Source: Spirochaetae bacterium HGW-Spirochaetae-1
GTDB lineage: Bacteria; Spirochaetota; UBA4802; UBA5550
Direction of reading: 5' to 3'
Assembly: GCA_002839375.1 (NCBI GenBank)
Contig: PGXY01000001.1
Coordinates: 372,001-436,000 of the forward strand
DNA: 64,000 bases
Positions 1-64,000 of the stretch are shown piece after piece (position 1 is the first letter of the stretch; each line of letters begins with the position of its first letter). The translations under genes were made by a program, and so were the position numbers. The notes below the pieces were generated by a model. The model was not told the DNA's origin and did no database searches. It saw nothing but the letters and a program-made list of their open reading frames with translations.

Positions 1-918
1 AACGCTGTTCTTTTAATTAATAAGCCCGAGGGATTGACATCATTTGAAACCGTTGCCAGGGTTAGGAAATTAATACAGATAAAGAAGATCGGACACTCGG
101 GGACTCTGGATAAATTCGCCTCGGGACTTCTGGTTATCTGTACTGGCTGGGCAACAAAGCTGACAAGGTTTTTTCTTGAGAGTAATAAGGAATATATAGC
201 CGTTGTGCAGCTGGGTATCACCACCGACACCGGTGACGGGGAAGGCGAGATTATTGAAAAAAAGTCCTTTGAGGGAATCACCGCTGAGGATTTTTCAGCC
301 GCGGCAGGTCATTTCAAGGGAGAGCAGATGCAGCTTCCGCCCCGGTATTCGGCTCTGAAGGTAAAGGGAAGCCGGGCCTCTGACCTGGCAAGAAACGGTG
401 AACTGGTTGAACTCGAGCGGCGCAGAATTTTTATATATGCCATTGAAGGCCTTGAAAGCGATCCCGGATCGGGCAGGTTTACCATAAAAGTCCGTTGCTC
501 AAAGGGAACCTATATACGTTCGTTAGCCCGCGATATCGGTGAAAAACTGGGAACCGGGGCATATCTCGCGGAATTGGTAAGAACACAATCGGGCAATTTT
601 TCCCTGGAACAGGCAGTTACTCTGGAAGAACTTGAGCAATACCTGGCCGGGATGGAAACAGAAAAAAACTTCACATTGGAACCCGCCGAGGCACTTCGCG
701 ATTTTAACAGGATTACCGTACAATCCGAGGCGGTACCAAGAATTTTTAATGGAGCCTGGTTTCAGATCGAGGAAACAACGGATATAGAGTATCGCGATGA
801 GGAGAAAAAAAGGTTCCTTATTATGGATACGGAAAAAAATTTAATTGCAATCGCCGATGTAGATATTGATAAATGGCACATTACGTATCTGAATGTGTTT
901 AATAATCAGCTATTTTAA
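1..918 (+). CDS. truB: tRNA pseudouridine(55) synthase TruB, 5' end cut by window edge
   Basis: Converts U55 to pseudouridine in the T-loop of tRNAs. The frame is open from base 1, and the codons before the first possible start (TTG at 34) already read as TruB (NAVLLINKPEGLTSF), so the true start lies left of the window. The catalytic-Asp motif GTLDKFASGLL is present, as are the later RCSKGTYIRSLARDIG block and a C-terminal PUA-like tail. About 305 codons are visible, close to full family length. It precedes rpsO and pnp, the common bacterial order truB-rpsO-pnp. Confidence 0.95.
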   Translation, partial: NAVLLINKPEGLTSFETVARVRKLIQIKKIGHSGTLDKFASGLLVICTGWATKLTRFFLESNKEYIAVVQLGITTDTGDGEGEIIEKKSFEGITAEDFSAAAGHFKGEQMQLPPRYSALKVKGSRASDLARNGELVELERRRIFIYAIEGLESDPGSGRFTIKVRCSKGTYIRSLARDIGEKLGTGAYLAELVRTQSGNFSLEQAVTLEELEQYLAGMETEKNFTLEPAEALRDFNRITVQSEAVPRIFNGAWFQIEETTDIEYRDEEKKRFLIMDTEKNLIAIADVDIDKWHITYLNVFNNQLF

Positions 919-981
919 TATATAGACGTTACAATAGAGCAATTTATTAAGCTCTTTAAGTCCTTCGCCAAAGAACTGACG

Positions 982-1010
982 TTGATATATATGAAAATAT
1001 TATTTATAAT
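982..1010 (+). promoter_or_regulatory. Putative sigma70-type promoter of rpsO
   Basis: TTGATA at 982-987 and a consensus TATAAT at 1005-1010 are separated by 17 bases, 44 bases before the rpsO start. A weak AGAGC/GCTCT stem at 936-955 before it may end the truB message. Motif match only. Confidence 0.6.
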
Positions 1011-1054
1011 TGTACATTTGAAATTTCAACATTGAGGAGGATAAATAATTCACT

Positions 1055-1312
1055 ATGTCAGGAAAAAGTGAAGTAATCGAAAAGTACAGGACTCATGAAA
1101 GTGATACAGGTTCTCCTGAGGTTCAGGTCGCATTGCTGACCGAACGTATCAATCACCTGACTGAGCATTTTAAGATTCATAAGAAAGACCACCATTCACG
1201 CAGAGGTTTGCTGAAGCTGGTTGGTCAGAGAAGAAGACTGCTCGGGTATCTTAAGAAAAAAGATCTCGAGAGATACAGAAGCGTAATCCAATCCCTGGGT
1301 CTCAGAAGATAG
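1055..1312 (+). CDS. rpsO: 30S ribosomal protein S15
   Basis: S15 binds the central domain of 16S rRNA and contributes an intersubunit bridge. The 85-residue product has the whole family pattern: the [17 protein letters not shown] block, [22 protein letters not shown] in the rRNA-binding part, and a basic C-terminus. The ATG is preceded by a strong GGAGG at about 1034-1038, with the site lying in its own AT-rich leader. It lies upstream of pnp, as in E. coli. Confidence 0.98.
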
Positions 1313-1396
1313 GGAATGGTAATTTATTAAAAAGACCTCCACGGATGCCTCTTACCCTTTTTTGCGGTGAGGAGATCAGTGTCAGAATATAGGAGC

Positions 1397-1440
1397 CAGA
1401 AGTCGGTATAAATTGTTTTTATGTCGATTTCTGACTTCTG
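1397..1440 (+). promoter_or_regulatory. Hairpin between rpsO and pnp, possible RNA-processing site
   Basis: CAGAAGTC (1397-1404) pairs exactly with GACTTCTG (1433-1440); the interior can also pair in part. A second imperfect stem, CCTC-TT-ACC with GGT-GAGG, lies around 1347-1374 after rpsO and could attenuate rpsO transcription. In E. coli the rpsO-pnp spacer carries an attenuator and an RNase III-cut hairpin used for pnp autoregulation. The arrangement here is comparable, but equivalence is inferred. Confidence 0.45.
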
Positions 1441-1513
1441 AATTCTGGCACCGTACAAGAATCTCATTACATCTGTGGAAGTCTTTTATCTTATTTAAAG
1501 AGAGGTACTTGTA

Positions 1514-3592
1514 ATGAGTATAGATTACAACATCGAGGTTGGAAAAGGACGTCTTAATTTTAATACCGGCTACCTGGCCAAGCAGGCGCATGGAGCTGTT
1601 GTCGTTTCCTATGGAGAAACGATCGTCTTTGCTACGGCCGTTATTGACAAAAATGTCCGTGAAGGACAGGATTTTTTCCCTTTAACAGTGGATTATCGGG
1701 AGAAATCTTATGCCGCTGGAAAAATTCCCGGTGGTTTTATTAAAAGGGAATCACGTCCCTCGGATCGTGAAACTCTGGTTTGCAGGCTCACCGACAGGCC
1801 ACTGCGGCCTCTGTTTCCCCCGGATTTCATCAATGAAGTCCAGATTATAATTTATGTTCTTTCCCATGACAAGCAGAATCAGCCCGATGTGCTTGCCATC
1901 AACGCCGCATCGGCAGCTCTCAGTGTTTCCGGCATTCCCTTCAGGGGACCCGTAGGCGCTGTGAGAGTGGGAAGAATAGGCGGAGAGCTGGTTGTTAATC
2001 CCACTTTTACTGAAATGAAGGAAAGTGATATTGACCTGGTCGTGGCCGGTACAAAAAAGGCCGTAACCATGATTGAGGGTTCATCAAAGAATATTTCCGA
2101 GGCGGAGATGCTTGCTGCCGTGGAGTTTGCCCACGAGAACATCAAGAAGATTTGTGCGGCTCAGGATGAATTTGCGTCCCAGGTTAATAAACCGGCCATC
2201 AATTATACCTCTTTCACCGCCGATGCCGGTCTGAAGAGTAAAGCCGTTGAAGTTTATTTTAAAGAAGTGGAAGGACTGATTCAGTATAAAGATAAAAAGG
2301 AAAGAGAGGATGCCTTTGATGCTATCGTAGAAAAGGCCAAATCCGAACTTGAAGAGCAGTTCCCCGAAACCATTGGACAGATCCGGGGAATTATCGACGA
2401 CATGGACGGCGAAATAATCCGCAAACGGATACTCGACGAGGGAGTCAGGGCCGACGGAAGGGGCCTGAAGGATATCCGTCCCATTGATATAATGGCGGGG
2501 ATACTTCCCAGGGCACACGGTTCTGCCGTGTTTACCCGGGGACAGACCCAGAGTCTTGGCATTACCACGCTGGGAACCATTGCTGATGCACAGCGTTTGG
2601 ATAGCCTCGAAGGCGAAAGCCATAAACGTTTCATGCTCCACTACCATTTTCCCCCCTTCTGCGTGGGAGAAACAGGAAGGACCGGCGGTGTCGGACGGCG
2701 CGAGATCGGTCACGGTATGCTTGCCGAACGTGCTCTGGAATATGCCATTCCTGAATCGGATGTATTTCCCTATACCATTCGACAGGTATCGGAGGTGCTG
2801 GAATCAAACGGTTCGTCATCTATGGCAACAGTATGTTCCGGTTCGCTCGCCATGTACAATGCGGGTGTGCCTCTGAAAGCGGCTGTGGCTGGTATAGCCA
2901 TGGGACTTATCCTGGAAAACGACCGATTCGCCATTCTCAGTGATATACTGGGACTGGAGGATCATCTCGGCGATATGGACTTCAAGGTGGCCGGGACCAG
3001 CGAAGGTATAACTGCTTTTCAGCTGGATATCAAGGTGGAAGGTATTACCACGGAGATCATGCGCGTCGCCCTGGAACAGGCAAGAGAGGGAAGGCTTCAT
3101 ATCCTCGGGAAAATGAACACTGTGGTTCCCGCCCCGGAGGAAAATCTTTCACCATATGCACCAAGGCTGAAGACCATCAAGATTGATCCGGAAAAGATCG
3201 GCACGGTTATCGGTCCCGGCGGAAAGGTGATAAAGAAGATCATCGAGGAATGCGGTGTCGGCATGAATGTCGAAGATGATGGAACCGTATCAATCAGCTC
3301 CGACGACCTGGCAGCGATTGACAAAGCCGAAAAGATCATTCTCAGCCTTGTTGAGGAAGTCAAGGTGGGAGCCATCTATGACGGGACCGTCAAAAAAATC
3401 ATGGAATTCGGTGCTTTTGTTGAAATACTGCCCGGTAAGGAAGGACTTGTGCACATATCCAATCTCGACCATACCAGGGTCAGGGCCGTGACCGATGTTG
3501 TTTCCGTAGGAGACAAGTTCAAGGTCAAGGTTATAAAAGTGGATAAACAGGGACGCATCGACCTGAGCAGAAAAGAAGCGATGGATCTGTAA
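1514..3592 (+). CDS. pnp: Polynucleotide phosphorylase
   Basis: Phosphorolytic 3'-5' exoribonuclease of mRNA decay. The 692 residues are standard length: two RNase PH-like domains (first about residues 10-140, second about 310-545), a KH domain with the GPGG loop around residue 565, and a C-terminal S1 domain (VGAIYDGTVKKIMEFGAFVEI... at about 620-690). The blocks DRPLRPLFP and RTGGVGRREIGHG are typical. The start is the ATG after AGAGAGG at 1500-1506. It follows rpsO and is 9 bases before a peptidase gene. Confidence 0.97.
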   Translation: MSIDYNIEVGKGRLNFNTGYLAKQAHGAVVVSYGETIVFATAVIDKNVREGQDFFPLTVDYREKSYAAGKIPGGFIKRESRPSDRETLVCRLTDRPLRPLFPPDFINEVQIIIYVLSHDKQNQPDVLAINAASAALSVSGIPFRGPVGAVRVGRIGGELVVNPTFTEMKESDIDLVVAGTKKAVTMIEGSSKNISEAEMLAAVEFAHENIKKICAAQDEFASQVNKPAINYTSFTADAGLKSKAVEVYFKEVEGLIQYKDKKEREDAFDAIVEKAKSELEEQFPETIGQIRGIIDDMDGEIIRKRILDEGVRADGRGLKDIRPIDIMAGILPRAHGSAVFTRGQTQSLGITTLGTIADAQRLDSLEGESHKRFMLHYHFPPFCVGETGRTGGVGRREIGHGMLAERALEYAIPESDVFPYTIRQVSEVLESNGSSSMATVCSGSLAMYNAGVPLKAAVAGIAMGLILENDRFAILSDILGLEDHLGDMDFKVAGTSEGITAFQLDIKVEGITTEIMRVALEQAREGRLHILGKMNTVVPAPEENLSPYAPRLKTIKIDPEKIGTVIGPGGKVIKKIIEECGVGMNVEDDGTVSISSDDLAAIDKAEKIILSLVEEVKVGAIYDGTVKKIMEFGAFVEILPGKEGLVHISNLDHTRVRAVTDVVSVGDKFKVKVIKVDKQGRIDLSRKEAMDL

Positions 3593-3601
3593 AGGTTTCT
3601 G

Positions 3602-4864
3602 ATGGTTACCAAATATGTACAGGAAAACGGGCTCCGGGTCATCCTTGAGCCCGTTGATAATGTTGCGTCCATTTCTGCCGGTTTGTGGCTTACCAGGGGT
3701 TCCCGTGATGAAATGGAAGAACAGTATGGATATGCTCATTTTGTCGAGCATATGCTTTTCAAGGGGACTGAAAAATATACAGCCCAGGAACTGGCGCGCA
3801 TTGTCGACCGTGTAGGCGGCCAACATAATGCGGCAACTAACAGGGAATATACCTGCTATTACATCAACGTGATTTTTGAACACCTGGAGATGGCCGTTGA
3901 AATTCTGGCCGACATGTATTTTGGTTCCCTCCTGGACCCGGTCGAGCTTGAAAAAGAAAAAAATGTCATCATCGAAGAAATAAAAATGTATGAGGACACT
4001 CCCGATGAGTTCATACACGATCTCTTCATGGAGAATATGCTTATTGGTCACCCCCTGAGTCATTCAATACTCGGAACCGTGGAAAGCATCGGTGCCACCA
4101 CGAGTGAAAAACTCCGGAAATTTTATAATCATCATTACCGGAACGAAAACGCCGTTTTTGTCATCGCCGGTAATTTTGAAACGGATCATGCCAGAAAGCT
4201 TATAGATACCTATTTTAAGAAAGGCGCCGCAAAGGGCGACGTATCCAAGTTGTCGGCCCCGTCTTCACCGGAACGGCTTTATCTGAAGCATTGTGAACGG
4301 GACCTGGAACAGGTTCATTTCTGCATGGGAGCTGAAGGTCTGAAAAGGGCCGATGATGACCGCTGGGGTCTTTATATACTCAGCACGATTCTCGGAGGCA
4401 GTATGTCTTCGCGTCTTTTTCAGAAAATTCGTGAAGATGAAGGCCTCAGCTACTCGGTGTATACATTTCATTCCTCTTTCAGTGATACGGGAATTTTTGG
4501 TATTTATTGCGCTACTGCCCCGGAGAATTACCGCCGTGCCGTTGAGCTCACCATGGAGGAATGCCGGAAAATCCTTAAAAACGGGGTATCCTCAGAAGAA
4601 CTGCAGGATGCGAAGACTTTCATGAAGGGGAACCTGGCCCTGAGCTTTGAGAGCATGGAAGTGCGCATGGGACAGTTGGCGAAGAATGAAATGACCTTTG
4701 AAAGGCAATTTGGCTTCGAGGAAATCATCAGGCTTATAGATAGAGTAACCATGGATGACTTCAATAGAACTGCAAGCCGTCTGTTTACCGATATAACGTT
4801 CTCTCTGGTGTCTCTAGGCCGAAAACCAAAATGGAAGTACAAGGACCTTGATCTGCACATATGA
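3602..4864 (+). CDS. M16 family zinc peptidase (processing-peptidase-like)
   Basis: The 420-residue protein has the inverted zinc motif HFVEH at residues 46-50, with the third ligand expected in the VIIEEI block near 125-126, then an inactive-type C-terminal M16 half (GLKRADDDRWGLYILSTILGGSMSSRLFQKIREDEGLSYS). This is the size of Bacillus MlpA/YmxG, which often follows pnp. Its start lies 9 bases after the pnp stop, so the two are probably co-transcribed. The substrate is unknown. No signal peptide is visible, so it is likely cytoplasmic. Confidence 0.9.
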   Translation: MVTKYVQENGLRVILEPVDNVASISAGLWLTRGSRDEMEEQYGYAHFVEHMLFKGTEKYTAQELARIVDRVGGQHNAATNREYTCYYINVIFEHLEMAVEILADMYFGSLLDPVELEKEKNVIIEEIKMYEDTPDEFIHDLFMENMLIGHPLSHSILGTVESIGATTSEKLRKFYNHHYRNENAVFVIAGNFETDHARKLIDTYFKKGAAKGDVSKLSAPSSPERLYLKHCERDLEQVHFCMGAEGLKRADDDRWGLYILSTILGGSMSSRLFQKIREDEGLSYSVYTFHSSFSDTGIFGIYCATAPENYRRAVELTMEECRKILKNGVSSEELQDAKTFMKGNLALSFESMEVRMGQLAKNEMTFERQFGFEEIIRLIDRVTMDDFNRTASRLFTDITFSLVSLGRKPKWKYKDLDLHI

Positions 4865-5082
4865 TCATTTCCCCCGAAACGGAAAATTTGTTATTGATTT
4901 TTTTTTACCCCTGAACATACATTGATGTCAAGAAAGGTTCATCCCACGAGGATTTTCCCCCGCACATGGCAGGCCGCTCTCGGGGACCTCGCAGTTTTAC
5001 AAAGTCTGGCAGGGATGCATATTCGTAACATCGGGCAGTATAATCAGGATAGAGAACAAAATGCATGTAAAGGAGTTTATCC

Positions 5083-5490
5083 ATGGCATCAAAGAGTGAA
5101 TTTATGAACAGTACAATTGGTGCTGGATCGAGTTTTGAAGGAAAATTCTATATCAGCGGTTCTCTGCGTATCGATGGTAAATTTGAAGGTGAAATAAAGA
5201 CCGATGACGAACTGGTTGTGGGAGTAACCGGTAAAGTCAAAACGGATATCATAGCCAAATCAGTCGTTATTGCCGGAACCGTTATCGGCAACATCAGGGC
5301 TGAAGAGGAAGTGAAGCTTCTGGAGACCGGCAAGGTCCTGGGTGATATTATGGCGCCGTCCATTTCCATCCAGAAAGGCGTTGTCGCCCATGGAAGCATA
5401 ATTATTACAGGCGGACATAAAAAGGATCCTAAAAAGGTAATTGAAGATGCCTATGCGGGGTCTAGTTCATCTTCTAAAAGTGATAACTGA
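5083..5490 (+). CDS. Bactofilin (polymer-forming cytoskeletal protein)
   Basis: The 135-residue product has the bactofilin (DUF583) beta-helix repeats: GSSFEGKFYISGSLRIDGKFEGEI, then successive G-x-I/V strands to about residue 110, with a short polar Ser/Lys tail. Bactofilins polymerise without nucleotide and act as scaffolds at the inner membrane, often placing cell-wall enzymes. The ATG follows AAAGGAG at 5069-5075. The next gene is a membrane-anchored LysM/M23 peptidase, a pairing known from several bactofilin systems, which suggests a joint role in cell shape. Confidence 0.92.
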   Translation: MASKSEFMNSTIGAGSSFEGKFYISGSLRIDGKFEGEIKTDDELVVGVTGKVKTDIIAKSVVIAGTVIGNIRAEEEVKLLETGKVLGDIMAPSISIQKGVVAHGSIIITGGHKKDPKKVIEDAYAGSSSSSKSDN

Positions 5491-5642
5491 CGGGACAGAT
5501 TTCCTCCTTACTGTTAAATAAATAGAGTAAAACGCCGATAATATTATCACAATGGTCATATCCTGACAGTTCAGCCCCACTGAAACGGGAGTTCATGCGA
5601 ATTATTCAGGGATATACACGGAGAAATACGCGCTGAGAAACC

Positions 5643-6662
5643 ATGAAAATTATTCCACAGAGAACATATAGGTTTGGTCGGTTAACTATATCGGTTTCCA
5701 CCAACGAGACCGTTGTAATCTATACTGGGGGAAAATCCATCCATGTCCGCACATTCCGTCGGGGCATTTCACATCGATTAAAAATAGCGCTGGGCGCTTC
5801 AACTGCCTTTCTCATACTGCTGGTTTCATTGCTGATCATGCTCCCGTCAAAAGACACGAGTGATGTTGAAAATGATGACAGGATGAAAAACGATCTCCTT
5901 CAGTCATCGCAAACAGATTTTACACAACCCGACGAAACTGAAAAAATCATCATAAGGAAACACTGTGTAAAACCCGGTGAAACCCTCAGCGAAATTGCAG
6001 CAGCCTACGGTGTTTCCATTGATACAATTTGTGGAAGCAGCAATCTCCGATCCTATGACCTGATACATGTGGGGCAGGTGCTCACGGTACCGAACAAGGA
6101 CGGGATACTCTATACCATGAATAAGGGAGGGAACATCGTCGCCATTGCGAAAAAATACGGTGTTTCCCTGGAAAAAATACTATCACAGAATGATGTAAAA
6201 AATCCCGATTTTGTGGCCAATGGAACCACCCTTTTTATCCCCGATGCAAAGCCTCAGAATATCATCAGGGGATTTCTATGGCCCACGAGAAGCCGGGTCA
6301 TCACGTGCGGGTATGGATGGCGCCGAAATCCCTTTAATGGGAATTATCGTGAATTTCATTCCGGGACGGATATACGTTCCAATTATGAATGGGTGAGATC
6401 GGCCCGGTACGGCAAGGTTACCTATACGGGATGGCTGGGAGGTTATGGAAAAACCGTGGTGGTTTCCCATCCCGGCGGATGGAAAACTCTCTATGCCCAC
6501 CTCTCGCGTATCATCGTCAGACCCGGGCAGTATATCAAGCAGGGACAGCAACTGGGTAAGAGCGGTAATACGGGACGATCTACGGGCGCACACCTGCATT
6601 TTGAAATAACCAAATATGGTCGTCACAAAAATCCCTATCCCTATCTTATGAAGAGCCGCTGA
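5643..6662 (+). CDS. Membrane-anchored LysM/M23 endopeptidase, bactofilin partner
   Basis: A 339-residue protein with a basic cytoplasmic N-terminus of about 46 residues, one membrane helix (about 47-67), two LysM domains (about 108-152 and 159-202) and an M23 domain (about 215-335). The M23 zinc residues are visible: His and Asp in FHSGTDIRS and the HxH of GAHLHFEI, so it should be an active peptidoglycan endopeptidase in the periplasm. The long cytoplasmic N-terminus is the part that could contact the bactofilin encoded 152 bases upstream; this resembles LmdC-type bactofilin partners. Confidence 0.9.
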   Translation: MKIIPQRTYRFGRLTISVSTNETVVIYTGGKSIHVRTFRRGISHRLKIALGASTAFLILLVSLLIMLPSKDTSDVENDDRMKNDLLQSSQTDFTQPDETEKIIIRKHCVKPGETLSEIAAAYGVSIDTICGSSNLRSYDLIHVGQVLTVPNKDGILYTMNKGGNIVAIAKKYGVSLEKILSQNDVKNPDFVANGTTLFIPDAKPQNIIRGFLWPTRSRVITCGYGWRRNPFNGNYREFHSGTDIRSNYEWVRSARYGKVTYTGWLGGYGKTVVVSHPGGWKTLYAHLSRIIVRPGQYIKQGQQLGKSGNTGRSTGAHLHFEITKYGRHKNPYPYLMKSR

Positions 6663-6689
6663 GCTCCATATCCCCCTTTTAAAAAAGTA

Positions 6690-6718
6690 TTGACTCATTT
6701 TTCAGACTGGGAAATATA
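6690..6718 (+). promoter_or_regulatory. Putative promoter of glyS
   Basis: TTGACT at 6690-6695 and AATATA at 6713-6718 are separated by 17 bases, about 50 bases before the glyS ATG. Motif match only. Confidence 0.4.
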
Positions 6719-6766
6719 CCCCTAATATATTAAAAATCCATTTTTGAGCCTTACCGGAGCAGCCCT

Positions 6767-8845
6767 ATGCTTAAAAACATCAATTTTCTCTGTGAAATCG
6801 GAACCGAAGAAATCCCGGCGGGATACCTTCCGTCGGCCGTGGAAGCAATACAGAAATCCCTGAAGGATCAGCTTCTTGACAACCGGATTGATTTTGACGA
6901 ACTGGAGGTCCTTGCCACACCGCGAAGACTTGCCATTATGGCGGCGAACCTGGCGAAATCCCAGAGAGCGGAAGAGGCGGAACTGAAGGGGCCGGCGGCA
7001 AAGGCTGCCTATGACGGCGAAGGCAAACCGACTAAGGCACTGGAAGGATTCATGAAGGCCAATGGCGTATCCCCGGAAAATCTTTTCAACAGGGATACGG
7101 GAAAGGGTGAATATGTTTTTGCTGTGAAAAAACTGGAATCAAGGCAAACCGTGGAGATACTTCCGGGAATCGTGGAAAAAATCGTCATGGAGATACCTTT
7201 TCCAAAAAGGATGAAGTGGAGTGATAAAAGTCTCACGTTCCCCCGCCCCATCAATTATTTCCTGATACTGTTTGATGACAGAGTGGTTCCCTTTGAAATA
7301 GAGGGGATAGTATCCTCGAATAAAACACGGGGGCATTATATACAGGCCAACCGGATGATTGAAATAAGCAGTATCAGTGAATATGAGGACATTCTTAAAA
7401 AGAACCATGTTCTGGTCAATCAGCGTGAGCGGCGTGATTTCATCGACAGGGAACTTCACGCAGCAGCTGAAAAGGCCCATTGCCGGCTCATCGAGGATGA
7501 AGAGAACTTGAATATAGTAACATTTCTGGTGGAATATCCCCATGTCGTGATCTGCGAGTTCGACAGGGCTTTTCTCGCTATTCCCGATATAGCACTCATA
7601 GCCGAGATGAAGGAGCACCAGAAGTATTTCGCCCTGCGTGAAGCCGACGGGAGCCTGTCCAACAGGTTCCTCGTGGTGTCCAATAACCCTCCCACGGAAA
7701 ACATAAAAATCGGAAATGAACGGGTTATAGCTGCCCGATTCAACGACGCCAGCTTTTTTTATAAGGAAGACCGGAAGGTTAAACTTATTGATATGGTGGA
7801 TACCCTCAAGGACGTTCTTTTCCACAAGGAGCTGGGTACCATCTTTGCCAAGGTGGAACGCATGGAAAAGATCGCCGATGTGGTGGCCCATGAAACAGGA
7901 CTTGATGCGGCAGTACTGGAAAAGGTCAGAAGGGCCATTCTCCTGTGCAAGGTGGACCTGAACACGGCGATGGTTTATGAGTTTTCGTCTCTGCAGGGAA
8001 AAATCGGACGCATCTATGCCCTGAGCGACGGTGAAGACGGGGAAGTTGCCGATGCCATCGAAGAACATTATAAACCGCGTTTTCAGGGCGACCCCCTTCC
8101 CAAAAGTGTGGTGTCCATGATGGTTTCCCTGGCGGAAAAGATTGACAATATTTTCGGTTCATTCTCCGTGGGGAATATCCCCAAAGGCTCGGCTGACCCC
8201 TATGCCCTGCGCAGGCAGGCCAATGCCGTGGTCGATCTTTTGATCGGCGGCTCTATCGATATTTCACTGCGTGATGTGCTGGAAAAAATCGCCCCGCAAT
8301 ATAAAAACGGCAAAGACCTGGTGGAACAGATCCTGGATTTCATCATGGCCAGGGCCAAAACAATTTTCTCCGAAAACGGGTTCCGGTATGATGAAATCGA
8401 CGCCTGTCTATCTATCGGCAGCAGCAATTACCTGGAGCTGTTCCGGCGCGCGAAGAGCATCAACGAATTCAGGAAGAATGAAAATTTTTCCCGGATGCTG
8501 CTCAGTTTCAAGCGGATGAACAATATTGTCTCCGGTTTCAGGAAGGAGAACACGGATTATAAACTCTCATTCAAGGCTTCACTCCTGGAGGAGAAGGAAG
8601 AAAAAGAGCTCCATGAATTCTTTGATTCACGGAAAGATCAGATAAGCCGATACATTGCGGAGAGCAGTTACATAGCACTTTTTGAACTGCTGATTCAGGG
8701 TAAGGCCATCATTGACGGTTTTTTTGACAAAGTTCTGGTTATGGACAAGCGGATCGATGTAAGGGACAACAGGCTCTATCTTCTGGAAAATATACTGGGC
8801 AATTTTTCCAGTCTTCTGGATTTTTCAAAGATATCTGATAAATAA
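6767..8845 (+). CDS. glyS: Glycyl-tRNA synthetase beta subunit
   Basis: Beta chain of the alpha2beta2 glycyl-tRNA synthetase, needed for tRNA binding. The start FLCEIGTEEIPAGYLPSAVE and the downstream LEVLATPRRLA are family signatures; GSADPYALRRQANAVV lies in the middle part and a DALR-like anticodon-binding region closes the 692-residue chain. Usually glyQ (alpha) lies directly upstream. Here the upstream neighbour is the M23 peptidase and a promoter-like sequence precedes glyS, so glyQ must be elsewhere. The next gene starts 6 bases after the stop. Confidence 0.96.
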   Translation: MLKNINFLCEIGTEEIPAGYLPSAVEAIQKSLKDQLLDNRIDFDELEVLATPRRLAIMAANLAKSQRAEEAELKGPAAKAAYDGEGKPTKALEGFMKANGVSPENLFNRDTGKGEYVFAVKKLESRQTVEILPGIVEKIVMEIPFPKRMKWSDKSLTFPRPINYFLILFDDRVVPFEIEGIVSSNKTRGHYIQANRMIEISSISEYEDILKKNHVLVNQRERRDFIDRELHAAAEKAHCRLIEDEENLNIVTFLVEYPHVVICEFDRAFLAIPDIALIAEMKEHQKYFALREADGSLSNRFLVVSNNPPTENIKIGNERVIAARFNDASFFYKEDRKVKLIDMVDTLKDVLFHKELGTIFAKVERMEKIADVVAHETGLDAAVLEKVRRAILLCKVDLNTAMVYEFSSLQGKIGRIYALSDGEDGEVADAIEEHYKPRFQGDPLPKSVVSMMVSLAEKIDNIFGSFSVGNIPKGSADPYALRRQANAVVDLLIGGSIDISLRDVLEKIAPQYKNGKDLVEQILDFIMARAKTIFSENGFRYDEIDACLSIGSSNYLELFRRAKSINEFRKNENFSRMLLSFKRMNNIVSGFRKENTDYKLSFKASLLEEKEEKELHEFFDSRKDQISRYIAESSYIALFELLIQGKAIIDGFFDKVLVMDKRIDVRDNRLYLLENILGNFSSLLDFSKISDK

Positions 8846-8851
8846 TGGCCC

Positions 8852-9505
8852 ATGTTCAACGAAGATAAATCATCCTTTCTCACGCGCTGGTATTTTACCG
8901 TGAGGACCAATTTTAACTATCACTTTTTTTTCAAGAAACGCGTGGCTTCCATGTCGAGCCGCCCCCTGGTCTGGGGAATCTGGAATGTTGTGCTTTACGG
9001 ACCCAATATACACCTGGGAAACCGGGTCGTCATAGTCGGGGCCAACGGGTACCGGACAAGCCTGACAACGGTAAAGCATAAAAAAGGGGAGGGGCATATA
9101 TCCATCGGGGACCGCGTCCTGGTCATGAACGGTGTGAGAATCAGCAGCGCCTCGGAGATACGTATCGGTGATGACTGTATGCTGGCCAATTTCTGCTATC
9201 TCACCGATGCCGACTGGCATGACATTCATGACCGCACCGATTCGCCGGGAAGAACGGCCCCGATTATTCTCGAGAGGGGAGCGTGGATCGGTGATTCGGC
9301 CATTATATGCAAGGGCGTCCGGATAGGTGAGAATTCCATCGTCGGAGCCGGGTCCGTTGTCCGCAGGGACGTGCCGCCCAACAGCGTGGCTATCGGTAAT
9401 CCCGCACGTGTCGTCAAGGAGCTGGATCCTGAGCGTATTGTGCTCATGAAAAAGCTTTACAAGGACATGGGTATGCCCGGACATGACGGGGGTGAGGAAC
9501 AATGA
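8852..9505 (+). CDS. Hexapeptide-repeat (LbH) O-acyltransferase
   Basis: A 217-residue protein with left-handed beta-helix hexapeptide repeats from about residue 50 to 185 (IHLGNRVVIVGANG, ISIGDRVLVMNGV, IRIGDDCMLAN, then ILERGAWIGDSAIICKGVRIGENSIVGAGSVV) and the closing AIGNPARVV common to maltose/galactoside acetyltransferase-like enzymes. Acceptor unknown. It overlaps the glycosyltransferase downstream or nearly abuts it, so the pair probably modifies a glycan or glycolipid. Confidence 0.88.
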   Translation: MFNEDKSSFLTRWYFTVRTNFNYHFFFKKRVASMSSRPLVWGIWNVVLYGPNIHLGNRVVIVGANGYRTSLTTVKHKKGEGHISIGDRVLVMNGVRISSASEIRIGDDCMLANFCYLTDADWHDIHDRTDSPGRTAPIILERGAWIGDSAIICKGVRIGENSIVGAGSVVRRDVPPNSVAIGNPARVVKELDPERIVLMKKLYKDMGMPGHDGGEEQ

Positions 9506-9515
9506 GGGTACCGCT

Positions 9516-10736
9516 TTGAGAATATGTCTGCTCTGTTACAGGGGGAATCCCTATTCCGGGGGACAGGGGATTTACCTGAAATATATCGCCGAAGAACTGG
9601 TCCGTCAGGGCCACCAGGTCCATGCCGTGGTGGGACCGCCATGGCCGCACCACATGGAGGGCGTCACCGTCCACAGGATACATAACAATGAATACTTTAT
9701 AAAAAAGGGAAATTCGGTGATTAATCCCCGGAGCCCCTTTGATATTTTTTCTCCCATAAATTTTTACGAGTTTCTCCACAGCCGGGCCGGCGCCTTTCCC
9801 GAAATAAGTTCCTTCAGCTACCGGGCCTACATGCTTTTAAGAAGGCTGCACGGGCAGTATAATTTTGATCTTATCCATGACAACCAGACCCTGGGCTATG
9901 GACTCCTGCTCATGAAAACCCTGGGGATACCGGTGTCTGCCACGATTCATCACCCCCTCAGCATTGACCTTGAGAATGTCCTGGAGCGCATGACGAAATT
10001 CAAGTCAAAGGTGAAAACCGTCAATTTTTATCCCATACTGATGCAGCGTATCGTATCAAAGCGCCTGGACCATATTATCACGGTTTCCGAAGACTCGAAG
10101 CGGACCATAAACAGGGACTTCGGCGTTCCCCTGAAAAAGCAGACCGTGGTCTATAACGGCATAGACCGGTCCATTTTCAGGACCCTTCCGAATGTAAAGA
10201 AAAAGAAGCGTAATATACTCTTCGTGGGAAATATCGAGGACGGCAAAAAGGGATTTGTGTACCTGTTGCGCGCCCTGACCCACATGAAAGAGCCCGTTAT
10301 GCTCACCGTCGTTGACGGGGGGGCTCCCCATCGGAAGCTCACGCAGCAGTTTATCGCAAAGCTTCATGTGGGAGATAAAATCCATTTCGCCGGTACGGCG
10401 TCCACAGAGGATCTGGTGCGTCATTACAATGAGGCCGAGATAGCTATTGTTCCTTCCGTCTATGAGGGTTTTGGTTTCCCTGCAGGTGAGGCCATGGCAT
10501 GCGGAACCCCCGTGATTGCCAGTGATGGAGGCGCATTGCCCGAGGTGGTGGGAGAGAGCGGTGTCGTTGTTCCGGCCCGCGACGAGTTTGCCCTTGCGCG
10601 GGCCATTGACGAACTGATCACGGACAGGGCTGGTCTCAAGCGCATGGGGCGGCTTGGCATTGAGCGTGTGGAATCGCTTTTTAACTGGGAAAGGGCGGTG
10701 AGTCAGATGATAAAGGTCTGGGAACGCCTCATCTGA
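9516..10736 (+). CDS. GT4-type glycosyltransferase
   Basis: Transfers a sugar from an activated donor, product unknown. The N-terminal Rossmann half opens LRICLLCYRGNPYSGGQGIYLKYIAEELVRQGH; the C-terminal half has the GT-B/GT4 donor-site signature EGFGFPAGEAMACGTPVIAS and ALPEVVGESG. I place the start at TTG 9516, 8 bases after GAGG at 9504-9507, just past the stop of the acyltransferase. An ATG at 9483 in the same frame would overlap that gene by 23 bases and lacks a ribosome site. The 3' end overlaps the convergent pgeF-like gene by 8 bases. Confidence 0.88.
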   Translation: MRICLLCYRGNPYSGGQGIYLKYIAEELVRQGHQVHAVVGPPWPHHMEGVTVHRIHNNEYFIKKGNSVINPRSPFDIFSPINFYEFLHSRAGAFPEISSFSYRAYMLLRRLHGQYNFDLIHDNQTLGYGLLLMKTLGIPVSATIHHPLSIDLENVLERMTKFKSKVKTVNFYPILMQRIVSKRLDHIITVSEDSKRTINRDFGVPLKKQTVVYNGIDRSIFRTLPNVKKKKRNILFVGNIEDGKKGFVYLLRALTHMKEPVMLTVVDGGAPHRKLTQQFIAKLHVGDKIHFAGTASTEDLVRHYNEAEIAIVPSVYEGFGFPAGEAMACGTPVIASDGGALPEVVGESGVVVPARDEFALARAIDELITDRAGLKRMGRLGIERVESLFNWERAVSQMIKVWERLI

Positions 10737-11457
10737 AAAAGGCGAAATTCAGGTTTCTTCCCGTATCGCCGTAGCGATGGGAAAAAAAAGAATCCGAATT
10801 CTGAAGGCTGCAGATTTCCGTGTTGAAGATGTTTTCTTCGGGTATACCCTCCTCAATCAGGGAACATTCGATGCTGTACCATAGGTTCAGATATATTTTA
10901 CCATCTTCCTCGACGCAGTCTTCCGGGAAAAAATCAGCCACCTCTTTCCCTACCTCATATGACTCGGGACCTATTGAGGGGAGTATGAAGACCTGCATGG
11001 CTTCATAGCTGCACCCATATTCGTCCTTCATTATTTGTATCATCTTCCTTGATATCTGGAGCCGTGTTCCCTTCCATCCTGAATGGGCCGCACCCAGAAC
11101 TCTTTTATCCATATCAGCGATGAAAACGGGAACACAGTCTGCCGTGCGGATAACGGGGCAGATACCCGGCATTCCTGTGATTATGGCGTCGGCATCGCCG
11201 AAGACATGAGACGGTGTTGTGGGAAGTTCCCTGGCATGCAGGATCGTGTCACCATGTTCCTGGTTAAGAAAAAGTATACGGTTTTCCGTGAGGCGCAGCA
11301 TTGACGAGAGCAGTTCCCTCTCCCGGGAGCGGATATCCTGATCGTTGCGGGAGTAGTCCGTGTCATTGCCTTCTTTTCCGAGCACGCCGAGGCTAAGGCC
11401 CTTGAAAGGACTCTCTATGGAATAGTAATTACGTTCGTTTTTTATAAATGATATCAT
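10729..11457 (-). CDS. pgeF: YfiH/LACC1-type polyphenol oxidase family protein (PgeF-like)
   Basis: The 242-residue product carries the family's zinc-site pattern: a His in LNQEHGDTI, a Cys in RTADCVPVFIAD, and the His of GAAHSGWKGT. Family members have purine nucleoside phosphorylase/adenosine deaminase activity, and E. coli YfiH removes misincorporated amino acids from peptidoglycan precursors; which activity applies here cannot be read from sequence. It follows the PHP phosphatase gene by 13 bases and is probably in the same transcript. Confidence 0.88.
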   Translation of the reverse strand: MISFIKNERNYYSIESPFKGLSLGVLGKEGNDTDYSRNDQDIRSRERELLSSMLRLTENRILFLNQEHGDTILHARELPTTPSHVFGDADAIITGMPGICPVIRTADCVPVFIADMDKRVLGAAHSGWKGTRLQISRKMIQIMKDEYGCSYEAMQVFILPSIGPESYEVGKEVADFFPEDCVEEDGKIYLNLWYSIECSLIEEGIPEENIFNTEICSLQNSDSFFSHRYGDTGRNLNFAFFR

Positions 11458-11470
11458 GCGGTCAATCCTG

Positions 11471-12265
11471 TCACAGGGGAGTGGTGTATCTTTTCCGTTT
11501 CCTGAAAAAAGAGAGTGAAGTGTAGCCGGCCTTTTTTATTTTTTCCAGCGCCGCATCGAACATGTAGCCCACGTGTTCCGGCGAGTGTGAATCGGATCCC
11601 AGGGTGATGGGAACATTGTTGTCAAAAAATATTTTCAGGATGTCATCGGAGGGATACATCTCTTTTACCGGCTTAATAAGGCCCGATGTATTGATTTCAG
11701 CCGCTATGTCCAGGGATGACATCATACCGGCGATGCGGTCAATAGTGGCAGAGAAATCTTTCGTGGCCCTGTGGCCGAATTTTTTAACCAGGTCGAAATG
11801 GCCAACCATATCGAAGAGCCGTGAACCAACGAGGTCGCCGATTATTTCAAAATAACGGGTATATACGTCGTTGATATCGCGGCTGTCAAACTCATGAACA
11901 TAATCGTCATGGTCAAAGGGCCAGTCATCGATGAAGTGGCATGATCCAATGAGATAATCGATTCTTGCATCGGTAAAGTATTTTTGAGGAAATGAATCGT
12001 GGAGTGGAAAATCGACCTCGAATCCCAGCAGTATTTCCATGCTGCCGTCAAATTCAATTTTTTTATTTTCAACGAGGGCTATGTATTCTTCGGTCTGTTC
12101 CGGTTCCATGGTGATACCATTGCGAAGATGAGACGGCAGCGGAGCGTGATCGGAAAATCCCATGACAGCGATGCCTTTTTCGCGGGCTGATATGATATAC
12201 TCATCCATGGTTCCCCGGGCGTGTCCGCAGAGGGAGGTGTGATTATGAAGATTTACCAGTTTCAT
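11471..12265 (-). CDS. PHP-domain phosphatase (histidinol-phosphatase family)
   Basis: A 264-residue PHP protein. HNHTSLCGHARGTMDEYIISAREKG and GFSDHAPLP match the metal-binding N-terminus of HisJ/HisK-type histidinol phosphatases, and SDSHSPEHVG near the C-terminus supplies the last metal ligands. It would dephosphorylate histidinol phosphate in histidine synthesis, or a related phosphomonoester. No other his genes are nearby, so the substrate is not secured by context. An unrecognised gene ends 9 bases upstream. Confidence 0.85.
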   Translation of the reverse strand: MKLVNLHNHTSLCGHARGTMDEYIISAREKGIAVMGFSDHAPLPSHLRNGITMEPEQTEEYIALVENKKIEFDGSMEILLGFEVDFPLHDSFPQKYFTDARIDYLIGSCHFIDDWPFDHDDYVHEFDSRDINDVYTRYFEIIGDLVGSRLFDMVGHFDLVKKFGHRATKDFSATIDRIAGMMSSLDIAAEINTSGLIKPVKEMYPSDDILKIFFDNNVPITLGSDSHSPEHVGYMFDAALEKIKKAGYTSLSFFRKRKRYTTPL

Positions 12266-12274
12266 GTCGATTCT

Positions 12275-12946
12275 TTAATAGCCATGCCGGGAATAAAAGC
12301 AGGAAATATCAATGAGCGACTGATAATCAATGTCGTGGATAGGATTTTTCCTGATGAAGAATTTATCAATGGTATCGGTTGGGATAGTATCATTGCGCGA
12401 AAGCACTGAGATATAATACCACAGAGGATGGATGGATGCTTTCTGTTTTTGCTGTTGCGGCGCTCCCCTTTTTTTTGTATCGAGAATGCTGAGGAGATCC
12501 ATGGAAACGAACTGGGCCTCGGGCGTTGGGTCAAGGTGATCGAGCCGGTACATGTGCGGGTGACAGAGATACAGGACCAGTATACGACTTTTCTGGATAA
12601 AAAGCGAAGAGAGCTCTATGGAGCCGATTTCAATATATCGGGGTCTTAGCACGATTCGTTCAATGGTCCGCAGATCATCCTTTCCTGGGTACAGGGAAAG
12701 GAGAAATCGGATTTTATCGGCAGTCATTATGAGGGATCTGTTCTCGGGGAAGATTATCCGCGGATAGATTATATCGATATTATGCGACTGATATTTATAT
12801 CTGTCGCAGAGATAGAGCCTGTCGAAACGATTTTTGAGAAGCTGGTCAATGTCGAGGCTGATGTCGCTCTCTATCTCATTGACATTATAGTTCGTTTCTG
12901 TCAGGTCGTAGTTGCCGCCTGTATAATATTCCTGTATGTCGAACAT
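12275..12946 (-). CDS. Conserved-looking hypothetical protein, 223 aa
   Basis: I do not recognise this protein. It has no signal peptide and no membrane segment. It is rich in Asp, Ile, Leu and Tyr, with an acidic N-terminal third (NVNEIESDISLDIDQLL) and a basic, Gln-rich linker around residue 160 (RGAPQQQKQK). It lies in line with the PHP and PgeF-like genes with short gaps, and its codon use resembles theirs, which supports it being a real gene. No function is proposed. Confidence 0.6.
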   Translation of the reverse strand: MFDIQEYYTGGNYDLTETNYNVNEIESDISLDIDQLLKNRFDRLYLCDRYKYQSHNIDIIYPRIIFPENRSLIMTADKIRFLLSLYPGKDDLRTIERIVLRPRYIEIGSIELSSLFIQKSRILVLYLCHPHMYRLDHLDPTPEAQFVSMDLLSILDTKKRGAPQQQKQKASIHPLWYYISVLSRNDTIPTDTIDKFFIRKNPIHDIDYQSLIDISCFYSRHGY

Positions 12947-13142
12947 ATGTTTACTTGGTATAAATATCGATTTATTGACAATAAAAAAACAGGCATTAAT
13001 TGTCCGGATGAAATGTTCCTGCGGGTCGTATCACCAATAGGAACAGTGACTGTTTATAATGCCCGTTCATGAACTATAAATATACTGATTTTTACAACCG
13101 GCGTCAAATAAAGGTCTCAGCGAGAACTTATAATCGTCATAA

Positions 13143-13769
13143 TCAGCTGGGCTTCTTCATTTTGTTTCTGTCATCAATGTCTGCCTGGTTGTGCTGGTCG
13201 GGATATTTTCCCGTGATGGTGGAATAGAATTTCTGGATGAGTATCATATCCGATTCCAGATCTCCCGTCGGTATAATGAGGGGACCGAAGCCACCTGTTT
13301 TGGTGCGGTAATCCAGGAAACCTGTAGCAATGGGTACATTGGCGCCGAAGGCCATATGATAAAAACCGGTTTTCCAGTACCGAACCCGCTGCCGGGTTCC
13401 CTCGGGCGGGACTGCAAGGATCAGTTTCTCGGTTTTTTTAAAAAGCTCGATAGCCGCCTCGACCATATTATTATTCTTTGAACGGTCCACGGGGATACCC
13501 CCCATCCACTGCATAATCGTACTAAAGGGGAATTTAAAAAGGGATTTTTTGCCCAGCCAGTATATCTTGACCTTGAAGGCAAAGGCCAGCATAAGGGTCA
13601 GGGGCATATCCCAGTTCGTGGTGTGGGGCGCTGCGATGATTATGTATTTATTCTCCGACGGAAGCTCCCCGCTGCGTTTCCATCCCGAAATCTTCAGTAA
13701 GAAGAGGGATGTCCACCGTAATAGTGTTCTGAGTATAGGGGTATCAAAAAAGGTAGTTTTCATCTGCAT
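13143..13769 (-). CDS. PlsC-like glycerolipid acyltransferase family protein
   Basis: The 208-residue protein has the acyltransferase blocks in order: HTTNWD (the HX4D catalytic motif), GGIPVDRS (block II/III) and PPEGTR (the EGTR-type block). A hydrophobic N-terminal stretch (TLLRWTSLFLLKISGW) could hold it to the inner membrane. Members acylate lysophosphatidate or other glycerolipids; this shorter group is often annotated 1-acyl-glycerol-3-phosphate acyltransferase without proof of substrate. It stands alone between two unrelated genes. Confidence 0.8.
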   Translation of the reverse strand: MQMKTTFFDTPILRTLLRWTSLFLLKISGWKRSGELPSENKYIIIAAPHTTNWDMPLTLMLAFAFKVKIYWLGKKSLFKFPFSTIMQWMGGIPVDRSKNNNMVEAAIELFKKTEKLILAVPPEGTRQRVRYWKTGFYHMAFGANVPIATGFLDYRTKTGGFGPLIIPTGDLESDMILIQKFYSTITGKYPDQHNQADIDDRNKMKKPS

Positions 13770-13917
13770 GGCCGTAACCTCTCTCTTGGTAGTATGTCAG
13801 GAAGGCCATGCAGAAGTATCCCACGAAGCTGTTCCTTACATGAATGTAAATATTCACTGGCTTGAATATTTCACACATCGTCAGGAAATATCCTAAAAAG
13901 TCAAGTCTATTGGATCG

Positions 13918-14586
13918 TCAGCCGCGGTTTCTGCGGTTCCTTCCCAGGTCTGTTATATTTGACTTCGTGGTTTCCTGTATTTTTTTCAACTGCTGCTTTA
14001 TCAGTTCATCGTGCTTGGCTTTACGGTCTGTTTTTATTTTCTGCCTGGGAACTTTTTTCCAGTCAAAGCGGTGAATGATATCGACCGTTTCGAGCAGGTC
14101 TTTATGAATGGTGTTGTCCTCGCCGCACCAGAGGGATACCGTGGCACCCGAATCCTTTGTGGACTCGATGGCGGGGATAAAGTCGCTGTCACCGGCTACT
14201 ATTATAACATGTTCGATATGACCCGATGCCGCATGGCGGACCATATCAACGGAGAGGAGAACATCAACCCGTTTCTGTTCGAAGTATTCTTTGTATCCGT
14301 CCCAGCGGCGTTGAAGTTTGCCCAGGCGCACGGCCCATCTTTCAATGGAACTGATTTCTTCCATAAAAAGCATGTGATCCTCCATGCGTCTTTTTTCGCT
14401 ATCCGTGGGCTCCGTTGACATCCAGGGAGCGCAGTAGTAAAAATAGCATCTCAAAAGGTCAAGCTGAATGGATTTTCGCAGCGGTTTAAGCAGGTAGTCG
14501 GCCAGTTCGTCGTATTTGGGGACCAGGTTGTGTTTCTTTGCCAGGGACAGGAGATAGGCTCCGTCAATGAATATGGCTGCTCGCAT
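13918..14586 (-). CDS. NYN-domain (LabA/DUF88-like) putative ribonuclease
   Basis: PIN-like NYN fold. The acidic residues expected at the active site are visible: Asp8 in AAIFIDGAYL, the Asp residues of KRVDVLLSVDMV, and the pair in IIVAGDSDFIPAI. At 222 residues it has a basic C-terminal tail (KVPRQKIKTDRKAKHDELIK...) that may bind RNA. NYN proteins are predicted metal-dependent RNases; the target is unknown. A perfect inverted repeat lies 32 bases upstream of its start. Confidence 0.85.
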   Translation of the reverse strand: MRAAIFIDGAYLLSLAKKHNLVPKYDELADYLLKPLRKSIQLDLLRCYFYYCAPWMSTEPTDSEKRRMEDHMLFMEEISSIERWAVRLGKLQRRWDGYKEYFEQKRVDVLLSVDMVRHAASGHIEHVIIVAGDSDFIPAIESTKDSGATVSLWCGEDNTIHKDLLETVDIIHRFDWKKVPRQKIKTDRKAKHDELIKQQLKKIQETTKSNITDLGRNRRNRG

Positions 14587-15008
14587 GATTATTGCTCCAA
14601 TATGAAATTATTATTCGACCGGTTTTATAACCGGTATGACCGGGGTCTTCCCCCGCAGGATGCCTGAAAAACGGTCTCTTTATGCGATATCAGGCAGTTC
14701 CTTGCTGTCGCATTATGAAAAGGTGTACTTTTAAGGTATACTATTTTAAAGTCAAATACTATTACTTTTTCTACAATAGGGTCAGGATATTTTTATATCC
14801 GGGAAGGCCTGCCTGAATGTCTTCTGCTATTCTCTTGTCATGAAAGAGAGCTATCTCTAGCTGTTTCTTTTGAAGAGATGACGGCCTCAGGATAGGAAGT
14901 GACCGTGAAGGATGACGTGCTCTTAACATGAAATGATATACCGGTGACGCACCGTCGTGACGGTAAACGGGGCATCCGGGGAAATAGAAACAGCTATTTT
15001 ATCGGAAA
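14587..15008. other. 422-base non-coding stretch between the NYN gene and gltD
   Basis: No reading frame here looks like a gene. It contains the inverted repeat at 14618-14635, an AT-rich part at 14720-14780 able to hold promoters for the leftward NYN gene, and imperfect GC-rich stems at 14940-14970 that may end the gltBD message. Confidence 0.5.
14618..14635. promoter_or_regulatory. Perfect inverted repeat upstream of the NYN gene
   Basis: ACCGGTT, a TTAT loop, AACCGGT. Seven paired bases, 32 bases before the NYN start codon. It is too short and lacks a T-run for a terminator, so an operator or leader hairpin is more likely. Confidence 0.35.
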
Positions 15009-16430
15009 TTATTTTTTTAAATATCGGTTTATGGCTGCTGCCGCATTCCGGCCGTCATGTATGGCCCAGACCACCAGTGAGGCGCCCCGCATGGCATCAC
15101 CGGCGGAGAAAACCCCGTCGATGCTGGTCATGCAGTTTTCATCGACCTTAATGTTTCCCCTGGCATCGCAGGCAAGGTCCAGGTCCCGCACAAGTCCTTC
15201 GTGAACCACGTGTTCAAAACCCATGGCAAGAAGAACCAGGTCGGCCTCCAGTTCGAACTGTGTTTCGGGAATTTCAGTCATGGTCATTTTCCCGTCATCT
15301 TCAATCAGCCAATTTACCTTTGAGGCCTTTATTTTTTTAACCGCGCCTCCTTCACCCATGAATTCCCTGGTGAGTACGTTCCACATACGGTCGCATCCTT
15401 CTTCATGGGAACTCGAGGTCTTGAGCAGCCTGGGCCAGAGCGGCCATGGTTCCCTGTTTGTGCGGTGACGCGGCGGCATGGGCATCAGTTCGATCTGGGT
15501 TATGCTCTTGGCTCCGCGGCGGTTGGCGGAACCGACGCAGTCTGAACCCGTATCTCCCCCGCCTATGACTACGACATTTTTATTAAAGGCGGCAATGACA
15601 TCGGTTTCGGATATCCTGTCTCCGCGGACTACCCTGTTCTGCTGTGCGAGAAATTCCATGGCGAAATGAACTCCCTTGAGCTCCCTTCCTTTTATATCAA
15701 GGTCGCGGGCTTTTCTTGCGCCGATGGTGAGGCACACGGCGTCGGATTCATCACGGATCTGTTTTATGCTCACATCCTTTCCAACATACGTGCCGGTACG
15801 GAAAACGATACCCTCCTTTTCCATGATATTTATGCGGCGGTCTATTATTCCCTTTTCCAGTTTAAAGTCGGGGATGCCGAAGCGGAGATAGCCCCCGACG
15901 CTGTCTTCGGCTTCATACAGGATGACGGAATGGCCTGCCCGGTTCAGAAGGTCGGCGCAGGCAAGGCCTGCAGGTCCGCCACCGATCACGGCGACCTTCT
16001 TACCCGTCCGGATTTCCGGGGGCTGGGGTTTTACGTACCCTTCCTGAAAGGCCTTTTCGATGACGGCCAGCTCGTTCTGGCGAATCGTGACAGATTCGTC
16101 GTTCAGGGCAAGGACGCACGACGCTTCACAGGGCGCCGGACAGACACGGCCCGTAAATTCGGGGAAATTATTGGTCTCCTGGAGCATATCCAATGCGGCC
16201 TCCCAGTCACTATTGAAAATTCTGTCCTGCCATTCCGGCATGATGTTGCCAATGGGACAGCCCCAGTGGCAAAAGGGAACACCGCAATCCATGCATCGCG
16301 CAGCCTGAAGCTTTCTTTCCTGTTCGGGGAGCTGTCGTTCCACCTCTCCCCAGTCATGAACCCGCTCTTCAACGGGTCGGTATCCCGATTCGCGTCTTTT
16401 TATTTTCAAGAATCCTTTTGGATCTCCCAT
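15009..16430 (-). CDS. gltD: Glutamate synthase small (beta) subunit
   Basis: Transfers electrons from NAD(P)H through FAD and iron-sulfur centres to the large subunit. The N-terminus has cysteine motifs CMDCGVPFCHWGCPIGN and CPAPCEASC for [4Fe-4S] clusters; two dinucleotide folds follow (VAVIGGGPAGLACADLL near residue 147 and VVVIGGGDTGSDCVG near 290). The length of 473 residues is usual. The start ATG shares one base with the gltB stop (TGATG), so translation is coupled. Confidence 0.96.
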   Translation of the reverse strand: MGDPKGFLKIKRRESGYRPVEERVHDWGEVERQLPEQERKLQAARCMDCGVPFCHWGCPIGNIMPEWQDRIFNSDWEAALDMLQETNNFPEFTGRVCPAPCEASCVLALNDESVTIRQNELAVIEKAFQEGYVKPQPPEIRTGKKVAVIGGGPAGLACADLLNRAGHSVILYEAEDSVGGYLRFGIPDFKLEKGIIDRRINIMEKEGIVFRTGTYVGKDVSIKQIRDESDAVCLTIGARKARDLDIKGRELKGVHFAMEFLAQQNRVVRGDRISETDVIAAFNKNVVVIGGGDTGSDCVGSANRRGAKSITQIELMPMPPRHRTNREPWPLWPRLLKTSSSHEEGCDRMWNVLTREFMGEGGAVKKIKASKVNWLIEDDGKMTMTEIPETQFELEADLVLLAMGFEHVVHEGLVRDLDLACDARGNIKVDENCMTSIDGVFSAGDAMRGASLVVWAIHDGRNAAAAINRYLKK

Positions 16431-19400
16431 CAGTATGCTCCTTCAAGCTGTTGTTCTTCCCGAATTGATTTCAGTTTTTCGTCAATGAGCTCGATTTTCA
16501 TTTCATTCATTGCCCGCTTGTACTCAAAAGGCATTATCTTGACAAACCGGGGCACGTAATCGTACCAGTTGCGAAGTATCTCCTTTGCCTTGTCGCTCTG
16601 CGTGTGCTGGATATGCTTTTTCAGCGTTTCAATGATGAAATCCTGATCGTCATAGTCCCGTACCTGGGTAAGCTCGACCATACCCTTGTTGCAGAAATTA
16701 TCAAAGGATCCTTCTTCATCGAGAACATAGGCCACACCGCCGCTCATACCCGCAGCGAAATTTCTTCCAACGCGCCCAAGGACGATGATGCGGCCACCCG
16801 TCATGTATTCGGCGCAGTGGTCGCCCGTTCCTTCAACAACTGCCGTGGCGCCGCTGTTGCGTACACAGAAGCGTTCGCCGGCAATCCCCCGTATGAAGGC
16901 TTCACCGCTTGTCGCCCCATAAAGCACGGTATTGCCCGTAATGATATTTTTTTCCGGTGTGAATGTTACACCCTTGGGTGGAACCACAATGATACGTCCG
17001 CCCGAAAGTCCCTTTCCGAGATAATCATTGGAATCGCCTTCGAGCCTGAATGTTACGCCACGAGCAAGGAAGGCACCAAAACTTTGACCGGCGCACCCCT
17101 GAAAAACGCATTGAATGGTGTTATCGGGCAGCCCCCCCTCGCCGAATTTGCGGGATATTTCATAGGAGAGCATGGTCCCCGTTGTCCTGTCCCGGTTCGT
17201 TATGGGCATTTCCAGGTAGACGTTGAGTTCCCTGCTGCCTTCGAGTATGGGCCTGGCCCTCTCGATGAGCTTGCGGTCCAGTATGGATACTATTTTATGA
17301 ATCTGGTCCTGGACGCAGAACGTGGCATTGGTATCGGCCTGGGCCGGCCGGTGAAGAATGGCGGCAGGATGGAGCGTTGACGCTTTCATATGGTCAAGCT
17401 TTCGCATCTGAAGCAGGTCGGTCCGCCCGATCAGTTCGTTAAAGGTACTGATGCCCAGCGATGCCATTATCTCCCGCACATCGCGTGCTATGAAACGGAA
17501 ATAGTTGATGAGATATTCAGGTTTGCCGCTGAATTTTTTTCTCAGTTCCGGGTCCTGTGTGGCCACTCCCACGGGGCAGGTATTCATGTGGCATTTTCGC
17601 ATCATTATGCAGCCCATGACGATGAGGGCCGCCGTTCCGAAGCCGAATTCTTCGGCTCCGAGTATTCCGGCAAGCACGATGTCGGTGCCGTTTTTCAGCT
17701 GTCCGTCGGTCTGGAGACGGACCCGGCCGCGCAGGTCATTGAGTACCAGGGTCTGGTGAGCCTCGGAAAGTCCAAGCTCCCAGGGGAGCCCGGCGTGTTT
17801 TATGGAGCTTTGCGGGCTTGCCCCGGTTCCGCCGTCGTAGCCGCTGATGAGGATGTTGTCGGCATGGGCCTTGGCAACGCCTGCTGCTATGGTACCGACG
17901 CCGGTTTCAGATACAAGTTTGACGCTGATGCGTGCCCGGGGATTGGCGTTCTTGAGATCGAAGATGAGCTGCGCCAGATCCTCGATTGAATAGATGTCAT
18001 GGTGCGGCGGTGGAGAGATGAGCGTAACACCGGGGGTCGAATGCCGGGTTGTAGCAATTAATTTATCAATCTTGTGTCCCGGCAGCTGCCCGCCTTCGCC
18101 AGGCTTTGCTCCCTGGGCCATCTTTATCTGCAATTCGTCGGCATTGGCCAGATAGTTGCTGGTCACGCCGAATCTTCCCGATGCCACCTGCTTGATGGCG
18201 CTTCTGGCCAGTGTTCCATCGTCGCGGCGGGTGAAGCGGCGTGATTCTTCTCCTCCTTCACCTGAGTTGCTGCGGCCGCCGATGGTATTCATGGCCACGG
18301 CTATGGCCTCATGCGCCTCTTTGCTGATAGAACCAAAGGACATGGCTCCCGTAGTGAGGCGTTTCATGATTTCCTCTTCGGGTTCAACGTCTTCAATGGG
18401 GATGGATTCACGCATTTTAAAATCAAAAAGACCGCGTATCACATGGGGAGAACGGTTGTGGTTATTAACCAGTTTAGAAAATTGCCTGTATTTCTCGTAA
18501 TCGTTCGTTCTGGTGGCCCACTGGAGAAGATGAATGGTTTCGGGATTCCACGCGTGTTTCTCGCCGCCTTTGCGGTAGCTGTAAACGCCGTCGGATTCAA
18601 GAAGCTGCGGTTTTTCCACGAAGGCCTTGCGATGCTTGGCAAGGGATTCTTTGGCTATCTCCCTGAGCCCGATGCCTCCAATGCGCGATTCGGTCCCGGT
18701 GAAATACAGGTCGACGAGCTCATTGCTCAGGCCGACGGCTTCGACGATCTGTGCCCCGCGGTAACTGCGGAGGGTCGATGTTCCCATCTTGGAGAGTATT
18801 TTTAAAATACCCTTGTTTATGGATTTGATGAAATTTCCCTCAAGCTTTTCATAATCGGCATTTTCGGAGAGCTTCTTGTTTTTCCTCAGGCTCTCTATAG
18901 TGGCAAAAACTCCGTAAGGGTTGATGGCGCTTGCCCCATAGCTGAAAAGAAGGGCGAAGTGCATGACCTCCCTGGGCTCGGCGCTTTCCACGAGTATCCC
19001 CGTACGCTTTCTTTTTTTTGCACGGATGAGGTGATGATGTACGCCGGCCATGGCCAGGAGTGATGGTATGGGGACATTGACGCGGTTTGCCCGGCGGTCT
19101 GAAAGAATGATGAAATTATGGCCTGCATCTATCATCGCTTCGGATTCGATGCAGAGCTTTTCCATAGCTGCGGCCAGGGCATCCTCACCGCCCGAGGCGG
19201 GGAATACTATGTCGAGCGTTACGGGATTGAACGAGGAATTGGTGCTCTGTTTGATGGTTTCCATTTCGCGATTGGTGAATATTGGGCTGAAGTATTTAAT
19301 CATACGGCACTGTTCGGGAATTTCAGCCAGGAGATTTTTTTCAGAACCGATATAACTCGTGAGAGTCATGACCAGTTCTTCCCTGATGGGGTCTATGGGA

Positions 19401-20977
19401 GGATTGGTTACCTGGGCAAAGACCTGCTTGAAATAATTGAAGAGAGGTTGAGGTTTTTCGGAAAATACCGCCAGGGGCGTGTCAGTGCCCATGGAGCTGG
19501 TGGGTTCCTGTCCTGTCGTGATCATCGTGGCAAGATGGTTGAATATATCCTCCCGGTTATAGCCGTGCATGAGATGGATTTCATGGAGTTTCTCGTCGGT
19601 GATCTCGACGGGGGCGTCGCCGCTTAAGGTAAGGTCTGAAATCACCACCCGGTTGTTTTCAACCCAGTCCCGGTACGGTTTCTGATGTGCGATCTGGTCC
19701 TTGATCTCTTCGTCGGGTATGATTCTCCCCTCTACCGTATCGACCAGGAGGAGTTTGCCCGGCATGAGCCGGCCCTTGTAGGCTATCTGTTCCGGCTGAA
19801 ATGTCTGGACGCCTACTTCAGAACCCATGACGATGAGGTCATCGGTGGTCACCACGTAGCGTGAAGGACGAAGACCGTTGCGGTCCAGTGTTCCCCCGAT
19901 GTAGCGACCGTCGCAGAAAACCATTGATGCGGGACCGTCCCAGGGCTCCATGAAGGTTGAATGGTACTCGTAAAAATATTTGAGGTTCTGGGGTATGGGA
20001 TTTTTATCGTTCCAGGATTCGGGAATGAGCATCATGAGTGCGTGGGGCAGGGAACGTCCCGTAGCCACGAGCATTTCCAGGGCATTGTCGAAAGACGCCG
20101 AGTCGCTTTTCCCCGGTTCAATGACGGGCAGGATCTTTTCGATGTCATCGCCGAAAATATCTGAAGCGAAATCTGATTCGCGGGCATGCATCCAGAAACG
20201 GTTACCTTTGATTGTGTTGATTTCGCCGTTATGGGCCAGTATCCTGAAAGGCTGTGCCAGGTCCCACGAGGGAAAGGTATTGGTGCTGAACCGTGAATGT
20301 ACCAGGGCGATGGCGCTTTTCAAACGTTTGTCGCGCAGTTCGGGATAGTAGGATTTCACCTGGTCGGGAGCGAGCATCCCCTTGTACACGATCGTCTTTG
20401 TAGAAAGGGAGAGAATGTAGAAGGATTTTTTTTCTTTCAGGGAAGACTCGCGGATTTTCTTCTCCGCCAATTTTCTTATAATATAGGACTTTCTTTCTAG
20501 CGTATCCTGATCCTGCTGTTCTTTCCCCGTTATAAATATCTGCCTGACGGCAGGTTCCGATTCGCGGGCGATTCTTCCGATGTTGGAATCGCTAACCGGC
20601 ACATCCCTGACGGCAATGATCATCTGACCTTCGTCATGGATAATGCGCTCCAGTTCAGCCAGGCATGTATCAGCTTCATACCCGTCTCCCTTCGGAAGGA
20701 AAACGAGCCCGGTTGCGTACTGTCCCTCCACGGGAAGATCGGGGATTTCCTGTTTGAAAAAATCATGAGGTATCTGGATCATAATCCCTGAGCCGTCACC
20801 GGTCTTGTTGTCGGCGCCCTCGGCCCCGCGGTGTTCCATGCGCTCCAGGACTTCCAGCCCTCTTTTTATGATATCAAAAGATTTTTCTCCTTTAATGTGA
20901 GCCACGAATCCTATGCCGCAGGCGTCGTGTTCATATGTACTGTCATATAATCCCTGTTTTTCTGGCAAGTGTATCAT
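16430..20977 (-). CDS. gltB: Glutamate synthase large (alpha) subunit
   Basis: Makes glutamate from glutamine and 2-oxoglutarate. The 1515-residue protein begins with a 19-residue propeptide before Cys20 (EHDACGIGF), the glutaminase nucleophile exposed on processing. The FMN-binding synthase domain follows (GAKPGEGGQLPGHKI, SGYDGGTGASP), with the [3Fe-4S] motif CIMMRKCHMNTCPVG and a C-terminal beta-helix GXGXG domain. AAGGAG lies 8 bases before the ATG. With gltD directly downstream this is a complete GOGAT for nitrogen assimilation. Confidence 0.97.
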   Translation of the reverse strand: MIHLPEKQGLYDSTYEHDACGIGFVAHIKGEKSFDIIKRGLEVLERMEHRGAEGADNKTGDGSGIMIQIPHDFFKQEIPDLPVEGQYATGLVFLPKGDGYEADTCLAELERIIHDEGQMIIAVRDVPVSDSNIGRIARESEPAVRQIFITGKEQQDQDTLERKSYIIRKLAEKKIRESSLKEKKSFYILSLSTKTIVYKGMLAPDQVKSYYPELRDKRLKSAIALVHSRFSTNTFPSWDLAQPFRILAHNGEINTIKGNRFWMHARESDFASDIFGDDIEKILPVIEPGKSDSASFDNALEMLVATGRSLPHALMMLIPESWNDKNPIPQNLKYFYEYHSTFMEPWDGPASMVFCDGRYIGGTLDRNGLRPSRYVVTTDDLIVMGSEVGVQTFQPEQIAYKGRLMPGKLLLVDTVEGRIIPDEEIKDQIAHQKPYRDWVENNRVVISDLTLSGDAPVEITDEKLHEIHLMHGYNREDIFNHLATMITTGQEPTSSMGTDTPLAVFSEKPQPLFNYFKQVFAQVTNPPIDPIREELVMTLTSYIGSEKNLLAEIPEQCRMIKYFSPIFTNREMETIKQSTNSSFNPVTLDIVFPASGGEDALAAAMEKLCIESEAMIDAGHNFIILSDRRANRVNVPIPSLLAMAGVHHHLIRAKKRKRTGILVESAEPREVMHFALLFSYGASAINPYGVFATIESLRKNKKLSENADYEKLEGNFIKSINKGILKILSKMGTSTLRSYRGAQIVEAVGLSNELVDLYFTGTESRIGGIGLREIAKESLAKHRKAFVEKPQLLESDGVYSYRKGGEKHAWNPETIHLLQWATRTNDYEKYRQFSKLVNNHNRSPHVIRGLFDFKMRESIPIEDVEPEEEIMKRLTTGAMSFGSISKEAHEAIAVAMNTIGGRSNSGEGGEESRRFTRRDDGTLARSAIKQVASGRFGVTSNYLANADELQIKMAQGAKPGEGGQLPGHKIDKLIATTRHSTPGVTLISPPPHHDIYSIEDLAQLIFDLKNANPRARISVKLVSETGVGTIAAGVAKAHADNILISGYDGGTGASPQSSIKHAGLPWELGLSEAHQTLVLNDLRGRVRLQTDGQLKNGTDIVLAGILGAEEFGFGTAALIVMGCIMMRKCHMNTCPVGVATQDPELRKKFSGKPEYLINYFRFIARDVREIMASLGISTFNELIGRTDLLQMRKLDHMKASTLHPAAILHRPAQADTNATFCVQDQIHKIVSILDRKLIERARPILEGSRELNVYLEMPITNRDRTTGTMLSYEISRKFGEGGLPDNTIQCVFQGCAGQSFGAFLARGVTFRLEGDSNDYLGKGLSGGRIIVVPPKGVTFTPEKNIITGNTVLYGATSGEAFIRGIAGERFCVRNSGATAVVEGTGDHCAEYMTGGRIIVLGRVGRNFAAGMSGGVAYVLDEEGSFDNFCNKGMVELTQVRDYDDQDFIIETLKKHIQHTQSDKAKEILRNWYDYVPRFVKIMPFEYKRAMNEMKIELIDEKLKSIREEQQLEGAY

Positions 20978-21061
20978 CTGATGAGCTCCTTATTCCGTTG
21001 CACGGCTTTATAGTTAGGGATATGGTTCCCGGCTTCTTTTAGTGTTACGATCAGCATATTA

Positions 21062-21090
21062 AAAATATTGATACTACGACCAGTGTTCAA
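21062..21090 (-). promoter_or_regulatory. Putative promoter of gltBD
   Basis: On the - strand TTGAAC (21085-21090) and TATTTT (21062-21067) are separated by exactly 17 bases, about 85 bases upstream of the gltB start. Motif match only. Confidence 0.4.
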
Positions 21091-21163
21091 TTAAAAAAAT
21101 GCTCAACCGGTACAAGAATGTTACATTTGTGTAAATTATTGATTCAAAATTGTACCATTTATT

Positions 21164-22369
21164 TTATTTACGCAGGGCCTCGGCGGGCATGAGCTTACGC
21201 ACATAGCGGGCCGGAATCATAGCCGCCACCGTTGGGACTGTTATGGATATAATAAGGGCGATGAATAGTTCGCGAATAGTGATGATGGGGCGGACGATGT
21301 ATTCAAAAGGCATATCTATACCGCTCACCTGCGACGAAAGATCAACGCCATATGCTGACACGATAGTGATGAGAATAAAACCGGTTACGGCGCCGGCGAT
21401 GCCCCCGGATATGCCGAGGATTGCTCCCTCGCAGGTGAAATTCAGAAAAAGATCCCTGTCCGTCATACCCATGGCTTTCATGGTGCCTATTTCCCGGAGG
21501 CGTTCGAATATGGCCATCATCATGGTGTTAATGATGACAAAGGAAGCGAGAAAAAGGATGATGATTTCGATGAAGGCATAGAAGGTCCGGGAGCTCTCCA
21601 GGACTGAATAAAAATCGCCGAGTTGTTCTTTGTATGTTTCGGCTTTCAGCCCGGCAGGGAGAATTGATACAATCTTCTGCTTGATGGCATCACTGTCTGT
21701 CATATCATCGGCATAAATGAACAGTTCTGTGGTGCCGCCATGTATTTTTAAAAGTTTTTTTGCATCGTCGAGTCCGATAAAAAAATATTTTTTATCATAG
21801 AACATGTTGAACCGGTAGATGCCCTCCACGCGAAGTTTAATGCCGTTGAGACCGCCCTCGGAGGTCTTAGCCGCCAGAAGAAGCTTTCCTCCCTGTACAA
21901 CGCCAAGCTTTTCGGCCAGTTCATGTCCGATATAGATGCCACTCTTTTTAATTTCCCCCTGTACAAGTTTATGGCCCAGGTCCAGGGAGTTGTTTTCAAG
22001 ATCGATCCCGGCCCCCGTGGCCTGCACCGTGGTGCCGTCATTTCCCAGGAGGATGCCGAAGCGGATTTTCTCCTCAACCGTTTTAACACCGTCAATTTTT
22101 GTGATTGCATGAATGAGCGTTCGTACGTCGGGCACTATTTCGTCAACGGGCATGAATTTTTCCCGCTTTTTAAATTCCTCTGTGGTGATTCGTATGTGGC
22201 CGGTCTGGTACCGGGCGAAGTTTTCGATGTACAGATTCATGATGCCGTTGACCCAGCTCTGCGCAACGCCCACGAGTGTGGCGGCGAAGAAAATGGTGAT
22301 AACCGTAAGAAAAGAACGCTTCCTGTTGCGCAGTACGTTGCGAAGGGCAAATTTCAGGATCATGTCCAT
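21164..22369 (-). CDS. FtsX-type ABC transporter permease (LolC/MacB-like), second copy
   Basis: A 401-residue permease: one N-terminal membrane helix (about 15-40), a periplasmic MacB-type core domain (about 40-260), then three helices in an FtsX domain (about 265-400). The segment ERLREIGTMKAMGMTDRDLF is the cytoplasmic coupling helix typical of the family. It is a paralogue of the permease encoded 22 bases upstream. Together with the LolD-like ATPase they form an ABC unit moving lipoproteins or lipids from the inner membrane rather than importing solutes. Confidence 0.9.
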   Translation of the reverse strand: MDMILKFALRNVLRNRKRSFLTVITIFFAATLVGVAQSWVNGIMNLYIENFARYQTGHIRITTEEFKKREKFMPVDEIVPDVRTLIHAITKIDGVKTVEEKIRFGILLGNDGTTVQATGAGIDLENNSLDLGHKLVQGEIKKSGIYIGHELAEKLGVVQGGKLLLAAKTSEGGLNGIKLRVEGIYRFNMFYDKKYFFIGLDDAKKLLKIHGGTTELFIYADDMTDSDAIKQKIVSILPAGLKAETYKEQLGDFYSVLESSRTFYAFIEIIILFLASFVIINTMMMAIFERLREIGTMKAMGMTDRDLFLNFTCEGAILGISGGIAGAVTGFILITIVSAYGVDLSSQVSGIDMPFEYIVRPIITIRELFIALIISITVPTVAAMIPARYVRKLMPAEALRK

Positions 22370-22391
22370 CTCCGGGTCATGACAGGTATTT

Positions 22392-23609
22392 TCATTGTAC
22401 GGTCCTCAGACATTCCATGGGTACCATCTTCATCACTTTTTTTGCTGGATAGTAGCTGGCTATGACACTGGCCAGAATTGAAATTATCAGGGCCTTTGCA
22501 TAAGCGGAAAATACCCATGCCGACTTCACATATCCCATGACATTGAAGCCCATGCCCTTATCGCCCAGCATGGCGGTATAATCGATGCCCACATAAATAA
22601 AATACAGGTTTATCAGCGTTCCGATGATGATGCCGGAGATGCTTCCCAGGGTGCCGATGAGAAATCCTTCAAATAAAAATATATTGCGCACCTCCCTCTG
22701 ATCCATTCCCAGAGCCATGAGAGTGCCGATCTCCCTGCGTTTTTCATACACGGACATAAGGATCGTGTTTATGATGCCTACCAGGGCGATGGTGACTATA
22801 AAGAACAGGATATAGGCGCTGGATTTTTTTTTCATCTCCATGAGAGCCGTGAAATTCGTGGAGAGCTCTCGCCAGCTCCGGATATTCATGCCGGGGAATG
22901 CCGTTTCAAGAATAGGTTTATATTGATCGGTCTTATGGAAGTCATCGACCCTGAAAGATATTTCCGCGGCGCCGGGGACTGTCATGAGTTCGCGGGCCTC
23001 CCCGATATTGATAAACACTGTTGAGTTGTTAATGCGCGGATCAGCGGTCTGGATGAGGCCGGTAATTGTCAGTTCCGCGGACGTATACATGCCCCGGCTG
23101 TTTCTGAAGGTGATGAATAGACCGTCACCCATGGTGGTATGCAGATCTTGGGCCAGGCTTTTCCCTATGAGAATTCCCTTCCTTTCCAGTGAGCCCGTAA
23201 CGATGAAATTTTCCAGGGAAAAGACGTCCCTGTCCCGGACCGGGTCGATACCCGTAACGAGAACCGGTGAGGAATCCACGCTGTTGTCGGCCTCGGCAAT
23301 AAAATGTATTCTGGACGTATATCCTCCGACGAACGAAAGGGCGGCAAGCTTTCTCTCCACGGAGCCCGTATCGTGAATGTAATTATCCGTATCATAGGGA
23401 TGATCTTCGTCGAAGGTCCCGGAGCGGATTTTAAAATGACCGGTCTCGAAGTCGATGAAGTTTTTGAAGGAAGCCTGGTCAAATCCCTCCAGCATGCCTT
23501 CCACGATAATATATATGATCACACCGAAGGTGAGCATGGTGAAGGTCAGCAGAGTGCGGCGTTTCGCTCTGAGAATGTTTCTGATTGAGAGTTTGACAAG
23601 GTACTTCAT
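22392..23609 (-). CDS. FtsX-type ABC transporter permease (LolC/MacB-like), first copy
   Basis: A 405-residue permease with the same layout: N-terminal helix after a basic start (SIRNILRAKRRTLLTF), periplasmic domain, then an FtsX domain with the coupling segment EKRREIGTLMALGMDQREV. Its ATG overlaps the ATPase stop by four bases (ATGA). Two different permeases with one ATPase gene resembles LolCDE, where LolC and LolE are paralogues. Confidence 0.9.
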   Translation of the reverse strand: MKYLVKLSIRNILRAKRRTLLTFTMLTFGVIIYIIVEGMLEGFDQASFKNFIDFETGHFKIRSGTFDEDHPYDTDNYIHDTGSVERKLAALSFVGGYTSRIHFIAEADNSVDSSPVLVTGIDPVRDRDVFSLENFIVTGSLERKGILIGKSLAQDLHTTMGDGLFITFRNSRGMYTSAELTITGLIQTADPRINNSTVFINIGEARELMTVPGAAEISFRVDDFHKTDQYKPILETAFPGMNIRSWRELSTNFTALMEMKKKSSAYILFFIVTIALVGIINTILMSVYEKRREIGTLMALGMDQREVRNIFLFEGFLIGTLGSISGIIIGTLINLYFIYVGIDYTAMLGDKGMGFNVMGYVKSAWVFSAYAKALIISILASVIASYYPAKKVMKMVPMECLRTVQ

Positions 23610-24289
23610 GTGCGGCCTTTTCCGTGGATTTTTCCGTCACGGATCTCGATGAGGCGGCGTGCGTGTTTCATGATGAGGCGGTCATGTGTGGAAAAGATGA
23701 AGGTTATTTTTTCCTTTTTATTCAATGATTTCATGAGGTCCACAATGGCCTCGCCCGTGGCCGTGTCAAGGTTTGCCGTTGGTTCGTCGGCGAGTATCAG
23801 TTTCGGTTTTTTGATAAGGGCCCTGGCAATGGATACGCGCTGCTGCTGTCCCCCCGAGAGTTCTGCAGGCATTCGGGATTCCAGGCCCTGCAGGCCCACC
23901 TCGTCGAGGATGGACATGATTTTCTCGCGGATTTCCACGTCGTCGTATTTCCGCAGCAGCTTCAGGGGCAGTTCAATATTTTCATATACATTGAGGACCG
24001 GTATGAGATTGTATGTCTGGAATATAAAGCCGAAGTTCTCCCGCCGGAGGCGGGCCAGCTCTTTCGATGATTCTCCCCGGATATTCACACCTTCAAGGCT
24101 GATGATACCGCTGTCGGCGTTATCGATGCAGCCGATGCAGTTGAGAAGCGTGGTCTTCCCTGATCCCGAAGGACCCACAATGGCCGTGAATTCCCCCTTC
24201 CCGACTGTAAGATTTATATCATAGAGAGCCTGAAAATCCATCTTCCCTGAGTGATATGTTTTGTTGAGGTTCTGCACAGTGAGAAACAT
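23606..24289 (-). CDS. LolD/MacB-type ABC transporter ATPase
   Basis: A 227-residue ATPase with Walker A GPSGSGKTT (about residue 40), signature LSGGQQQRVSIARAL (about 144), Walker B LILADEPTANLD (about 164) and switch His in FSTHD. The sequence and size are of the LolD/FtsE/MacB group. It lies between the beta-barrel gene (18-base gap) and the first permease (overlap), and powers the two permeases. Confidence 0.93.
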   Translation of the reverse strand: MFLTVQNLNKTYHSGKMDFQALYDINLTVGKGEFTAIVGPSGSGKTTLLNCIGCIDNADSGIISLEGVNIRGESSKELARLRRENFGFIFQTYNLIPVLNVYENIELPLKLLRKYDDVEIREKIMSILDEVGLQGLESRMPAELSGGQQQRVSIARALIKKPKLILADEPTANLDTATGEAIVDLMKSLNKKEKITFIFSTHDRLIMKHARRLIEIRDGKIHGKGRT

Positions 24290-24307
24290 CTTATCCCCCG
24301 GAGTGTC

Positions 24308-25465
24308 TCAGAATTTTCCTTCGATCCTGATCAGCGTCCCGAACCTGCCGTACCGGGCAGGAGCGAACTCGTCAGTGCCGTCTCCCGTGAGTACGGTAAA
24401 CAGGAGTGTGGCGGTAAGGCCGTTGGCTATAACAACGGAGCAGGAAGGGCTTATAATCATGCTTCCGTCGGCGCAGTTGGTGAACATGTCGATGCCGGCA
24501 CTGAAAAATTCATCGTACCTGAAGTCGATATTGTTGTAACAGTACCAGGGCGCGGCGAAATAATATTCCGGTGAATATGTATAGGAAGCCGGCGCCTCCT
24601 GTCCCCGCTGATTGTAATAAAACAGGGCGGTCAGGACCAGATGGCCATCAAAAAAACTGTAGTCGATACCGGCCGTGGCTTCTCCGGCGGGACTGTCGGG
24701 ATTGTCGTCCATGTGAAGGGCCCAGGAACCGTTAATTCCTACGATAAAGTCTCCCTTGAAATAGGTGCCGACCATGTTCCTGTCCGTATCATTTCTCATG
24801 ACCACGGCGCCCAGGTCAAATCCGCTGATGGTGGCCCAGAGGCTTGCTCCGCCGCGGTAGATCGTAATATATTCACCGGCGTCGTCTTTCTGCACATCGG
24901 CTCCGCCGTATAATTTCCAGCCTGCCAGGCTGCCCAGGGCATAATGATATTCAAGCGCCATCATTCCTTCCTTGTCATAGGACAGGTCCGTGAGGATCAC
25001 GCTTTTATCCTGCTCGAAGGGATTGAAGAGACCCGGATTGCCGAAATTGACATAGGTTTTTCCCAGTGTGATGTCGCCGGCTTTGGAATAATAACGGATG
25101 AAGGTGCGCATGAGTTTTGTCTCGTACTTACCCTGCCGGGTTGCGGCATCACCGTAATAAAGGTATAGGCGTCCGTCGGCGTAGAACTTCCACTTATCTG
25201 CGATTCGCTCCAGGACGACCCTGCTTTCCAGTATATCGCTGAAGTCTGAATCTTCATCCCTTCCCAGCGTGTACACGGCATCGTTTCTCAGTACCGCCCT
25301 GACGGCCATGGGAAATTCCATGGGTTTATTTTCTACGGGATCGGCGGTGGTGATTTCATCCTGTGCCGCCGCCTCCTCTTCAGCCATGGAGGGGAGTTGA
25401 ACGGTGACACATATCAGGAAAATAATTAGTATGCAAGACAAGTGGTTTATCGGCCGGACTGTCAT
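24308..25465 (-). CDS. Predicted outer-membrane beta-barrel protein
   Basis: A 385-residue protein with a signal peptide (hydrophobic IIFLICVTVQLPSMA, cleavage probably before EEEAAA), an acidic leader, then alternating amphipathic strands rich in Tyr, Gly and Asp. It ends in a final Phe (RIEGKF), as outer-membrane barrels do. No named family is recognised; the strand pattern suggests a porin-like protein. It starts one base after the LolA-like gene and is followed by the ABC genes, so the five probably form one route from inner to outer membrane. Confidence 0.7.
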   Translation of the reverse strand: MTVRPINHLSCILIIFLICVTVQLPSMAEEEAAAQDEITTADPVENKPMEFPMAVRAVLRNDAVYTLGRDEDSDFSDILESRVVLERIADKWKFYADGRLYLYYGDAATRQGKYETKLMRTFIRYYSKAGDITLGKTYVNFGNPGLFNPFEQDKSVILTDLSYDKEGMMALEYHYALGSLAGWKLYGGADVQKDDAGEYITIYRGGASLWATISGFDLGAVVMRNDTDRNMVGTYFKGDFIVGINGSWALHMDDNPDSPAGEATAGIDYSFFDGHLVLTALFYYNQRGQEAPASYTYSPEYYFAAPWYCYNNIDFRYDEFFSAGIDMFTNCADGSMIISPSCSVVIANGLTATLLFTVLTGDGTDEFAPARYGRFGTLIRIEGKF

Positions 25466-25466
25466 G

Positions 25467-26207
25467 CTATCTCCTGAGACGCTGTTTGCTGAAGGTATTT
25501 GCCGGAAGGGTTATATCGAACTGGATATTGCTGAGTTCAATGATGGTGTTGGAATTATCTTTTCTCTTGTCCGTTATGATTATTTTATGGGCGACATAAC
25601 GGCTGCCAATTTTTCTGATATCATGCTGTGTCATTTCTTTCAGAAGCCGGCCTCCCCGGGCATACATATGAATCTTCAGGGGCAGGTAGGTTTCCCGGTC
25701 CACATAGAGCACCTGCTTTTCATAATGGGCGTTTGGTTCCCTGGCCTGCAGTTCCACGACAAAACAACTCCGTCCCCCGATGACCGTATCATCGAGCTTC
25801 TCCGCTTCATACAGTTTGCTCATTCGTTCCGTTTCCATCATGTCATCATAGGAGATGTCGCTTCCCATGAGGCCCTGGCGGAGCATGTGCCCGGAAATTT
25901 TCATGGTGTCATCGGCGTCGGGGAAGTATATCCACAGTTCCCTGTCGATCTTCAGGTATTTAACGCCCCGGTCTTCGGGGTTGGTGAAGGTGATGAAGAA
26001 CTGTTCGCCGTTATTCAAGCCGTAGCCGGTGAAGAGTTTGTATATTTTTCTGCTGCCTTTTTTGATTATCATGCGGACATGGTATTTCTGTGTCCGGGAT
26101 ATCCTGTTATTGTCAACGCGGTTGATGATCTCTACGGCCGATTGAGACCATGCCGGGGCGTGAGCCAGGAAGACAAATAACAGCAGTGCGGCGATACTCT
26201 CTTTCAT
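25467..26207 (-). CDS. LolA-like outer-membrane lipoprotein-sorting protein
   Basis: A 246-residue periplasmic protein: signal peptide ending near APAWSQS, then a LolA/LolB-like fold of the larger type, with the recognisable parts FFITFTNPEDRGVKYLKIDRELWIYFPD and LYVDRETYLPLKIHMYARGG. This family is generally annotated as outer membrane lipoprotein-sorting protein and often accompanies MmpL/RND or LolCDE-like transporters. First gene of the five-gene leftward operon; it probably carries a lipid or lipoprotein between the ABC unit and the barrel. Confidence 0.82.
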   Translation of the reverse strand: MKESIAALLLFVFLAHAPAWSQSAVEIINRVDNNRISRTQKYHVRMIIKKGSRKIYKLFTGYGLNNGEQFFITFTNPEDRGVKYLKIDRELWIYFPDADDTMKISGHMLRQGLMGSDISYDDMMETERMSKLYEAEKLDDTVIGGRSCFVVELQAREPNAHYEKQVLYVDRETYLPLKIHMYARGGRLLKEMTQHDIRKIGSRYVAHKIIITDKRKDNSNTIIELSNIQFDITLPANTFSKQRLRR

Positions 26208-26430
26208 TTTTTCCTCTTAACCATGTGAGATACTGTGTCCGGATTCATCCTTCGGGACTCCATTCTTCTGAATATACGGACCTGGCAAAGTATATTAAAA
26301 TTACTAAAAGTGTCAAGGAAATGAGAAAAATTTACTGATTAATTAAAAACATCCAAAAAAATGATTGAGAAATGCCCGGTATGCCATAATAGTGATTACA
26401 AACATATAAAAAACATCGGGGAGCACAAAA

Positions 26431-26769
26431 TTGTTTAAATCATCATATACAGAGCAAGGGTCCATTGTTACCATAACTTTCGTGGGTGATATTATTTTAA
26501 GCAACAGCGAAGAGATCAAGGGTGTTTTCAGACAGTGCCTGGAAAATGGGCCTGAGATCGTCGGTATCGACTGCAAGGGGGCTCATACTATGGATTCCTC
26601 GGGGCTGGGAATGTTCATCGGTTTTTCAAAAGATGCGGCGCAGAAAAATGCCCGTATTGTAATTATGGATCTTCCCGAGGGGATAAGCCGGCTTTTCAAC
26701 ATGTCCAAGCTTGATACCTATTTTGATCTCATGACACGGCAGGATTTTCAGAAGACATATCTCAAGTGA
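26431..26769 (+). CDS. STAS-domain anti-sigma factor antagonist
   Basis: A 112-residue single STAS domain. MDSSGLGMFIGF holds the conserved serine that SpoIIAA-type proteins have as phosphorylation site. The start is taken as TTG at 26431, preceded by CGGGGAG at 26417-26423; no ATG lies near. Such proteins bind or release an anti-sigma kinase depending on phosphorylation. No kinase or phosphatase gene is adjacent, so its partner is encoded elsewhere. It is divergent from the LolA-like operon. Confidence 0.85.
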   Translation: MFKSSYTEQGSIVTITFVGDIILSNSEEIKGVFRQCLENGPEIVGIDCKGAHTMDSSGLGMFIGFSKDAAQKNARIVIMDLPEGISRLFNMSKLDTYFDLMTRQDFQKTYLK

Positions 26770-26852
26770 CGTCCCCTGGGCCACCAGGCCCATGACAGGG
26801 CGTTATTGTGGTGTCTGTCAGGGAAGAAGGAATAATACAGATAATAATTGAA

Positions 26853-26893
26853 TTGACAAAAAGTGCCGTAATGGTTAATGGTCGTTCATTAAC
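26853..26893 (+). promoter_or_regulatory. Promoter with a palindromic operator before the CoA-ester cluster
   Basis: TTGACA at 26853-26858 and TAATGG at 26876-26881 (17-base spacing) form a likely promoter. A perfect inverted repeat, GTTAATG-N6-CATTAAC at 26874-26893, covers the -10 box 15 bases before the enoyl-CoA hydratase start. A 20-base palindrome in this place is what a dimeric TetR-type (fatty-acid-responsive) or similar repressor would bind. Confidence 0.55.
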
Positions 26894-26908
26894 TAAAAAG
26901 GTGATGGT

Positions 26909-27679
26909 ATGAATTATTCGAATATAATCCTCCGGGAAGAAGACAGGCTGGCCTTTATCGAGCTGAACAGGCCGGACAAGCTGAACGCCCTGAGCTGGGA
27001 ACTCGTCATGGAACTGGATCAGTGCCTGACATATGTCAGGTCGCGAACGGACCTGGGAGCTCTCATTATATCGGGCAGGGGAGAAAATTTCGCTGCCGGC
27101 GCCGATATCGCCGACATGGTGGAACGGACGCCGCAGGAATCGATCAAGTACACCTTCAACAGGGTCTTTAATGAACTGGAAGACATACCGTTTCCCGTCA
27201 TTGCTGCCGTGAGGGGATATGCCCTGGGAGGAGGACTGGAACTGGCCCTGGCCTGTGATTTTCGGTTCTGCTCGGGTGATGCCCGGCTGGGATTGCCCGA
27301 GATCAAGCTGGGCATCTTTCCCGGCGCCGGCGGAACCCAGCGGCTTCCCCGGCTTGTCGGCCTGAGCAGGGCCAAAGAGATGATCTTTACAGGGCAGTAT
27401 ATCACGGCGGAAAAGGCCCGGGAATACGGTCTCTGTGACTACGTGACTGCGGGGGACCCTGTGATCGACGCGGAAGCCTTTGCCCGGCAGTTACTGGAAC
27501 GTCCACCCATTGCCCTGTCCTGCGCGAAGAAGGTCATCAATTACGGCACAGGCCGGGACCTTCCGGCAGGAATAGCCATGGAGGAGGAGGTCTGGGCCTC
27601 ACTTTTTTCCACGGAAGACCAGAAGGAAGGCATGCGGGCCTTCTTGGAAAAAAGAAAACCGGTATTCAGGGGGAGATGA
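26909..27679 (+). CDS. Enoyl-CoA hydratase (crotonase family)
   Basis: A 256-residue crotonase. Both glutamates that activate water in enoyl-CoA hydratases are present, in ALGGGLELALACD and LGLPEIKLGIFPGAGGTQRLPR; the oxyanion-hole segment is ENFAAGADIADM. It should hydrate trans-2-enoyl-CoA such as crotonyl-CoA. It is the first gene of a run with an acyl-CoA dehydrogenase and a 4-hydroxybutyryl-CoA dehydratase homologue, all of which make or use crotonyl-CoA-like substrates. Confidence 0.94.
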   Translation: MNYSNIILREEDRLAFIELNRPDKLNALSWELVMELDQCLTYVRSRTDLGALIISGRGENFAAGADIADMVERTPQESIKYTFNRVFNELEDIPFPVIAAVRGYALGGGLELALACDFRFCSGDARLGLPEIKLGIFPGAGGTQRLPRLVGLSRAKEMIFTGQYITAEKAREYGLCDYVTAGDPVIDAEAFARQLLERPPIALSCAKKVINYGTGRDLPAGIAMEEEVWASLFSTEDQKEGMRAFLEKRKPVFRGR

Positions 27680-27746
27680 AGGGAAATAAGACGGCGGTAT
27701 TGGAACAGCCGTTTCTATTGAATAAATGTAATGGGGTGATACTGTC

Positions 27747-29252
27747 ATGATGCTCAATCCTCTTGTAGATTCCCGTGATGCAAGATACGTTCTTTTTGAA
27801 ATCCTGGAAGCAGACAGGCTGTGCCGCTATCATGCCTTCAGCCAGTTCGACCGGGAGACCTTTGAGTCGGTCCTTGATCTGGCGGAAACGATCGCCGTGG
27901 AGCACCTCTATCCCGCTAATGCCCAGGGCGATAAAACCGGTGTCATGTTCAATCCTTCTGACGGAACGGTCACTGTTCCCGCTGTTTATCGCGATGCCAT
28001 GGCTGTATTCAATGAGGCGGGATTTACCGGAATCGGCAATGATACCCGCTGGGGCGGTATGGGTATGCCTGATGTGATATACCGTGCCGTCATGGAATAT
28101 TTTTTTGCCGCCAGCATATCCTTCACCATGAATGTGTCGCTGCTTGTGGGAGCCACCAACCTGGTAAAAAATTTCGGCTCCCATGAACGGAAAGATATCA
28201 TTCTTGAAAAAATGATGGCAGGGAAATGGGGCGGAACCATGTGCCTCACGGAGCCCGGAGCCGGTTCGGACGTGGGGGCCCTCGTCACCCGGGCCGTGCG
28301 GCGCGATGACGGAACCTACCTGATCTCGGGTCAGAAGATTTTCATCTCGGCCGGTGACAATGATCTCTATGAAAATATTATTCACCCGGTCCTGGCCAGG
28401 ATAGAAGGTGATCCGGCGGGGACCAGGGGGATATCAATTTTCATGGTGCCGAAGTACCATATCAACACCGACGGATCATCAGGAGAAGCTAATGATGTGG
28501 TGTGCTCCGGGATTGAGCACAAGATGGGAATCAAGGCATCCCCCACCTGTACGCTTAACTTCGGAGATAACGGCCGGTGCGTGGGATATCTCATGGGAGA
28601 GGAACGGCAGGGCATGAAGATCATGTTTCAGATGATGAACGAGGCCCGCCTGGACGTGGCCCTGCAGGGTCTTGCCGTTTCCAGCTCGGCCTACATGCAT
28701 GCCGTGACCTATGCCAAAAACAGGGTACAGGGAAACGCCCCGGCAGCGATCATCAATCATCCCGATATACGGAGAATGCTGCTCTGGATGAAATCCCATG
28801 TGGAGGCCATGCGCATGCTCACCATGCTGGCGGCCATGACTGCCGATGAGATCCACTGCGGCGATGTTGCCGCGGCAAAGGAAAGCAGCGCACTGCTGGA
28901 GTTCCTTATCCCCCTGTGTAAGGCCGGCAATACGGACCTGGCCTGGCTCGTCACGGCCGAGGCAATACAGATTTTCGGCGGATACGGATACTGTTCCGAT
29001 TATCCCGTGGAGCAGCTGGCACGGGACTCGAAAATACTTTCCATCTACGAGGGAACCAATGGCATCCAGTCCATGGACCTGACCATGAGGAAACTCCTTA
29101 TGAATCCCGGTATGTTTAATTACAATGTATTTAAAAAGAAGATAGTGAAAACGATTCAGGAAGCACAGGGTCTTGTTGAGGAAGAGTATATTGTGCCGGT
29201 GCTCAACGCCGTGAAGGACATGGACAGGGTTGTTGAGTTCCTTTCAGACTGA
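27747..29252 (+). CDS. Acyl-CoA dehydrogenase, main part; gene interrupted by in-frame TGA
   Basis: FAD enzyme oxidising acyl-CoA to enoyl-CoA. The 501 residues hold the N-terminal helical domain, the flavin-binding beta domain (MCLTEPGAGSDVGAL) and the C-terminal helical domain with the catalytic-Glu motif IYEGTNGIQ. It belongs to the long subgroup (about 600 residues) that carries an extra C-terminal helical domain. Here that domain lies beyond a TGA at 29250-29252: six codons later in the same frame comes an ATG and the missing part. It may be a two-piece enzyme or a nonsense mutation. Confidence 0.88.
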   Translation: MMLNPLVDSRDARYVLFEILEADRLCRYHAFSQFDRETFESVLDLAETIAVEHLYPANAQGDKTGVMFNPSDGTVTVPAVYRDAMAVFNEAGFTGIGNDTRWGGMGMPDVIYRAVMEYFFAASISFTMNVSLLVGATNLVKNFGSHERKDIILEKMMAGKWGGTMCLTEPGAGSDVGALVTRAVRRDDGTYLISGQKIFISAGDNDLYENIIHPVLARIEGDPAGTRGISIFMVPKYHINTDGSSGEANDVVCSGIEHKMGIKASPTCTLNFGDNGRCVGYLMGEERQGMKIMFQMMNEARLDVALQGLAVSSSAYMHAVTYAKNRVQGNAPAAIINHPDIRRMLLWMKSHVEAMRMLTMLAAMTADEIHCGDVAAAKESSALLEFLIPLCKAGNTDLAWLVTAEAIQIFGGYGYCSDYPVEQLARDSKILSIYEGTNGIQSMDLTMRKLLMNPGMFNYNVFKKKIVKTIQEAQGLVEEEYIVPVLNAVKDMDRVVEFLSD

Positions 29253-29267
29253 AGGGACAGGGGCGAT

Positions 29268-29588
29268 ATGGCAACGATACTGGTCAGGGCCACGCCACTT
29301 CAGCAGGCCATGAGGATACTCTCCCATGCCTGGATGCATCTCTGGTCTCTGACGAAATCCATCACGGCACTGCGCAGAATTGCCGGTGATACAACTGGTG
29401 AGGCACTGGAATCGCTGGTCCGTGACAATACTGATGCGGCCTTTTATTACGGGAAGATATTATCGTCGCGCTTTTTTCTGGGAACGGTATTTTGTGATTT
29501 CAGGGGACGCGTGGACGGCTTGCTGTCCCGGGAAAGCGCCGTGGCCGATTCTTTCGATGTAATTTTTACCGGGGCGCCGGAACAGTAA
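29268..29588 (+). CDS. Detached C-terminal domain of the acyl-CoA dehydrogenase
   Basis: A 106-residue protein in the same frame as the dehydrogenase before it. AAFYYGKILSSRFFLGTVF matches the extra C-terminal helical domain of long acyl-CoA dehydrogenases (the acetyl-CoA dehydrogenase-like C-terminal family), where the usual wording is close to FYxGKxxxARFF. 501 plus the six intervening codons plus 106 gives about 613 residues, the normal length of the whole enzyme. AGGGG at 29259-29263 gives the ATG its own possible ribosome site, so separate translation is feasible. Confidence 0.75.
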   Translation: MATILVRATPLQQAMRILSHAWMHLWSLTKSITALRRIAGDTTGEALESLVRDNTDAAFYYGKILSSRFFLGTVFCDFRGRVDGLLSRESAVADSFDVIFTGAPEQ

Positions 29589-29668
29589 ATACTGAAGGAA
29601 GACGCGGGACCGGATATTATTCCAAGGCAGCGGATAAAAAATTTTGTAAGACCGGAAGGAGAATGGTG

Positions 29669-31126
29669 ATGAAAACAGCGCAGGAATACATCGAGAGCCT
29701 GAGAAAACTAGACCTGGTGGTGTACATGTTCGGTAAAAGAGTATCCAATGTCGTTGATGATCCCATCATCAGGCCGTCAATGAATGCCGTGGCCATGACC
29801 TATGCCATGGCCATGAATCCAGAGTACGAGGATATCATGACGGCCGTGTCTCACCTCACGGGGGAAAAGATAAACCGGTTCACGCATATCCATCAGAGCG
29901 CCGACGACCTGGTGAAAAAGAGCAAGATGGGCAGGCTCATGGGGGCCATGACGGGCTGCTGCTTTCAGCGATGCGTGGGTATGGATGCGCTCAATGCCCT
30001 TTCCATGACGACCTTCGATATCGACGCGAAGCACGGGACGAAGTACAACGAACGTTTTCTCAAATACCTGGCATATGTCCAGGAAAATGACCTGGTCTGC
30101 GACGGGGCCATGACGGACCCCAAGGGCGACCGATCGCTGCCGCCCCATAAGCAGGCAGACCCGGACCTGTTTCTCAGAATAGTAGAAGAACGGGACGATG
30201 GTATTGTGGTCCGCGGGGCCAAGGCGCATCAGACCGGTGCGGTCAATTCCCACGAGGTCATTGTCATGCCCACCATATCCATGCGCGAGGAAGACCGTGA
30301 TTATGCCGTGTCCTTTGCCCTTCCCAGTGATACCCGGGGCATTACCTACATCATGGGACGGCAGTCCTGTGATACGAGGAAACTGGAGAAGGGGAAGATC
30401 GATCAGGGCAATGTGCTTTTCGGCGGCCATGAGGCCCTTATCGTGTTTGATAATGTATTTGTTCCATGGGAGCGCGTATTTATGTGCCGTGAATTTGATT
30501 TTTCCGGGCAGCTCGTGGAGCAGTTCGCCTCGTACCATCGGCAGAGCTACGCCTGCAAGGTCGGTGTGGGCGATGTGCTCATCGGCGCGGCGCAGACCAT
30601 TGCTGAATATAACGGCGCTGAAAAAGCATCGCATGTAAAAGACAAGATCATTGAAATGAACCAGCTCAACGAAACGCTCTACTGCGGTTGCATCGCCTGT
30701 GCCTCCGAGGGGCACCGCGAACCCAGCGGGACATGGTATGTATCTCCGCTCCTGGCCAATGTTCACAAGCAGAACGTTACCCGTTTTCCCTATGAGATAG
30801 CCCGGCTTGCCCAGGACATTGCCGGGGGGCTCATGGTGACCATGCCTTCCGAGGACGATCTTCAGTCGCCCGAAGTGGGTGAACTGGTCCGCAAGTATTT
30901 TGCGGGAAGGGAAAGTGTCCCCATGGAGAATCGTGTCCGCGTGCTGCGCCTCATAGAAAACATCACCATGGGAACGGCAGCCGTGGGCTATCTCACGGAA
31001 TCCATGCACGGGGCCGGGTCTCCCCAGGCCCAGAGAATCATGATATCACGCCTGGTGAATCTTAAGGAGAAGCAGAATTTTTCAATGCGGCTCTGCGGTA
31101 TACGCGATGAAAAGGGGAAAAACTGA
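29669..31126 (+). CDS. abfD: 4-Hydroxybutyryl-CoA dehydratase / vinylacetyl-CoA isomerase family
   Basis: FAD and [4Fe-4S] enzyme family making crotonyl-CoA from 4-hydroxybutyryl-CoA. The cluster motif CFQRC, the AHQTGA and GGHEALIVFDNVF segments, HRQSY, and ESMHGAGSPQAQR all match Clostridium aminobutyricum AbfD (residues C99, Q101, C103, T190, E257, H292, Y296). One oddity: the fourth ligand follows as HRQSYAC, one residue shorter than HRQSYGGC in AbfD. I choose ATG 29669 because AAGGAG at 29656-29661 is properly spaced for it; the ATG at 29663 is too close. The product is about 485 residues. Confidence 0.85.
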   Translation: MKTAQEYIESLRKLDLVVYMFGKRVSNVVDDPIIRPSMNAVAMTYAMAMNPEYEDIMTAVSHLTGEKINRFTHIHQSADDLVKKSKMGRLMGAMTGCCFQRCVGMDALNALSMTTFDIDAKHGTKYNERFLKYLAYVQENDLVCDGAMTDPKGDRSLPPHKQADPDLFLRIVEERDDGIVVRGAKAHQTGAVNSHEVIVMPTISMREEDRDYAVSFALPSDTRGITYIMGRQSCDTRKLEKGKIDQGNVLFGGHEALIVFDNVFVPWERVFMCREFDFSGQLVEQFASYHRQSYACKVGVGDVLIGAAQTIAEYNGAEKASHVKDKIIEMNQLNETLYCGCIACASEGHREPSGTWYVSPLLANVHKQNVTRFPYEIARLAQDIAGGLMVTMPSEDDLQSPEVGELVRKYFAGRESVPMENRVRVLRLIENITMGTAAVGYLTESMHGAGSPQAQRIMISRLVNLKEKQNFSMRLCGIRDEKGKN

Positions 31127-31153
31127 TACGGTGATATACCGGGGTATTGTGCC

Positions 31154-32011
31154 ATGACTGAAAATGAAAATAAAGGCCTGTTGGCGCTCGTTGCCGAGGG
31201 TGGCGGCATGCGGGGTATTTTTACCGCCGGGGTTCTGAATTCCTTCGGGAAATGCGGATATGATCCCTTCGATATGTACATCGGTGTTTCCGCCGGGGCC
31301 TGCAATCTGGCTTCTCACCTGGCCGGACAGTTTGAACGCAATTATTTCATCAACACAAACTATTCCCTGGACAGGCGTTTCATGAACGCCGGGAGTTTTT
31401 TCCGGGGAGGCCATTATATGGACCTGGACTGGCTGTGGGAAATTACCATCAGGGAATATCGCCTCAACCTCGCGGTCCTCTTCGGAAAACTGGAAAGGAA
31501 AAGGGGCCCCTTTCTCATCACTGCTACATCGGCCGTGAGCGGCAGGGCCCTGTACCTGGAGCCCCGGGAGGACAGCCTGGAGCATTACCTGAAGGTGTCC
31601 AGTTCTCTGCCGGTTCTTTACCGGAACATGCTGGAGACGGAACAGGGACCGGCAACGGACGGCGGCATTGCCGATTCCATTCCGGTCATGGAGGCATACC
31701 GGAGGGGCGCCACGGACATAACGGTAATCCGGACACGGCCCCGGGGTTATGTCAAGAGGGGAGGCCCTTCCCGCGTCCTCCTGCCCGTATTTTTCCGGAA
31801 ATATCCGCGACTGGCCGATGCCTTCAGAAAAAGGGCCGATGCATACATGGAAGCGGTGAAATTCATGGATAATCCTCCGGAAGGAGTGCGCATAAGGGAG
31901 ATTTCACCGCCGCGGATGTCCGTGGGGAGGACCTGCAGGGACATAGAACTTTTAAACGACCTGTATGCCAGGGGGATTGCCGCCGGGATGAGGCATGCCG
32001 GGGGGAAATGA
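31154..32011 (+). CDS. Patatin-like phospholipase (RssA/YjjU type)
   Basis: A 285-residue patatin-fold lipid acyl hydrolase. Visible: oxyanion-hole glycines in VAEGGGMRGIFTAGVL, the nucleophile elbow GVSAG, and the catalytic Asp in ATDGGIADSIPV. No signal peptide, so cytoplasmic or membrane-peripheral. It starts 27 bases after the dehydratase gene and precedes an alpha/beta hydrolase; it could release fatty acids feeding the CoA-ester genes, but that is inference. Confidence 0.9.
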   Translation: MTENENKGLLALVAEGGGMRGIFTAGVLNSFGKCGYDPFDMYIGVSAGACNLASHLAGQFERNYFINTNYSLDRRFMNAGSFFRGGHYMDLDWLWEITIREYRLNLAVLFGKLERKRGPFLITATSAVSGRALYLEPREDSLEHYLKVSSSLPVLYRNMLETEQGPATDGGIADSIPVMEAYRRGATDITVIRTRPRGYVKRGGPSRVLLPVFFRKYPRLADAFRKRADAYMEAVKFMDNPPEGVRIREISPPRMSVGRTCRDIELLNDLYARGIAAGMRHAGGK

Positions 32012-32066
32012 AAGCCTTGGCTGATACGATTATACGGAAAAAAATTAGATGGGAGAGGAGACGGAT

Positions 32067-32984
32067 ATGAGACGAGGTATGAAAAATGGTATAATCCTTG
32101 TCGTGTTGATTTTTATTTGTTCTTTACTTGTATCATGCACCTCTTCACTGGTTGCTTTATTCAGGACCGTGGAACGCGCCAGGGCCGGTCTCAGTGAGGA
32201 TTGGCTGCGGGTCGGCAATCACGATATCGCCTACCTGGAAGGAGGGACGGGGGAAACCATTCTCCTCATTCATGGATTCGGCGCTAACAAGGACAACTGG
32301 ACCCGTTTCTCCCGCTATCTGACGGACCGCTACCATGTACTGGCCGTTGATGTGCCCGGTTTCGGCGACAGTTCAAAATATAGCGATGAAAAGTATGATA
32401 TCGATACGCAGGTTAACCGGCTTCACGCTTTTCTCGCGGCGAAGGGAATCGCCAAGGCCCATGTGACGGGCAACAGCATGGGGGGATATATCGCCGGTGT
32501 GTACGCAGCGCGGTATCCCCGGGAGGTCCTGAGCCTGGGACTCCTGGACCCGGCCGGTATTCTGGGCCCACGGCTCAGCCCCGTGATGCTGGAGATACGT
32601 AAGGGCCATAATCCCCTGGTGGCCGGTAACGCAGCACAATATGATGAAATGCTGAAGATCATGTTCGTCGAACCGCCCCGGATACCGGGATTTGTGAAAG
32701 CATATCTTGCCGAAAAGGCCGTGGCTTCCCGGGCCATGAACGAGGTGATTTTCGATCAGATCAAATCCACGTTTCTTCTGGGTGAGAGGATGAAGGACAT
32801 TGATGCCAGGACTCTCATTATCTGGGGCGATGCAGACCGTGTTCTCGATATCTCGGCGGCCCCTGTGCTGGAGAAGGGAATCAGGGATGCCCGCCTTGTC
32901 GTCATGAAGGACTGCGGGCATGTTCCCATGGTGGAGCGGCCCGAGGAAACGGCGAATCATTATCTGGAGTTTCTCGGGAAATAA
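32067..32984 (+). CDS. Alpha/beta hydrolase lipoprotein
   Basis: A 305-residue hydrolase with a lipoprotein signal (MRRGMKNGIILVVLIFICS, then lipobox LLVSC). Catalytic triad: Ser in VTGNSMGGY, Asp in IIWGDADRV, His in DCGHVPMVE; oxyanion segment ILLIHGFGANKDNW. It resembles meta-cleavage-product hydrolases and lipases of the same fold, but with a membrane anchor an esterase or lipase role in the envelope is more likely. I start at ATG 32067 because GGAGAGGAG at 32052-32060 is correctly spaced; the in-frame ATG at 32049 lies before that site. Confidence 0.85.
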   Translation: MRRGMKNGIILVVLIFICSLLVSCTSSLVALFRTVERARAGLSEDWLRVGNHDIAYLEGGTGETILLIHGFGANKDNWTRFSRYLTDRYHVLAVDVPGFGDSSKYSDEKYDIDTQVNRLHAFLAAKGIAKAHVTGNSMGGYIAGVYAARYPREVLSLGLLDPAGILGPRLSPVMLEIRKGHNPLVAGNAAQYDEMLKIMFVEPPRIPGFVKAYLAEKAVASRAMNEVIFDQIKSTFLLGERMKDIDARTLIIWGDADRVLDISAAPVLEKGIRDARLVVMKDCGHVPMVERPEETANHYLEFLGK

Positions 32985-33342
32985 ATTCATTTTCAACAGG
33001 GAAATCCCTTCGGGCGTGATATTTTTCAGAACGATAGAAAAAAGGCCCGCCCGCGCCTCAGTTTTCTGTTTTACCACGGATTTTTTTGACTTGCCCCGCG
33101 ATATGTACTATCCTTGAAGATATGCGGGGAATGAATCCCTTTCCCCGCCTTTATCCGCCGCTGGATTGTAATGATCCGGAACGTATAAACTCATTTTTTT
33201 ATGTAATACACTATTTTTGTTTGATTTTGAAAATGAGTATGCTAGTATATATTCTCCCGGAAATTTAGGATTTTGCGGTAACGCGTATTTCATATCGTTA
33301 AAATGGTATTTATTAATTTAATTAAATAAGGAGGAAAGCAAC
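32985..33342. other. 358-base non-coding stretch before the DUF3015 gene
   Basis: No credible gene. The right half is AT-rich. A possible promoter is TTGATT (33221-33226) with TAGTAT (33243-33248) at 16 bases, about 95 bases before the next start, and a very strong ribosome site AAGGAGGAAAG directly precedes ATG 33343, suggesting high expression of the next gene. Confidence 0.4.
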
Positions 33343-33807
33343 ATGAAAAAGGTTGTTGCGATGTTAATCGGCGGTTTATTCGTACTGGTTTTAAGTTCTA
33401 CGGCTTTTGCCGGGCAGAGGAACTACGGCTGCGGTCTCGGCACGCTTGTTTTCGGTGAAACTGATGCGCTTCTTTCCCAGACCCTGGCAGGAACAACCAA
33501 TGGATCGTTTTGTTCACAGTGGTTTGGCATTACTTCCGGTACCTTAAATTGTAACAAATACAAATCCATATCCTCCAACGAAAAGATCAACAAGTTCGTT
33601 GCCGACAATATGGACAATCTGGCCGTTGATATCGCCCGTGGACAGGGTGAATATCTTAATACCCTTGTTGTTCTCATGGACGTGTCGGAAAGCGACAGGG
33701 CAGCCCTCTACTCGAAATTACAATCCAACTTCAAAAACATCTATACGTCCGACGATGTGACCTCCATTGATGTTGTGAAAAATATCGAATTTGTCGTTAA
33801 ATCATAA
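33343..33807 (+). CDS. DUF3015 family secreted protein
   Basis: A 154-residue protein with a signal peptide (KKVVAMLIGGLFVLVLSSTAFA, cleaved before GQRN). The mature part opens NYGCGLGTLVFG and has FCSQWFGITSGTLNC, the Cys pattern of DUF3015 proteins, then a helical part ending at residue 154. Biochemical function is unknown. The next gene starts on the base after its stop and encodes a DUF4105 protein. I recall such gene pairs from other diderm bacteria, so the two are likely partners in the envelope. Confidence 0.85.
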   Translation: MKKVVAMLIGGLFVLVLSSTAFAGQRNYGCGLGTLVFGETDALLSQTLAGTTNGSFCSQWFGITSGTLNCNKYKSISSNEKINKFVADNMDNLAVDIARGQGEYLNTLVVLMDVSESDRAALYSKLQSNFKNIYTSDDVTSIDVVKNIEFVVKS

Positions 33808-35760
33808 GTGATAAAAAATTCTTTCATGCCTTCGATTGAAAAAAAGGGGTATGCTGTCATGGCGATATGCATATCCCTTGTTTTATTCTGCGTATCGGCG
33901 AAGAAAACCGCTCATGCCGCCGTAGATGCTGAGCCATGTCCCGACAACGCCTACTGCTCAGAACTTGTTAAAAAAGCCGAAGAATTGAAGCTATGGGATG
34001 AAAGATACTGGCATGTCCTGATGCATTACCAGAAGAAAAGGTTCGGCCATGTGAGCGTGATCGATGACCCGAAATTTTTTCTTTCACCGCAAGGTAAGAA
34101 GAATCCCAGGGCGGAATTGGTGGCAACTATACGCTCCCTTTTTCTGTCCACCGAGAAGGAGGATGAGCATACCGTCTGCCGTTTTATCGCCCGGTATGCC
34201 TGGCTCAGGAAGGAATTGAATATCGATGAGAGCAAGCTTCCCATATCCGTATGTGAAAAATACAGCCGGCTCTTGGAATCGATACAGCCCCGGTCCGTGA
34301 ATCTTATTTTTCCCACATCGCATATAAACAGTCCCGCCTCCATGTTCGGTCATACACTGCTGACCATTGAAACGGCGAATAACAACAAACTCCTGTCTCA
34401 TGCCATTAATTATTCCGCCATTACCGATGATACTGTCGGGTCGATTTTCACTTTTAAGGGTGTATTCGGTATGTATAAGGGGTATTTTTCCATTCTTCCT
34501 TATTACATGAAGATCATGGAGTACGGCGATTTTGACTATCGTGATATCTGGGAATATGAACTGGACTTTACGCAGGAGGAAGTGGAGCGCCTGGTCATGC
34601 ATCTCGTGGAGCTTGAAGATGTTTATTCTCACTATTTCTTTTTTGATGAGAACTGTTCCTTTAATCTTCTATTTCTTCTGGAAGTTGCCCGTCCGTCCCT
34701 GAGGCTCACAGATGATTTTAATCTATGGGTAGTTCCCGTGGACACCATCAGAAAGGTCGAGGCGATCGGTTTAGTAAAAAAAATAAATTATCGTCCCTCG
34801 GAAACCACACGTATAAAATATATGTCATCGGCCCTTGATGATAAAAAGCAGATCGAGGCAAAAAAACTGGCCCTGGGCAAATTGGATTCCAGTGCCGGTG
34901 TCCTGGAGAAATATTCCCGTGAAGACAGGATTCGAATCATAGACCTGGCCTCGGAATATATCAAGTTTCTATTTTCCCGTGGCAAAATTTCCCAGGCGGA
35001 CTATAGAAAGAGGTTTCGTGCCGTGCTGGGGCTCCGCAGCGAGCTGTCAAATGAAACGGTGGAATATAACTATCCCGTGCCGGAGAATCCCCTGAGGGGG
35101 CATGAGTCGACGCGGGCGAGCCTCTGGGGCGGGTTTTACGGTTCGAGAAAATACATGGATCTGGAATTCCGTCCCGCCTATCATGAGTTTCTTGATTCTG
35201 ACCGGGGATACGTGGAAAGCGGGCAGATCGTTTTCGGGAAAGTATCCTGCCGTTACTATCCCGAGGAAAACAAGTTCCAGTTTCAGCGTTTCGATATCCT
35301 CGATGTTGTTGCCCTGGCCCCCATGACACGCTTTTTTAAATCATTTTCATGGAAAGCTCAGACAGGGCTTGTTCAGAAATATTTTGACGACGATGAACAC
35401 CTGGCATACCGGCTGGATCTCGGCGCGGGAGGCTCTGTGCGGCCCTGGCCCGGCAGCATGATCTATCTTCTGGGTGAAACATCATATAACATGAGCACGC
35501 ATTATCGCGATTTTGTCGACCTGGGATTCGGCGGGACCCTGGGCATGTACCAGAAAATAGTCTCATTCTGGAAGATGCATTTCTATGCACGGGATATCTA
35601 TAACTTGGTGGAGGATTTCAATAATAAACTGGAACTGGGTGCTGCCCAGCAGGTTCATTTTACCGTCAATACGGCAATGGAGGTAACCTTTGCGGCCTAT
35701 ACACATGAGTTCAGGAACTGGGAAAAGGAGCTCCGGGTGGGGCTTCATATCTTTTTTTAA
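33808..35760 (+). CDS. DUF4105 (Lnb N-terminal periplasmic domain) envelope protein
   Basis: A protein of up to 650 residues: signal peptide (CISLVLFCVSAKKTAHA), an N-terminal helical region, the DUF4105 core around residues 160-330 (LIFPTSHINSPASMFGHTLLTIE, then YFFFDENCSFNLLFLLE), and a C-terminal half of amphipathic strands ending in Phe (VGLHIFF), which suggests an outer-membrane barrel. The conserved His and Cys of the core suggest a papain-like (NlpC-type) fold, an inference. The GTG at 33808 has no ribosome site; ATG 33826 or ATG 33859 (after AAAAAGGGG) are alternatives. Confidence 0.85.
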   Translation: MIKNSFMPSIEKKGYAVMAICISLVLFCVSAKKTAHAAVDAEPCPDNAYCSELVKKAEELKLWDERYWHVLMHYQKKRFGHVSVIDDPKFFLSPQGKKNPRAELVATIRSLFLSTEKEDEHTVCRFIARYAWLRKELNIDESKLPISVCEKYSRLLESIQPRSVNLIFPTSHINSPASMFGHTLLTIETANNNKLLSHAINYSAITDDTVGSIFTFKGVFGMYKGYFSILPYYMKIMEYGDFDYRDIWEYELDFTQEEVERLVMHLVELEDVYSHYFFFDENCSFNLLFLLEVARPSLRLTDDFNLWVVPVDTIRKVEAIGLVKKINYRPSETTRIKYMSSALDDKKQIEAKKLALGKLDSSAGVLEKYSREDRIRIIDLASEYIKFLFSRGKISQADYRKRFRAVLGLRSELSNETVEYNYPVPENPLRGHESTRASLWGGFYGSRKYMDLEFRPAYHEFLDSDRGYVESGQIVFGKVSCRYYPEENKFQFQRFDILDVVALAPMTRFFKSFSWKAQTGLVQKYFDDDEHLAYRLDLGAGGSVRPWPGSMIYLLGETSYNMSTHYRDFVDLGFGGTLGMYQKIVSFWKMHFYARDIYNLVEDFNNKLELGAAQQVHFTVNTAMEVTFAAYTHEFRNWEKELRVGLHIFF

Positions 35761-36346
35761 GGCCCACACTGTCGCGGCACCGGTTTTCATCGCTGCGGTA
35801 TGTCTTGTGGCGGCTAGCCCCCTGCATCCCGGGGAATCGCTCGTTCCATATGAGGTTCCCCGGCTGGCTCTTAAGCACCTGGCAGACAGCACCGTGGACC
35901 CCTGTCCTGTCTGTGTTGAAAAATTGAAAAAGAGAGCATTCAAGGCCCTGGATAAAAGCTTCCCGGCCGGAGCCGTGGTGTGTTTTGACGATGCATGTCC
36001 CCTGGTGAAGACGAAGGATTGTGGAAGAAATGAACTGGTCCCGGCATGTTCCCGGGTGCGCGAGGAGTACCGGGGCAGGGAGGAACAGTTGCTGCAGTTT
36101 CCCCTTATGCTGTTCCGTTTCCATACCAGGGCATATAATCTTGTGGGCATCGGGGATAAGGATTATTCATCCGATACGGACGGACAGACCATCGAAAAAC
36201 TGAAAACCGGTTCTTCCTTTACGGGGAAGCTTCGCATAATTTCTTATGAATACGGTGACGGCGCTTCGTTCAATTATTCAGCTCAGAGAAATGTCGTGAT
36301 CATCCACTGCCAGCTCCTGGATATTATTAAAATAGTAAAAAAATAA
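35690..36346 (+). CDS. Secreted cysteine-containing hypothetical protein
   Basis: Not recognised. The gene overlaps the end of the DUF4105 gene by 71 bases if it starts at TTG 35690, which has GGAGG at 35679-35683 in front; ATG 35705 is the alternative. A hydrophobic stretch (TVAAPVFIAAVCLVAAS) serves as signal peptide or anchor. The mature part has CPVC, two further Cys in DDACPLVKTKDC and one in VPACSR, and it ends in beta-rich sequence. The overlap suggests coupling to DUF3015/DUF4105. Confidence 0.65.
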   Translation: MRPIHMSSGTGKRSSGWGFISFFKAHTVAAPVFIAAVCLVAASPLHPGESLVPYEVPRLALKHLADSTVDPCPVCVEKLKKRAFKALDKSFPAGAVVCFDDACPLVKTKDCGRNELVPACSRVREEYRGREEQLLQFPLMLFRFHTRAYNLVGIGDKDYSSDTDGQTIEKLKTGSSFTGKLRIISYEYGDGASFNYSAQRNVVIIHCQLLDIIKIVKK

Positions 36347-36428
36347 TTGATTTTCAGATACTAATCTGCTATCCGTTAAGGCTGCTTGCAGCGTATATCT
36401 TCTTAACAGTATTTATCCAGACCGAACT

Positions 36429-37202
36429 ATGCAGATTGAAAAAAAATCCCATGCCCTGTATAAGGGGAGAGTCGTTGTTGTGATTGCTGCCCTGATCATT
36501 GCTGCCTTGCCTTCCTGTAAAAAAGACAATGCGGCAATTCTCCTGGAACAGAAAGAGCAAGCCGGTGAGGCCCGAATCAACGTGGAACTGCACAGGCTTG
36601 AGAAGGAATTGTCGACGGCGGCGGAGCCCGGTGAGAAATGCCGTCTCCTGGAAAAGATTGCCGGGATTCATTTTCGAAAGGGTGATGTTGCTTCCGCCAT
36701 GGATGCGGCGCGATCGGGACTGAAAATAAATGATAACAATAGTGTATTGCATTTCGTTATGGGGAAATCATATCTCGCGTCCTGCCGATACCGCGAGGCC
36801 GAGATGGAGCTGCGGAAAGCCCTGGACATGGACCCGGCTCTGGACAAGGCGCACTTTGAACTGGGGAACTGCCTGTACCTGAAAGGTGATTTGAATGGAG
36901 CGGTCCGCGAATATGGCACCTGCCTTGCCGGCGATACGGCACACGGCGAGGCCTTCAATAATCTGGGCATCATGTATGTACGCCTGGGAAAATTCAGGGA
37001 AGCCGAAACCATGTTTGAAAACGCCATCGCGGCCCGTAACCCCTTCCCGCGGGCCCGCAAAAACCTGGCCATCCTCTATGAAAAAAATCTGAAGAACAGG
37101 GTAAAGGCCCTTGAACAGTACCGCCTGTACCGCGACACGCTTTCCGATGAATATGAGCGCCGTATAATATCCCTGTGGATGTCGGACCTGGGAGGCCGGT
37201 AG
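36429..37202 (+). CDS. TPR-repeat lipoprotein
   Basis: A 257-residue protein with a signal peptide and lipobox ALPSC, then a charged stretch and about four tetratricopeptide repeats from residue 75 to 225 (HFVMGKSYLASCRYREAEMELRKALDMDP, AHFELGNCLYLKGDLNGAVREY, AFNNLGIMYVRLGKFREAETMFENAI). TPRs bind proteins; here probably on the periplasmic face of a membrane. Its stop touches the start of the PEGA gene with no gap, so the two are co-translated. Confidence 0.85.
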   Translation: MQIEKKSHALYKGRVVVVIAALIIAALPSCKKDNAAILLEQKEQAGEARINVELHRLEKELSTAAEPGEKCRLLEKIAGIHFRKGDVASAMDAARSGLKINDNNSVLHFVMGKSYLASCRYREAEMELRKALDMDPALDKAHFELGNCLYLKGDLNGAVREYGTCLAGDTAHGEAFNNLGIMYVRLGKFREAETMFENAIAARNPFPRARKNLAILYEKNLKNRVKALEQYRLYRDTLSDEYERRIISLWMSDLGGR

Positions 37203-38444
37203 ATGAAAAAAATTGCAGCGGCGGTTTTGCTGCTCGTCATGGGCGCTGTTTTTCATGGATGGACCGAGGCACCGAAACATGGTATAGCCGTGGCTCCCTT
37301 TGACAATCCTTTCTGTGAAGCCGTTGAAAAGCAGTGTGTCAGCTTTGCCGCCACCCTGGAAAAAAAATTTCCTTTAATAGACATCTTCAGCCTCAGGAAG
37401 GCCGGTGCCGTGGTGGATTATCTGAAAAACCTGGCCCTTATGCAGGCCGGTATCCTCTCCGATAGAAGCCTGGCTTCGGATATGAAAAATCTGAGCATCG
37501 AATACATAACCGTGGGCACTATTTCGGTTTTTGACGGCAGGTACGAGGTCGATGAAAGAGTTGTGAATATTGATACCTGGGAGGTCGTTCAGACCTGCGG
37601 GGTTTCAACCGACAGCATGGATTATGCCGTTGAGGCCATATGTTACGATATGAAAGAAGCTTTGCGGGGCCCCCTGACGGGAAAGGGAGGATCGACAAGG
37701 CCCGTACTGTCGATTCGACGCTTTACCGGCCAGGGCGGAGCCGGCGAAGGGAGCGCCTACGGCGACGCCATGGCGGAGATGATCAATACGGGCCTGGGCA
37801 GGGTCGGTGATATCGCCCTTATTGAGCGCAAATTTTCCGGGGCCCTGGTCATGGAAAAAGAACTTGAAATGGCCGGCATTGTCGAACACGGGAAGGTCCT
37901 TTCAGCATTCCGGGACAGGGGAATCGGGTACTCCGTTTCAGGTGAGATCCGCATCTTTCCCGATGTGATCTGCGTAACCTACAGGGTCAACAACACGAAC
38001 TGCGGCGCCCCTGTGTCCATGGGGTATCATGAAATAGCGACAAGCAGGGCCTTCCGGCCCCTGGCTGAACGAATAACAGACGATATACGCAATATACTGG
38101 TGAAGAAGATGGGTACCCTGTCCCTGGATATACTGCCCGCCGACGCCCGGGTCTATGTAGATAATGTACTGTATGATTTTCGGGATTCATTTCCTCTCGA
38201 GGCAGGGAGTCATGTCCTCGCGATAGAGCGCGATGGATACGAGAATGTGGAGGAGCGCATATCCATCACGGCCGGAAACGTTGAGAGCCGTCAGTTCAGG
38301 CTGAAGCGGGACGGGCAGGGGAAAGACTCTCCGGGCAGGAGCGGATTCGGAAACGGTAAAACTGAATGGGAAAGGCGGGTCTGGGGAGAGTACGAAAAAC
38401 GGAAGGATGTCGGGAAACCTTCCGGCAACGGGCGCGTTCTCTGA
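37203..38444 (+). CDS. CsgG-like plus PEGA-domain envelope protein
   Basis: A 413-residue exported protein (signal AVLLLVMGAVFHGWTEA). Two CsgG-like alpha/beta regions seem present (HGIAVAPFDNPFCEAVEK... at about 25-145; DAMAEMINTGLGRVGDIALIERKFSGALV... at about 180-295), then a PEGA domain (about 303-370: LSLDILPADARVYVDNVLY, SHVLAIERDGYENVEERISI) and a Gly/Lys-rich tail. PEGA domains are surface or wall-associated beta domains. It follows the TPR lipoprotein without a gap. Confidence 0.7.
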   Translation: MKKIAAAVLLLVMGAVFHGWTEAPKHGIAVAPFDNPFCEAVEKQCVSFAATLEKKFPLIDIFSLRKAGAVVDYLKNLALMQAGILSDRSLASDMKNLSIEYITVGTISVFDGRYEVDERVVNIDTWEVVQTCGVSTDSMDYAVEAICYDMKEALRGPLTGKGGSTRPVLSIRRFTGQGGAGEGSAYGDAMAEMINTGLGRVGDIALIERKFSGALVMEKELEMAGIVEHGKVLSAFRDRGIGYSVSGEIRIFPDVICVTYRVNNTNCGAPVSMGYHEIATSRAFRPLAERITDDIRNILVKKMGTLSLDILPADARVYVDNVLYDFRDSFPLEAGSHVLAIERDGYENVEERISITAGNVESRQFRLKRDGQGKDSPGRSGFGNGKTEWERRVWGEYEKRKDVGKPSGNGRVL

Positions 38445-38611
38445 CCGGGGGAAGGTATATCGGCAATTACTGTCGAAGGCTTGTAGTTGTATCGCAATCA
38501 GCCAGGAAAGGATTTCCAACGGTGATTCATGCATGTGTTGCCTGGTAGCTGTCACGAAAGAGGAAATAACAGGCAGAGGATGATTCAAAATAAAGAATAC
38601 GGGGAGGAGTT

Positions 38612-39289
38612 ATGAAGTGTCCTATGCGTAAAAGTGTATTATTACTGGTGCTTATGGCGATAACAGCGGGAATCACGGGCTGCAGTCATGCCGGACATAC
38701 GAATAAGTTTTCAATTGTAGACGGTACTGCAAAGATAAAAGAGGGAACCATTGCGGTCATCGCCGGTTCCGGTGATGAAAAGGACATCAAGCTGGCAAGG
38801 GAAATTACACGGTTGTTGAAAGAGAGAACGGCCTTTAAAGTCATGGAGCAGAAGGAGATAGAGGAAAGGATACCGCTCTATCCCGGTTACTTCATTGAAA
38901 AGCAGGGCGTTGAAACAGATAACTGGTCCATCAGCGGCAATTACCTTTCGGAAAACAACCAGGCAGCTGTCAATAAAATCCAGGAATCATTGAAGACGCA
39001 GTATGTGATAGTCGTGTGGACTGAACGATTGGGATTTGTCGTAGGAACGGGATGTTCATTCACGGCGCCCTTTGGTCTTATGGGAGGTGATTTTTTCCGC
39101 ATAATGATTCCCGTGAGGCTCGTTGCCTATCCGCAGAAGAAGGTTGTTGCCCACTGCAATACCGTTTATGAGAGCTATTATTCCCAGTTCAGGCCCTTTA
39201 ACAGTTCCATTGACAAGCTCCTGGTTTCCGCAGCCGAGGAAACGGTAAAAAATTTTCAGGCGGTCCTGGAAACGGGACAGGCCAAATAA
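38612..39289 (+). CDS. Lipoprotein, CsgG-like, tandem copy 1
   Basis: A 225-residue protein with lipobox GITGC. The N-terminal mature part EGTIAVIAGSGDEKDIKLAREITRLLKERTAFKVMEQKEIEERI has the strand-helix-strand pattern of CsgG-like domains and aligns with the next gene (GSIAVISGLNHEANLS...FKVLSQKDIAGAL). GGGGAGGAG before the ATG is a strong ribosome site. Role unknown; probably an outer-membrane-associated lipoprotein working with its paralogue. Confidence 0.75.
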   Translation: MKCPMRKSVLLLVLMAITAGITGCSHAGHTNKFSIVDGTAKIKEGTIAVIAGSGDEKDIKLAREITRLLKERTAFKVMEQKEIEERIPLYPGYFIEKQGVETDNWSISGNYLSENNQAAVNKIQESLKTQYVIVVWTERLGFVVGTGCSFTAPFGLMGGDFFRIMIPVRLVAYPQKKVVAHCNTVYESYYSQFRPFNSSIDKLLVSAAEETVKNFQAVLETGQAK

Positions 39290-39306
39290 TAAATAAGGAG
39301 AGAACC

Positions 39307-39921
39307 ATGTATCGATATAGATTACATATAGTACTGACAGTACTGCTGCTGGTTTCATTAACATCCTGTATGAAGACCTTTACTTTGAAGGAAAAGGACA
39401 TGAAGCTCGAAGGAGGCTCCATTGCTGTTATCTCGGGACTCAACCACGAGGCGAATCTGTCTATGGCCATTTTGGTCACTGATGAACTGCAGAAAAATTC
39501 CCGCTTCAAGGTTTTGAGCCAGAAGGATATCGCCGGTGCTCTTCCCTATTATCCCGTGCGCATACAGGGGCCCTGGACCAGGGCTTATGTGCAAATTGAT
39601 GAGGACTACACGCAGACCGATATCGAGAAAATAAAAAAAATGCAGAAAAGGCTGGGCGTGAAGTATATCTATGTGCTGTGGATGCCGGCCAGCATCAGCT
39701 GGGGCGGTAGCGGCAGCGATGTGGATGAGCTTCACGCTATTTCACAACTCTTTATGTTTCCCGGGGGGAAGGAAATCGGCAATGGCGAGTTTGTCATGAG
39801 ACTGTTCACGGGAGGCCTGGTAATTGGCCAGAGCGCAAAGTCCAAAAAGGAACTCATGGAACAGTTTGCACAAAAAATATCGACAGACATCGTGACGCAG
39901 ATGAATATGCAGAAAAAATAG
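39307..39921 (+). CDS. Lipoprotein, CsgG-like, tandem copy 2
   Basis: A 204-residue lipoprotein (lipobox SLTSC), paralogue of the gene 17 bases upstream: both share the (G/S)IAVI(A/S)G start, the FKV(M/L)(E/S)QK(E/D)I block, a Y-P motif, and a central strand YVIVVWTE / YIYVLWMP. AAGGAGAG precedes the ATG. Tandem duplication of a small envelope lipoprotein; no known function. Confidence 0.75.
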   Translation: MYRYRLHIVLTVLLLVSLTSCMKTFTLKEKDMKLEGGSIAVISGLNHEANLSMAILVTDELQKNSRFKVLSQKDIAGALPYYPVRIQGPWTRAYVQIDEDYTQTDIEKIKKMQKRLGVKYIYVLWMPASISWGGSGSDVDELHAISQLFMFPGGKEIGNGEFVMRLFTGGLVIGQSAKSKKELMEQFAQKISTDIVTQMNMQKK

Positions 39922-39945
39922 AGGTTACAGCACAGGCAGGGTAAA

Positions 39946-40695
39946 TCAAAATTTCACGCCGATGGTAAAGTAGGGAATGCCCAGAGGCGTATACTTCCAT
40001 GTCTCCCGGAGATATTCTTTGAAGGCCGGGAAGCAGAACCCGAAGTCGCCAAATACTGTTTCCCCCGCAACGCGCAGGCCGTACAGGATAAACCAGTATT
40101 TTCCCGTCATATCGGCACTGCCTGCAGTGCCGATTACCGTTGCAGCTTCAGCCAGGAAGGACCAGGTGCCGTTGATGGAATAGCGATATCCCGCATTCGG
40201 TATTATCAAAGCGCCGTTGCTAAAATCGAGACCATAATCTTTTTCGTGCAGTGCCACCGCGGCTATGGTGGTGTTGATATTAAAGAGATGACGGCCATAG
40301 GTTCCCGTGGCTGCAAGGTGTCCGCCGGCCATGAATAAATAATACTGTTCGGGATTGTCGATATAGGGGCCGATGATGCCCGTGATGGCACCGCCGCCCA
40401 CGGACCAGTGTTCGCTGATCCGGGTGTTCAGGGTTATATGGGGAAAGGCGCCGATAACGTAAAAGGGGAGGTTCACATAAGCCCCGGCCGTCAGGTTTTC
40501 ATTAAAGCTGTACTGTATGTCCCAGAGCCCGGCCGCGTATCCCGTTGCGCTCAGTTCACCCTTGTCGGGACTCAGGGCCGTGGAACTGAAGATGATACGG
40601 TCACGGGTATTGGTGACGATTTCTGCGGCAACGCCGTGGAACTCCATGACTGCGGTCAGCATCACCGGCAAAATGAGGTATAATCCCTTTCCCAT
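39946..40695 (-). CDS. Predicted small outer-membrane beta-barrel protein
   Basis: A 249-residue protein with a signal peptide (LYLILPVMLTAVMEFHGVAA) and a run of amphipathic strands, aromatic-rich, ending in the barrel-type terminus YFTIGVKF. The pattern suggests a 10-12-stranded barrel. Family not recognised. It converges on the CsgG-like lipoproteins and diverges from the importer operon. Confidence 0.65.
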   Translation of the reverse strand: MGKGLYLILPVMLTAVMEFHGVAAEIVTNTRDRIIFSSTALSPDKGELSATGYAAGLWDIQYSFNENLTAGAYVNLPFYVIGAFPHITLNTRISEHWSVGGGAITGIIGPYIDNPEQYYLFMAGGHLAATGTYGRHLFNINTTIAAVALHEKDYGLDFSNGALIIPNAGYRYSINGTWSFLAEAATVIGTAGSADMTGKYWFILYGLRVAGETVFGDFGFCFPAFKEYLRETWKYTPLGIPYFTIGVKF

Positions 40696-40828
40696 GAGCC
40701 ATTCTCCCTTTTAAATTAAATTCAGCACACAGTAATAGAAGGGAATCTGTTTCTGTCAAGTTTTAAAGCTCTATTATGGAACAAATATAGTAAATTAGGG
40801 AAATATGGATTACAGTATCTTACAAAAA

Positions 40829-40857
40829 CTTACAAATTGTATCTTCACTTGTATATT
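40829..40857 (+). promoter_or_regulatory. Possible promoter of the importer operon with direct repeats
   Basis: CTTACA (40829-40834) and TATATT (40852-40857) have 17-base spacing, 112 bases before the ATPase start. CTTACAAA occurs twice, at 40819-40826 and 40829-40836, one helical turn apart at the -35 position, as an activator or metal-sensing regulator might require. No cobalamin riboswitch elements were seen in this leader. Confidence 0.3.
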
Positions 40858-40968
40858 TCATTTGACAATATAACTTTAGCTCATGAATTGAAAGGATAGA
40901 TGAAACCAGGGAAACAGGATATGTTTTTCTGAAGTTATGCTATCATCATTATCAATCCGTGAGGTCTC

Positions 40969-41760
40969 ATGAATGTGGACTGCCGTTTATCGGTGCAGGA
41001 TCTCAGCTTTTCCTATGGCAGCACCTCTATTCTGAAGGGAATTTCCTTTGAAACGGGCGGGGGAAGCCTCTGTGCTCTTCTGGGGCCCAATGGTTCAGGG
41101 AAGACCACCCTTCTTAAGTGTATCTGCGGCATTCTGACGATGGGAAGCGGCGCCGTTGCCATAGGCGGCGAGAATACGGCCGTCATGAACCGCAGCAGAA
41201 GATCGGCCGTGATCGCCATGGTCCCCCAGCAGGTCCATGTGCTCTTTCCCTATACGGTGCTCCAGATGATTCTCATGGCCCGTGTAGGCCAGTACGGCAG
41301 AATGTGGACCCCGGGCACGCGCGACCACGCTGAGGCGATGCGGATCCTTGCGGAGGTTAATATCCCCCATCTGGGGCATCGGGTCTTTAATGAACTGAGC
41401 GGCGGTGAGCAGCAGATGGTGCTCCTGGCCAGGGCCCTGTATCAGGAGCCTCGCGTCCTCCTTCTTGACGAGCCCACCTCGCACCTTGATTTCAGGAATC
41501 AGTATGCCGTCATGGATCGTATCGCCGGTATTACCAGGGAGAAGGGGATTATATCGCTCATATCCATGCACGATCCGAACCTGGCGGCGCGATACTGCCG
41601 GCGCATGATTCTGCTCCGGTCGGGATCGGTTGTGGGGCAGGGGGGCCGCGAGGATGTTTTCAATGCCGAATTTCTGGGAAGACTCTACGGACTTTCCCTT
41701 ACTATCGAAAGAACAACGGGCGGTCACAGGATCGTTTTTCCCATGGAGGAGACGATGTGA
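40969..41760 (+). CDS. FecE/BtuD-type ABC transporter ATPase
   Basis: A 263-residue ATPase: Walker A GPNGSGKTTLL (about residue 40), signature LSGGEQQMVLLARAL, Walker B VLLLDEPTSHLD, and H-loop SMHDPN. The sequence group serves iron-siderophore, haem and cobalamin importers. It overlaps the binding-protein gene (GTGA) and is the first of six tightly coupled genes. Confidence 0.93.
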   Translation: MNVDCRLSVQDLSFSYGSTSILKGISFETGGGSLCALLGPNGSGKTTLLKCICGILTMGSGAVAIGGENTAVMNRSRRSAVIAMVPQQVHVLFPYTVLQMILMARVGQYGRMWTPGTRDHAEAMRILAEVNIPHLGHRVFNELSGGEQQMVLLARALYQEPRVLLLDEPTSHLDFRNQYAVMDRIAGITREKGIISLISMHDPNLAARYCRRMILLRSGSVVGQGGREDVFNAEFLGRLYGLSLTIERTTGGHRIVFPMEETM

Positions 41761-42788
41761 AAAAAATAACGGTATTCTTGTGCTGGTTCCTGTTAATGTT
41801 CTTTTTTACGGCATGCGGATATTCCGATAGAGGAGATGCCGGCAGGGGCCGCACCGTGATTGACGACCTGGGACATGAGGTGCGGCTTCCCGGGAAAATC
41901 GACCGCATCGCCACCAACTACGGCATTGCCGCCCACATGGTCATCGCTCTGGGAGCGGGCCATCGCCTTGTTGCCCTGGACACCTATTCCCGGGACAACA
42001 GTTTTTACCATGAGGTCGTTCCGGCCATAAAGGAGCTGCCACAGGCAGGCCTCCCTTTTGACGCAGACCCGGAGATAATCCTGAAAAGCAGACCCGATAT
42101 CGTTCTCACCATGGGAAGAATGGGTGACGGCGGACTCCGTCTCTCCCGGTACGGCATAACGGCTTACGCGGTAAAGGCCGAGACCATTGAGTCTCTTCCC
42201 GAATCCATGCTGAGGCTCGGCTCTGTCCTGGGATGCGGGGAGAAGGCCAGCCGGTTTTCCCGTTACTACAATGATAAGATTAAAATGATCCGACGACGTC
42301 TCAAGGGAATAGCTGAAAAGGAGCGCCCCCTGGTGTATCTCACGGGCCCCATGGGTCTTTTTTCCACCTGTTCGGGCGAGATGATGCAGCACCATATTAT
42401 TGAACTGTGTGGCGGGAGAAACGCCGGTGGAGCCCTGCGGGGGATGGGCAGCGGTCATGGATGGACCAGTGTTTCCATGGAGCTGGTCATAGCATGGAAT
42501 CCCGGGGTAATCCTCATTATAAAGCTGTCCCCCGTAAGGGTGAAGGAGGTGACGGCTCAGCCCGAGCTTGCCGGTGTGGATGCCGTGAAACATAAACGGG
42601 TATACGAGTACCCGAGCCGGCTCTATCCCTGGGATTATCCGTCGCCGCAAACCATACTGGGCATGCTGTGGCTGGCGAAAAAACTGCATCCCCGGCTTTT
42701 TGACGACATCAATGTTCAGCGGGAAGCCGATGACTTTTTTACCGTTTTTTACGGTAAGAGTTTTTCTGCCATGGGGGGAAGTCTGTGA
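41757..42788 (+). CDS. Metal-chelate/cobalamin-type substrate-binding lipoprotein
   Basis: A 343-residue class III binding protein (Peripla_BP_2): lipobox FFTAC, then two lobes, with DDLGHEVRLPGKIDRIATN and DPEIILKSRPDIVLTMG at the usual places. The start is GTG 41757, overlapping the ATPase stop as GTGA and preceded by GGAGGAG. Substrate not predictable: iron-siderophore, haem, cobalamin or another metal chelate all fit. Confidence 0.88.
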   Translation: MKKITVFLCWFLLMFFFTACGYSDRGDAGRGRTVIDDLGHEVRLPGKIDRIATNYGIAAHMVIALGAGHRLVALDTYSRDNSFYHEVVPAIKELPQAGLPFDADPEIILKSRPDIVLTMGRMGDGGLRLSRYGITAYAVKAETIESLPESMLRLGSVLGCGEKASRFSRYYNDKIKMIRRRLKGIAEKERPLVYLTGPMGLFSTCSGEMMQHHIIELCGGRNAGGALRGMGSGHGWTSVSMELVIAWNPGVILIIKLSPVRVKEVTAQPELAGVDAVKHKRVYEYPSRLYPWDYPSPQTILGMLWLAKKLHPRLFDDINVQREADDFFTVFYGKSFSAMGGSL

Positions 42789-43825
42789 CGGCAATACGCG
42801 GCAGCCGGTTCCGTCGGGAGTTCCTGGTATTCACCGGTTCCATTATTCTTCTCGGAGCTGCGGTGATAACAGCGCTCGTCGTGGGGCGGTATCGCGTAGA
42901 GGCCGGGACTCTTCTGGACCTTGTGCGCATGGCCTTTTCGGGAGAGGCTATTCCTGAATATCTGGAAACACCGCTTCTCGTCATCCGTTCGGTTCGTATG
43001 CCCCGCATTATCATGGCCGTCATCGTAGGGGCTTCCCTCTCGGTTTCCGGGGCCGTGTTTCAGGGCATATTCAGAAATCCCCTGGTCTCACCTTCTATCC
43101 TGGGGGTTTCGGCCGGGGCCTCTTTCGGAGCCGCCCTGGCTATCATTCTGTGGAGGACGAATACGGTCAGCGTCGAGGTATCGGCCTTCATCTGGGCCCT
43201 CGCGGCTGTAACAGTGGCTTACCGCATAGGGCGGCGCGGGGGATCGTCGGTGACCACCCTGGTCCTGGCCGGGGTCATAGTCTCGGCTCTCTTCACCGCG
43301 GCGCTTTCCTTCATCAAATATACCGCCGATCCCTATGAGGAACTGCCGGCAATCGTGTTCTGGATCATGGGAGGGTTTACGGGGATACTCTGGAATGATG
43401 TCTTCCGGGTCCTGCCCCCCGCTGTTGCGGGGATAACGCTGCTTATTCTCTTTCGATGGCGCCTCAACGCCCTTTCTCTGGGTGATGAGGAGGCCACTGC
43501 CATGGGACTCAACGTACATCGGGAACGCGTCATTTATATTATCCTTGCTACACTCATTGTAGCCACGGCCATTTCGGCCTGCGGCGCCATCGGATGGGTG
43601 GGCCTGGTTGTTCCCCATATGGCGCGGCTCATCATGGGTCCCGACCATAATCAGGTCATTCCCTTTTCAGCGGTCCTGGGCGGCGTGTTCATGCTGGTTA
43701 TGGATACTATCGTGCGCGTTCTTCCCGGCGGAGAGATGCCCATCGGCATAATAACGTCCTTTCTCGGGGCGCCCTTTCTCACCTACCTGCTTCTGCGCAA
43801 GCAGGGCGGAGACTGGCAGATGTAA
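42785..43825 (+). CDS. FecCD-family ABC transporter permease
   Basis: A 346-residue permease with about ten membrane helices and the family blocks RMPRIIMAVIVGASLSVSGAVFQGIFRNPL near the N-terminus and GAIGWVGLVVPHMARLIMG near residue 275. One permease gene implies a homodimer, as in BtuC. Start GTG 42785 overlaps the binding-protein stop (GTGA). Confidence 0.93.
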   Translation: MTAIRGSRFRREFLVFTGSIILLGAAVITALVVGRYRVEAGTLLDLVRMAFSGEAIPEYLETPLLVIRSVRMPRIIMAVIVGASLSVSGAVFQGIFRNPLVSPSILGVSAGASFGAALAIILWRTNTVSVEVSAFIWALAAVTVAYRIGRRGGSSVTTLVLAGVIVSALFTAALSFIKYTADPYEELPAIVFWIMGGFTGILWNDVFRVLPPAVAGITLLILFRWRLNALSLGDEEATAMGLNVHRERVIYIILATLIVATAISACGAIGWVGLVVPHMARLIMGPDHNQVIPFSAVLGGVFMLVMDTIVRVLPGGEMPIGIITSFLGAPFLTYLLLRKQGGDWQM

Positions 43826-43839
43826 ACAAGGAGTATGAT

Positions 43840-44850
43840 ATGGAATGTACTTTCTGCGCATGGCAATGCGAAATTAAAGAAGGAGGCACCGGACAGTGCC
43901 GCATGTATACACTGGATAACGGTTCAATACGGGAACGCTTCCCGGATCGCTGGTCTTCTCTCATGGTAAGCCATATCGAGTCCGTACCCCTGTATCACTT
44001 CATGCCCGGGAGCCGCTGTCTCATCATCGGGTCGGCGGGGTGCAACCTGGACTGTCATTACTGTTCAAACGCCTTCATCGCCAGGGCAGATCCGGAAAAG
44101 GCCGTTCTCAGCACTGTCGACGGTGATACGGTGATCCGCCGTATGAAGCAGACGGGAAGCAGTTCCCTCGTGTTCGGCATCAATGAACCGGCCGTTTCCC
44201 TTCCCGGCTTTCTCCGCCTGGCCAGCCGCTGCCGCGACGAGGGTATCCCCGTGGGGTCGCTGACGAACGGTTTCCTCACCACCGAAAGCGCCGTGATGCT
44301 GGGAGAGGCATGCCAGGCGGTAAATATCAGCCTCAAGGGCTTCACTGATGATTTTTTCCGGCGCCATGCCGGAGGCGGGTCCGTGGAGCCCGTAAAGCGC
44401 AGTATAGAGATTCTGAGCAAAATGATCCACCTGGAAATAACAACTCCCGTGGTTCCCGGTGTTAATGACGGAGACCTGGAAAGGATGGCTGAGTTCATCG
44501 CCTCCTGCGGGCGCCATATCCCCTGGCATGTATTCCGGCTGCAGCCGGAGTACCGCATGACGGGTCATGCCGTGTCATCCGTGGAGGAACTGGCACGGCG
44601 CGTTGAATCGCTGCGGAAAGAGCTTCCCTTCATATATTTCGGAAATTTCGCCGGGTCGCAGTGGGTGAGCACGCGATGTCCTGACTGTGGTGAAACCGTC
44701 ATAGAAAGGATCAACCTGGGAGGCTGCGGTGCAAAAATGACTGGGCATGCATTGAAAGACAAGAACTGTGCTTCATGCGGGGCCTCCATAGCCTTCAGGG
44801 GCAACATAAATTTCTATACAGGAGAGGGGCAATGGACATCGGCATCATAG
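43840..44850 (+). CDS. Radical SAM protein related to the AmmeMemoRadiSam/PflA-like group
   Basis: A 336-residue enzyme. An N-terminal Cys cluster (CTFCAWQC ... GQC), then ESVPLYHFMPGSRCLIIGSAGCNLDCHYC with the SAM-cluster CxxxCxxC, as in PflA-like AmmeMemoRadiSam proteins. The C-terminus has two zinc-ribbon pairs (CPDCGE, CASCGAS), an unusual addition. It sits 14 bases after the permease and overlaps the next gene by 19 bases. Its substrate is unknown; modification or breakdown of the imported compound, or activation of the next protein, are possibilities. Confidence 0.85.
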   Translation: MECTFCAWQCEIKEGGTGQCRMYTLDNGSIRERFPDRWSSLMVSHIESVPLYHFMPGSRCLIIGSAGCNLDCHYCSNAFIARADPEKAVLSTVDGDTVIRRMKQTGSSSLVFGINEPAVSLPGFLRLASRCRDEGIPVGSLTNGFLTTESAVMLGEACQAVNISLKGFTDDFFRRHAGGGSVEPVKRSIEILSKMIHLEITTPVVPGVNDGDLERMAEFIASCGRHIPWHVFRLQPEYRMTGHAVSSVEELARRVESLRKELPFIYFGNFAGSQWVSTRCPDCGETVIERINLGGCGAKMTGHALKDKNCASCGASIAFRGNINFYTGEGQWTSAS

Positions 44851-45977
44851 ACGTGGGTGAATGGCAGAAGGTGGTTGACTTCAGATCGGGACGCACTGCC
44901 ACGGTTCCGGACCGGAGAACGGCTGATGTGGCGGCGGTAAAAGAAATAATGTCCGCCCATCCCTATCCCGGCGACTGCGAAACGGAGTCCGTTGACTGGG
45001 CCTTCGCTACAGCGCAGTCCCTTATCGGTATTTTTGATCCCCGCTGTGTGATAATTACCGTGGGAACCCTTTATTTTACGGAAATGTCCCGTTCTCCCGG
45101 GGAATACGACAGGAGGCAACTGCTTGACGGTATACTGCAGTCACTGGAGAAGTTTAAAAGTAACTTCGACGGCGATGTGCTGGTTGCCGGAACGGGGTCC
45201 ATGCTTCCCGTGGAGGGCTTCATTGAATGTCAGAATCTGCAGGGACTGAGCTGTGCCCGGGGCATGGGCCCGGTCCACTGCGGTTTTTATGACCTCTCGG
45301 ATCATGACATGGCGTATCTGCGGGAACATCCCGGCATGGAACGCCTTCTCACCCGTGAAGAGGCGTTGAAGGACTGGGATGCCGCCGATGATTTTAAAGA
45401 ACGGTTCCCCGAATATATTGCCGTGGCGCGGCGGGGATGGGCCTTCAGGAACTTTGGGTCGGGCCCGCGCCCGCTGCTTAAAATATCGGCCCGGGACCGG
45501 GAAATCCCCATCGTGTCTCCCCTGACGGTGGAATCCATCACGGCAGTGCCTGCGGTGATGGACGGCATCCTTTCCCGGGGCGGGAAGGTTGCCCTGGTCG
45601 TGATTGAGGGAGCGGGATGCGATGATATCCCCGGCGGCAGCCCTTGCAGTGCCGAGCTTGACTGGTACACCTACACGGGAGGCGATGATTTCTACCAGGC
45701 CCTCATGACCGGGACAGAACTTTACCGGCAGAGTTATCCGCCGGGATTTCGTTATTACTTTGAAGACACGCCTGACAAGCCCTATCCCTATTCGGGGCCG
45801 TATAGGGAACTTCCGTCGACGCCCTGGATGTCCCGTGGTATAAAAACAATTGCGGCCGGAAGCCGGGGTATCATCACCCATGTCATGTCGGGCGCCGACA
45901 TAGCGCTGGAGTGTTTTGCCCGCGCCCTGTACAACTACGGTACCATGGCCGTGATCCGGGGAGACGGGGGAAAATGA
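44832..45977 (+). CDS. Unrecognised protein of the radical SAM/importer operon
   Basis: I do not recognise this 381-residue protein. It lacks a signal peptide and membrane segments, so it should be cytosolic. Notable stretches are VDWAFATAQSLIGIFDPRCVIITVG, VLVAGTGSMLPVEGF, and VALVVIEGAGCDDIPGGSPC; the alternation of strands and helices suggests a large alpha/beta enzyme. The ATG follows GGAGAGGGG and overlaps the radical SAM stop; its own stop overlaps the next start (ATGA). A client or partner of the radical SAM enzyme is the natural guess. Confidence 0.75.
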   Translation: MDIGIIDVGEWQKVVDFRSGRTATVPDRRTADVAAVKEIMSAHPYPGDCETESVDWAFATAQSLIGIFDPRCVIITVGTLYFTEMSRSPGEYDRRQLLDGILQSLEKFKSNFDGDVLVAGTGSMLPVEGFIECQNLQGLSCARGMGPVHCGFYDLSDHDMAYLREHPGMERLLTREEALKDWDAADDFKERFPEYIAVARRGWAFRNFGSGPRPLLKISARDREIPIVSPLTVESITAVPAVMDGILSRGGKVALVVIEGAGCDDIPGGSPCSAELDWYTYTGGDDFYQALMTGTELYRQSYPPGFRYYFEDTPDKPYPYSGPYRELPSTPWMSRGIKTIAAGSRGIITHVMSGADIALECFARALYNYGTMAVIRGDGGK

Positions 45978-47062
45978 CCCGCCGGGAGCGGATAACCATA
46001 CTCACTCTGTCTTTGCTCGTCGTTGTCGTAGCGGGATTTGTCCTGTTCATTTTTCACGGTTTCACCGACGTGGAAAAAAAGAACGGGGGGCGGTATGTTA
46101 CGGACAGGGTTGGAAATAAAATGCTGATTCCCGAAAGGCCCGTTCGGATCGCCTGCCTGGCGGGACCATCTTATGAAAAAATATTCATGCTGGGAGGCGC
46201 AGACAGGGTAGCCCTTATTCCCATTGAGATGCCTTCGTGGTCGTATGTGCTCAACCCGGAACTGAAAAATATCCCCATATCTCCCTATGGCCATGGCGGC
46301 GCTGACGTGGAGCGCATGCTGCAACTCAAGGTGGACCTGGTCATCCACTGGCCCTGGGCCGTGAGCAGGGAGAGCCTGGAACGGGCCGGTCTCACGGGAG
46401 TTTGTCCCTACACGGACAAGCGGCGGCCTGAAACCATGGAGGCCTTCATTAACAACTATCTTGACGAGATACGTTTTTATGGTGAGATACTGGGAGGGGA
46501 CGCTCCTGACAGGGCCGGGGAGTATTGCCGGTATTACCGGGAAATCGTAAGCCTGGTGCGCCGGCGGATCGATAGCGTTCCCCGGGGAGAACGGCCCCGC
46601 GTCTATTACGCCATGCATAGTGATCTTCTTTCCACGCAGGGGAAGAACAGCACAACGGCCTGGTCTGTAACTATGGCGGGCGGTGAGATGGTTTCACGCG
46701 AACTGACGGAGTATTTTGCCGGTGTTTCCGTGGAGCAGGTCATTGCCTGGAACCCGGCGTTTATTTTTGTGGGATATCAGGGCGATACGGATTCGCCGCT
46801 TTTCAAGAGCGCCTGGAAATCGGTAAAGGCAGTAAAGGAAAAAAATGTATATAGAATCCCCCGGGGTGCTTTTTTCTGGGACATGGCCAGCACCGAGGGC
46901 GGCCTTTTCCTTCTTTTTATGGCTAAAACCATGTATCCACGTCAGTTTTCCGATGTGGATATGGTGGAATACACGTGTAACTTCTACAAGAGGTTTTACC
47001 GATATCCTCTTACGGACGGACAGGCCCGCAGGATATTAAAGGGACAGCCGCCGTTATTGTAG
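45974..47062 (+). CDS. Second metal-chelate-type substrate-binding protein
   Basis: A 362-residue Peripla_BP_2 protein, with an N-terminal membrane helix (about 7-28) in place of a lipobox. VTDRVGNKMLIPERPVRIACLAGPSYEKIFMLGGADRV is the usual first-lobe opening. It is diverged from the first binding protein, so the importer may take two ligands, or one protein is a carrier for the radical SAM product. ATG 45974 overlaps the previous stop. The stop codon is inside a perfect 15-base-pair hairpin. Confidence 0.85.
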   Translation: MTRRERITILTLSLLVVVVAGFVLFIFHGFTDVEKKNGGRYVTDRVGNKMLIPERPVRIACLAGPSYEKIFMLGGADRVALIPIEMPSWSYVLNPELKNIPISPYGHGGADVERMLQLKVDLVIHWPWAVSRESLERAGLTGVCPYTDKRRPETMEAFINNYLDEIRFYGEILGGDAPDRAGEYCRYYREIVSLVRRRIDSVPRGERPRVYYAMHSDLLSTQGKNSTTAWSVTMAGGEMVSRELTEYFAGVSVEQVIAWNPAFIFVGYQGDTDSPLFKSAWKSVKAVKEKNVYRIPRGAFFWDMASTEGGLFLLFMAKTMYPRQFSDVDMVEYTCNFYKRFYRYPLTDGQARRILKGQPPLL

Positions 47063-47089
47063 GGACAAATAGCGATTTGTCCCTACAAT
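47056..47089. terminator. Perfect 15-bp hairpin between convergent genes
   Basis: ATTGTAGGGACAAAT, loop AGCG, ATTTGTCCCTACAAT. The left arm contains the stop codon of the binding-protein gene (47060-47062) and the right arm ends 19 bases before the stop of the opposite gene. It has no T-run, so a bidirectional terminator, an mRNA-end protector or a short mobile repeat are all possible. Confidence 0.6.
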
Positions 47090-47107
47090 GGCAACGACAG
47101 CATTGTA

Positions 47108-48829
47108 TTATTCCAGAAAACTGCCCAGTTCAACCCGCGCCCAGGGTGTCTTCTGCGAGGGGTCAGAGCCGTAATAGCCAAAAAGCCCTTCAAGGACCAG
47201 CCCCGTATTGTCAAAGACGGCATGGTGCCCTTCTATCTCGCCGCCCTTCTCATAGTATTCCAGGTCGCCGTAGACGCAGTTGGGATTGAGAAAATCAATA
47301 ATGTCGCGGGCCGTATCGAAATCGATGGTCCCGTATTCCTGCTCCAGAATTTTATAGAGCTCCCCATAGCGCCATTCCGAATCAGTGGTGTCACGCACAA
47401 GTGAAATCCAGGGGTCCATGGAGGTGAAGGCCATGCGCGGAATTATATAGTGGTTCGTGGCCATGACCAGGTCGGACCATGATTCAATCTGCTCGGGGAA
47501 ATAGAGACCCAGGGTTCGGGAGCCGTCGGGCAGGGTGATGGCGAAACCGATGTCCTGAAACTCTTCAGGATAGATCCAGTCCTGGGTGCGCGTCATGATG
47601 CCGCGCTCGGGAAGCGTGTTATCGAGTAGATTTATCCACGGCGCCAGCAGGTACTCCTGCCAGGCGCGCAGGGTATCGGGCCCGTTAATTTCTTCGCCGC
47701 TGCTATCGGCACTCATGCCCTCTTCGATGACAATGCCGTTGGTATATGTATCGCTGTACTCATCGTCGCCGAGAATATAAAGCCAGGATACGCCCCTGTC
47801 CTGCGTCTTCATGCGCGCCACGGCAGTGTCAAGACCGGGGCAGTTCTGCACGATATCCCGCATGACCAGGAGGCAGCACATGCCCGGCGTGCTCCTGGTG
47901 CCGGTGCCCATGACCACATCCATGCCCATGGAAAGACCCTGCGAATTGATGCCCGTGGTCTGTCCAACGAATCCCGGGGCCGTGACGCAGGTGAAGGGAA
48001 GGCCGTTGTCGGGGAGATACACAGCCATGCAGGCCACGTCCTGATAGATATGGGCCGTGGGGAACATGAAGTCCCTGCCGTGATAGACCCCGCCGTCGGC
48101 AGTCGCGTTTCCCGATATCACGAATTCATTACATCCCAGCACAAAGGGATCGGCCTTCAGGAAGCGAACCGCATCACCATCCATCTCGATCGTGTCGCTG
48201 TTGTTTTCTATTTCAGCCTGTACTTCCGCGGGCAGCTCTCCCTTTCCGGCCAGGCTGGGAAGCACGCCGGTCATGATCATGGCAAAAAGTGCGTCTATGC
48301 CTTCGTTGAGGAGCAGTACATCGTCGAAGGTCACCTCGTATCCACGGTCCGAGGCCCCGCGGGCCACACCGGCCATCTCCTCTTGCAGGTAACCCGGTAT
48401 GGAGGGCAGGGCATTTTTGCACGATACAAGGCCCTCGCTTATGATATAGTCGAAGAGGATTTTTGTTTTCACGGGATCAATGCCGCTCAAGGACTTTATG
48501 ACACCGCCGGTAAATTCCTTTGTCATACGGTAAACACCTTCGGCCATGAGATAGCCCATCTGGTAGCCCATGGCTTCCGCGGAGCCCTGGAGAATGAGGA
48601 ATTTTTTGCCGTTGCCGTCCACGGCAAGATAACCTGTTGCTCCTTCTGCCGTAACGGACTCGATGATAGTCAGGCCGTTGGCCTCTATGCCGGCCAGGGC
48701 ATCGGCGGCCACGGTGCCGCATCGGTCCTGGTCCCTGTCACTTCCTGCGGGAGAGTCCTGGAAGCATCCCGCCAATATGGCGGCGAGAAGAAAATGAATG
48801 ATAAGTAAAATCTGTGCCGGTTTTATCAT
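47108..48829 (-). CDS. C45-family acyltransferase/peptidase-like lipoprotein
   Basis: A 573-residue lipoprotein (lipobox AILAGC) of the Ntn-hydrolase C45 type (acyl-CoA:6-aminopenicillanate acyltransferase and phospholipase-B-like proteins). The probable self-cleavage nucleophile is Cys in FVLGCNEFVISG, followed by GGVYHGRDFMF and GFVGQTTGINSQGLSMGMD. The start is ATG 48829, with GGAGG at 48835-48839; the frame is open further upstream but without a ribosome site. Substrate unknown. The C-terminal GSDPS is encoded by a GGGTCAGAGCC copy. Confidence 0.78.
   Translation of the reverse strand: MIKPAQILLIIHFLLAAILAGCFQDSPAGSDRDQDRCGTVAADALAGIEANGLTIIESVTAEGATGYLAVDGNGKKFLILQGSAEAMGYQMGYLMAEGVYRMTKEFTGGVIKSLSGIDPVKTKILFDYIISEGLVSCKNALPSIPGYLQEEMAGVARGASDRGYEVTFDDVLLLNEGIDALFAMIMTGVLPSLAGKGELPAEVQAEIENNSDTIEMDGDAVRFLKADPFVLGCNEFVISGNATADGGVYHGRDFMFPTAHIYQDVACMAVYLPDNGLPFTCVTAPGFVGQTTGINSQGLSMGMDVVMGTGTRSTPGMCCLLVMRDIVQNCPGLDTAVARMKTQDRGVSWLYILGDDEYSDTYTNGIVIEEGMSADSSGEEINGPDTLRAWQEYLLAPWINLLDNTLPERGIMTRTQDWIYPEEFQDIGFAITLPDGSRTLGLYFPEQIESWSDLVMATNHYIIPRMAFTSMDPWISLVRDTTDSEWRYGELYKILEQEYGTIDFDTARDIIDFLNPNCVYGDLEYYEKGGEIEGHHAVFDNTGLVLEGLFGYYGSDPSQKTPWARVELGSFLE
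47159..47169 (+). repeat. GGGGTCAGAGC copy inside the C45 gene
   Basis: Exact GGGGTCAGAGC (GGGGTCAGAGCC with the next base). On the coding strand it reads as codons for Gly-Ser-Asp-Pro near the C-terminus. Confidence 0.7.
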
Positions 48830-48850
48830 GATATCCTCCTTTTGGAATAT

Positions 48851-48889
48851 GGGGTCAGAGCCCCTTTTCGGAAAAAATGGGGTCAGAGC
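48851..48889 (+). repeat. Two direct GGGGTCAGAGC copies upstream of the C45 gene
   Basis: Copies at 48851-48861 and 48879-48889 in the same orientation, 28 bases apart. They lie just upstream of the C45 ribosome site, so both are in its leader or promoter. The stretch 48830-49069 otherwise shows no gene. Confidence 0.75.
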
Positions 48890-49069
48890 ATTGCCAGGGG
48901 CATACATGCTCTCAGTGTAAGACGGGAACCGCAAAATTGCATTGATAATGATTACTGGCCCGGCCGGCCACAGCCGGCTGGAATTAACGTGTACTGCAAG
49001 TATACTCTAATACGAGCATATAAATGACGCGGGGAAAAATCAAGAAAAAACCGTCCAATGGGTCAAAAT

Positions 49070-49444
49070 TCATTTATTTTCCATGGGCAGCTCTTCCTTC
49101 TGCCACCGGCCCATACCGCCGGAAAGGTTGTAAACCTCGTCATATCCCCGTGAATAGAGGAACATAATGGCATAGGCCGACTGGACGCTGCCGTTGCAGA
49201 CGCAGACAATAATGGCCTGTCGGTCAGGGATCAGCTTTTCGTAGAGATCGGGGAGCTCTTTGAGGGGGATATTGATGCTGCCGGAAATCCTGGACTTTTC
49301 AAAGGCGGCTCTGTCCCGGACATCTACGATGACCGGGCTCTGACCCTCCCGTGATTGTTCCAGGACCCATTGCGGCGGCTTCATCCTGAATGAGCCGTCC
49401 ATGACAGCGAGAAATCGGCTGATTCGGTCGGTATTTTTATCCAT
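49070..49444 (-). CDS. Single-domain rhodanese-like protein
   Basis: A 124-residue rhodanese fold: PVIVDVRDRAAFEKSRISGSINIPL, then the active-site loop CVCNGSVQSAY and YNLSGGMGRWQ. The loop Cys would carry persulfide sulfur. No signal peptide. It is divergent from a CBS-domain gene across a 198-base AT-rich spacer. EGQSP near residue 33 is encoded by a GGGTCAGAGCC copy. Confidence 0.9.
   Translation of the reverse strand: MDKNTDRISRFLAVMDGSFRMKPPQWVLEQSREGQSPVIVDVRDRAAFEKSRISGSINIPLKELPDLYEKLIPDRQAIIVCVCNGSVQSAYAIMFLYSRGYDEVYNLSGGMGRWQKEELPMENK
49336..49346 (-). repeat. GGGTCAGAGCC copy inside the rhodanese gene
   Basis: The + strand reads GGCTCTGACCC at 49336-49346. On the coding strand GGT CAG AGC encodes Gly-Gln-Ser, a different frame from the C45 copy. 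Confidence 0.65.
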
Positions 49445-49642
49445 GCGGAAATACGCCCCTGTATAAAGAATATTTTGATTATATCGGCAACGTCATTATT
49501 TTGAAGGTAGATTTTTATAGTAAAGAAACTTTTGTCAATCTCGAAATTAAAAATATAGTAAAATACTAAAATAATCTTGATTTTTTCAACATCGTGGAAT
49601 ATCATATCAATCATTGACGATAAAGGTGAAAAGAGGTTATTC

Positions 49643-50110
49643 ATGAAGACAGCGGGGGAAATTCTAAAAGAAAAGAAAAAAAACGTTGGCAGTCTGATAA
49701 CGGTTCCGGCCGATTCAACACTTTTTGAGGCGCTGCAGGTTATGGCGAAAAATAATATCGGCGCCGTCCTGGTCCGTGACGCGCGTGATGCCATCGTGGG
49801 AATCTGGACAGAACGGGACCTGGTCCATAACTCCGCAAAGGACGGCTTTGACTGCCGTAAATCAAGGGTCAGGGACCATATGACGACCCAGCTCAAATGG
49901 GCTCAGCATACCGATTCGGTTTACAATCTCATGGATAAATTTCTCGGCATGAAACTGCGCCACCTGCTCATTAAAAAAAATGATGAATATATCGGTATGC
50001 TTTCGTCGGGCGATGTGCTGAAGGCCCTGCTGGTGGAAAAAAACCGTGAGCTGAAGGAAGTGACCACTATTGTCGGGTGGGAGTATTACGAAAACTGGAA
50101 GGTTGAATGA
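49643..50110 (+). CDS. CBS-domain pair protein
   Basis: A 155-residue protein consisting of two CBS domains (about 8-65 and 75-140): TVPADSTLFEALQVMAKNNIGAVLV...GIWTERDLV and SVYNLMDKFLGMKLRHLLI...GMLSSGDVLKAL. CBS pairs bind adenine nucleotides or SAM and regulate partners. Start ATG 49643, preceded by AAAGAGG; the open frame before it has no ribosome site. Stand-alone protein; partner unknown. Confidence 0.9.
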   Translation: MKTAGEILKEKKKNVGSLITVPADSTLFEALQVMAKNNIGAVLVRDARDAIVGIWTERDLVHNSAKDGFDCRKSRVRDHMTTQLKWAQHTDSVYNLMDKFLGMKLRHLLIKKNDEYIGMLSSGDVLKALLVEKNRELKEVTTIVGWEYYENWKVE

Positions 50111-50139
50111 GACCCCCGGAATCCGGGCTGTTTAAAGTA

Positions 50140-50168
50140 TTGACATTTCGCTGTTTTCTGTGTAAAAT
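50140..50168 (+). promoter_or_regulatory. Promoter of the ferredoxin gene
   Basis: TTGACA (50140-50145), 17 bases, TAAAAT (50163-50168); 52 bases before the ferredoxin ATG. A short CCCGG-AAT-CCGGG stem at 50115-50127 just upstream may end the CBS message. Confidence 0.6.
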
Positions 50169-50219
50169 CAATCTGCTGAGTTCTTGAACCAGATAAAAAT
50201 TCTCCTGTGGAGGTTGACC

Positions 50220-50396
50220 ATGGCATATAGAATCAATGCCGATGAATGTACCGCCTGCGGCGCCTGTGAGCCCGAGTGCCCGGTTGAGTGTATTTCCGCG
50301 AAAAATGACGGAATCAGGATCATCGACGAGGATGCCTGTACCAGCTGCGGCGCCTGCGCCGATGTGTGTCCCGTGGAGTGTATTCACGAGGTTTGA
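50220..50396 (+). CDS. 2[4Fe-4S] ferredoxin, clostridial type
   Basis: A 58-residue ferredoxin with two CxxCxxCxxxC motifs (CTACGACEPECPVEC and CTSCGACADVCPVEC), one in each half. It is a low-potential electron carrier for anaerobic redox enzymes and radical SAM proteins. ATG 50220 follows GGAGGTTGACC. It has its own promoter and no operon partners. Confidence 0.95.
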   Translation: MAYRINADECTACGACEPECPVECISAKNDGIRIIDEDACTSCGACADVCPVECIHEV

Positions 50397-50563
50397 CGCA
50401 TCTTCCGGCGGTCGGGTGCTTTCCCTGCCCCTGCGGGCAAGAACGCCCCGGCCGCGGAATTATTACCGCATAACAAAGATCCTTCTCTTGATTTTCCCCG
50501 CTTAATGACTGCTTGAGAAAGCCTTTTATTAAATGATGTGTTTTGCCCTGTCTGCCCGGCCCA

Positions 50564-50592
50564 GGGTCAGAGCCTGTTTTGGGCTCTGACCC
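50564..50592. repeat. Hairpin of two inverted GGGTCAGAGCC copies
   Basis: GGGTCAGAGCC at 50564-50574, loop TGTTTTG, GGCTCTGACCC at 50582-50592: an 11-base-pair perfect stem, the form expected for a REP-type element processed as single-stranded DNA. Confidence 0.8.
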
Positions 50593-50776
50593 CTTGTCTT
50601 GCCGGAGGTTCAGCGTTATTATAGAGTAATAATGATACTGGCCGATTTCCTCGCTTCCGCAGCTATCAATGAGAATAAAATACAGCCTGTCAATGCGGTA
50701 AAATAGTAAGAAAAAGTAAATACTAGTAATAATTAATAATGTCATTTACAAAATGCAACTATAAATTACAAAAGGT

Positions 50777-50805
50777 TTGACAGACAATTTTGTCATATTT
50801 ATTGT
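50777..50805 (+). promoter_or_regulatory. Promoter of the TonB receptor with embedded palindrome
   Basis: TTGACA (50777-50782), 17 bases, TATTGT (50800-50805). GACAA-TT-TTGTC at 50783-50794 fills the spacer next to the -35 box, a good place for a repressor. Outer-membrane metal receptors are commonly repressed by metal-loaded regulators, but this site does not match a Fur box I could name. Confidence 0.5.
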
Positions 50806-50958
50806 GCCTTTTAAGGCATAATAAATGCCGGTGAGTAAAGCGGCGGACTGCTTTGTAAAGAATTCATACAGATAAAAAAACTTTCTTTAAAACAGATGTG
50901 CCTTTTTTTAAAAACCGGATTACTCACGGAAAAAAACAAAGATCATTTGGGGGACTTT

Positions 50959-53268
50959 ATGAAGGTGAGATTTAATTCACTGTTACTGGCATTTTCTTTG
51001 TCCGTAACACCCGCTTTTCTGTTCGGTCAGGATATTGTTCCGGCAGAAGGTACCGACAATACGGCCAATACCGCCGTGGAGAAAAAGGAAGAAAAGAAGG
51101 ATACCGGCAAAAAGGGAGCCGGTGTGTTTACCATGGGTGAGATCGTGGTAAGGGACAGGGCCGTGGCGAATATTGAGGACGCCACTTCGACCATTGAGAT
51201 TACAGCCGAGGATATTGAGGCCCATGGCAGCAAGGATCTGGGAGATGCGTTGCGTCATGTACCCGGTATCAAGGTTGAAGCCGGTTCCGACGGATCAACG
51301 GGCTTTTATATGCGTGGTTGGAGGGACTCAAAAGTGAATGTCCTTATTGATGGTCTGCCGGTACAGGACGGCTTTAAGGAATTCATCGATGCTTCCCGAA
51401 TACCTGTACAGAATATCGCCAGGATAATCGTTACTAAGGGTTCTTCTTCAGCCCTATACGGAACTTCCGGGTCAATCGGCGCTATCAACATTATTACGCA
51501 GAAGCCTGTATCGGAATTCGCGAAATTCAGTATTGAGTACGGTACGAGTGATAATAACGCCTTTAATATTGCCATGGGGGCTCCCATGGGCAATTTTTAC
51601 TACTGGCTTACAGCCTCGGCACGTGTTTCCGATGGATATGATGTATCTGACAGCCTGGATGCTAAAACCAGAGCTGCGTGGGCAAGAAAGCTGATTGCGC
51701 CTGTAGTTAACAATCTTGATTTTGATGAAATGGTTAATGATGATGATGTTGATGATAATGATGCATTATATAATTATATCAACAAAGAAGAATGGAGTAA
51801 GACCAACTATAAGAAATATCAAGTTGCGGGAAAGGTAGGTTATCAGTTGTCCGATGGTATTGAATTCGGACTTTCGGCTGATTATTATTCCGGTGATCAG
51901 TATGGCTATTCTCCGCAGACTAGTGGACTTGCATCTTATAATAATAGTACGCAACTATGGAGTTTACCCTCTGTAAGCAAAGTCTTCAGCGGAGGATATT
52001 CAATCTACCCCCGGGATTATAATTATAAAGTTGCACCCTATTTTCTTGTGGATTTAGATAAAGTTTCCGTGAAAGGGAATGTCTTTTTCCGAAAACAATT
52101 GAATAGTTATGAACTTTATAATGATCCGGAATATACTATTTTATCCTGGCCTATTGAGCGCTGGACCGATTTTTCAGTCGGATTCAACCTCTATCCCTCA
52201 TACAAGCTCGCCTCCTGGAATAAGCTGAACGGGGCTATATCCTTCCGGCATGATGACCATCTCGAAGTTGCAACGGATATGGAGGCGTTGCCTGATACTG
52301 ATGTAACCGGACAGGAGTTGACTCTTGCTCTTGAAGATGAAATGAGTTTTCTTGACAATATGATACAGGCAACTGTCGGCATTTCCTATGATGCAAAAAA
52401 TATCTCGAAATATAAAAAGAATGTCGCCGGTTCCATGGTTGAACAGGATCTTATTTCAGATGACAGTTACATATGGGGAACTTCTGATTCATTCAATCCT
52501 GTTGTTGGAACTGTTGTTGAGCCGCTCAAGGATTTTCTTGTTGTACGGGCCAGCGGTTCAATGAAAACCCAGTTTCCTTCACTCCAGCAATATGCAGGTG
52601 TTCTCCCAGGCTATAGTCTCAAACCTGAAAAATCTTATAACACAAGCGGTGGTTTTGAATTATTACTTCTAGACAGAGCTCTGTCTTTTAGAACAGATTA
52701 TTTTTATAATTATTTTAAAGATAAAATTGAAAGTTATCGGGATTTTCTGCTTGGTAAGCAAAGTTTTAATACAGGTAAAGTACAATGTCATGGAGTAGAG
52801 CTTACATTCACAAGTTCTTTCAAAAATATAATGAACTATGCTGATGTTGATTTAGGGTTGTCCTATGCCTTTATAAACAACAGGATTGATTCTGATATTG
52901 CCAATTCCAGTGTTAATAAAGGTGACAAGTATGAAAATACTCCAGAGCATCAGCTTATGGCTGATCTGCGGTGTCGACTGAAAACAGGTTTTGCTATGAC
53001 TGTGTCGGCCATTCATGAAAGAAATGCCATCAAGTATGTGATGAAATCAACTCCGGATACGGCTACTCCTGAAGATTATTCAACACAGTATTTCAAGGAA
53101 GTACAGCTACACAATCCTCTGAGAATCGACATCAAGGTGGCTCAGACCTTTGCTGAGAAGTATACATTCTATGTGATGTGCAAGAACATCACCGACGATT
53201 ACGACACAGACCCCTTTGATCCCGGTCCAGGAAGGATGTGGTATTTCGGCGGAAGTGCACAGCTGTAA
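50959..53268 (+). CDS. TonB-dependent outer-membrane receptor
   Basis: A 769-residue receptor: signal peptide (SLLLAFSLSVTPAFLFGQ), a Lys/Glu-rich linker, plug domain (about 70-190: DLGDALRHVPGIKVEAGSDG, FYMRGWRDSKVNVLIDGLPV, RIIVTKGSSSALYGTSGSIGAINIIT) and a beta-barrel ending RMWYFGGSAQL. Start ATG 50959 rather than the earlier in-frame ATG, since the signal peptide begins there. The barrel half is clearly more AT-rich than neighbouring genes, as is common for fast-evolving or transferred receptors. It could supply the ligand of the 41-47 kb importer. Confidence 0.93.
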   Translation: MKVRFNSLLLAFSLSVTPAFLFGQDIVPAEGTDNTANTAVEKKEEKKDTGKKGAGVFTMGEIVVRDRAVANIEDATSTIEITAEDIEAHGSKDLGDALRHVPGIKVEAGSDGSTGFYMRGWRDSKVNVLIDGLPVQDGFKEFIDASRIPVQNIARIIVTKGSSSALYGTSGSIGAINIITQKPVSEFAKFSIEYGTSDNNAFNIAMGAPMGNFYYWLTASARVSDGYDVSDSLDAKTRAAWARKLIAPVVNNLDFDEMVNDDDVDDNDALYNYINKEEWSKTNYKKYQVAGKVGYQLSDGIEFGLSADYYSGDQYGYSPQTSGLASYNNSTQLWSLPSVSKVFSGGYSIYPRDYNYKVAPYFLVDLDKVSVKGNVFFRKQLNSYELYNDPEYTILSWPIERWTDFSVGFNLYPSYKLASWNKLNGAISFRHDDHLEVATDMEALPDTDVTGQELTLALEDEMSFLDNMIQATVGISYDAKNISKYKKNVAGSMVEQDLISDDSYIWGTSDSFNPVVGTVVEPLKDFLVVRASGSMKTQFPSLQQYAGVLPGYSLKPEKSYNTSGGFELLLLDRALSFRTDYFYNYFKDKIESYRDFLLGKQSFNTGKVQCHGVELTFTSSFKNIMNYADVDLGLSYAFINNRIDSDIANSSVNKGDKYENTPEHQLMADLRCRLKTGFAMTVSAIHERNAIKYVMKSTPDTATPEDYSTQYFKEVQLHNPLRIDIKVAQTFAEKYTFYVMCKNITDDYDTDPFDPGPGRMWYFGGSAQL

Positions 53269-53331
53269 TATTAATAATGCAGGCAAAGCTGTAATTTTTT
53301 GGTAACAGGCATGCAGCTTTTCAAATAACTT

Positions 53332-53378
53332 GAGGGTTGTTCCGGAGATGATCCCGGGACAACCCTCTCTCCTTTTTT
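53332..53378 (+). terminator. Intrinsic terminator after the TonB receptor gene
   Basis: GAGGGTTGT (53332-53340) pairs with ACAACCCTC (53359-53367), with further CCGG/CCGG pairing inside, followed by TTTTTT at 53373-53378. It lies about 65 bases after the stop. Confidence 0.85.
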
Positions 53379-53493
53379 AAAAGCCTGACCATCTTTATCT
53401 CATCCAGTTCCATTGCTAATCCGATCCGCTATGCCGCCTCACGGGATTCCATCTCCGGAAACAGGTGCCTGTACGACATTACATCTACCTCCA

Positions 53494-53504
53494 GGCTCTG
53501 ACCC
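53494..53504 (-). repeat. GGGTCAGAGCC copy downstream of the transposase gene
   Basis: The + strand reads GGCTCTGACCC(CC), 13 bases beyond the 3' end of the transposase gene. With the pair at 54196-54247 it brackets the gene. Confidence 0.75.
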
Positions 53505-53516
53505 CCAGTATCATTT

Positions 53517-54107
53517 TTAAAAAGGCGGAGCCAGGCGTTTTCGGTACGCCTCCTCATACCTGAGAAATTTTTCGACACAGGCTGAAAAATTATCACCCAG
53601 CCGGGTGAAAAAAGGATGCCGGGTGATTTTGACCGGTGCCTTGTAGTTCTCTATCAGATAGACATTGATAAATCCCACATCTGCCTGCCGTGGGTCATGT
53701 ACAAGTTTTTTACGCACGGGATTATATCCGATATACCATAGCAGCCATAGCAGATACTGCTCTGGATTCTCCGCTTCCTCGATCACGGTTGATCCAAACC
53801 GTTCATTCCAGAAGGGTCCCGTGGATTCCGTGGATCGGTTATACATTTCTGCTATGCGCGCCTTGATATACTGCATGATCTTTGATACTGTTTCTTTATC
53901 ATCCAGAGTACGGATGACAATATGAATGTGATTTGTCACTGGTTCTGCTGCGATTAGTTCAAAGTCATACTTTTCCTGACATTTTTTGACGGCCTCGATG
54001 AGGTATTTTCGTACATGGCTGCTTCTCATGAGGTCTTTTTTTCCGTGGCAACGGGTGAAACAGTGGTGTGTCTTTCCCTGGGCGATATTTCTCAGTGGTC
54101 GTGGCAT
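53517..54107 (-). CDS. REP-associated tyrosine transposase (RAYT, Y1 HUH family)
   Basis: A 196-residue Y1 transposase. The HUH metal motif is in EPVTNHIHIVIRT; the catalytic Tyr is probably in SKIMQYIKARI; FWNERFGSTVI and YLLWLLWYIGYNPVR are RAYT signatures. RAYTs cut single-stranded REP hairpins and are usually single-copy, domesticated genes rather than parts of a self-moving IS. No left/right IS ends or target duplications are visible. GGGTCAGAGC repeats lie on both sides and are its probable substrate. Confidence 0.9.
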   Translation of the reverse strand: MPRPLRNIAQGKTHHCFTRCHGKKDLMRSSHVRKYLIEAVKKCQEKYDFELIAAEPVTNHIHIVIRTLDDKETVSKIMQYIKARIAEMYNRSTESTGPFWNERFGSTVIEEAENPEQYLLWLLWYIGYNPVRKKLVHDPRQADVGFINVYLIENYKAPVKITRHPFFTRLGDNFSACVEKFLRYEEAYRKRLAPPF

Positions 54108-54195
54108 TAAGTACGCTCCTCCTTATGAAGTTGTTTCAATTATATAGACGAAGGAGCGGTGTGAAAATTTAAAAGTTTTTGTGATAGAGGAAGTG

Positions 54196-54247
54196 GGGGT
54201 CAGAGCATTTTTTTTGGATAAGAGAAGGCAATGAGGGCTCTGACCCC
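54196..54247. repeat. Inverted pair of GGGGTCAGAGC repeats upstream of the transposase
   Basis: GGGGTCAGAGC at 54196-54206 and its inverse GCTCTGACCCC at 54237-54247, 30 bases apart, form an 11-bp stem with a large loop: a BIME-like unit. Confidence 0.8.
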
Positions 54248-54277
54248 AGGCTGATAGGAATAAAAGAGAACTACACC

Positions 54278-55471
54278 TCAGAGATACCGATCAACAACCA
54301 TGCGGGCGAAATCCATGGAGGCTGTAAAGGCCGGTGAAATGGCATTGAGGATATGCAGGGTCCCGCCGTCTTTGAGCACGATAAAATCCATGACCATCTC
54401 ACGTTTCTTCCTGTCGATGAGCTGGGGCCTAATGCCCGACTTTTCGGAGTGCATTATATCGCCGGGACGGAGCCCTCGTACCAGTTTTTCCGCGTCCCTG
54501 AAGAAAAATTTACCGATGTATTTGACGGGCTCGCTCAGGGCTATATGGCGAAAGCCCGCATTGCTGAAGAGGAGCAGGGCGTCCCAGAGAAGGAGGGTCA
54601 GAGCCTCGGAGTCCATGCCCGCCACGAGGCCGTAGTTTTCCCGGCCGAAGGCGGGAATGGCCGTGGGTCCTATATAGGTCGTGCCGTCGACACCCCGGGT
54701 AAAGTGAACTCCCAGGAAGGGGTTTCGAATATTGGGCGCAGGATAGATGCTTCCCCTGACGGTTACCCCGCTTGCGGGCGAGAGCTTCCGGTATGTCCCC
54801 TTGAAGGGAATGAGCCGGTAATCGCATCCTAGGCCAAAGGCATGGGCTATGCGGTCGCTGTAAGCTCCTGCTGCATTGATAAAAGTATTGAATTGAATGG
54901 GGCCTTTATCGGTGATGATTGAACCCGAGCCCTGCTGTTTCAGAAATTGTGTCCCTGTCAGGATGGTGATATTCTTTTGCTTTGTCAGGTCATCATATAG
55001 GCTCTTCATTATCGCTTTGGGGCTCACCATGGCCGTTTCCGGTGAATACAGGGCTCTGACCCTGGTTCGGGCCGAAGGCTCCAGTTCGGACAGTTCTTTT
55101 TCGCTGAGTATTGATACGGGCGAGCCGTTTGCCAGGGCCCTGCGGTACAGCTCGTCCAGGACCGGCAGCTCCTCTTCGTTTTTTGCAACAATCACCTTGC
55201 CCGATTCCAGCAGGGGAAGTCCGTGTTCGCGGCAGTACTCCTTCATGAGACGGTTTCCCCGTAGGCACGATGCGGCCCTCAGGCTGTCCGGGGCATAATA
55301 GATACCGGCGTGGAGAACGCCGCTGTTGCGTCCCGAGGCATGGAGCCCCACGGCCTCTTCTTTCTCGATGATCAGTATGTCGGCATTGCCGCGACTGACC
55401 AGTTCCCTGGCAATGGTGAGACCGATGATCCCGCCACCGCAGATGAGTATGTCTGTTTTCAGTTCTTTCAT
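54278..55471 (-). CDS. lhgO: L-2-hydroxyglutarate oxidase-like FAD oxidoreductase
   Basis: A 397-residue flavoprotein of the DAO family: GGGIIGLTIARELVSRG is the FAD Rossmann loop, GLHASGRNSGVLHAGIYYAPDSLRA the LhgO-typical active-site block, and SPAFTASMDFARMV the C-terminus. It would oxidise L-2-hydroxyglutarate to 2-oxoglutarate, passing electrons to quinone in E. coli. Two GGGTCAGAGCC copies lie inside it without disturbing conserved alignment (EALTLL and RVRAL). Confidence 0.88.
   Translation of the reverse strand: MKELKTDILICGGGIIGLTIARELVSRGNADILIIEKEEAVGLHASGRNSGVLHAGIYYAPDSLRAASCLRGNRLMKEYCREHGLPLLESGKVIVAKNEEELPVLDELYRRALANGSPVSILSEKELSELEPSARTRVRALYSPETAMVSPKAIMKSLYDDLTKQKNITILTGTQFLKQQGSGSIITDKGPIQFNTFINAAGAYSDRIAHAFGLGCDYRLIPFKGTYRKLSPASGVTVRGSIYPAPNIRNPFLGVHFTRGVDGTTYIGPTAIPAFGRENYGLVAGMDSEALTLLLWDALLLFSNAGFRHIALSEPVKYIGKFFFRDAEKLVRGLRPGDIMHSEKSGIRPQLIDRKKREMVMDFIVLKDGGTLHILNAISPAFTASMDFARMVVDRYL
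54595..54605 (+). repeat. GGGTCAGAGCC copy inside the lhgO-like gene (1)
   Basis: Exact 11-mer; on the coding strand GCT CTG ACC within Glu-Ala-Leu-Thr-Leu. Confidence 0.65.
55052..55062 (-). repeat. GGGTCAGAGCC copy inside the lhgO-like gene (2)
   Basis: The + strand reads GGCTCTGACCC; the coding strand gives Arg-Val-Arg-Ala in the segment before the conserved LYSPET. Confidence 0.65.
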
Positions 55472-55563
55472 GGTAAATTCCTGGTTTATTTACAATGAGA
55501 TTTAAATGCAGGATAAACGTTATTGTGTCAATACATTATAGCGGTCTCTGACTTCGTGTAGGG

Positions 55564-55602
55564 GCTCTGACCCCTTTTTAAGTAAAAAGTATGCTCTGAC
55601 CC
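55564..55602 (-). repeat. Two GGGTCAGAGC copies between lhgO-like and queG-like genes
   Basis: Copies at 55564-55574 (within the 14-base GGGGCTCTGACCCC) and 55593-55602, same orientation, just beyond the stop of the QueG-like gene. A degenerate relative (GGTCTCTGACTT) lies at 55544-55555. Confidence 0.75.
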
Positions 55603-55603
55603 T

Positions 55604-56722
55604 TTATTCTCCGACAAGAGACGCCTCAATCTCCTCGCGCACAATCCCTTTGCTGTCGCCGAGGAATTCCTCCAGGGCGATGCGGGCATCGGAGCCGGTT
55701 ATGCGTCCCAGGGCCCAGGCAGCCATGGCTCTGACCCTCTCATCGTCGTTTTCCCTGAAAGCGCGCACCAGGTCAGGAACATATACGGGGTCGGCGCTGT
55801 TGCCCATGACGCGAGCTACGTTCATTTTCCACCGCCAGATGTTGTTGTAGCCCATGTAGAACATGTGGGGCCACACCAGTTTTTCAAAGTAATCCTTATC
55901 CATGTGGAGCAGGCGCGAGAGATTGAAGTTTTCGGCCTTCAGGGCGACGCGCCTGTTCTGCGGCAGTTCCTGGGACATCCAGGCCTCGTTGCGGGGGCAC
56001 ACGTTCTGGCAGCGGTCGCAGCCATAGACGTACATGCCCATGGGTTCCCGCAGCTCCCTGGGGGTCAGACCGTCGCCGTAGTAGGTCAGGTAGGATATGC
56101 AGCGGCGCGGATCAATGGTGCCGTCTCCCTTCAGTGCCCGCGTGGGACAGGCTGCGACGCAGGCGTTCCGGCACCAGTCGGGGCACCCCATGCGTACAGT
56201 GGGTGTGTCCGGTTCAAAGGATTGGTCCGTCACTACTGCCATGGGGATGATCCAGGAACTTTTACGCGCCACCCGTTCGGCATAGAGGAGGCAGTTTTTA
56301 CCGAAGGTGCCCAGGCCCGCACGGGCCGCGGCGGCCCGGTGGGGCAGGTTGAAGGGGACCTTTGAGTCGATGCCGTTGTCCCTGAGATAGCTTCGGAAGT
56401 TTTTGATACGCAGAGTCAGACCGTCCTTTGTAACACGGTCGTCATCGAGGTAGCAGCGGCCGAAATTATGTTCGATGCAGGCCGGAAAGGATTCCTTGAA
56501 GTAAACATCGAGAAGCACGATGATAGACCCGGCGCCGGGAAGTATCTCTGTGGGGTCAGAGCCCTTCATGAGCTGCAGCCCGGCCGACTCGGCCCATCCG
56601 TATTCCTCCATGCGGCCCGAAAGAATCCTGCGGTGTTCAGTGAAGGGTTCCGCCGTGGTGAACCCGATATCGTCGAATCCCAGTTCCTTTGCCTTCGTGA
56701 TTATATCAGCTTTCTTAATCAT
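55604..56722 (-). CDS. QueG-like iron-sulfur reductase (epoxyqueuosine reductase family)
   Basis: A 372-residue protein. The N-terminal domain contains LPGAGSIIVLLDVYF and AAARAGLGTFGKNCLLY, as in QueG. Two [4Fe-4S] motifs follow (CRNACVAACPTRAL and YGCDRCQNVCPRN), then HEAT-like repeats at the C-terminus (VPDLVRAFRENDDERVRAMAAWALGRI). QueG reduces epoxyqueuosine in tRNA using cobalamin. Spacing and several blocks differ from E. coli QueG, so it may be a paralogue with another substrate. Two GGGTCAGAGCC copies are inside. Confidence 0.8.
   Translation of the reverse strand: MIKKADIITKAKELGFDDIGFTTAEPFTEHRRILSGRMEEYGWAESAGLQLMKGSDPTEILPGAGSIIVLLDVYFKESFPACIEHNFGRCYLDDDRVTKDGLTLRIKNFRSYLRDNGIDSKVPFNLPHRAAAARAGLGTFGKNCLLYAERVARKSSWIIPMAVVTDQSFEPDTPTVRMGCPDWCRNACVAACPTRALKGDGTIDPRRCISYLTYYGDGLTPRELREPMGMYVYGCDRCQNVCPRNEAWMSQELPQNRRVALKAENFNLSRLLHMDKDYFEKLVWPHMFYMGYNNIWRWKMNVARVMGNSADPVYVPDLVRAFRENDDERVRAMAAWALGRITGSDARIALEEFLGDSKGIVREEIEASLVGE
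55727..55737 (-). repeat. GGGTCAGAGCC copy inside the queG-like gene (1)
   Basis: The + strand reads GGCTCTGACCC; the coding strand reads Arg-Val-Arg-Ala within the HEAT repeat. Confidence 0.65.
56552..56562 (+). repeat. GGGTCAGAGC copy inside the queG-like gene (2)
   Basis: The + strand reads GGGGTCAGAGC (then CC); the coding strand reads Gly-Ser-Asp-Pro just before the conserved LPGAG. Confidence 0.65.
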
Positions 56723-56792
56723 TGCCGCACCTCGTCGTGTAGTATGTTAATCGTTCTAAGGGTAAAATATCAGACCGTGGATGCCTTTGGTT

Positions 56793-57392
56793 CTATGCAT
56801 TTCGTTTTGATTCGATAAGCTCCTTGAGAGAACTTATACACTGGCGCATATCCCTTTCATCCTTGCTCACCCGTGACAGCATGATGCCCCCTTCGAGAAG
56901 GGCCACGACATGCTTTGCCAGAGCCGGGGGAACGATAGAAGAGTCCAGTTCGCCGGCCTTTACAGCTCCCTCAATGAGCGATGTTATCATGCTTACCCAT
57001 TCCCGGAATATACGGCTGATGCGCCGGGAGAATTCCTCGTTCGTATCGGCCATTTCCAGGGCAGTATTACCGAAGATGCATCCGCCCGTGAATCCGCGGC
57101 TCCGGTGATAGCGGAACACCGCGTCCACCAGGCTGTAGAGTTTATCCACGCAGGTATCGCCCTTCACTTTTCCCTTCAGGTAATCGTTGTACTGCCGTGA
57201 CGCCTCGTCGATGATGGCAAGGCCCAGTTCCTCCTTGCTGTGAAAGTGAAAGTAGAGGTTTCCCTTTTTAACGCCCGTGGCCTCGATGATATGGGAAATA
57301 CCCGTATTCCCGAATCCCCGTGTATTAATGAGGGATACTGCCGTACCCAGGATGTGCTCCCGTGTCATTTCGCCCTTTGTTTTTTCCGTCAT
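56793..57392 (-). CDS. TetR-family transcriptional regulator
   Basis: A 199-residue repressor-type protein from ATG 57392 (preceded by AGGAAAC; the longer frame has no ribosome site). The HTH is TGISHIIEATGVKKGNLYFHFHSKEELGLAIID, followed by a C-terminal ligand domain resembling YxaF/LmrA-like TetR proteins (ALAKHVVALLEGGIMLSRV). A TGACCGTTTGGTAC site lies 20 bases before the start, probably its own operator. The target besides itself may be the divergent KaiC-like gene. Confidence 0.88.
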   Translation of the reverse strand: MTEKTKGEMTREHILGTAVSLINTRGFGNTGISHIIEATGVKKGNLYFHFHSKEELGLAIIDEASRQYNDYLKGKVKGDTCVDKLYSLVDAVFRYHRSRGFTGGCIFGNTALEMADTNEEFSRRISRIFREWVSMITSLIEGAVKAGELDSSIVPPALAKHVVALLEGGIMLSRVSKDERDMRQCISSLKELIESKRNA

Positions 57393-57412
57393 GATTGTTT
57401 CCTGTAATATAC

Positions 57413-57426
57413 TGACCGTTTGGTAC
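57413..57426. promoter_or_regulatory. Probable TetR operator
   Basis: TGACCGTTTGGTAC resembles the TGACCGNNNGGTCA type sites bound by many TetR proteins, imperfect in the last two bases, immediately upstream of the tetR gene. Confidence 0.45.
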
Positions 57427-57537
57427 AGAATATATGATCCTGGAGATATTGTCAAACAAAATTTATTGCGGGAGAAAAGACCCGTCGCGGTTGCGACCCC
57501 GGTGAAAAATTTACCTGTCTATGAACAGAAATTAGCC

Positions 57538-57591
57538 ACCCCTGGAAGGGGTTTGTGAATTATCATTCTTAAGTCCCCCTCCGGGGGATTT
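57538..57591. repeat. Two GC-rich hairpins in the tetR/KaiC-like spacer
   Basis: The spacer 57393-57757 (365 bases) has no gene. It contains ACCCCT-GGA-AGGGGT (57538-57552) and TCCCCC-TCC-GGGGGA (core 57574-57588, extended by A/T pairs to 57571-57591), followed by another G-run. Such C-run/G-run stems resemble dispersed intergenic repeats in many genomes; terminators are less likely, since no T-run follows. Confidence 0.5.
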
Positions 57592-57757
57592 AGGGGGCCG
57601 TGTCCCCGTGGCGACATTTATAATGATTTTTCCCTGATAAATATTTCTCTCTCAACATATTTTATGTCTAAAAATAACTTGTCAGCTATGCCTTCCTCTC
57701 CCAATGTAGTCATTGGCTTTTACATGAAAAGTGACGGCGGCTGCACGGGAGGAGAGC

Positions 57758-59023
57758 ATGATAAGTACGGGCGTATCTTATATCGACGAAATAACGGGAG
57801 GCCTCCGTCTGGGCGACAACGTCGTCTGGCAGGTTTCCGACGGTGTCTCCATTGACAGCTTCATAAAGGCCTTTTTTGATACCAACAGTGATTTCCAGAG
57901 CAATATCATCTATATCAATTCGAATTACTCCCCGCATACGATTAAAAAACGGTATGATTATCTTTTTCAAAAAAATATTACTCTCATTGACGCCTTTACA
58001 CATGGCAAGGGAAACAGTGATCCTGTTTTTCTTGATTTTTACCAGGACAGGAATCTTGATCCTCAACGCTTCATCTGTGTTGAAAATCCCCGCGATGTAT
58101 CGGTGTTCACCTCGGTCCTGAACAATATAGAGAAGGATAACAAGGATGGTTCCTTTTACATTTTCGACAGTCTTACAGGGCTCTTCGAGCTCTGGAAAAA
58201 CGAACGGGATGTGATTGATTTTTTTGCCTTTAAATGTCCCAAGCTCTACGATCTGAACACGCTGGCGTACTGGATTTTTGAGCGCGACGCCCATTCAAAG
58301 GAATTCATCGCCAGCATCACGCACATCACGCAGGTGATATTCGCCCTGAACGCTTCTCACATGGATTATTACCAGATCAGCATCAACAAGCTGGAAAACA
58401 GGTCTTCCTTTCACGATATCGAACCGCGTTATTTCAGGATCATCGACAAGGAGATACGGTTTAAATCGGACCGCATCGATGAAGTTATCCGCATAGGTGA
58501 AAAGGTGAAGAAACTCCGCAAGGAGAAAAAGATCACCCAGTCCGAACTCGCCATGGTGCTGGGCATGACTGCCGGGGCCATATCACAGATCGAGAACAAC
58601 CTGATTTCGCCTTCCCTGCAGTCCCTGGTGCAGATGGCGGCTTTTTTCAACAAGCCCCTGGGCTACTTTATAGGGACAGAACTGGAAAACGAAAAAGACC
58701 GGGGATACCAGTTAACAAGAAAGAGCTCCCAGCGGAGCAAGGCGACAAGACCGGTTATGATAGAAGAACTTGTTGAACATCACGATATCTCTATCAAACC
58801 CTATGCCGTGACGGTGGCAAAAAACAGCATCATAGAGGGGCCCATCCTGCTGCACAAGGGCACGGAATATCTCACCGTGACCGGGGGGACCATTGACCTG
58901 GTCATCAACTCGGACACGGTATCACTGAACAAGGGTGATTCCCTTATCCTTGAGAGCTCCTTCATTTCCCAGTGGAAGACGGCAGGCCAGGACTGTGAGA
59001 TGGTGTATATTTTACTGAAGTAA
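57758..59023 (+). CDS. Degenerate KaiC-like domain fused to XRE HTH and cupin
   Basis: A 421-residue protein. Residues 1-235 look like a KaiC/RecA-type domain (STGVSYIDEITGGLRLGDNVVWQV, then a Walker-B-like YIFDSLTGL near 134-142), but the P-loop GxxGxGKT is absent. An XRE helix-turn-helix follows (about 246-305: KLRKEKKITQSELAMVLGMTAGAISQIENN) and a C-terminal cupin (about 345-421: GPILLHKGTEYLTVTGG... LNKGDSLILES). So it is a DNA-binding sensor with two possible ligand sites. Start ATG 57758 follows GGGAGGAGAG. Its N-terminal domain is paralogous to that of the next gene. Confidence 0.8.
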   Translation: MISTGVSYIDEITGGLRLGDNVVWQVSDGVSIDSFIKAFFDTNSDFQSNIIYINSNYSPHTIKKRYDYLFQKNITLIDAFTHGKGNSDPVFLDFYQDRNLDPQRFICVENPRDVSVFTSVLNNIEKDNKDGSFYIFDSLTGLFELWKNERDVIDFFAFKCPKLYDLNTLAYWIFERDAHSKEFIASITHITQVIFALNASHMDYYQISINKLENRSSFHDIEPRYFRIIDKEIRFKSDRIDEVIRIGEKVKKLRKEKKITQSELAMVLGMTAGAISQIENNLISPSLQSLVQMAAFFNKPLGYFIGTELENEKDRGYQLTRKSSQRSKATRPVMIEELVEHHDISIKPYAVTVAKNSIIEGPILLHKGTEYLTVTGGTIDLVINSDTVSLNKGDSLILESSFISQWKTAGQDCEMVYILLK

Positions 59024-59177
59024 AGGGATTATAAGTTTTTATCAGCACTGAATATCACCGCCCGCTCGCTATAGCTCGCTGGTGACACGGAGTTCACGGA
59101 GCCTGCCCACGGCTTACGGTTGTTTTTGGAGTTGACTCTTTAATGAATGATTTGATACTCTGGGATTGAAATAAAAA

Positions 59178-61790
59178 ATGTTTATCGGGAAGGACGCCGT
59201 ATTGAAACCCATCGTCACCGCCAGCACGGGCCTTGAAGGCCTCGATCATATCGTGAACAATCTTAACCTGGGAGACAATGTCGTATGGCAGGTTGACAGT
59301 ATAGACGATTACATGGAATTTGTAAAACCCTTCCTGGAGCAGTCACTGAAGGAAGGGAGGAAACTCGTCTATATGCGTTTCGCCACGCACCCCCCCGTGG
59401 TTGACACCAACGATGCCAGAATTAAAACCTACCAGTTGAATGCCTTTTCCGGTTTTGAGTCCTTCGCTCATGAAGTGTATACCATAATCGACCTTGAGGG
59501 GGAAGAGGCCTACTATATCTTTGACTGTCTTTCCGACCTTCTTTCAGCCTGGGCCACGGACCTCATGATCGGAAATTTTTTCGTCATAACCTGTCCCCAT
59601 CTTTTTGTACTCAACACCGTGGCATATTTCGCCCTCTTCCGGAACAGCCATGATTATAAGACCATCGCCCGCATCAGGGAAACGACGCAGCTGCTCATCG
59701 ATATCCACCATTTCGGCGGCAGCTATTATGTGCATCCCCTGAAGGTATTGAATCGTTATTCGCCCACCATGTTTTTTCCCCACAAGAAGGAGGGAGAAAA
59801 ATTTACTCCCATTATCAGCAGTGCCGACGCGGCGGATTTTATTCACTATCTGCATAAGATAACAACGGAGGTTACCAAGAGGAACCTGGATTTCTGGGAC
59901 CGCCTTTTTCTCGAAGTGGAAGCCCTCAAATGCGGCGATTACTGCGAAGAGGATAATCTCGATATGATTAACCGGCTGTGCCGGATCATTATCGGCCGCG
60001 ATGAAAGGATTTTTTCCCTGGTGAGGAAGCATTTTATAATCGATGATTTTATCGCCATCAATGACCGGCTTATCGGCACGGGGTTTATAGGCGGGAAGAC
60101 CACGGGCATGCTCATCGCACGGAAGATGTTGATGAACGACAGCGGGCACAAATGGCATAATCTCATGGAACCCCACGATTCCTTCTATATCGGTTCCGAC
60201 GTGTTCTATACCTACATTGTGCAGAACGGCCTGTGGAGCCTTTTCATGAAGCATAAGACGAAGGAGGGCTATTTCACGGCCGCTCCGGAACTGTGTGAGC
60301 GCATGATGGACGGAACTTTCCCCGATGCCATCAAGGAGCAGTTTCAGCAGATTATCGAATATTTCGGCCAGTCGCCATTCATTGTCCGTTCCAGTAGTCT
60401 CCTCGAGGACGCCTACGGGCACGCCTTCGCGGGTAAATATGAGAGCTATTTCTGCGTCAACCAGGGGAGCCCCCAGGAACGCTACCAGGAATTCACCCGG
60501 GCCATCCGCCTCGTCTATGCCAGTACCATGAACGAAGACGCCCTGGCATACCGCCTCCAGCGCGGCCTGGACCAGATGGATGAGCAGATGGCGCTCCTGG
60601 TGCAGCGCGTGTCCGGCGCCCACCGGCGGAATTATTTTTTCCCTGACATCGGCGGTGTTGGCCTCTCCTACAATACCTATGTGTGGAAGCAGGGCATGGA
60701 CCCCGAGGCGGGCATGATGCGGATAGTGTTCGGCCTGGGGACCCGGGCGGTCAACCGCGTGGAAGGCGACTATCCCCGCATTGTCGCCCTGGATGCTCCC
60801 CAGGTACAGCCCCTGTCGGGGATGGATGACCTGAGAAAATTTTCGCAGCACGATGTCGATATCCTCAATATCGAAACGAATGCCATAGAGACGGTTCCCT
60901 TGGGCCGGCTTCTATCGGACCTGCCCGAACTTGACATGAATCGTTTTGCCGAGATGGACCTGGAACTGGCCCAGCGCATCCGCGATATGGGCCTGAAGGA
61001 AGCCACGCCCTGGCTCATCAATTTCCGGTATCTCCTGGCCGAGACGCAGTTTCCCGATCAGATGAAGGAACTGATGCAGACCATCGAAGAGGCCTATGAC
61101 TATCCCGTTGATATTGAGTTCACCGTCAATTTCGCTTCCGACGGCAGGTATAAAATAAACCTGCTCCAGTGCCGCCCCTATCAGGCAAAGGGATTGAAGA
61201 TGAATGTTGCCATTCCTGAAAACATCGATGAAGCCCGGACCTTTTTTCGCAGCGAAGGGAACTTTCTCGGGGGAAGCATACTGCAGCCCATTACGCGGAT
61301 CATTTATGTCGATCCGGAAGGCTATTCGCGTCTGAACCAGTCGGGAAAGTACGACGTGGCCAGACTGGTGGGGAAGCTGAACAGGCTCATCGACGACCGC
61401 ATGAATTTTCCCGCCATGCTCATCGGTCCCGGCCGCTGGGGCACCACAACACCGTCACTGGGCGTGCCGGTCCGGTTCGCCGAGATAAATAACATCAGGG
61501 TCCTCGTTGAACTGGCGCAGATGAGCGAGAATGTCATGCCCGAGCTTTCCTTCGGTACTCACTTTTTCCAGGACCTGGTGGAAACGGAAATATTCTATAT
61601 AGCACTTTTCCCTGAAAAGCAGGGGGTTTATCTCAACATGGATTTTCTCCGTCAATATGAAAATGGTATCCTGAGCATTTTGCCCGACAGCGGGGCCTAT
61701 GCTGATATCGTACACGTCTACGATGTGGGCAGCGATACTGTAAGCATCGCTGCGGATATCATATCCCAGAGGATTGTCTGCTACAGCTGA
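59178..61790 (+). CDS. Degenerate KaiC-like domain fused to PEP-synthase-type ATP-binding domain
   Basis: An 870-residue protein. Residues 1-205 repeat the P-loop-less KaiC-like module of the gene before (TGLEGLDHIVNNLNLGDNVVWQV; YIFDCLSDLLSAW). From about 300 it has a PEP/pyruvate-binding (PPDK N-terminal, ATP-grasp) domain: FIGGKTTGMLIARKM, FIVRSSSLLEDAYGHAFAGKYESY, and LLQCRPYQ. The central phospho-His and PEP-binding domains of real PEP synthase are missing; the last 190 residues are unassigned. It may be a kinase or pyrophosphorylase-like signalling enzyme. TTG 59202, preceded by GGAAGGA, is an alternative start. Confidence 0.8.
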   Translation: MFIGKDAVLKPIVTASTGLEGLDHIVNNLNLGDNVVWQVDSIDDYMEFVKPFLEQSLKEGRKLVYMRFATHPPVVDTNDARIKTYQLNAFSGFESFAHEVYTIIDLEGEEAYYIFDCLSDLLSAWATDLMIGNFFVITCPHLFVLNTVAYFALFRNSHDYKTIARIRETTQLLIDIHHFGGSYYVHPLKVLNRYSPTMFFPHKKEGEKFTPIISSADAADFIHYLHKITTEVTKRNLDFWDRLFLEVEALKCGDYCEEDNLDMINRLCRIIIGRDERIFSLVRKHFIIDDFIAINDRLIGTGFIGGKTTGMLIARKMLMNDSGHKWHNLMEPHDSFYIGSDVFYTYIVQNGLWSLFMKHKTKEGYFTAAPELCERMMDGTFPDAIKEQFQQIIEYFGQSPFIVRSSSLLEDAYGHAFAGKYESYFCVNQGSPQERYQEFTRAIRLVYASTMNEDALAYRLQRGLDQMDEQMALLVQRVSGAHRRNYFFPDIGGVGLSYNTYVWKQGMDPEAGMMRIVFGLGTRAVNRVEGDYPRIVALDAPQVQPLSGMDDLRKFSQHDVDILNIETNAIETVPLGRLLSDLPELDMNRFAEMDLELAQRIRDMGLKEATPWLINFRYLLAETQFPDQMKELMQTIEEAYDYPVDIEFTVNFASDGRYKINLLQCRPYQAKGLKMNVAIPENIDEARTFFRSEGNFLGGSILQPITRIIYVDPEGYSRLNQSGKYDVARLVGKLNRLIDDRMNFPAMLIGPGRWGTTTPSLGVPVRFAEINNIRVLVELAQMSENVMPELSFGTHFFQDLVETEIFYIALFPEKQGVYLNMDFLRQYENGILSILPDSGAYADIVHVYDVGSDTVSIAADIISQRIVCYS

Positions 61791-61938
61791 GGCTTCCGGA
61801 ATGTTCCGAGGGGCGGCACTGCAATTCCCATAATGAATTTTTGTTCAGGCCCTGCACATTTTCTTAAAAAATATTTAATCCTTAAGTGGTTTCAGGCGTA
61901 TTATATTGAGACGTGAATAATATATCAGGAAAAAAGAT

Positions 61939-64000
61939 ATGTCAGATATGGGCAGCACCGCTATAGACAGGGCACGGGAAATTTTAGCGGAGGTCTTCGG
62001 CTACGAAGCCTTCAGGCCCCTGCAGGCCGAGATAATTGAAGCGGTTATGAAAAAAAGTGATGCCCTGGTGGTGATGCCCACGGGCGGCGGGAAATCGATC
62101 TGTTACCAGATACCCGCGCTTATGTTTTCCGGGCTTACCGTTGTTATCTCACCGCTTATTTCTCTTATGAAAGACCAGGTTGACCAGATGAAGCAGCTTG
62201 GAGTCGAGGCGGTTCTGCTCAACAGCTCGATCTCGCGTGACGAATACGGCTCCAACATCGCTCTTATCCGGGATGGAACGGCAAAGCTACTGTATGTTGC
62301 GCCCGAGACCCTGCTTAAAAATGATATACTCTTACTGCTCACCACCGTTACCGTCGACTGTTTCGCCATTGACGAGGCGCACTGTATTTCCGAGTGGGGC
62401 CATGACTTCAGGCCGGAGTACCGGATGATAGCACAGGTACGGAAAAGGTTTCCCCGCGCGGTCTGCATGGCCCTGACCGCCACTGCGACGGAGAGAGTGA
62501 GGGGCGACATCAGGAAAAACCTGGAGATGAGTGAGACTTCCGACTTTATAGCAAGTTTTAACAGGGACAACCTGTTTTACCGCATAACGCAAAAAAACGA
62601 CGCCCTGAAACAGACGCTGGAATTTCTTTCGGGGCATAAAGGAGAATCGGGTATAATCTACGCGTTTTCACGCGACAGTGTCGACCGCATTTATATGAGC
62701 CTGAAAAAACATGGATATTCGGTACGGCCTTATCACGCGGGACTGGCCGATGAGGATCGGCGCAAAAATCAGGAGCTCTTTCTGAAAGATGAGGTGCAGA
62801 TAATTGTTGCCACAATTGCTTTCGGCATGGGAATACATAAAACCAATGTCAGGTTTGTTATTCACTATGATCTTCCCAAGAGCATAGAGGCGTATTACCA
62901 GGAGACGGGTCGCGCCGGTCGCGACGGGGTCGATTCCACGTGCCTGCTCCTTTACAGCTATTCTGACATACATAAGATCCGTTATTTCATTGATCAGAAA
63001 CCCGATGAAACCGAAAAGAAAGCAGCGGTATCACAGCTGAACGCCCTGGTCAACTACGCCGATTCTGAGTGCTGTCGCCGTATTCCCCTCATCACCTATT
63101 TCGGTGAGGAATACAGCAGAGAAAGCTGCGGCATGTGCGACAACTGCGTTTCACCCCAGGAACAGGGCGACGACCTGACCCTTGCGGCGCAGATGTTCCT
63201 TTCCTGTGTTAAAAGAACGGGCGAAAAATTCGGTACGGGGCATATAGTCCAGGTCCTGCGCGGCTCAGGCGCAGCAAGGATCAGGGAACTGGGGCATAAT
63301 GGATTGAGCACGTACGGTATCGGCAAAGACTATTCCGTGCAGTCATGGAAAAACATGGCGCGACAGTTTGTAACCAAGGGACTCCTTATACAGGACATGC
63401 AGAGTTACGGTGAGCTAAAGCTTACTGAAAAGGGGCATGCTGTGATGAGAGGATTTGAAAAAGTGATGGGGCGGTTTGGCGAGAATGCCACGGCACAAAA
63501 AAAGCCCATTTCCGGTATCAGTTATGACGGCATGCTTTTTGAACTGCTCCGTGAAAAAAGAAGGGCTCTTGCCGCTGAAGCGAATGTTCCTCCCTATGTA
63601 ATATTTTCAGATAAAACGCTCATGGCCATTGCAGAGGCCTATCCACAGAGCAGAGAAAGCCTCATGACAATTCACGGCATCGGTGCGCATAAGATCCAGA
63701 AGTTCGGTGAAATAATTATTTCCATCGTTAAAGAGTATTGCGAGGAAAAAGGGATAATTGATAAGACGGTCGAAATTCCCGCTCCGCGTGAATATGTAAA
63801 AAAACCGAGACATGTTCAGATCGGCGAGCTGTATAATGCAGGGCGTTCAATTACCGAGATAGAAGCTGCAGAAGGAGTGCAGAGAATAACTGTTATCTCG
63901 AACCTCAAAAAATATGTCCAGGACGGATATTCGATTACATCGGCAGGTTTGCGGCCGCTCCTTTCGCTCGATGCGGAGCGTATTTTGTCAGTTATTGCGG
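61939..64000 (+). CDS. recQ: RecQ-family ATP-dependent DNA helicase, 3' end cut by window edge
   Basis: 3'-5' DNA helicase. 687 codons are visible: Walker A VVMPTGGGKSICYQIPAL, DEAH box AIDEAHCISEWGHDFRPEY, the helicase C-terminal half with AFGMGIHKTNVRFVIHYDLPKS and QETGRAGRDG, the RQC zinc cysteines (CCRRIPLITYF, CGMCDNC), a winged helix and an HRDC domain (about residues 528-605, LREKRRALAAEANVPPYVIFSDKTL). The gene is still open at base 64000. Start ATG 61939 after CAGGA. Confidence 0.95.
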   Translation, partial: MSDMGSTAIDRAREILAEVFGYEAFRPLQAEIIEAVMKKSDALVVMPTGGGKSICYQIPALMFSGLTVVISPLISLMKDQVDQMKQLGVEAVLLNSSISRDEYGSNIALIRDGTAKLLYVAPETLLKNDILLLLTTVTVDCFAIDEAHCISEWGHDFRPEYRMIAQVRKRFPRAVCMALTATATERVRGDIRKNLEMSETSDFIASFNRDNLFYRITQKNDALKQTLEFLSGHKGESGIIYAFSRDSVDRIYMSLKKHGYSVRPYHAGLADEDRRKNQELFLKDEVQIIVATIAFGMGIHKTNVRFVIHYDLPKSIEAYYQETGRAGRDGVDSTCLLLYSYSDIHKIRYFIDQKPDETEKKAAVSQLNALVNYADSECCRRIPLITYFGEEYSRESCGMCDNCVSPQEQGDDLTLAAQMFLSCVKRTGEKFGTGHIVQVLRGSGAARIRELGHNGLSTYGIGKDYSVQSWKNMARQFVTKGLLIQDMQSYGELKLTEKGHAVMRGFEKVMGRFGENATAQKKPISGISYDGMLFELLREKRRALAAEANVPPYVIFSDKTLMAIAEAYPQSRESLMTIHGIGAHKIQKFGEIIISIVKEYCEEKGIIDKTVEIPAPREYVKKPRHVQIGELYNAGRSITEIEAAEGVQRITVISNLKKYVQDGYSITSAGLRPLLSLDAERILSVIA

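Follow-up and report, generated by a model that had tools for sequence, protein, structure and literature searches.

Inactivated KaiC-like domains have been described in several signalling proteins. MEDS (PF14417), DUF835 and the N-terminal domain of BcsE belong to this class, and the BcsE domain oligomerises and binds partners without ATP (PMC5847659, PMC7439463). PPDK_N ATP-grasp domains with their ATP-site residues are found in rifampin phosphotransferase (RPH), PEP synthase and HpeHI (PMC4844700, PMC12167813); in HpeHI, the ATP-grasp and the swivel domain are separate subunits that work together (PMC12167813). HTH_3 and cupin domains are combined in PuuR-type regulators, and GlnD, GlnE and PII exert post-translational control according to nitrogen status. 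The locus described here lies in a window of 64,000 nucleotides, the whole stretch of DNA that was analysed, from Spirochaetae bacterium HGW-Spirochaetae-1. It consists of two genes, A and B, whose ORFs lie where the initial annotation placed them (ORF list):

57758..59023, + strand: gene A, 421 aa, an inactive KaiC-like (iKaiC) domain with HTH_3 and cupin (ORF list, Pfam, relatives)
57761..58435, + strand: iKaiC domain of A, residues 2-226 (hhalign to B, fold match to 2dr3, P-loop absent)
58505..58669, + strand: HTH_3 DNA-binding domain of A (Pfam PF01381, E 4.1e-14)
58820..58987, + strand: cupin domain of A (PF07883 at E 2e-4, below cut-off; PuuR model; fold)
59178..61790, + strand: gene B, 870 aa, iKaiC with a helical linker, a PPDK_N ATP-grasp and a new C-terminal domain
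59220..59810, + strand: iKaiC domain of B, residues 15-211 (fold of KaiC CII with Z about 20; no P-loop in any of 28 sequences)
60084..61232, + strand: PPDK_N ATP-grasp of B (PF01326, E 1.5e-49; RPH and PEP synthase fold matches)
61233..61787, + strand: conserved C-terminal domain of B, 185 residues, with GPGRWG and SxG[TS]HFF motifs (in no Pfam family)

ATG 57758 was taken as the start of gene A because all relatives share an M-I-x-T-G start and GGAGG lies just 5′ of it. Gene B is listed from ATG 59178; TTG 59202, which would give a protein of 862 aa, is the likelier start, since relatives begin about 8 residues later and GGAAGG precedes the TTG.

The initial annotation held that both proteins begin with the same domain and that its P-loop is missing, and both points were upheld. 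hhalign showed the iKaiC domains of the A and B families to be homologous over 188 columns (probability 99.65, E 4.6e-25), and 16 columns, among them G-D-N, F-x-D and C-P-x-L, do not vary among 43 sequences of the two families. The Walker A P-loop, GxxxxGK[ST], was absent from 15 of 15 A and 28 of 28 B sequences, which makes its loss a conserved trait as opposed to local decay; the Walker-B-like Asp is retained. When compared with KaiC/RecA, both N-terminal domains proved KaiC-like. Residues of about 10-227 in the predicted model of B fold like KaiC CII (Z 19-20, 190-210 residues aligned), and the N-terminal domain of A, in a model of modest confidence, matches the KaiC-like 2dr3 with Z 13.7 over 200 residues. 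These domains share with MEDS, DUF835 and BcsE the RecA/KaiC fold, the lost Walker A and a setting in signalling proteins. They differ in their fusion to PPDK_N or HTH-cupin, in being bacterial and in their tie to ammonium assimilation, and the MEDS and DUF835 Pfam models gave no match to either protein at E values up to 1.

The suggestion that the common domain is a ligand or partner sensor fits the data, since paralogues of B carry a receiver-like or other N-terminus in its place. iKaiC is a shared inactive module, and its exchange in the paralogues is consistent with a sensor or regulatory role.

The predicted architecture of A, a KaiC-like domain followed by HTH and cupin, was also confirmed, the cupin by a fold model (Z about 13) that supports the weak Pfam match. 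Residues 250-414 match the PuuR model at 44 bits and the order of HTH and cupin is PuuR-like; A adds the N-terminal iKaiC, and its score falls far under the membership cut-off of 211 bits (NCBIfam NF007408). The product of gene A is predicted to be a transcription regulator of ammonium assimilation.

In B, the PPDK_N domain scores 169 bits against a Pfam cut-off of 27, and the ATP-site residues K307, R404, E647, Q664 and R666 are conserved in 119 of 119 sequences. The best fold matches are 5hv3, 5hv1, 2ols and 9goj. Unlike RPH, PEP synthase and HpeHI, B has an N-terminal iKaiC, no recognisable PF00391 swivel or TIM barrel, and a new domain with an invariant SxG[TS]HFF motif. The earlier description of B as an ATP-grasp protein without phospho-His and PEP domains holds for the domains named, as PPDK_N was the sole Pfam match and neither PF00391 nor a PEP/pyruvate-binding TIM barrel was found; it missed the 185-residue domain that follows the ATP-grasp and ends the protein. 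His795 in this domain (61560-61562) is invariant (119 of 119 sequences). Pfam recognised none of 51 members of the C-terminal domain, PF00391 included; hhalign against PF00391 gave a probability of 0.6%, with no detectable sequence similarity, and the T/SxxGGxxxH signature reported for swivel domains is absent. An ordinary PEP-utilizer swivel domain was rejected on the Pfam and hhalign results. A distant structural relation may exist, because whole-model fold alignments to 2ols and 5hv3 extend right to the C-terminal residue of B. The domain also resembles swivel domains in how its secondary-structure elements follow one another and in an H-x6-E spacing, which is only suggestive.

The neighbourhoods of A and B point to ammonium assimilation as the most likely process. 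With neighbour identities checked by Pfam and related genomes taken as separate loci, 61 of 79 B loci, from at least seven phyla, have gdhA, gltB/D, a nifA-like gene, nrpR, amtB, carAB or pyrG within 6 kb, and in 53 of the 79 a glutamate/glutamine or nitrogen-control gene is the immediate neighbour; 18 have no nitrogen-type gene nearby. The share of such genes drops with distance from B (48%, 32%, 25% and 8%). B occurs in gltBD-B-carAB or gltBD-B-pyrG strings in Omnitrophota, and nrpR adjoins B and gdhA in deltaproteobacteria, planctomycetes and Margulisiibacteria. Genes flanking gdhA also include paralogues that keep the ATP-grasp and C-terminal core and differ in their N-termini: a 1062-aa form, the only one with a nucleotidyltransferase domain, and a form with a receiver-like N-terminus in two Bacteroidota, one of them annotated by NCBI next to an NADP-specific gdhA. 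In 10 of 15 genomes, ammonium-assimilation or nifA-like genes are no more than about 7 kb away from gene A. In the spirochaetes, A is mostly located near gdhA, gltB, amtB or B, and in the deltaproteobacterium Desulfobacterium TRIP AH-1 an A-like gene is divergent from amtB-glnK-glnD. Five A loci, all from one family, have no nitrogen gene nearby, and those examined adjoin TPR and EAL genes. Rfam gave no match near genes A and B. The sole strong gdhA match of the host genome is the second gene after B, with recQ between, just beyond the window, and its only strong gltB match lies within it:

16430..20977, - strand: gltB, glutamate synthase large subunit (PF01645, E 2e-151 at G000:C1:389450-390556)
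15009..16430, - strand: putative gltD-like small subunit downstream of gltB (from position and length)

B is present in at least seven phyla, usually alone, and its relatives are annotated merely as "PEP/pyruvate-binding domain-containing protein". The core of PPDK_N and C-terminal domain is known from spirochaetes, omnitrophotes, deltaproteobacteria, Firmicutes, planctomycetes and gut Bacteroidota; on plasmids, no full-length relative was found, and following up two partial matches revealed the core paralogue of Bacteroidota. A was found in one spirochaete order and in the Desulfobacterium. Of 15 A-bearing genomes, 11 also have B, and in 5 the two genes are adjacent; co-occurrence inside the order is borderline (p 0.057). 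The idea of a signalling pair is supported to this extent. An obligate system was rejected, as B is missing from 4 genomes that have A, and A from most genomes that have B.

In A-bearing genomes, a palindrome of the pattern TTACAT-N2-ATGTAA, TTACATNNATGTAA, stands with at most one mismatch before 13 of 19 nitrogen genes, as against 4 of 215 other genes (p 8e-14). Counts at genome scale are weak (22 in the host genome versus 16 for a reversed control), and only the promoter test is strong. One site lies in the window:

21121..21134, + strand: operator-like palindrome TTACATTTGTGTAA, upstream of gltB

We favour, with moderate confidence, a model in which one signal of nitrogen status has two outputs, A and B, that act on ammonium assimilation. 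The shared iKaiC would serve as a sensor or as a docking module for a partner. Within A, it would drive the HTH to control transcription of gdhA, gltB, amtB, nifA-like genes and gene A itself, probably via the palindrome. A would so fill the place held beside B in other phyla by NrpR (PF01995), an unrelated protein that was absent from 18 of 18 spirochaete genomes tested. In B, iKaiC would control an ATP-grasp enzyme whose ATP site is intact and whose new C-terminal domain bears the invariant histidine. B would affect ammonium assimilation directly; most likely, glutamate dehydrogenase, glutamate synthase or one of their regulators would receive a phosphoryl group in an ATP-dependent transfer. 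Such a role would resemble that of GlnD, GlnE and PII, which have no domain in common with A or B. A more specific version is offered tentatively: the core of PPDK_N and C-terminal domain may be a new class of nitrogen-status signalling enzyme, one that would autophosphorylate at His795 with ATP as donor and then transfer the phosphate to either glutamate dehydrogenase or glutamate synthase, with exchangeable sensor domains (inactive KaiC, receiver and others) in control.

The palindrome and the nitrogen regulon could instead belong to another conserved spirochaete regulator, with A minor or unrelated and located there by descent. Sites precede gdhA or B in the A-lacking relatives G002, G014 and G016, several members of the host's family that lack A show genome-wide enrichment of the palindrome, and in the window gene A has no site before it at up to two mismatches. 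A protein other than A may be the binder, and A is a candidate as opposed to an established one. Against this, sites before nitrogen genes are commoner in A-bearing than in A-lacking genomes (13/19 versus 1/8, p 0.013), several genomes carry sites before A, G017 and G018 carry them in the divergent promoter between A and gltB, and a similar inverted repeat, TACAAATTTGTA, lies in the A-amtB divergent promoter of Desulfobacterium, in another phylum. NrpR, being absent from the spirochaete genomes tested, was rejected as the binder there. We regard a separate regulator as possible and on balance doubtful.

A different view of B, which we consider unlikely, is that it is a metabolic and not a signalling enzyme: an ATP-grasp dikinase or ligase that makes a nitrogen-containing metabolite or has glutamate, glutamine or ammonium as a substrate, with iKaiC serving as an allosteric site or as scaffolding. 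Enzymes with PPDK_N are often dikinases of small molecules (RPH, PMC4844700; HpeHI, PMC12167813), the ATP-site residues are fully conserved, and the Omnitrophota strings place B with enzymes of glutamate/glutamine use. The exchange of the N-terminus for a receiver-like module in Bacteroidota, or for another in the 1062-aa form, is however more like a regulated output; beyond nitrogen genes, no single pathway partner recurs in the B neighbour clusters, and no substrate-binding domain was recognised in B. The initial annotation had proposed a dedicated A-B pair sensing pyruvate or energy status, and the PEP-synthase ATP-grasp of B and the co-occurrence with A are in its favour. B is nevertheless widespread without A, A occurs without B, Pfam sees no pyruvate-binding barrel, and the neighbours of both are ammonium-assimilation genes, which give no support to a pyruvate or energy link; that link was rejected, and a pair of this kind is very improbable.

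No described system of this form was known to the initial annotation, and none with these domains was found in open-access papers, a body of literature outside which most subscription journals lie. Ammonium enters biomass via GDH and GS/GOGAT, and direct protein-level control in bacteria is well described for GS and PII and far less so for GDH and GOGAT. A and B are most likely part of an undescribed control of nitrogen assimilation. The ATP-grasp protein, which is conserved, uncharacterised and encoded next to gdhA or gltBD across many phyla, gut Bacteroidales included, is a strong candidate for direct control of GDH and GOGAT. If the model is correct, it would make clear a bacterial role for inactive KaiC-like domains and explain a widespread group of proteins now annotated only by their PEP/pyruvate-binding domain; if the phosphotransfer reading is true, the core would be a counterpart of GlnD and GlnE for the GDH and GOGAT branch.

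The initial annotation placed two open reading frames at 57758-61790, and both were present as described:

57758-59023, plus strand: gene A, inactive KaiC-like (iKaiC) domain, HTH_3 and cupin
59178 or 59202-61790, plus strand: gene B, iKaiC domain, PPDK_N ATP-grasp and C-terminal domain

The start of A was set at ATG 57758, because all relatives share an M-I-x-T-G N-terminus and GGAGG lies directly upstream. The B frame is open from ATG 59178; its relatives start about 8 residues further in, and TTG 59202, preceded by GGAAGG, is the likelier start. The intervening gap (59024-59177) contains a GC-rich, repeat-like stretch, CTCGCTATAGCTCGCTGGTGACACGGAGTTCACGGAG. At 53517-54107 (minus strand) lies a small REP-associated (Y1-type) transposase-like gene, judged by eye only. 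In A, Pfam recovered HTH_3 and, weakly, a cupin; in B it recovered PPDK_N. No model matched either iKaiC domain or the end of B.

The proposal that both proteins begin with the same kind of domain, lacking a P-loop, was borne out. Profile comparison aligned the A- and B-family N-termini over 188 columns (probability 99.65, E 4.6e-25), and all 43 sequences from the two families keep G-D-N, F-x-D and C-P-x-L, yet none has a P-loop. In a good AlphaFold model of B (mean pLDDT 85.5, pTM 0.84), residues about 10-227 resemble KaiC CII (Z about 20, 190-210 residues aligned). The model of A is modest (mean pLDDT 68.4); in it the N-domain resembles KaiC-like 2dr3 (Z 13.7, 200 residues aligned) and the C-terminal part resembles cupins. 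Structure prediction, the check suggested in advance, therefore indicates an inactivated KaiC-like domain in both proteins, as in archaeal signalling proteins, where the module is called iKaiC (PMC5847659), and in the cellulose regulator BcsE (PMC7439463).

In the same model, B residues about 268-670 resemble the ATP-grasp domains of rifampin phosphotransferase and PEP synthase. ATP-site residues K307, R404, E647, Q664 and R666 are unchanged in 119 aligned homologues, which include paralogues without the iKaiC domain. Since rifampin phosphotransferase needs Lys22 and an ATP-site Arg (PMC4844700), this conservation suggests that B is probably active on ATP. The ATP-grasp is followed by a 185-residue domain in which two motifs are invariant, P-G-R-x-G and S-x-G-[TS]-H-F-F, the latter containing H795 (119/119). 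Its 51 members gave no convincing Pfam family match, hhalign against PEP-utilizer swivel domains returned 0.6%, and it lacks T/SxxGGxxxH, the reported swivel-domain motif (PMC12167813). It may nevertheless be a very distant swivel domain, because 2ols and 5hv3, two of the best fold matches, align as far as the last residue of B, and the modelled H795 opens a helix flanked by two strands.

Flanking genes of 79 B loci were clustered and their identities checked with Pfam. This placed B in the company of ammonium-assimilation genes: glutamate dehydrogenase (27 loci), gltB (18), nifA-like sigma-54 activators (15), gltD (14, some of which may be nfnB), nrpR (12), carAB (11-13), pyrG (7) and amtB (5). 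At least one nitrogen gene lay within 6 kb in 61/79 loci and was an immediate neighbour in 53/79. As an internal control, the nitrogen-gene share of flanking ORFs fell with distance: it was 48% at up to 300 bp and 8% at more than 3 kb. The window's genome has a single strong match to glutamate dehydrogenase, the second gene 3′ of B, after recQ, ∼360 bases beyond the window end and followed by an nfnAB-like pair. Within the window there is also:

15009-20977: gltB and a gltD-like gene

B proteins, almost all of 860-900 residues, come from Spirochaetota, Desulfobacterota (deltaproteobacteria), Omnitrophota, Planctomycetota, Margulisiibacteria/WOR-1, Elusimicrobiota and Bacillota. Of 98 relatives, 15 carry A, and these belong to a single order; one further case is in another phylum. 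In the tree A forms one clade apart from B, the deltaproteobacterial member on a very long branch. The suggestion that the two form a pair held in part: 11 of the 15 A cases share a genome with B, five of them with the genes adjacent (the window's own genome, G003, G011, G017 and G019), and four lack B.

At 10 of the 15 A loci, a nifA-like gene, gdhA, gltB, gltB2, amtB or the combination of B and gdhA lies no more than about 7 kb away. The A homologue of Desulfobacterium TRIP AH-1, 31% identical over its full length, is divergent from amtB-glnK-glnD. In L072, L073, L074 and L076 a conserved TPR protein follows A, with an EAL-domain-like protein in three of the four, which suggests another partner set in that branch.

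A palindrome, TTACATNNATGTAA, was first found upstream of A and then tested on other genes. In the window's genome it precedes gltB, carA, a nifA-like gene and, with two mismatches, gdhA; across A-bearing spirochaetes, it occurs with at most one mismatch before 13/19 nitrogen genes, A loci excluded, vs. 4/215 other genes (p 8e-14). In G017, G018 and G019 one site between A and gltB may serve both. The deltaproteobacterial A-amtB promoter carries a perfect inverted repeat, TACAAATTTGTA. Because TTACATNNATGTAA also occurs in relatives without A, A is a candidate for its binder, which may be another protein. NrpR is excluded as the binder in the window's lineage, being absent from all 18 spirochaete genomes tested. 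A perfect copy, TTACATGAATGTAA, is intergenic at 13836-13849, 5′ of a predicted acyltransferase (13143-13769, minus strand) with no evident nitrogen link.

Two further architectures carry the core of B, its ATP-grasp and C-terminal domain:

L063:944-4132 and L066:1254-4442, also L064 and L065: uncharacterised 1062-aa paralogue, PPDK_N and B-type C-terminal domain with another N-terminus and a C-terminal nucleotidyltransferase, beside glutamate dehydrogenase in two genomes examined
L266:4594-7548 and L267:6603-9536: Bacteroidota 984-aa form, receiver-like N-terminus, PPDK_N and B-type C-terminal domain, divergent from the adjoining gdhA in Parabacteroides distasonis and Phocaeicola massiliensis, which are gut species (both records labelled plasmids, yet with chromosomal-type genes)

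The same core thus carries three different N-termini and in each form adjoins gdhA; this is the strongest hint that it serves nitrogen assimilation as an output module, with iKaiC one among several input modules.

None of the papers searched describes such a system. The link of A and B to nitrogen is well supported; the chemistry and target of B, the ligand of iKaiC and the binding site of A we infer. Most likely, A controls ammonium assimilation at the level of transcription and B acts on it as an ATP-dependent regulator or enzyme, both reading one signal through the inactive KaiC-like domain.
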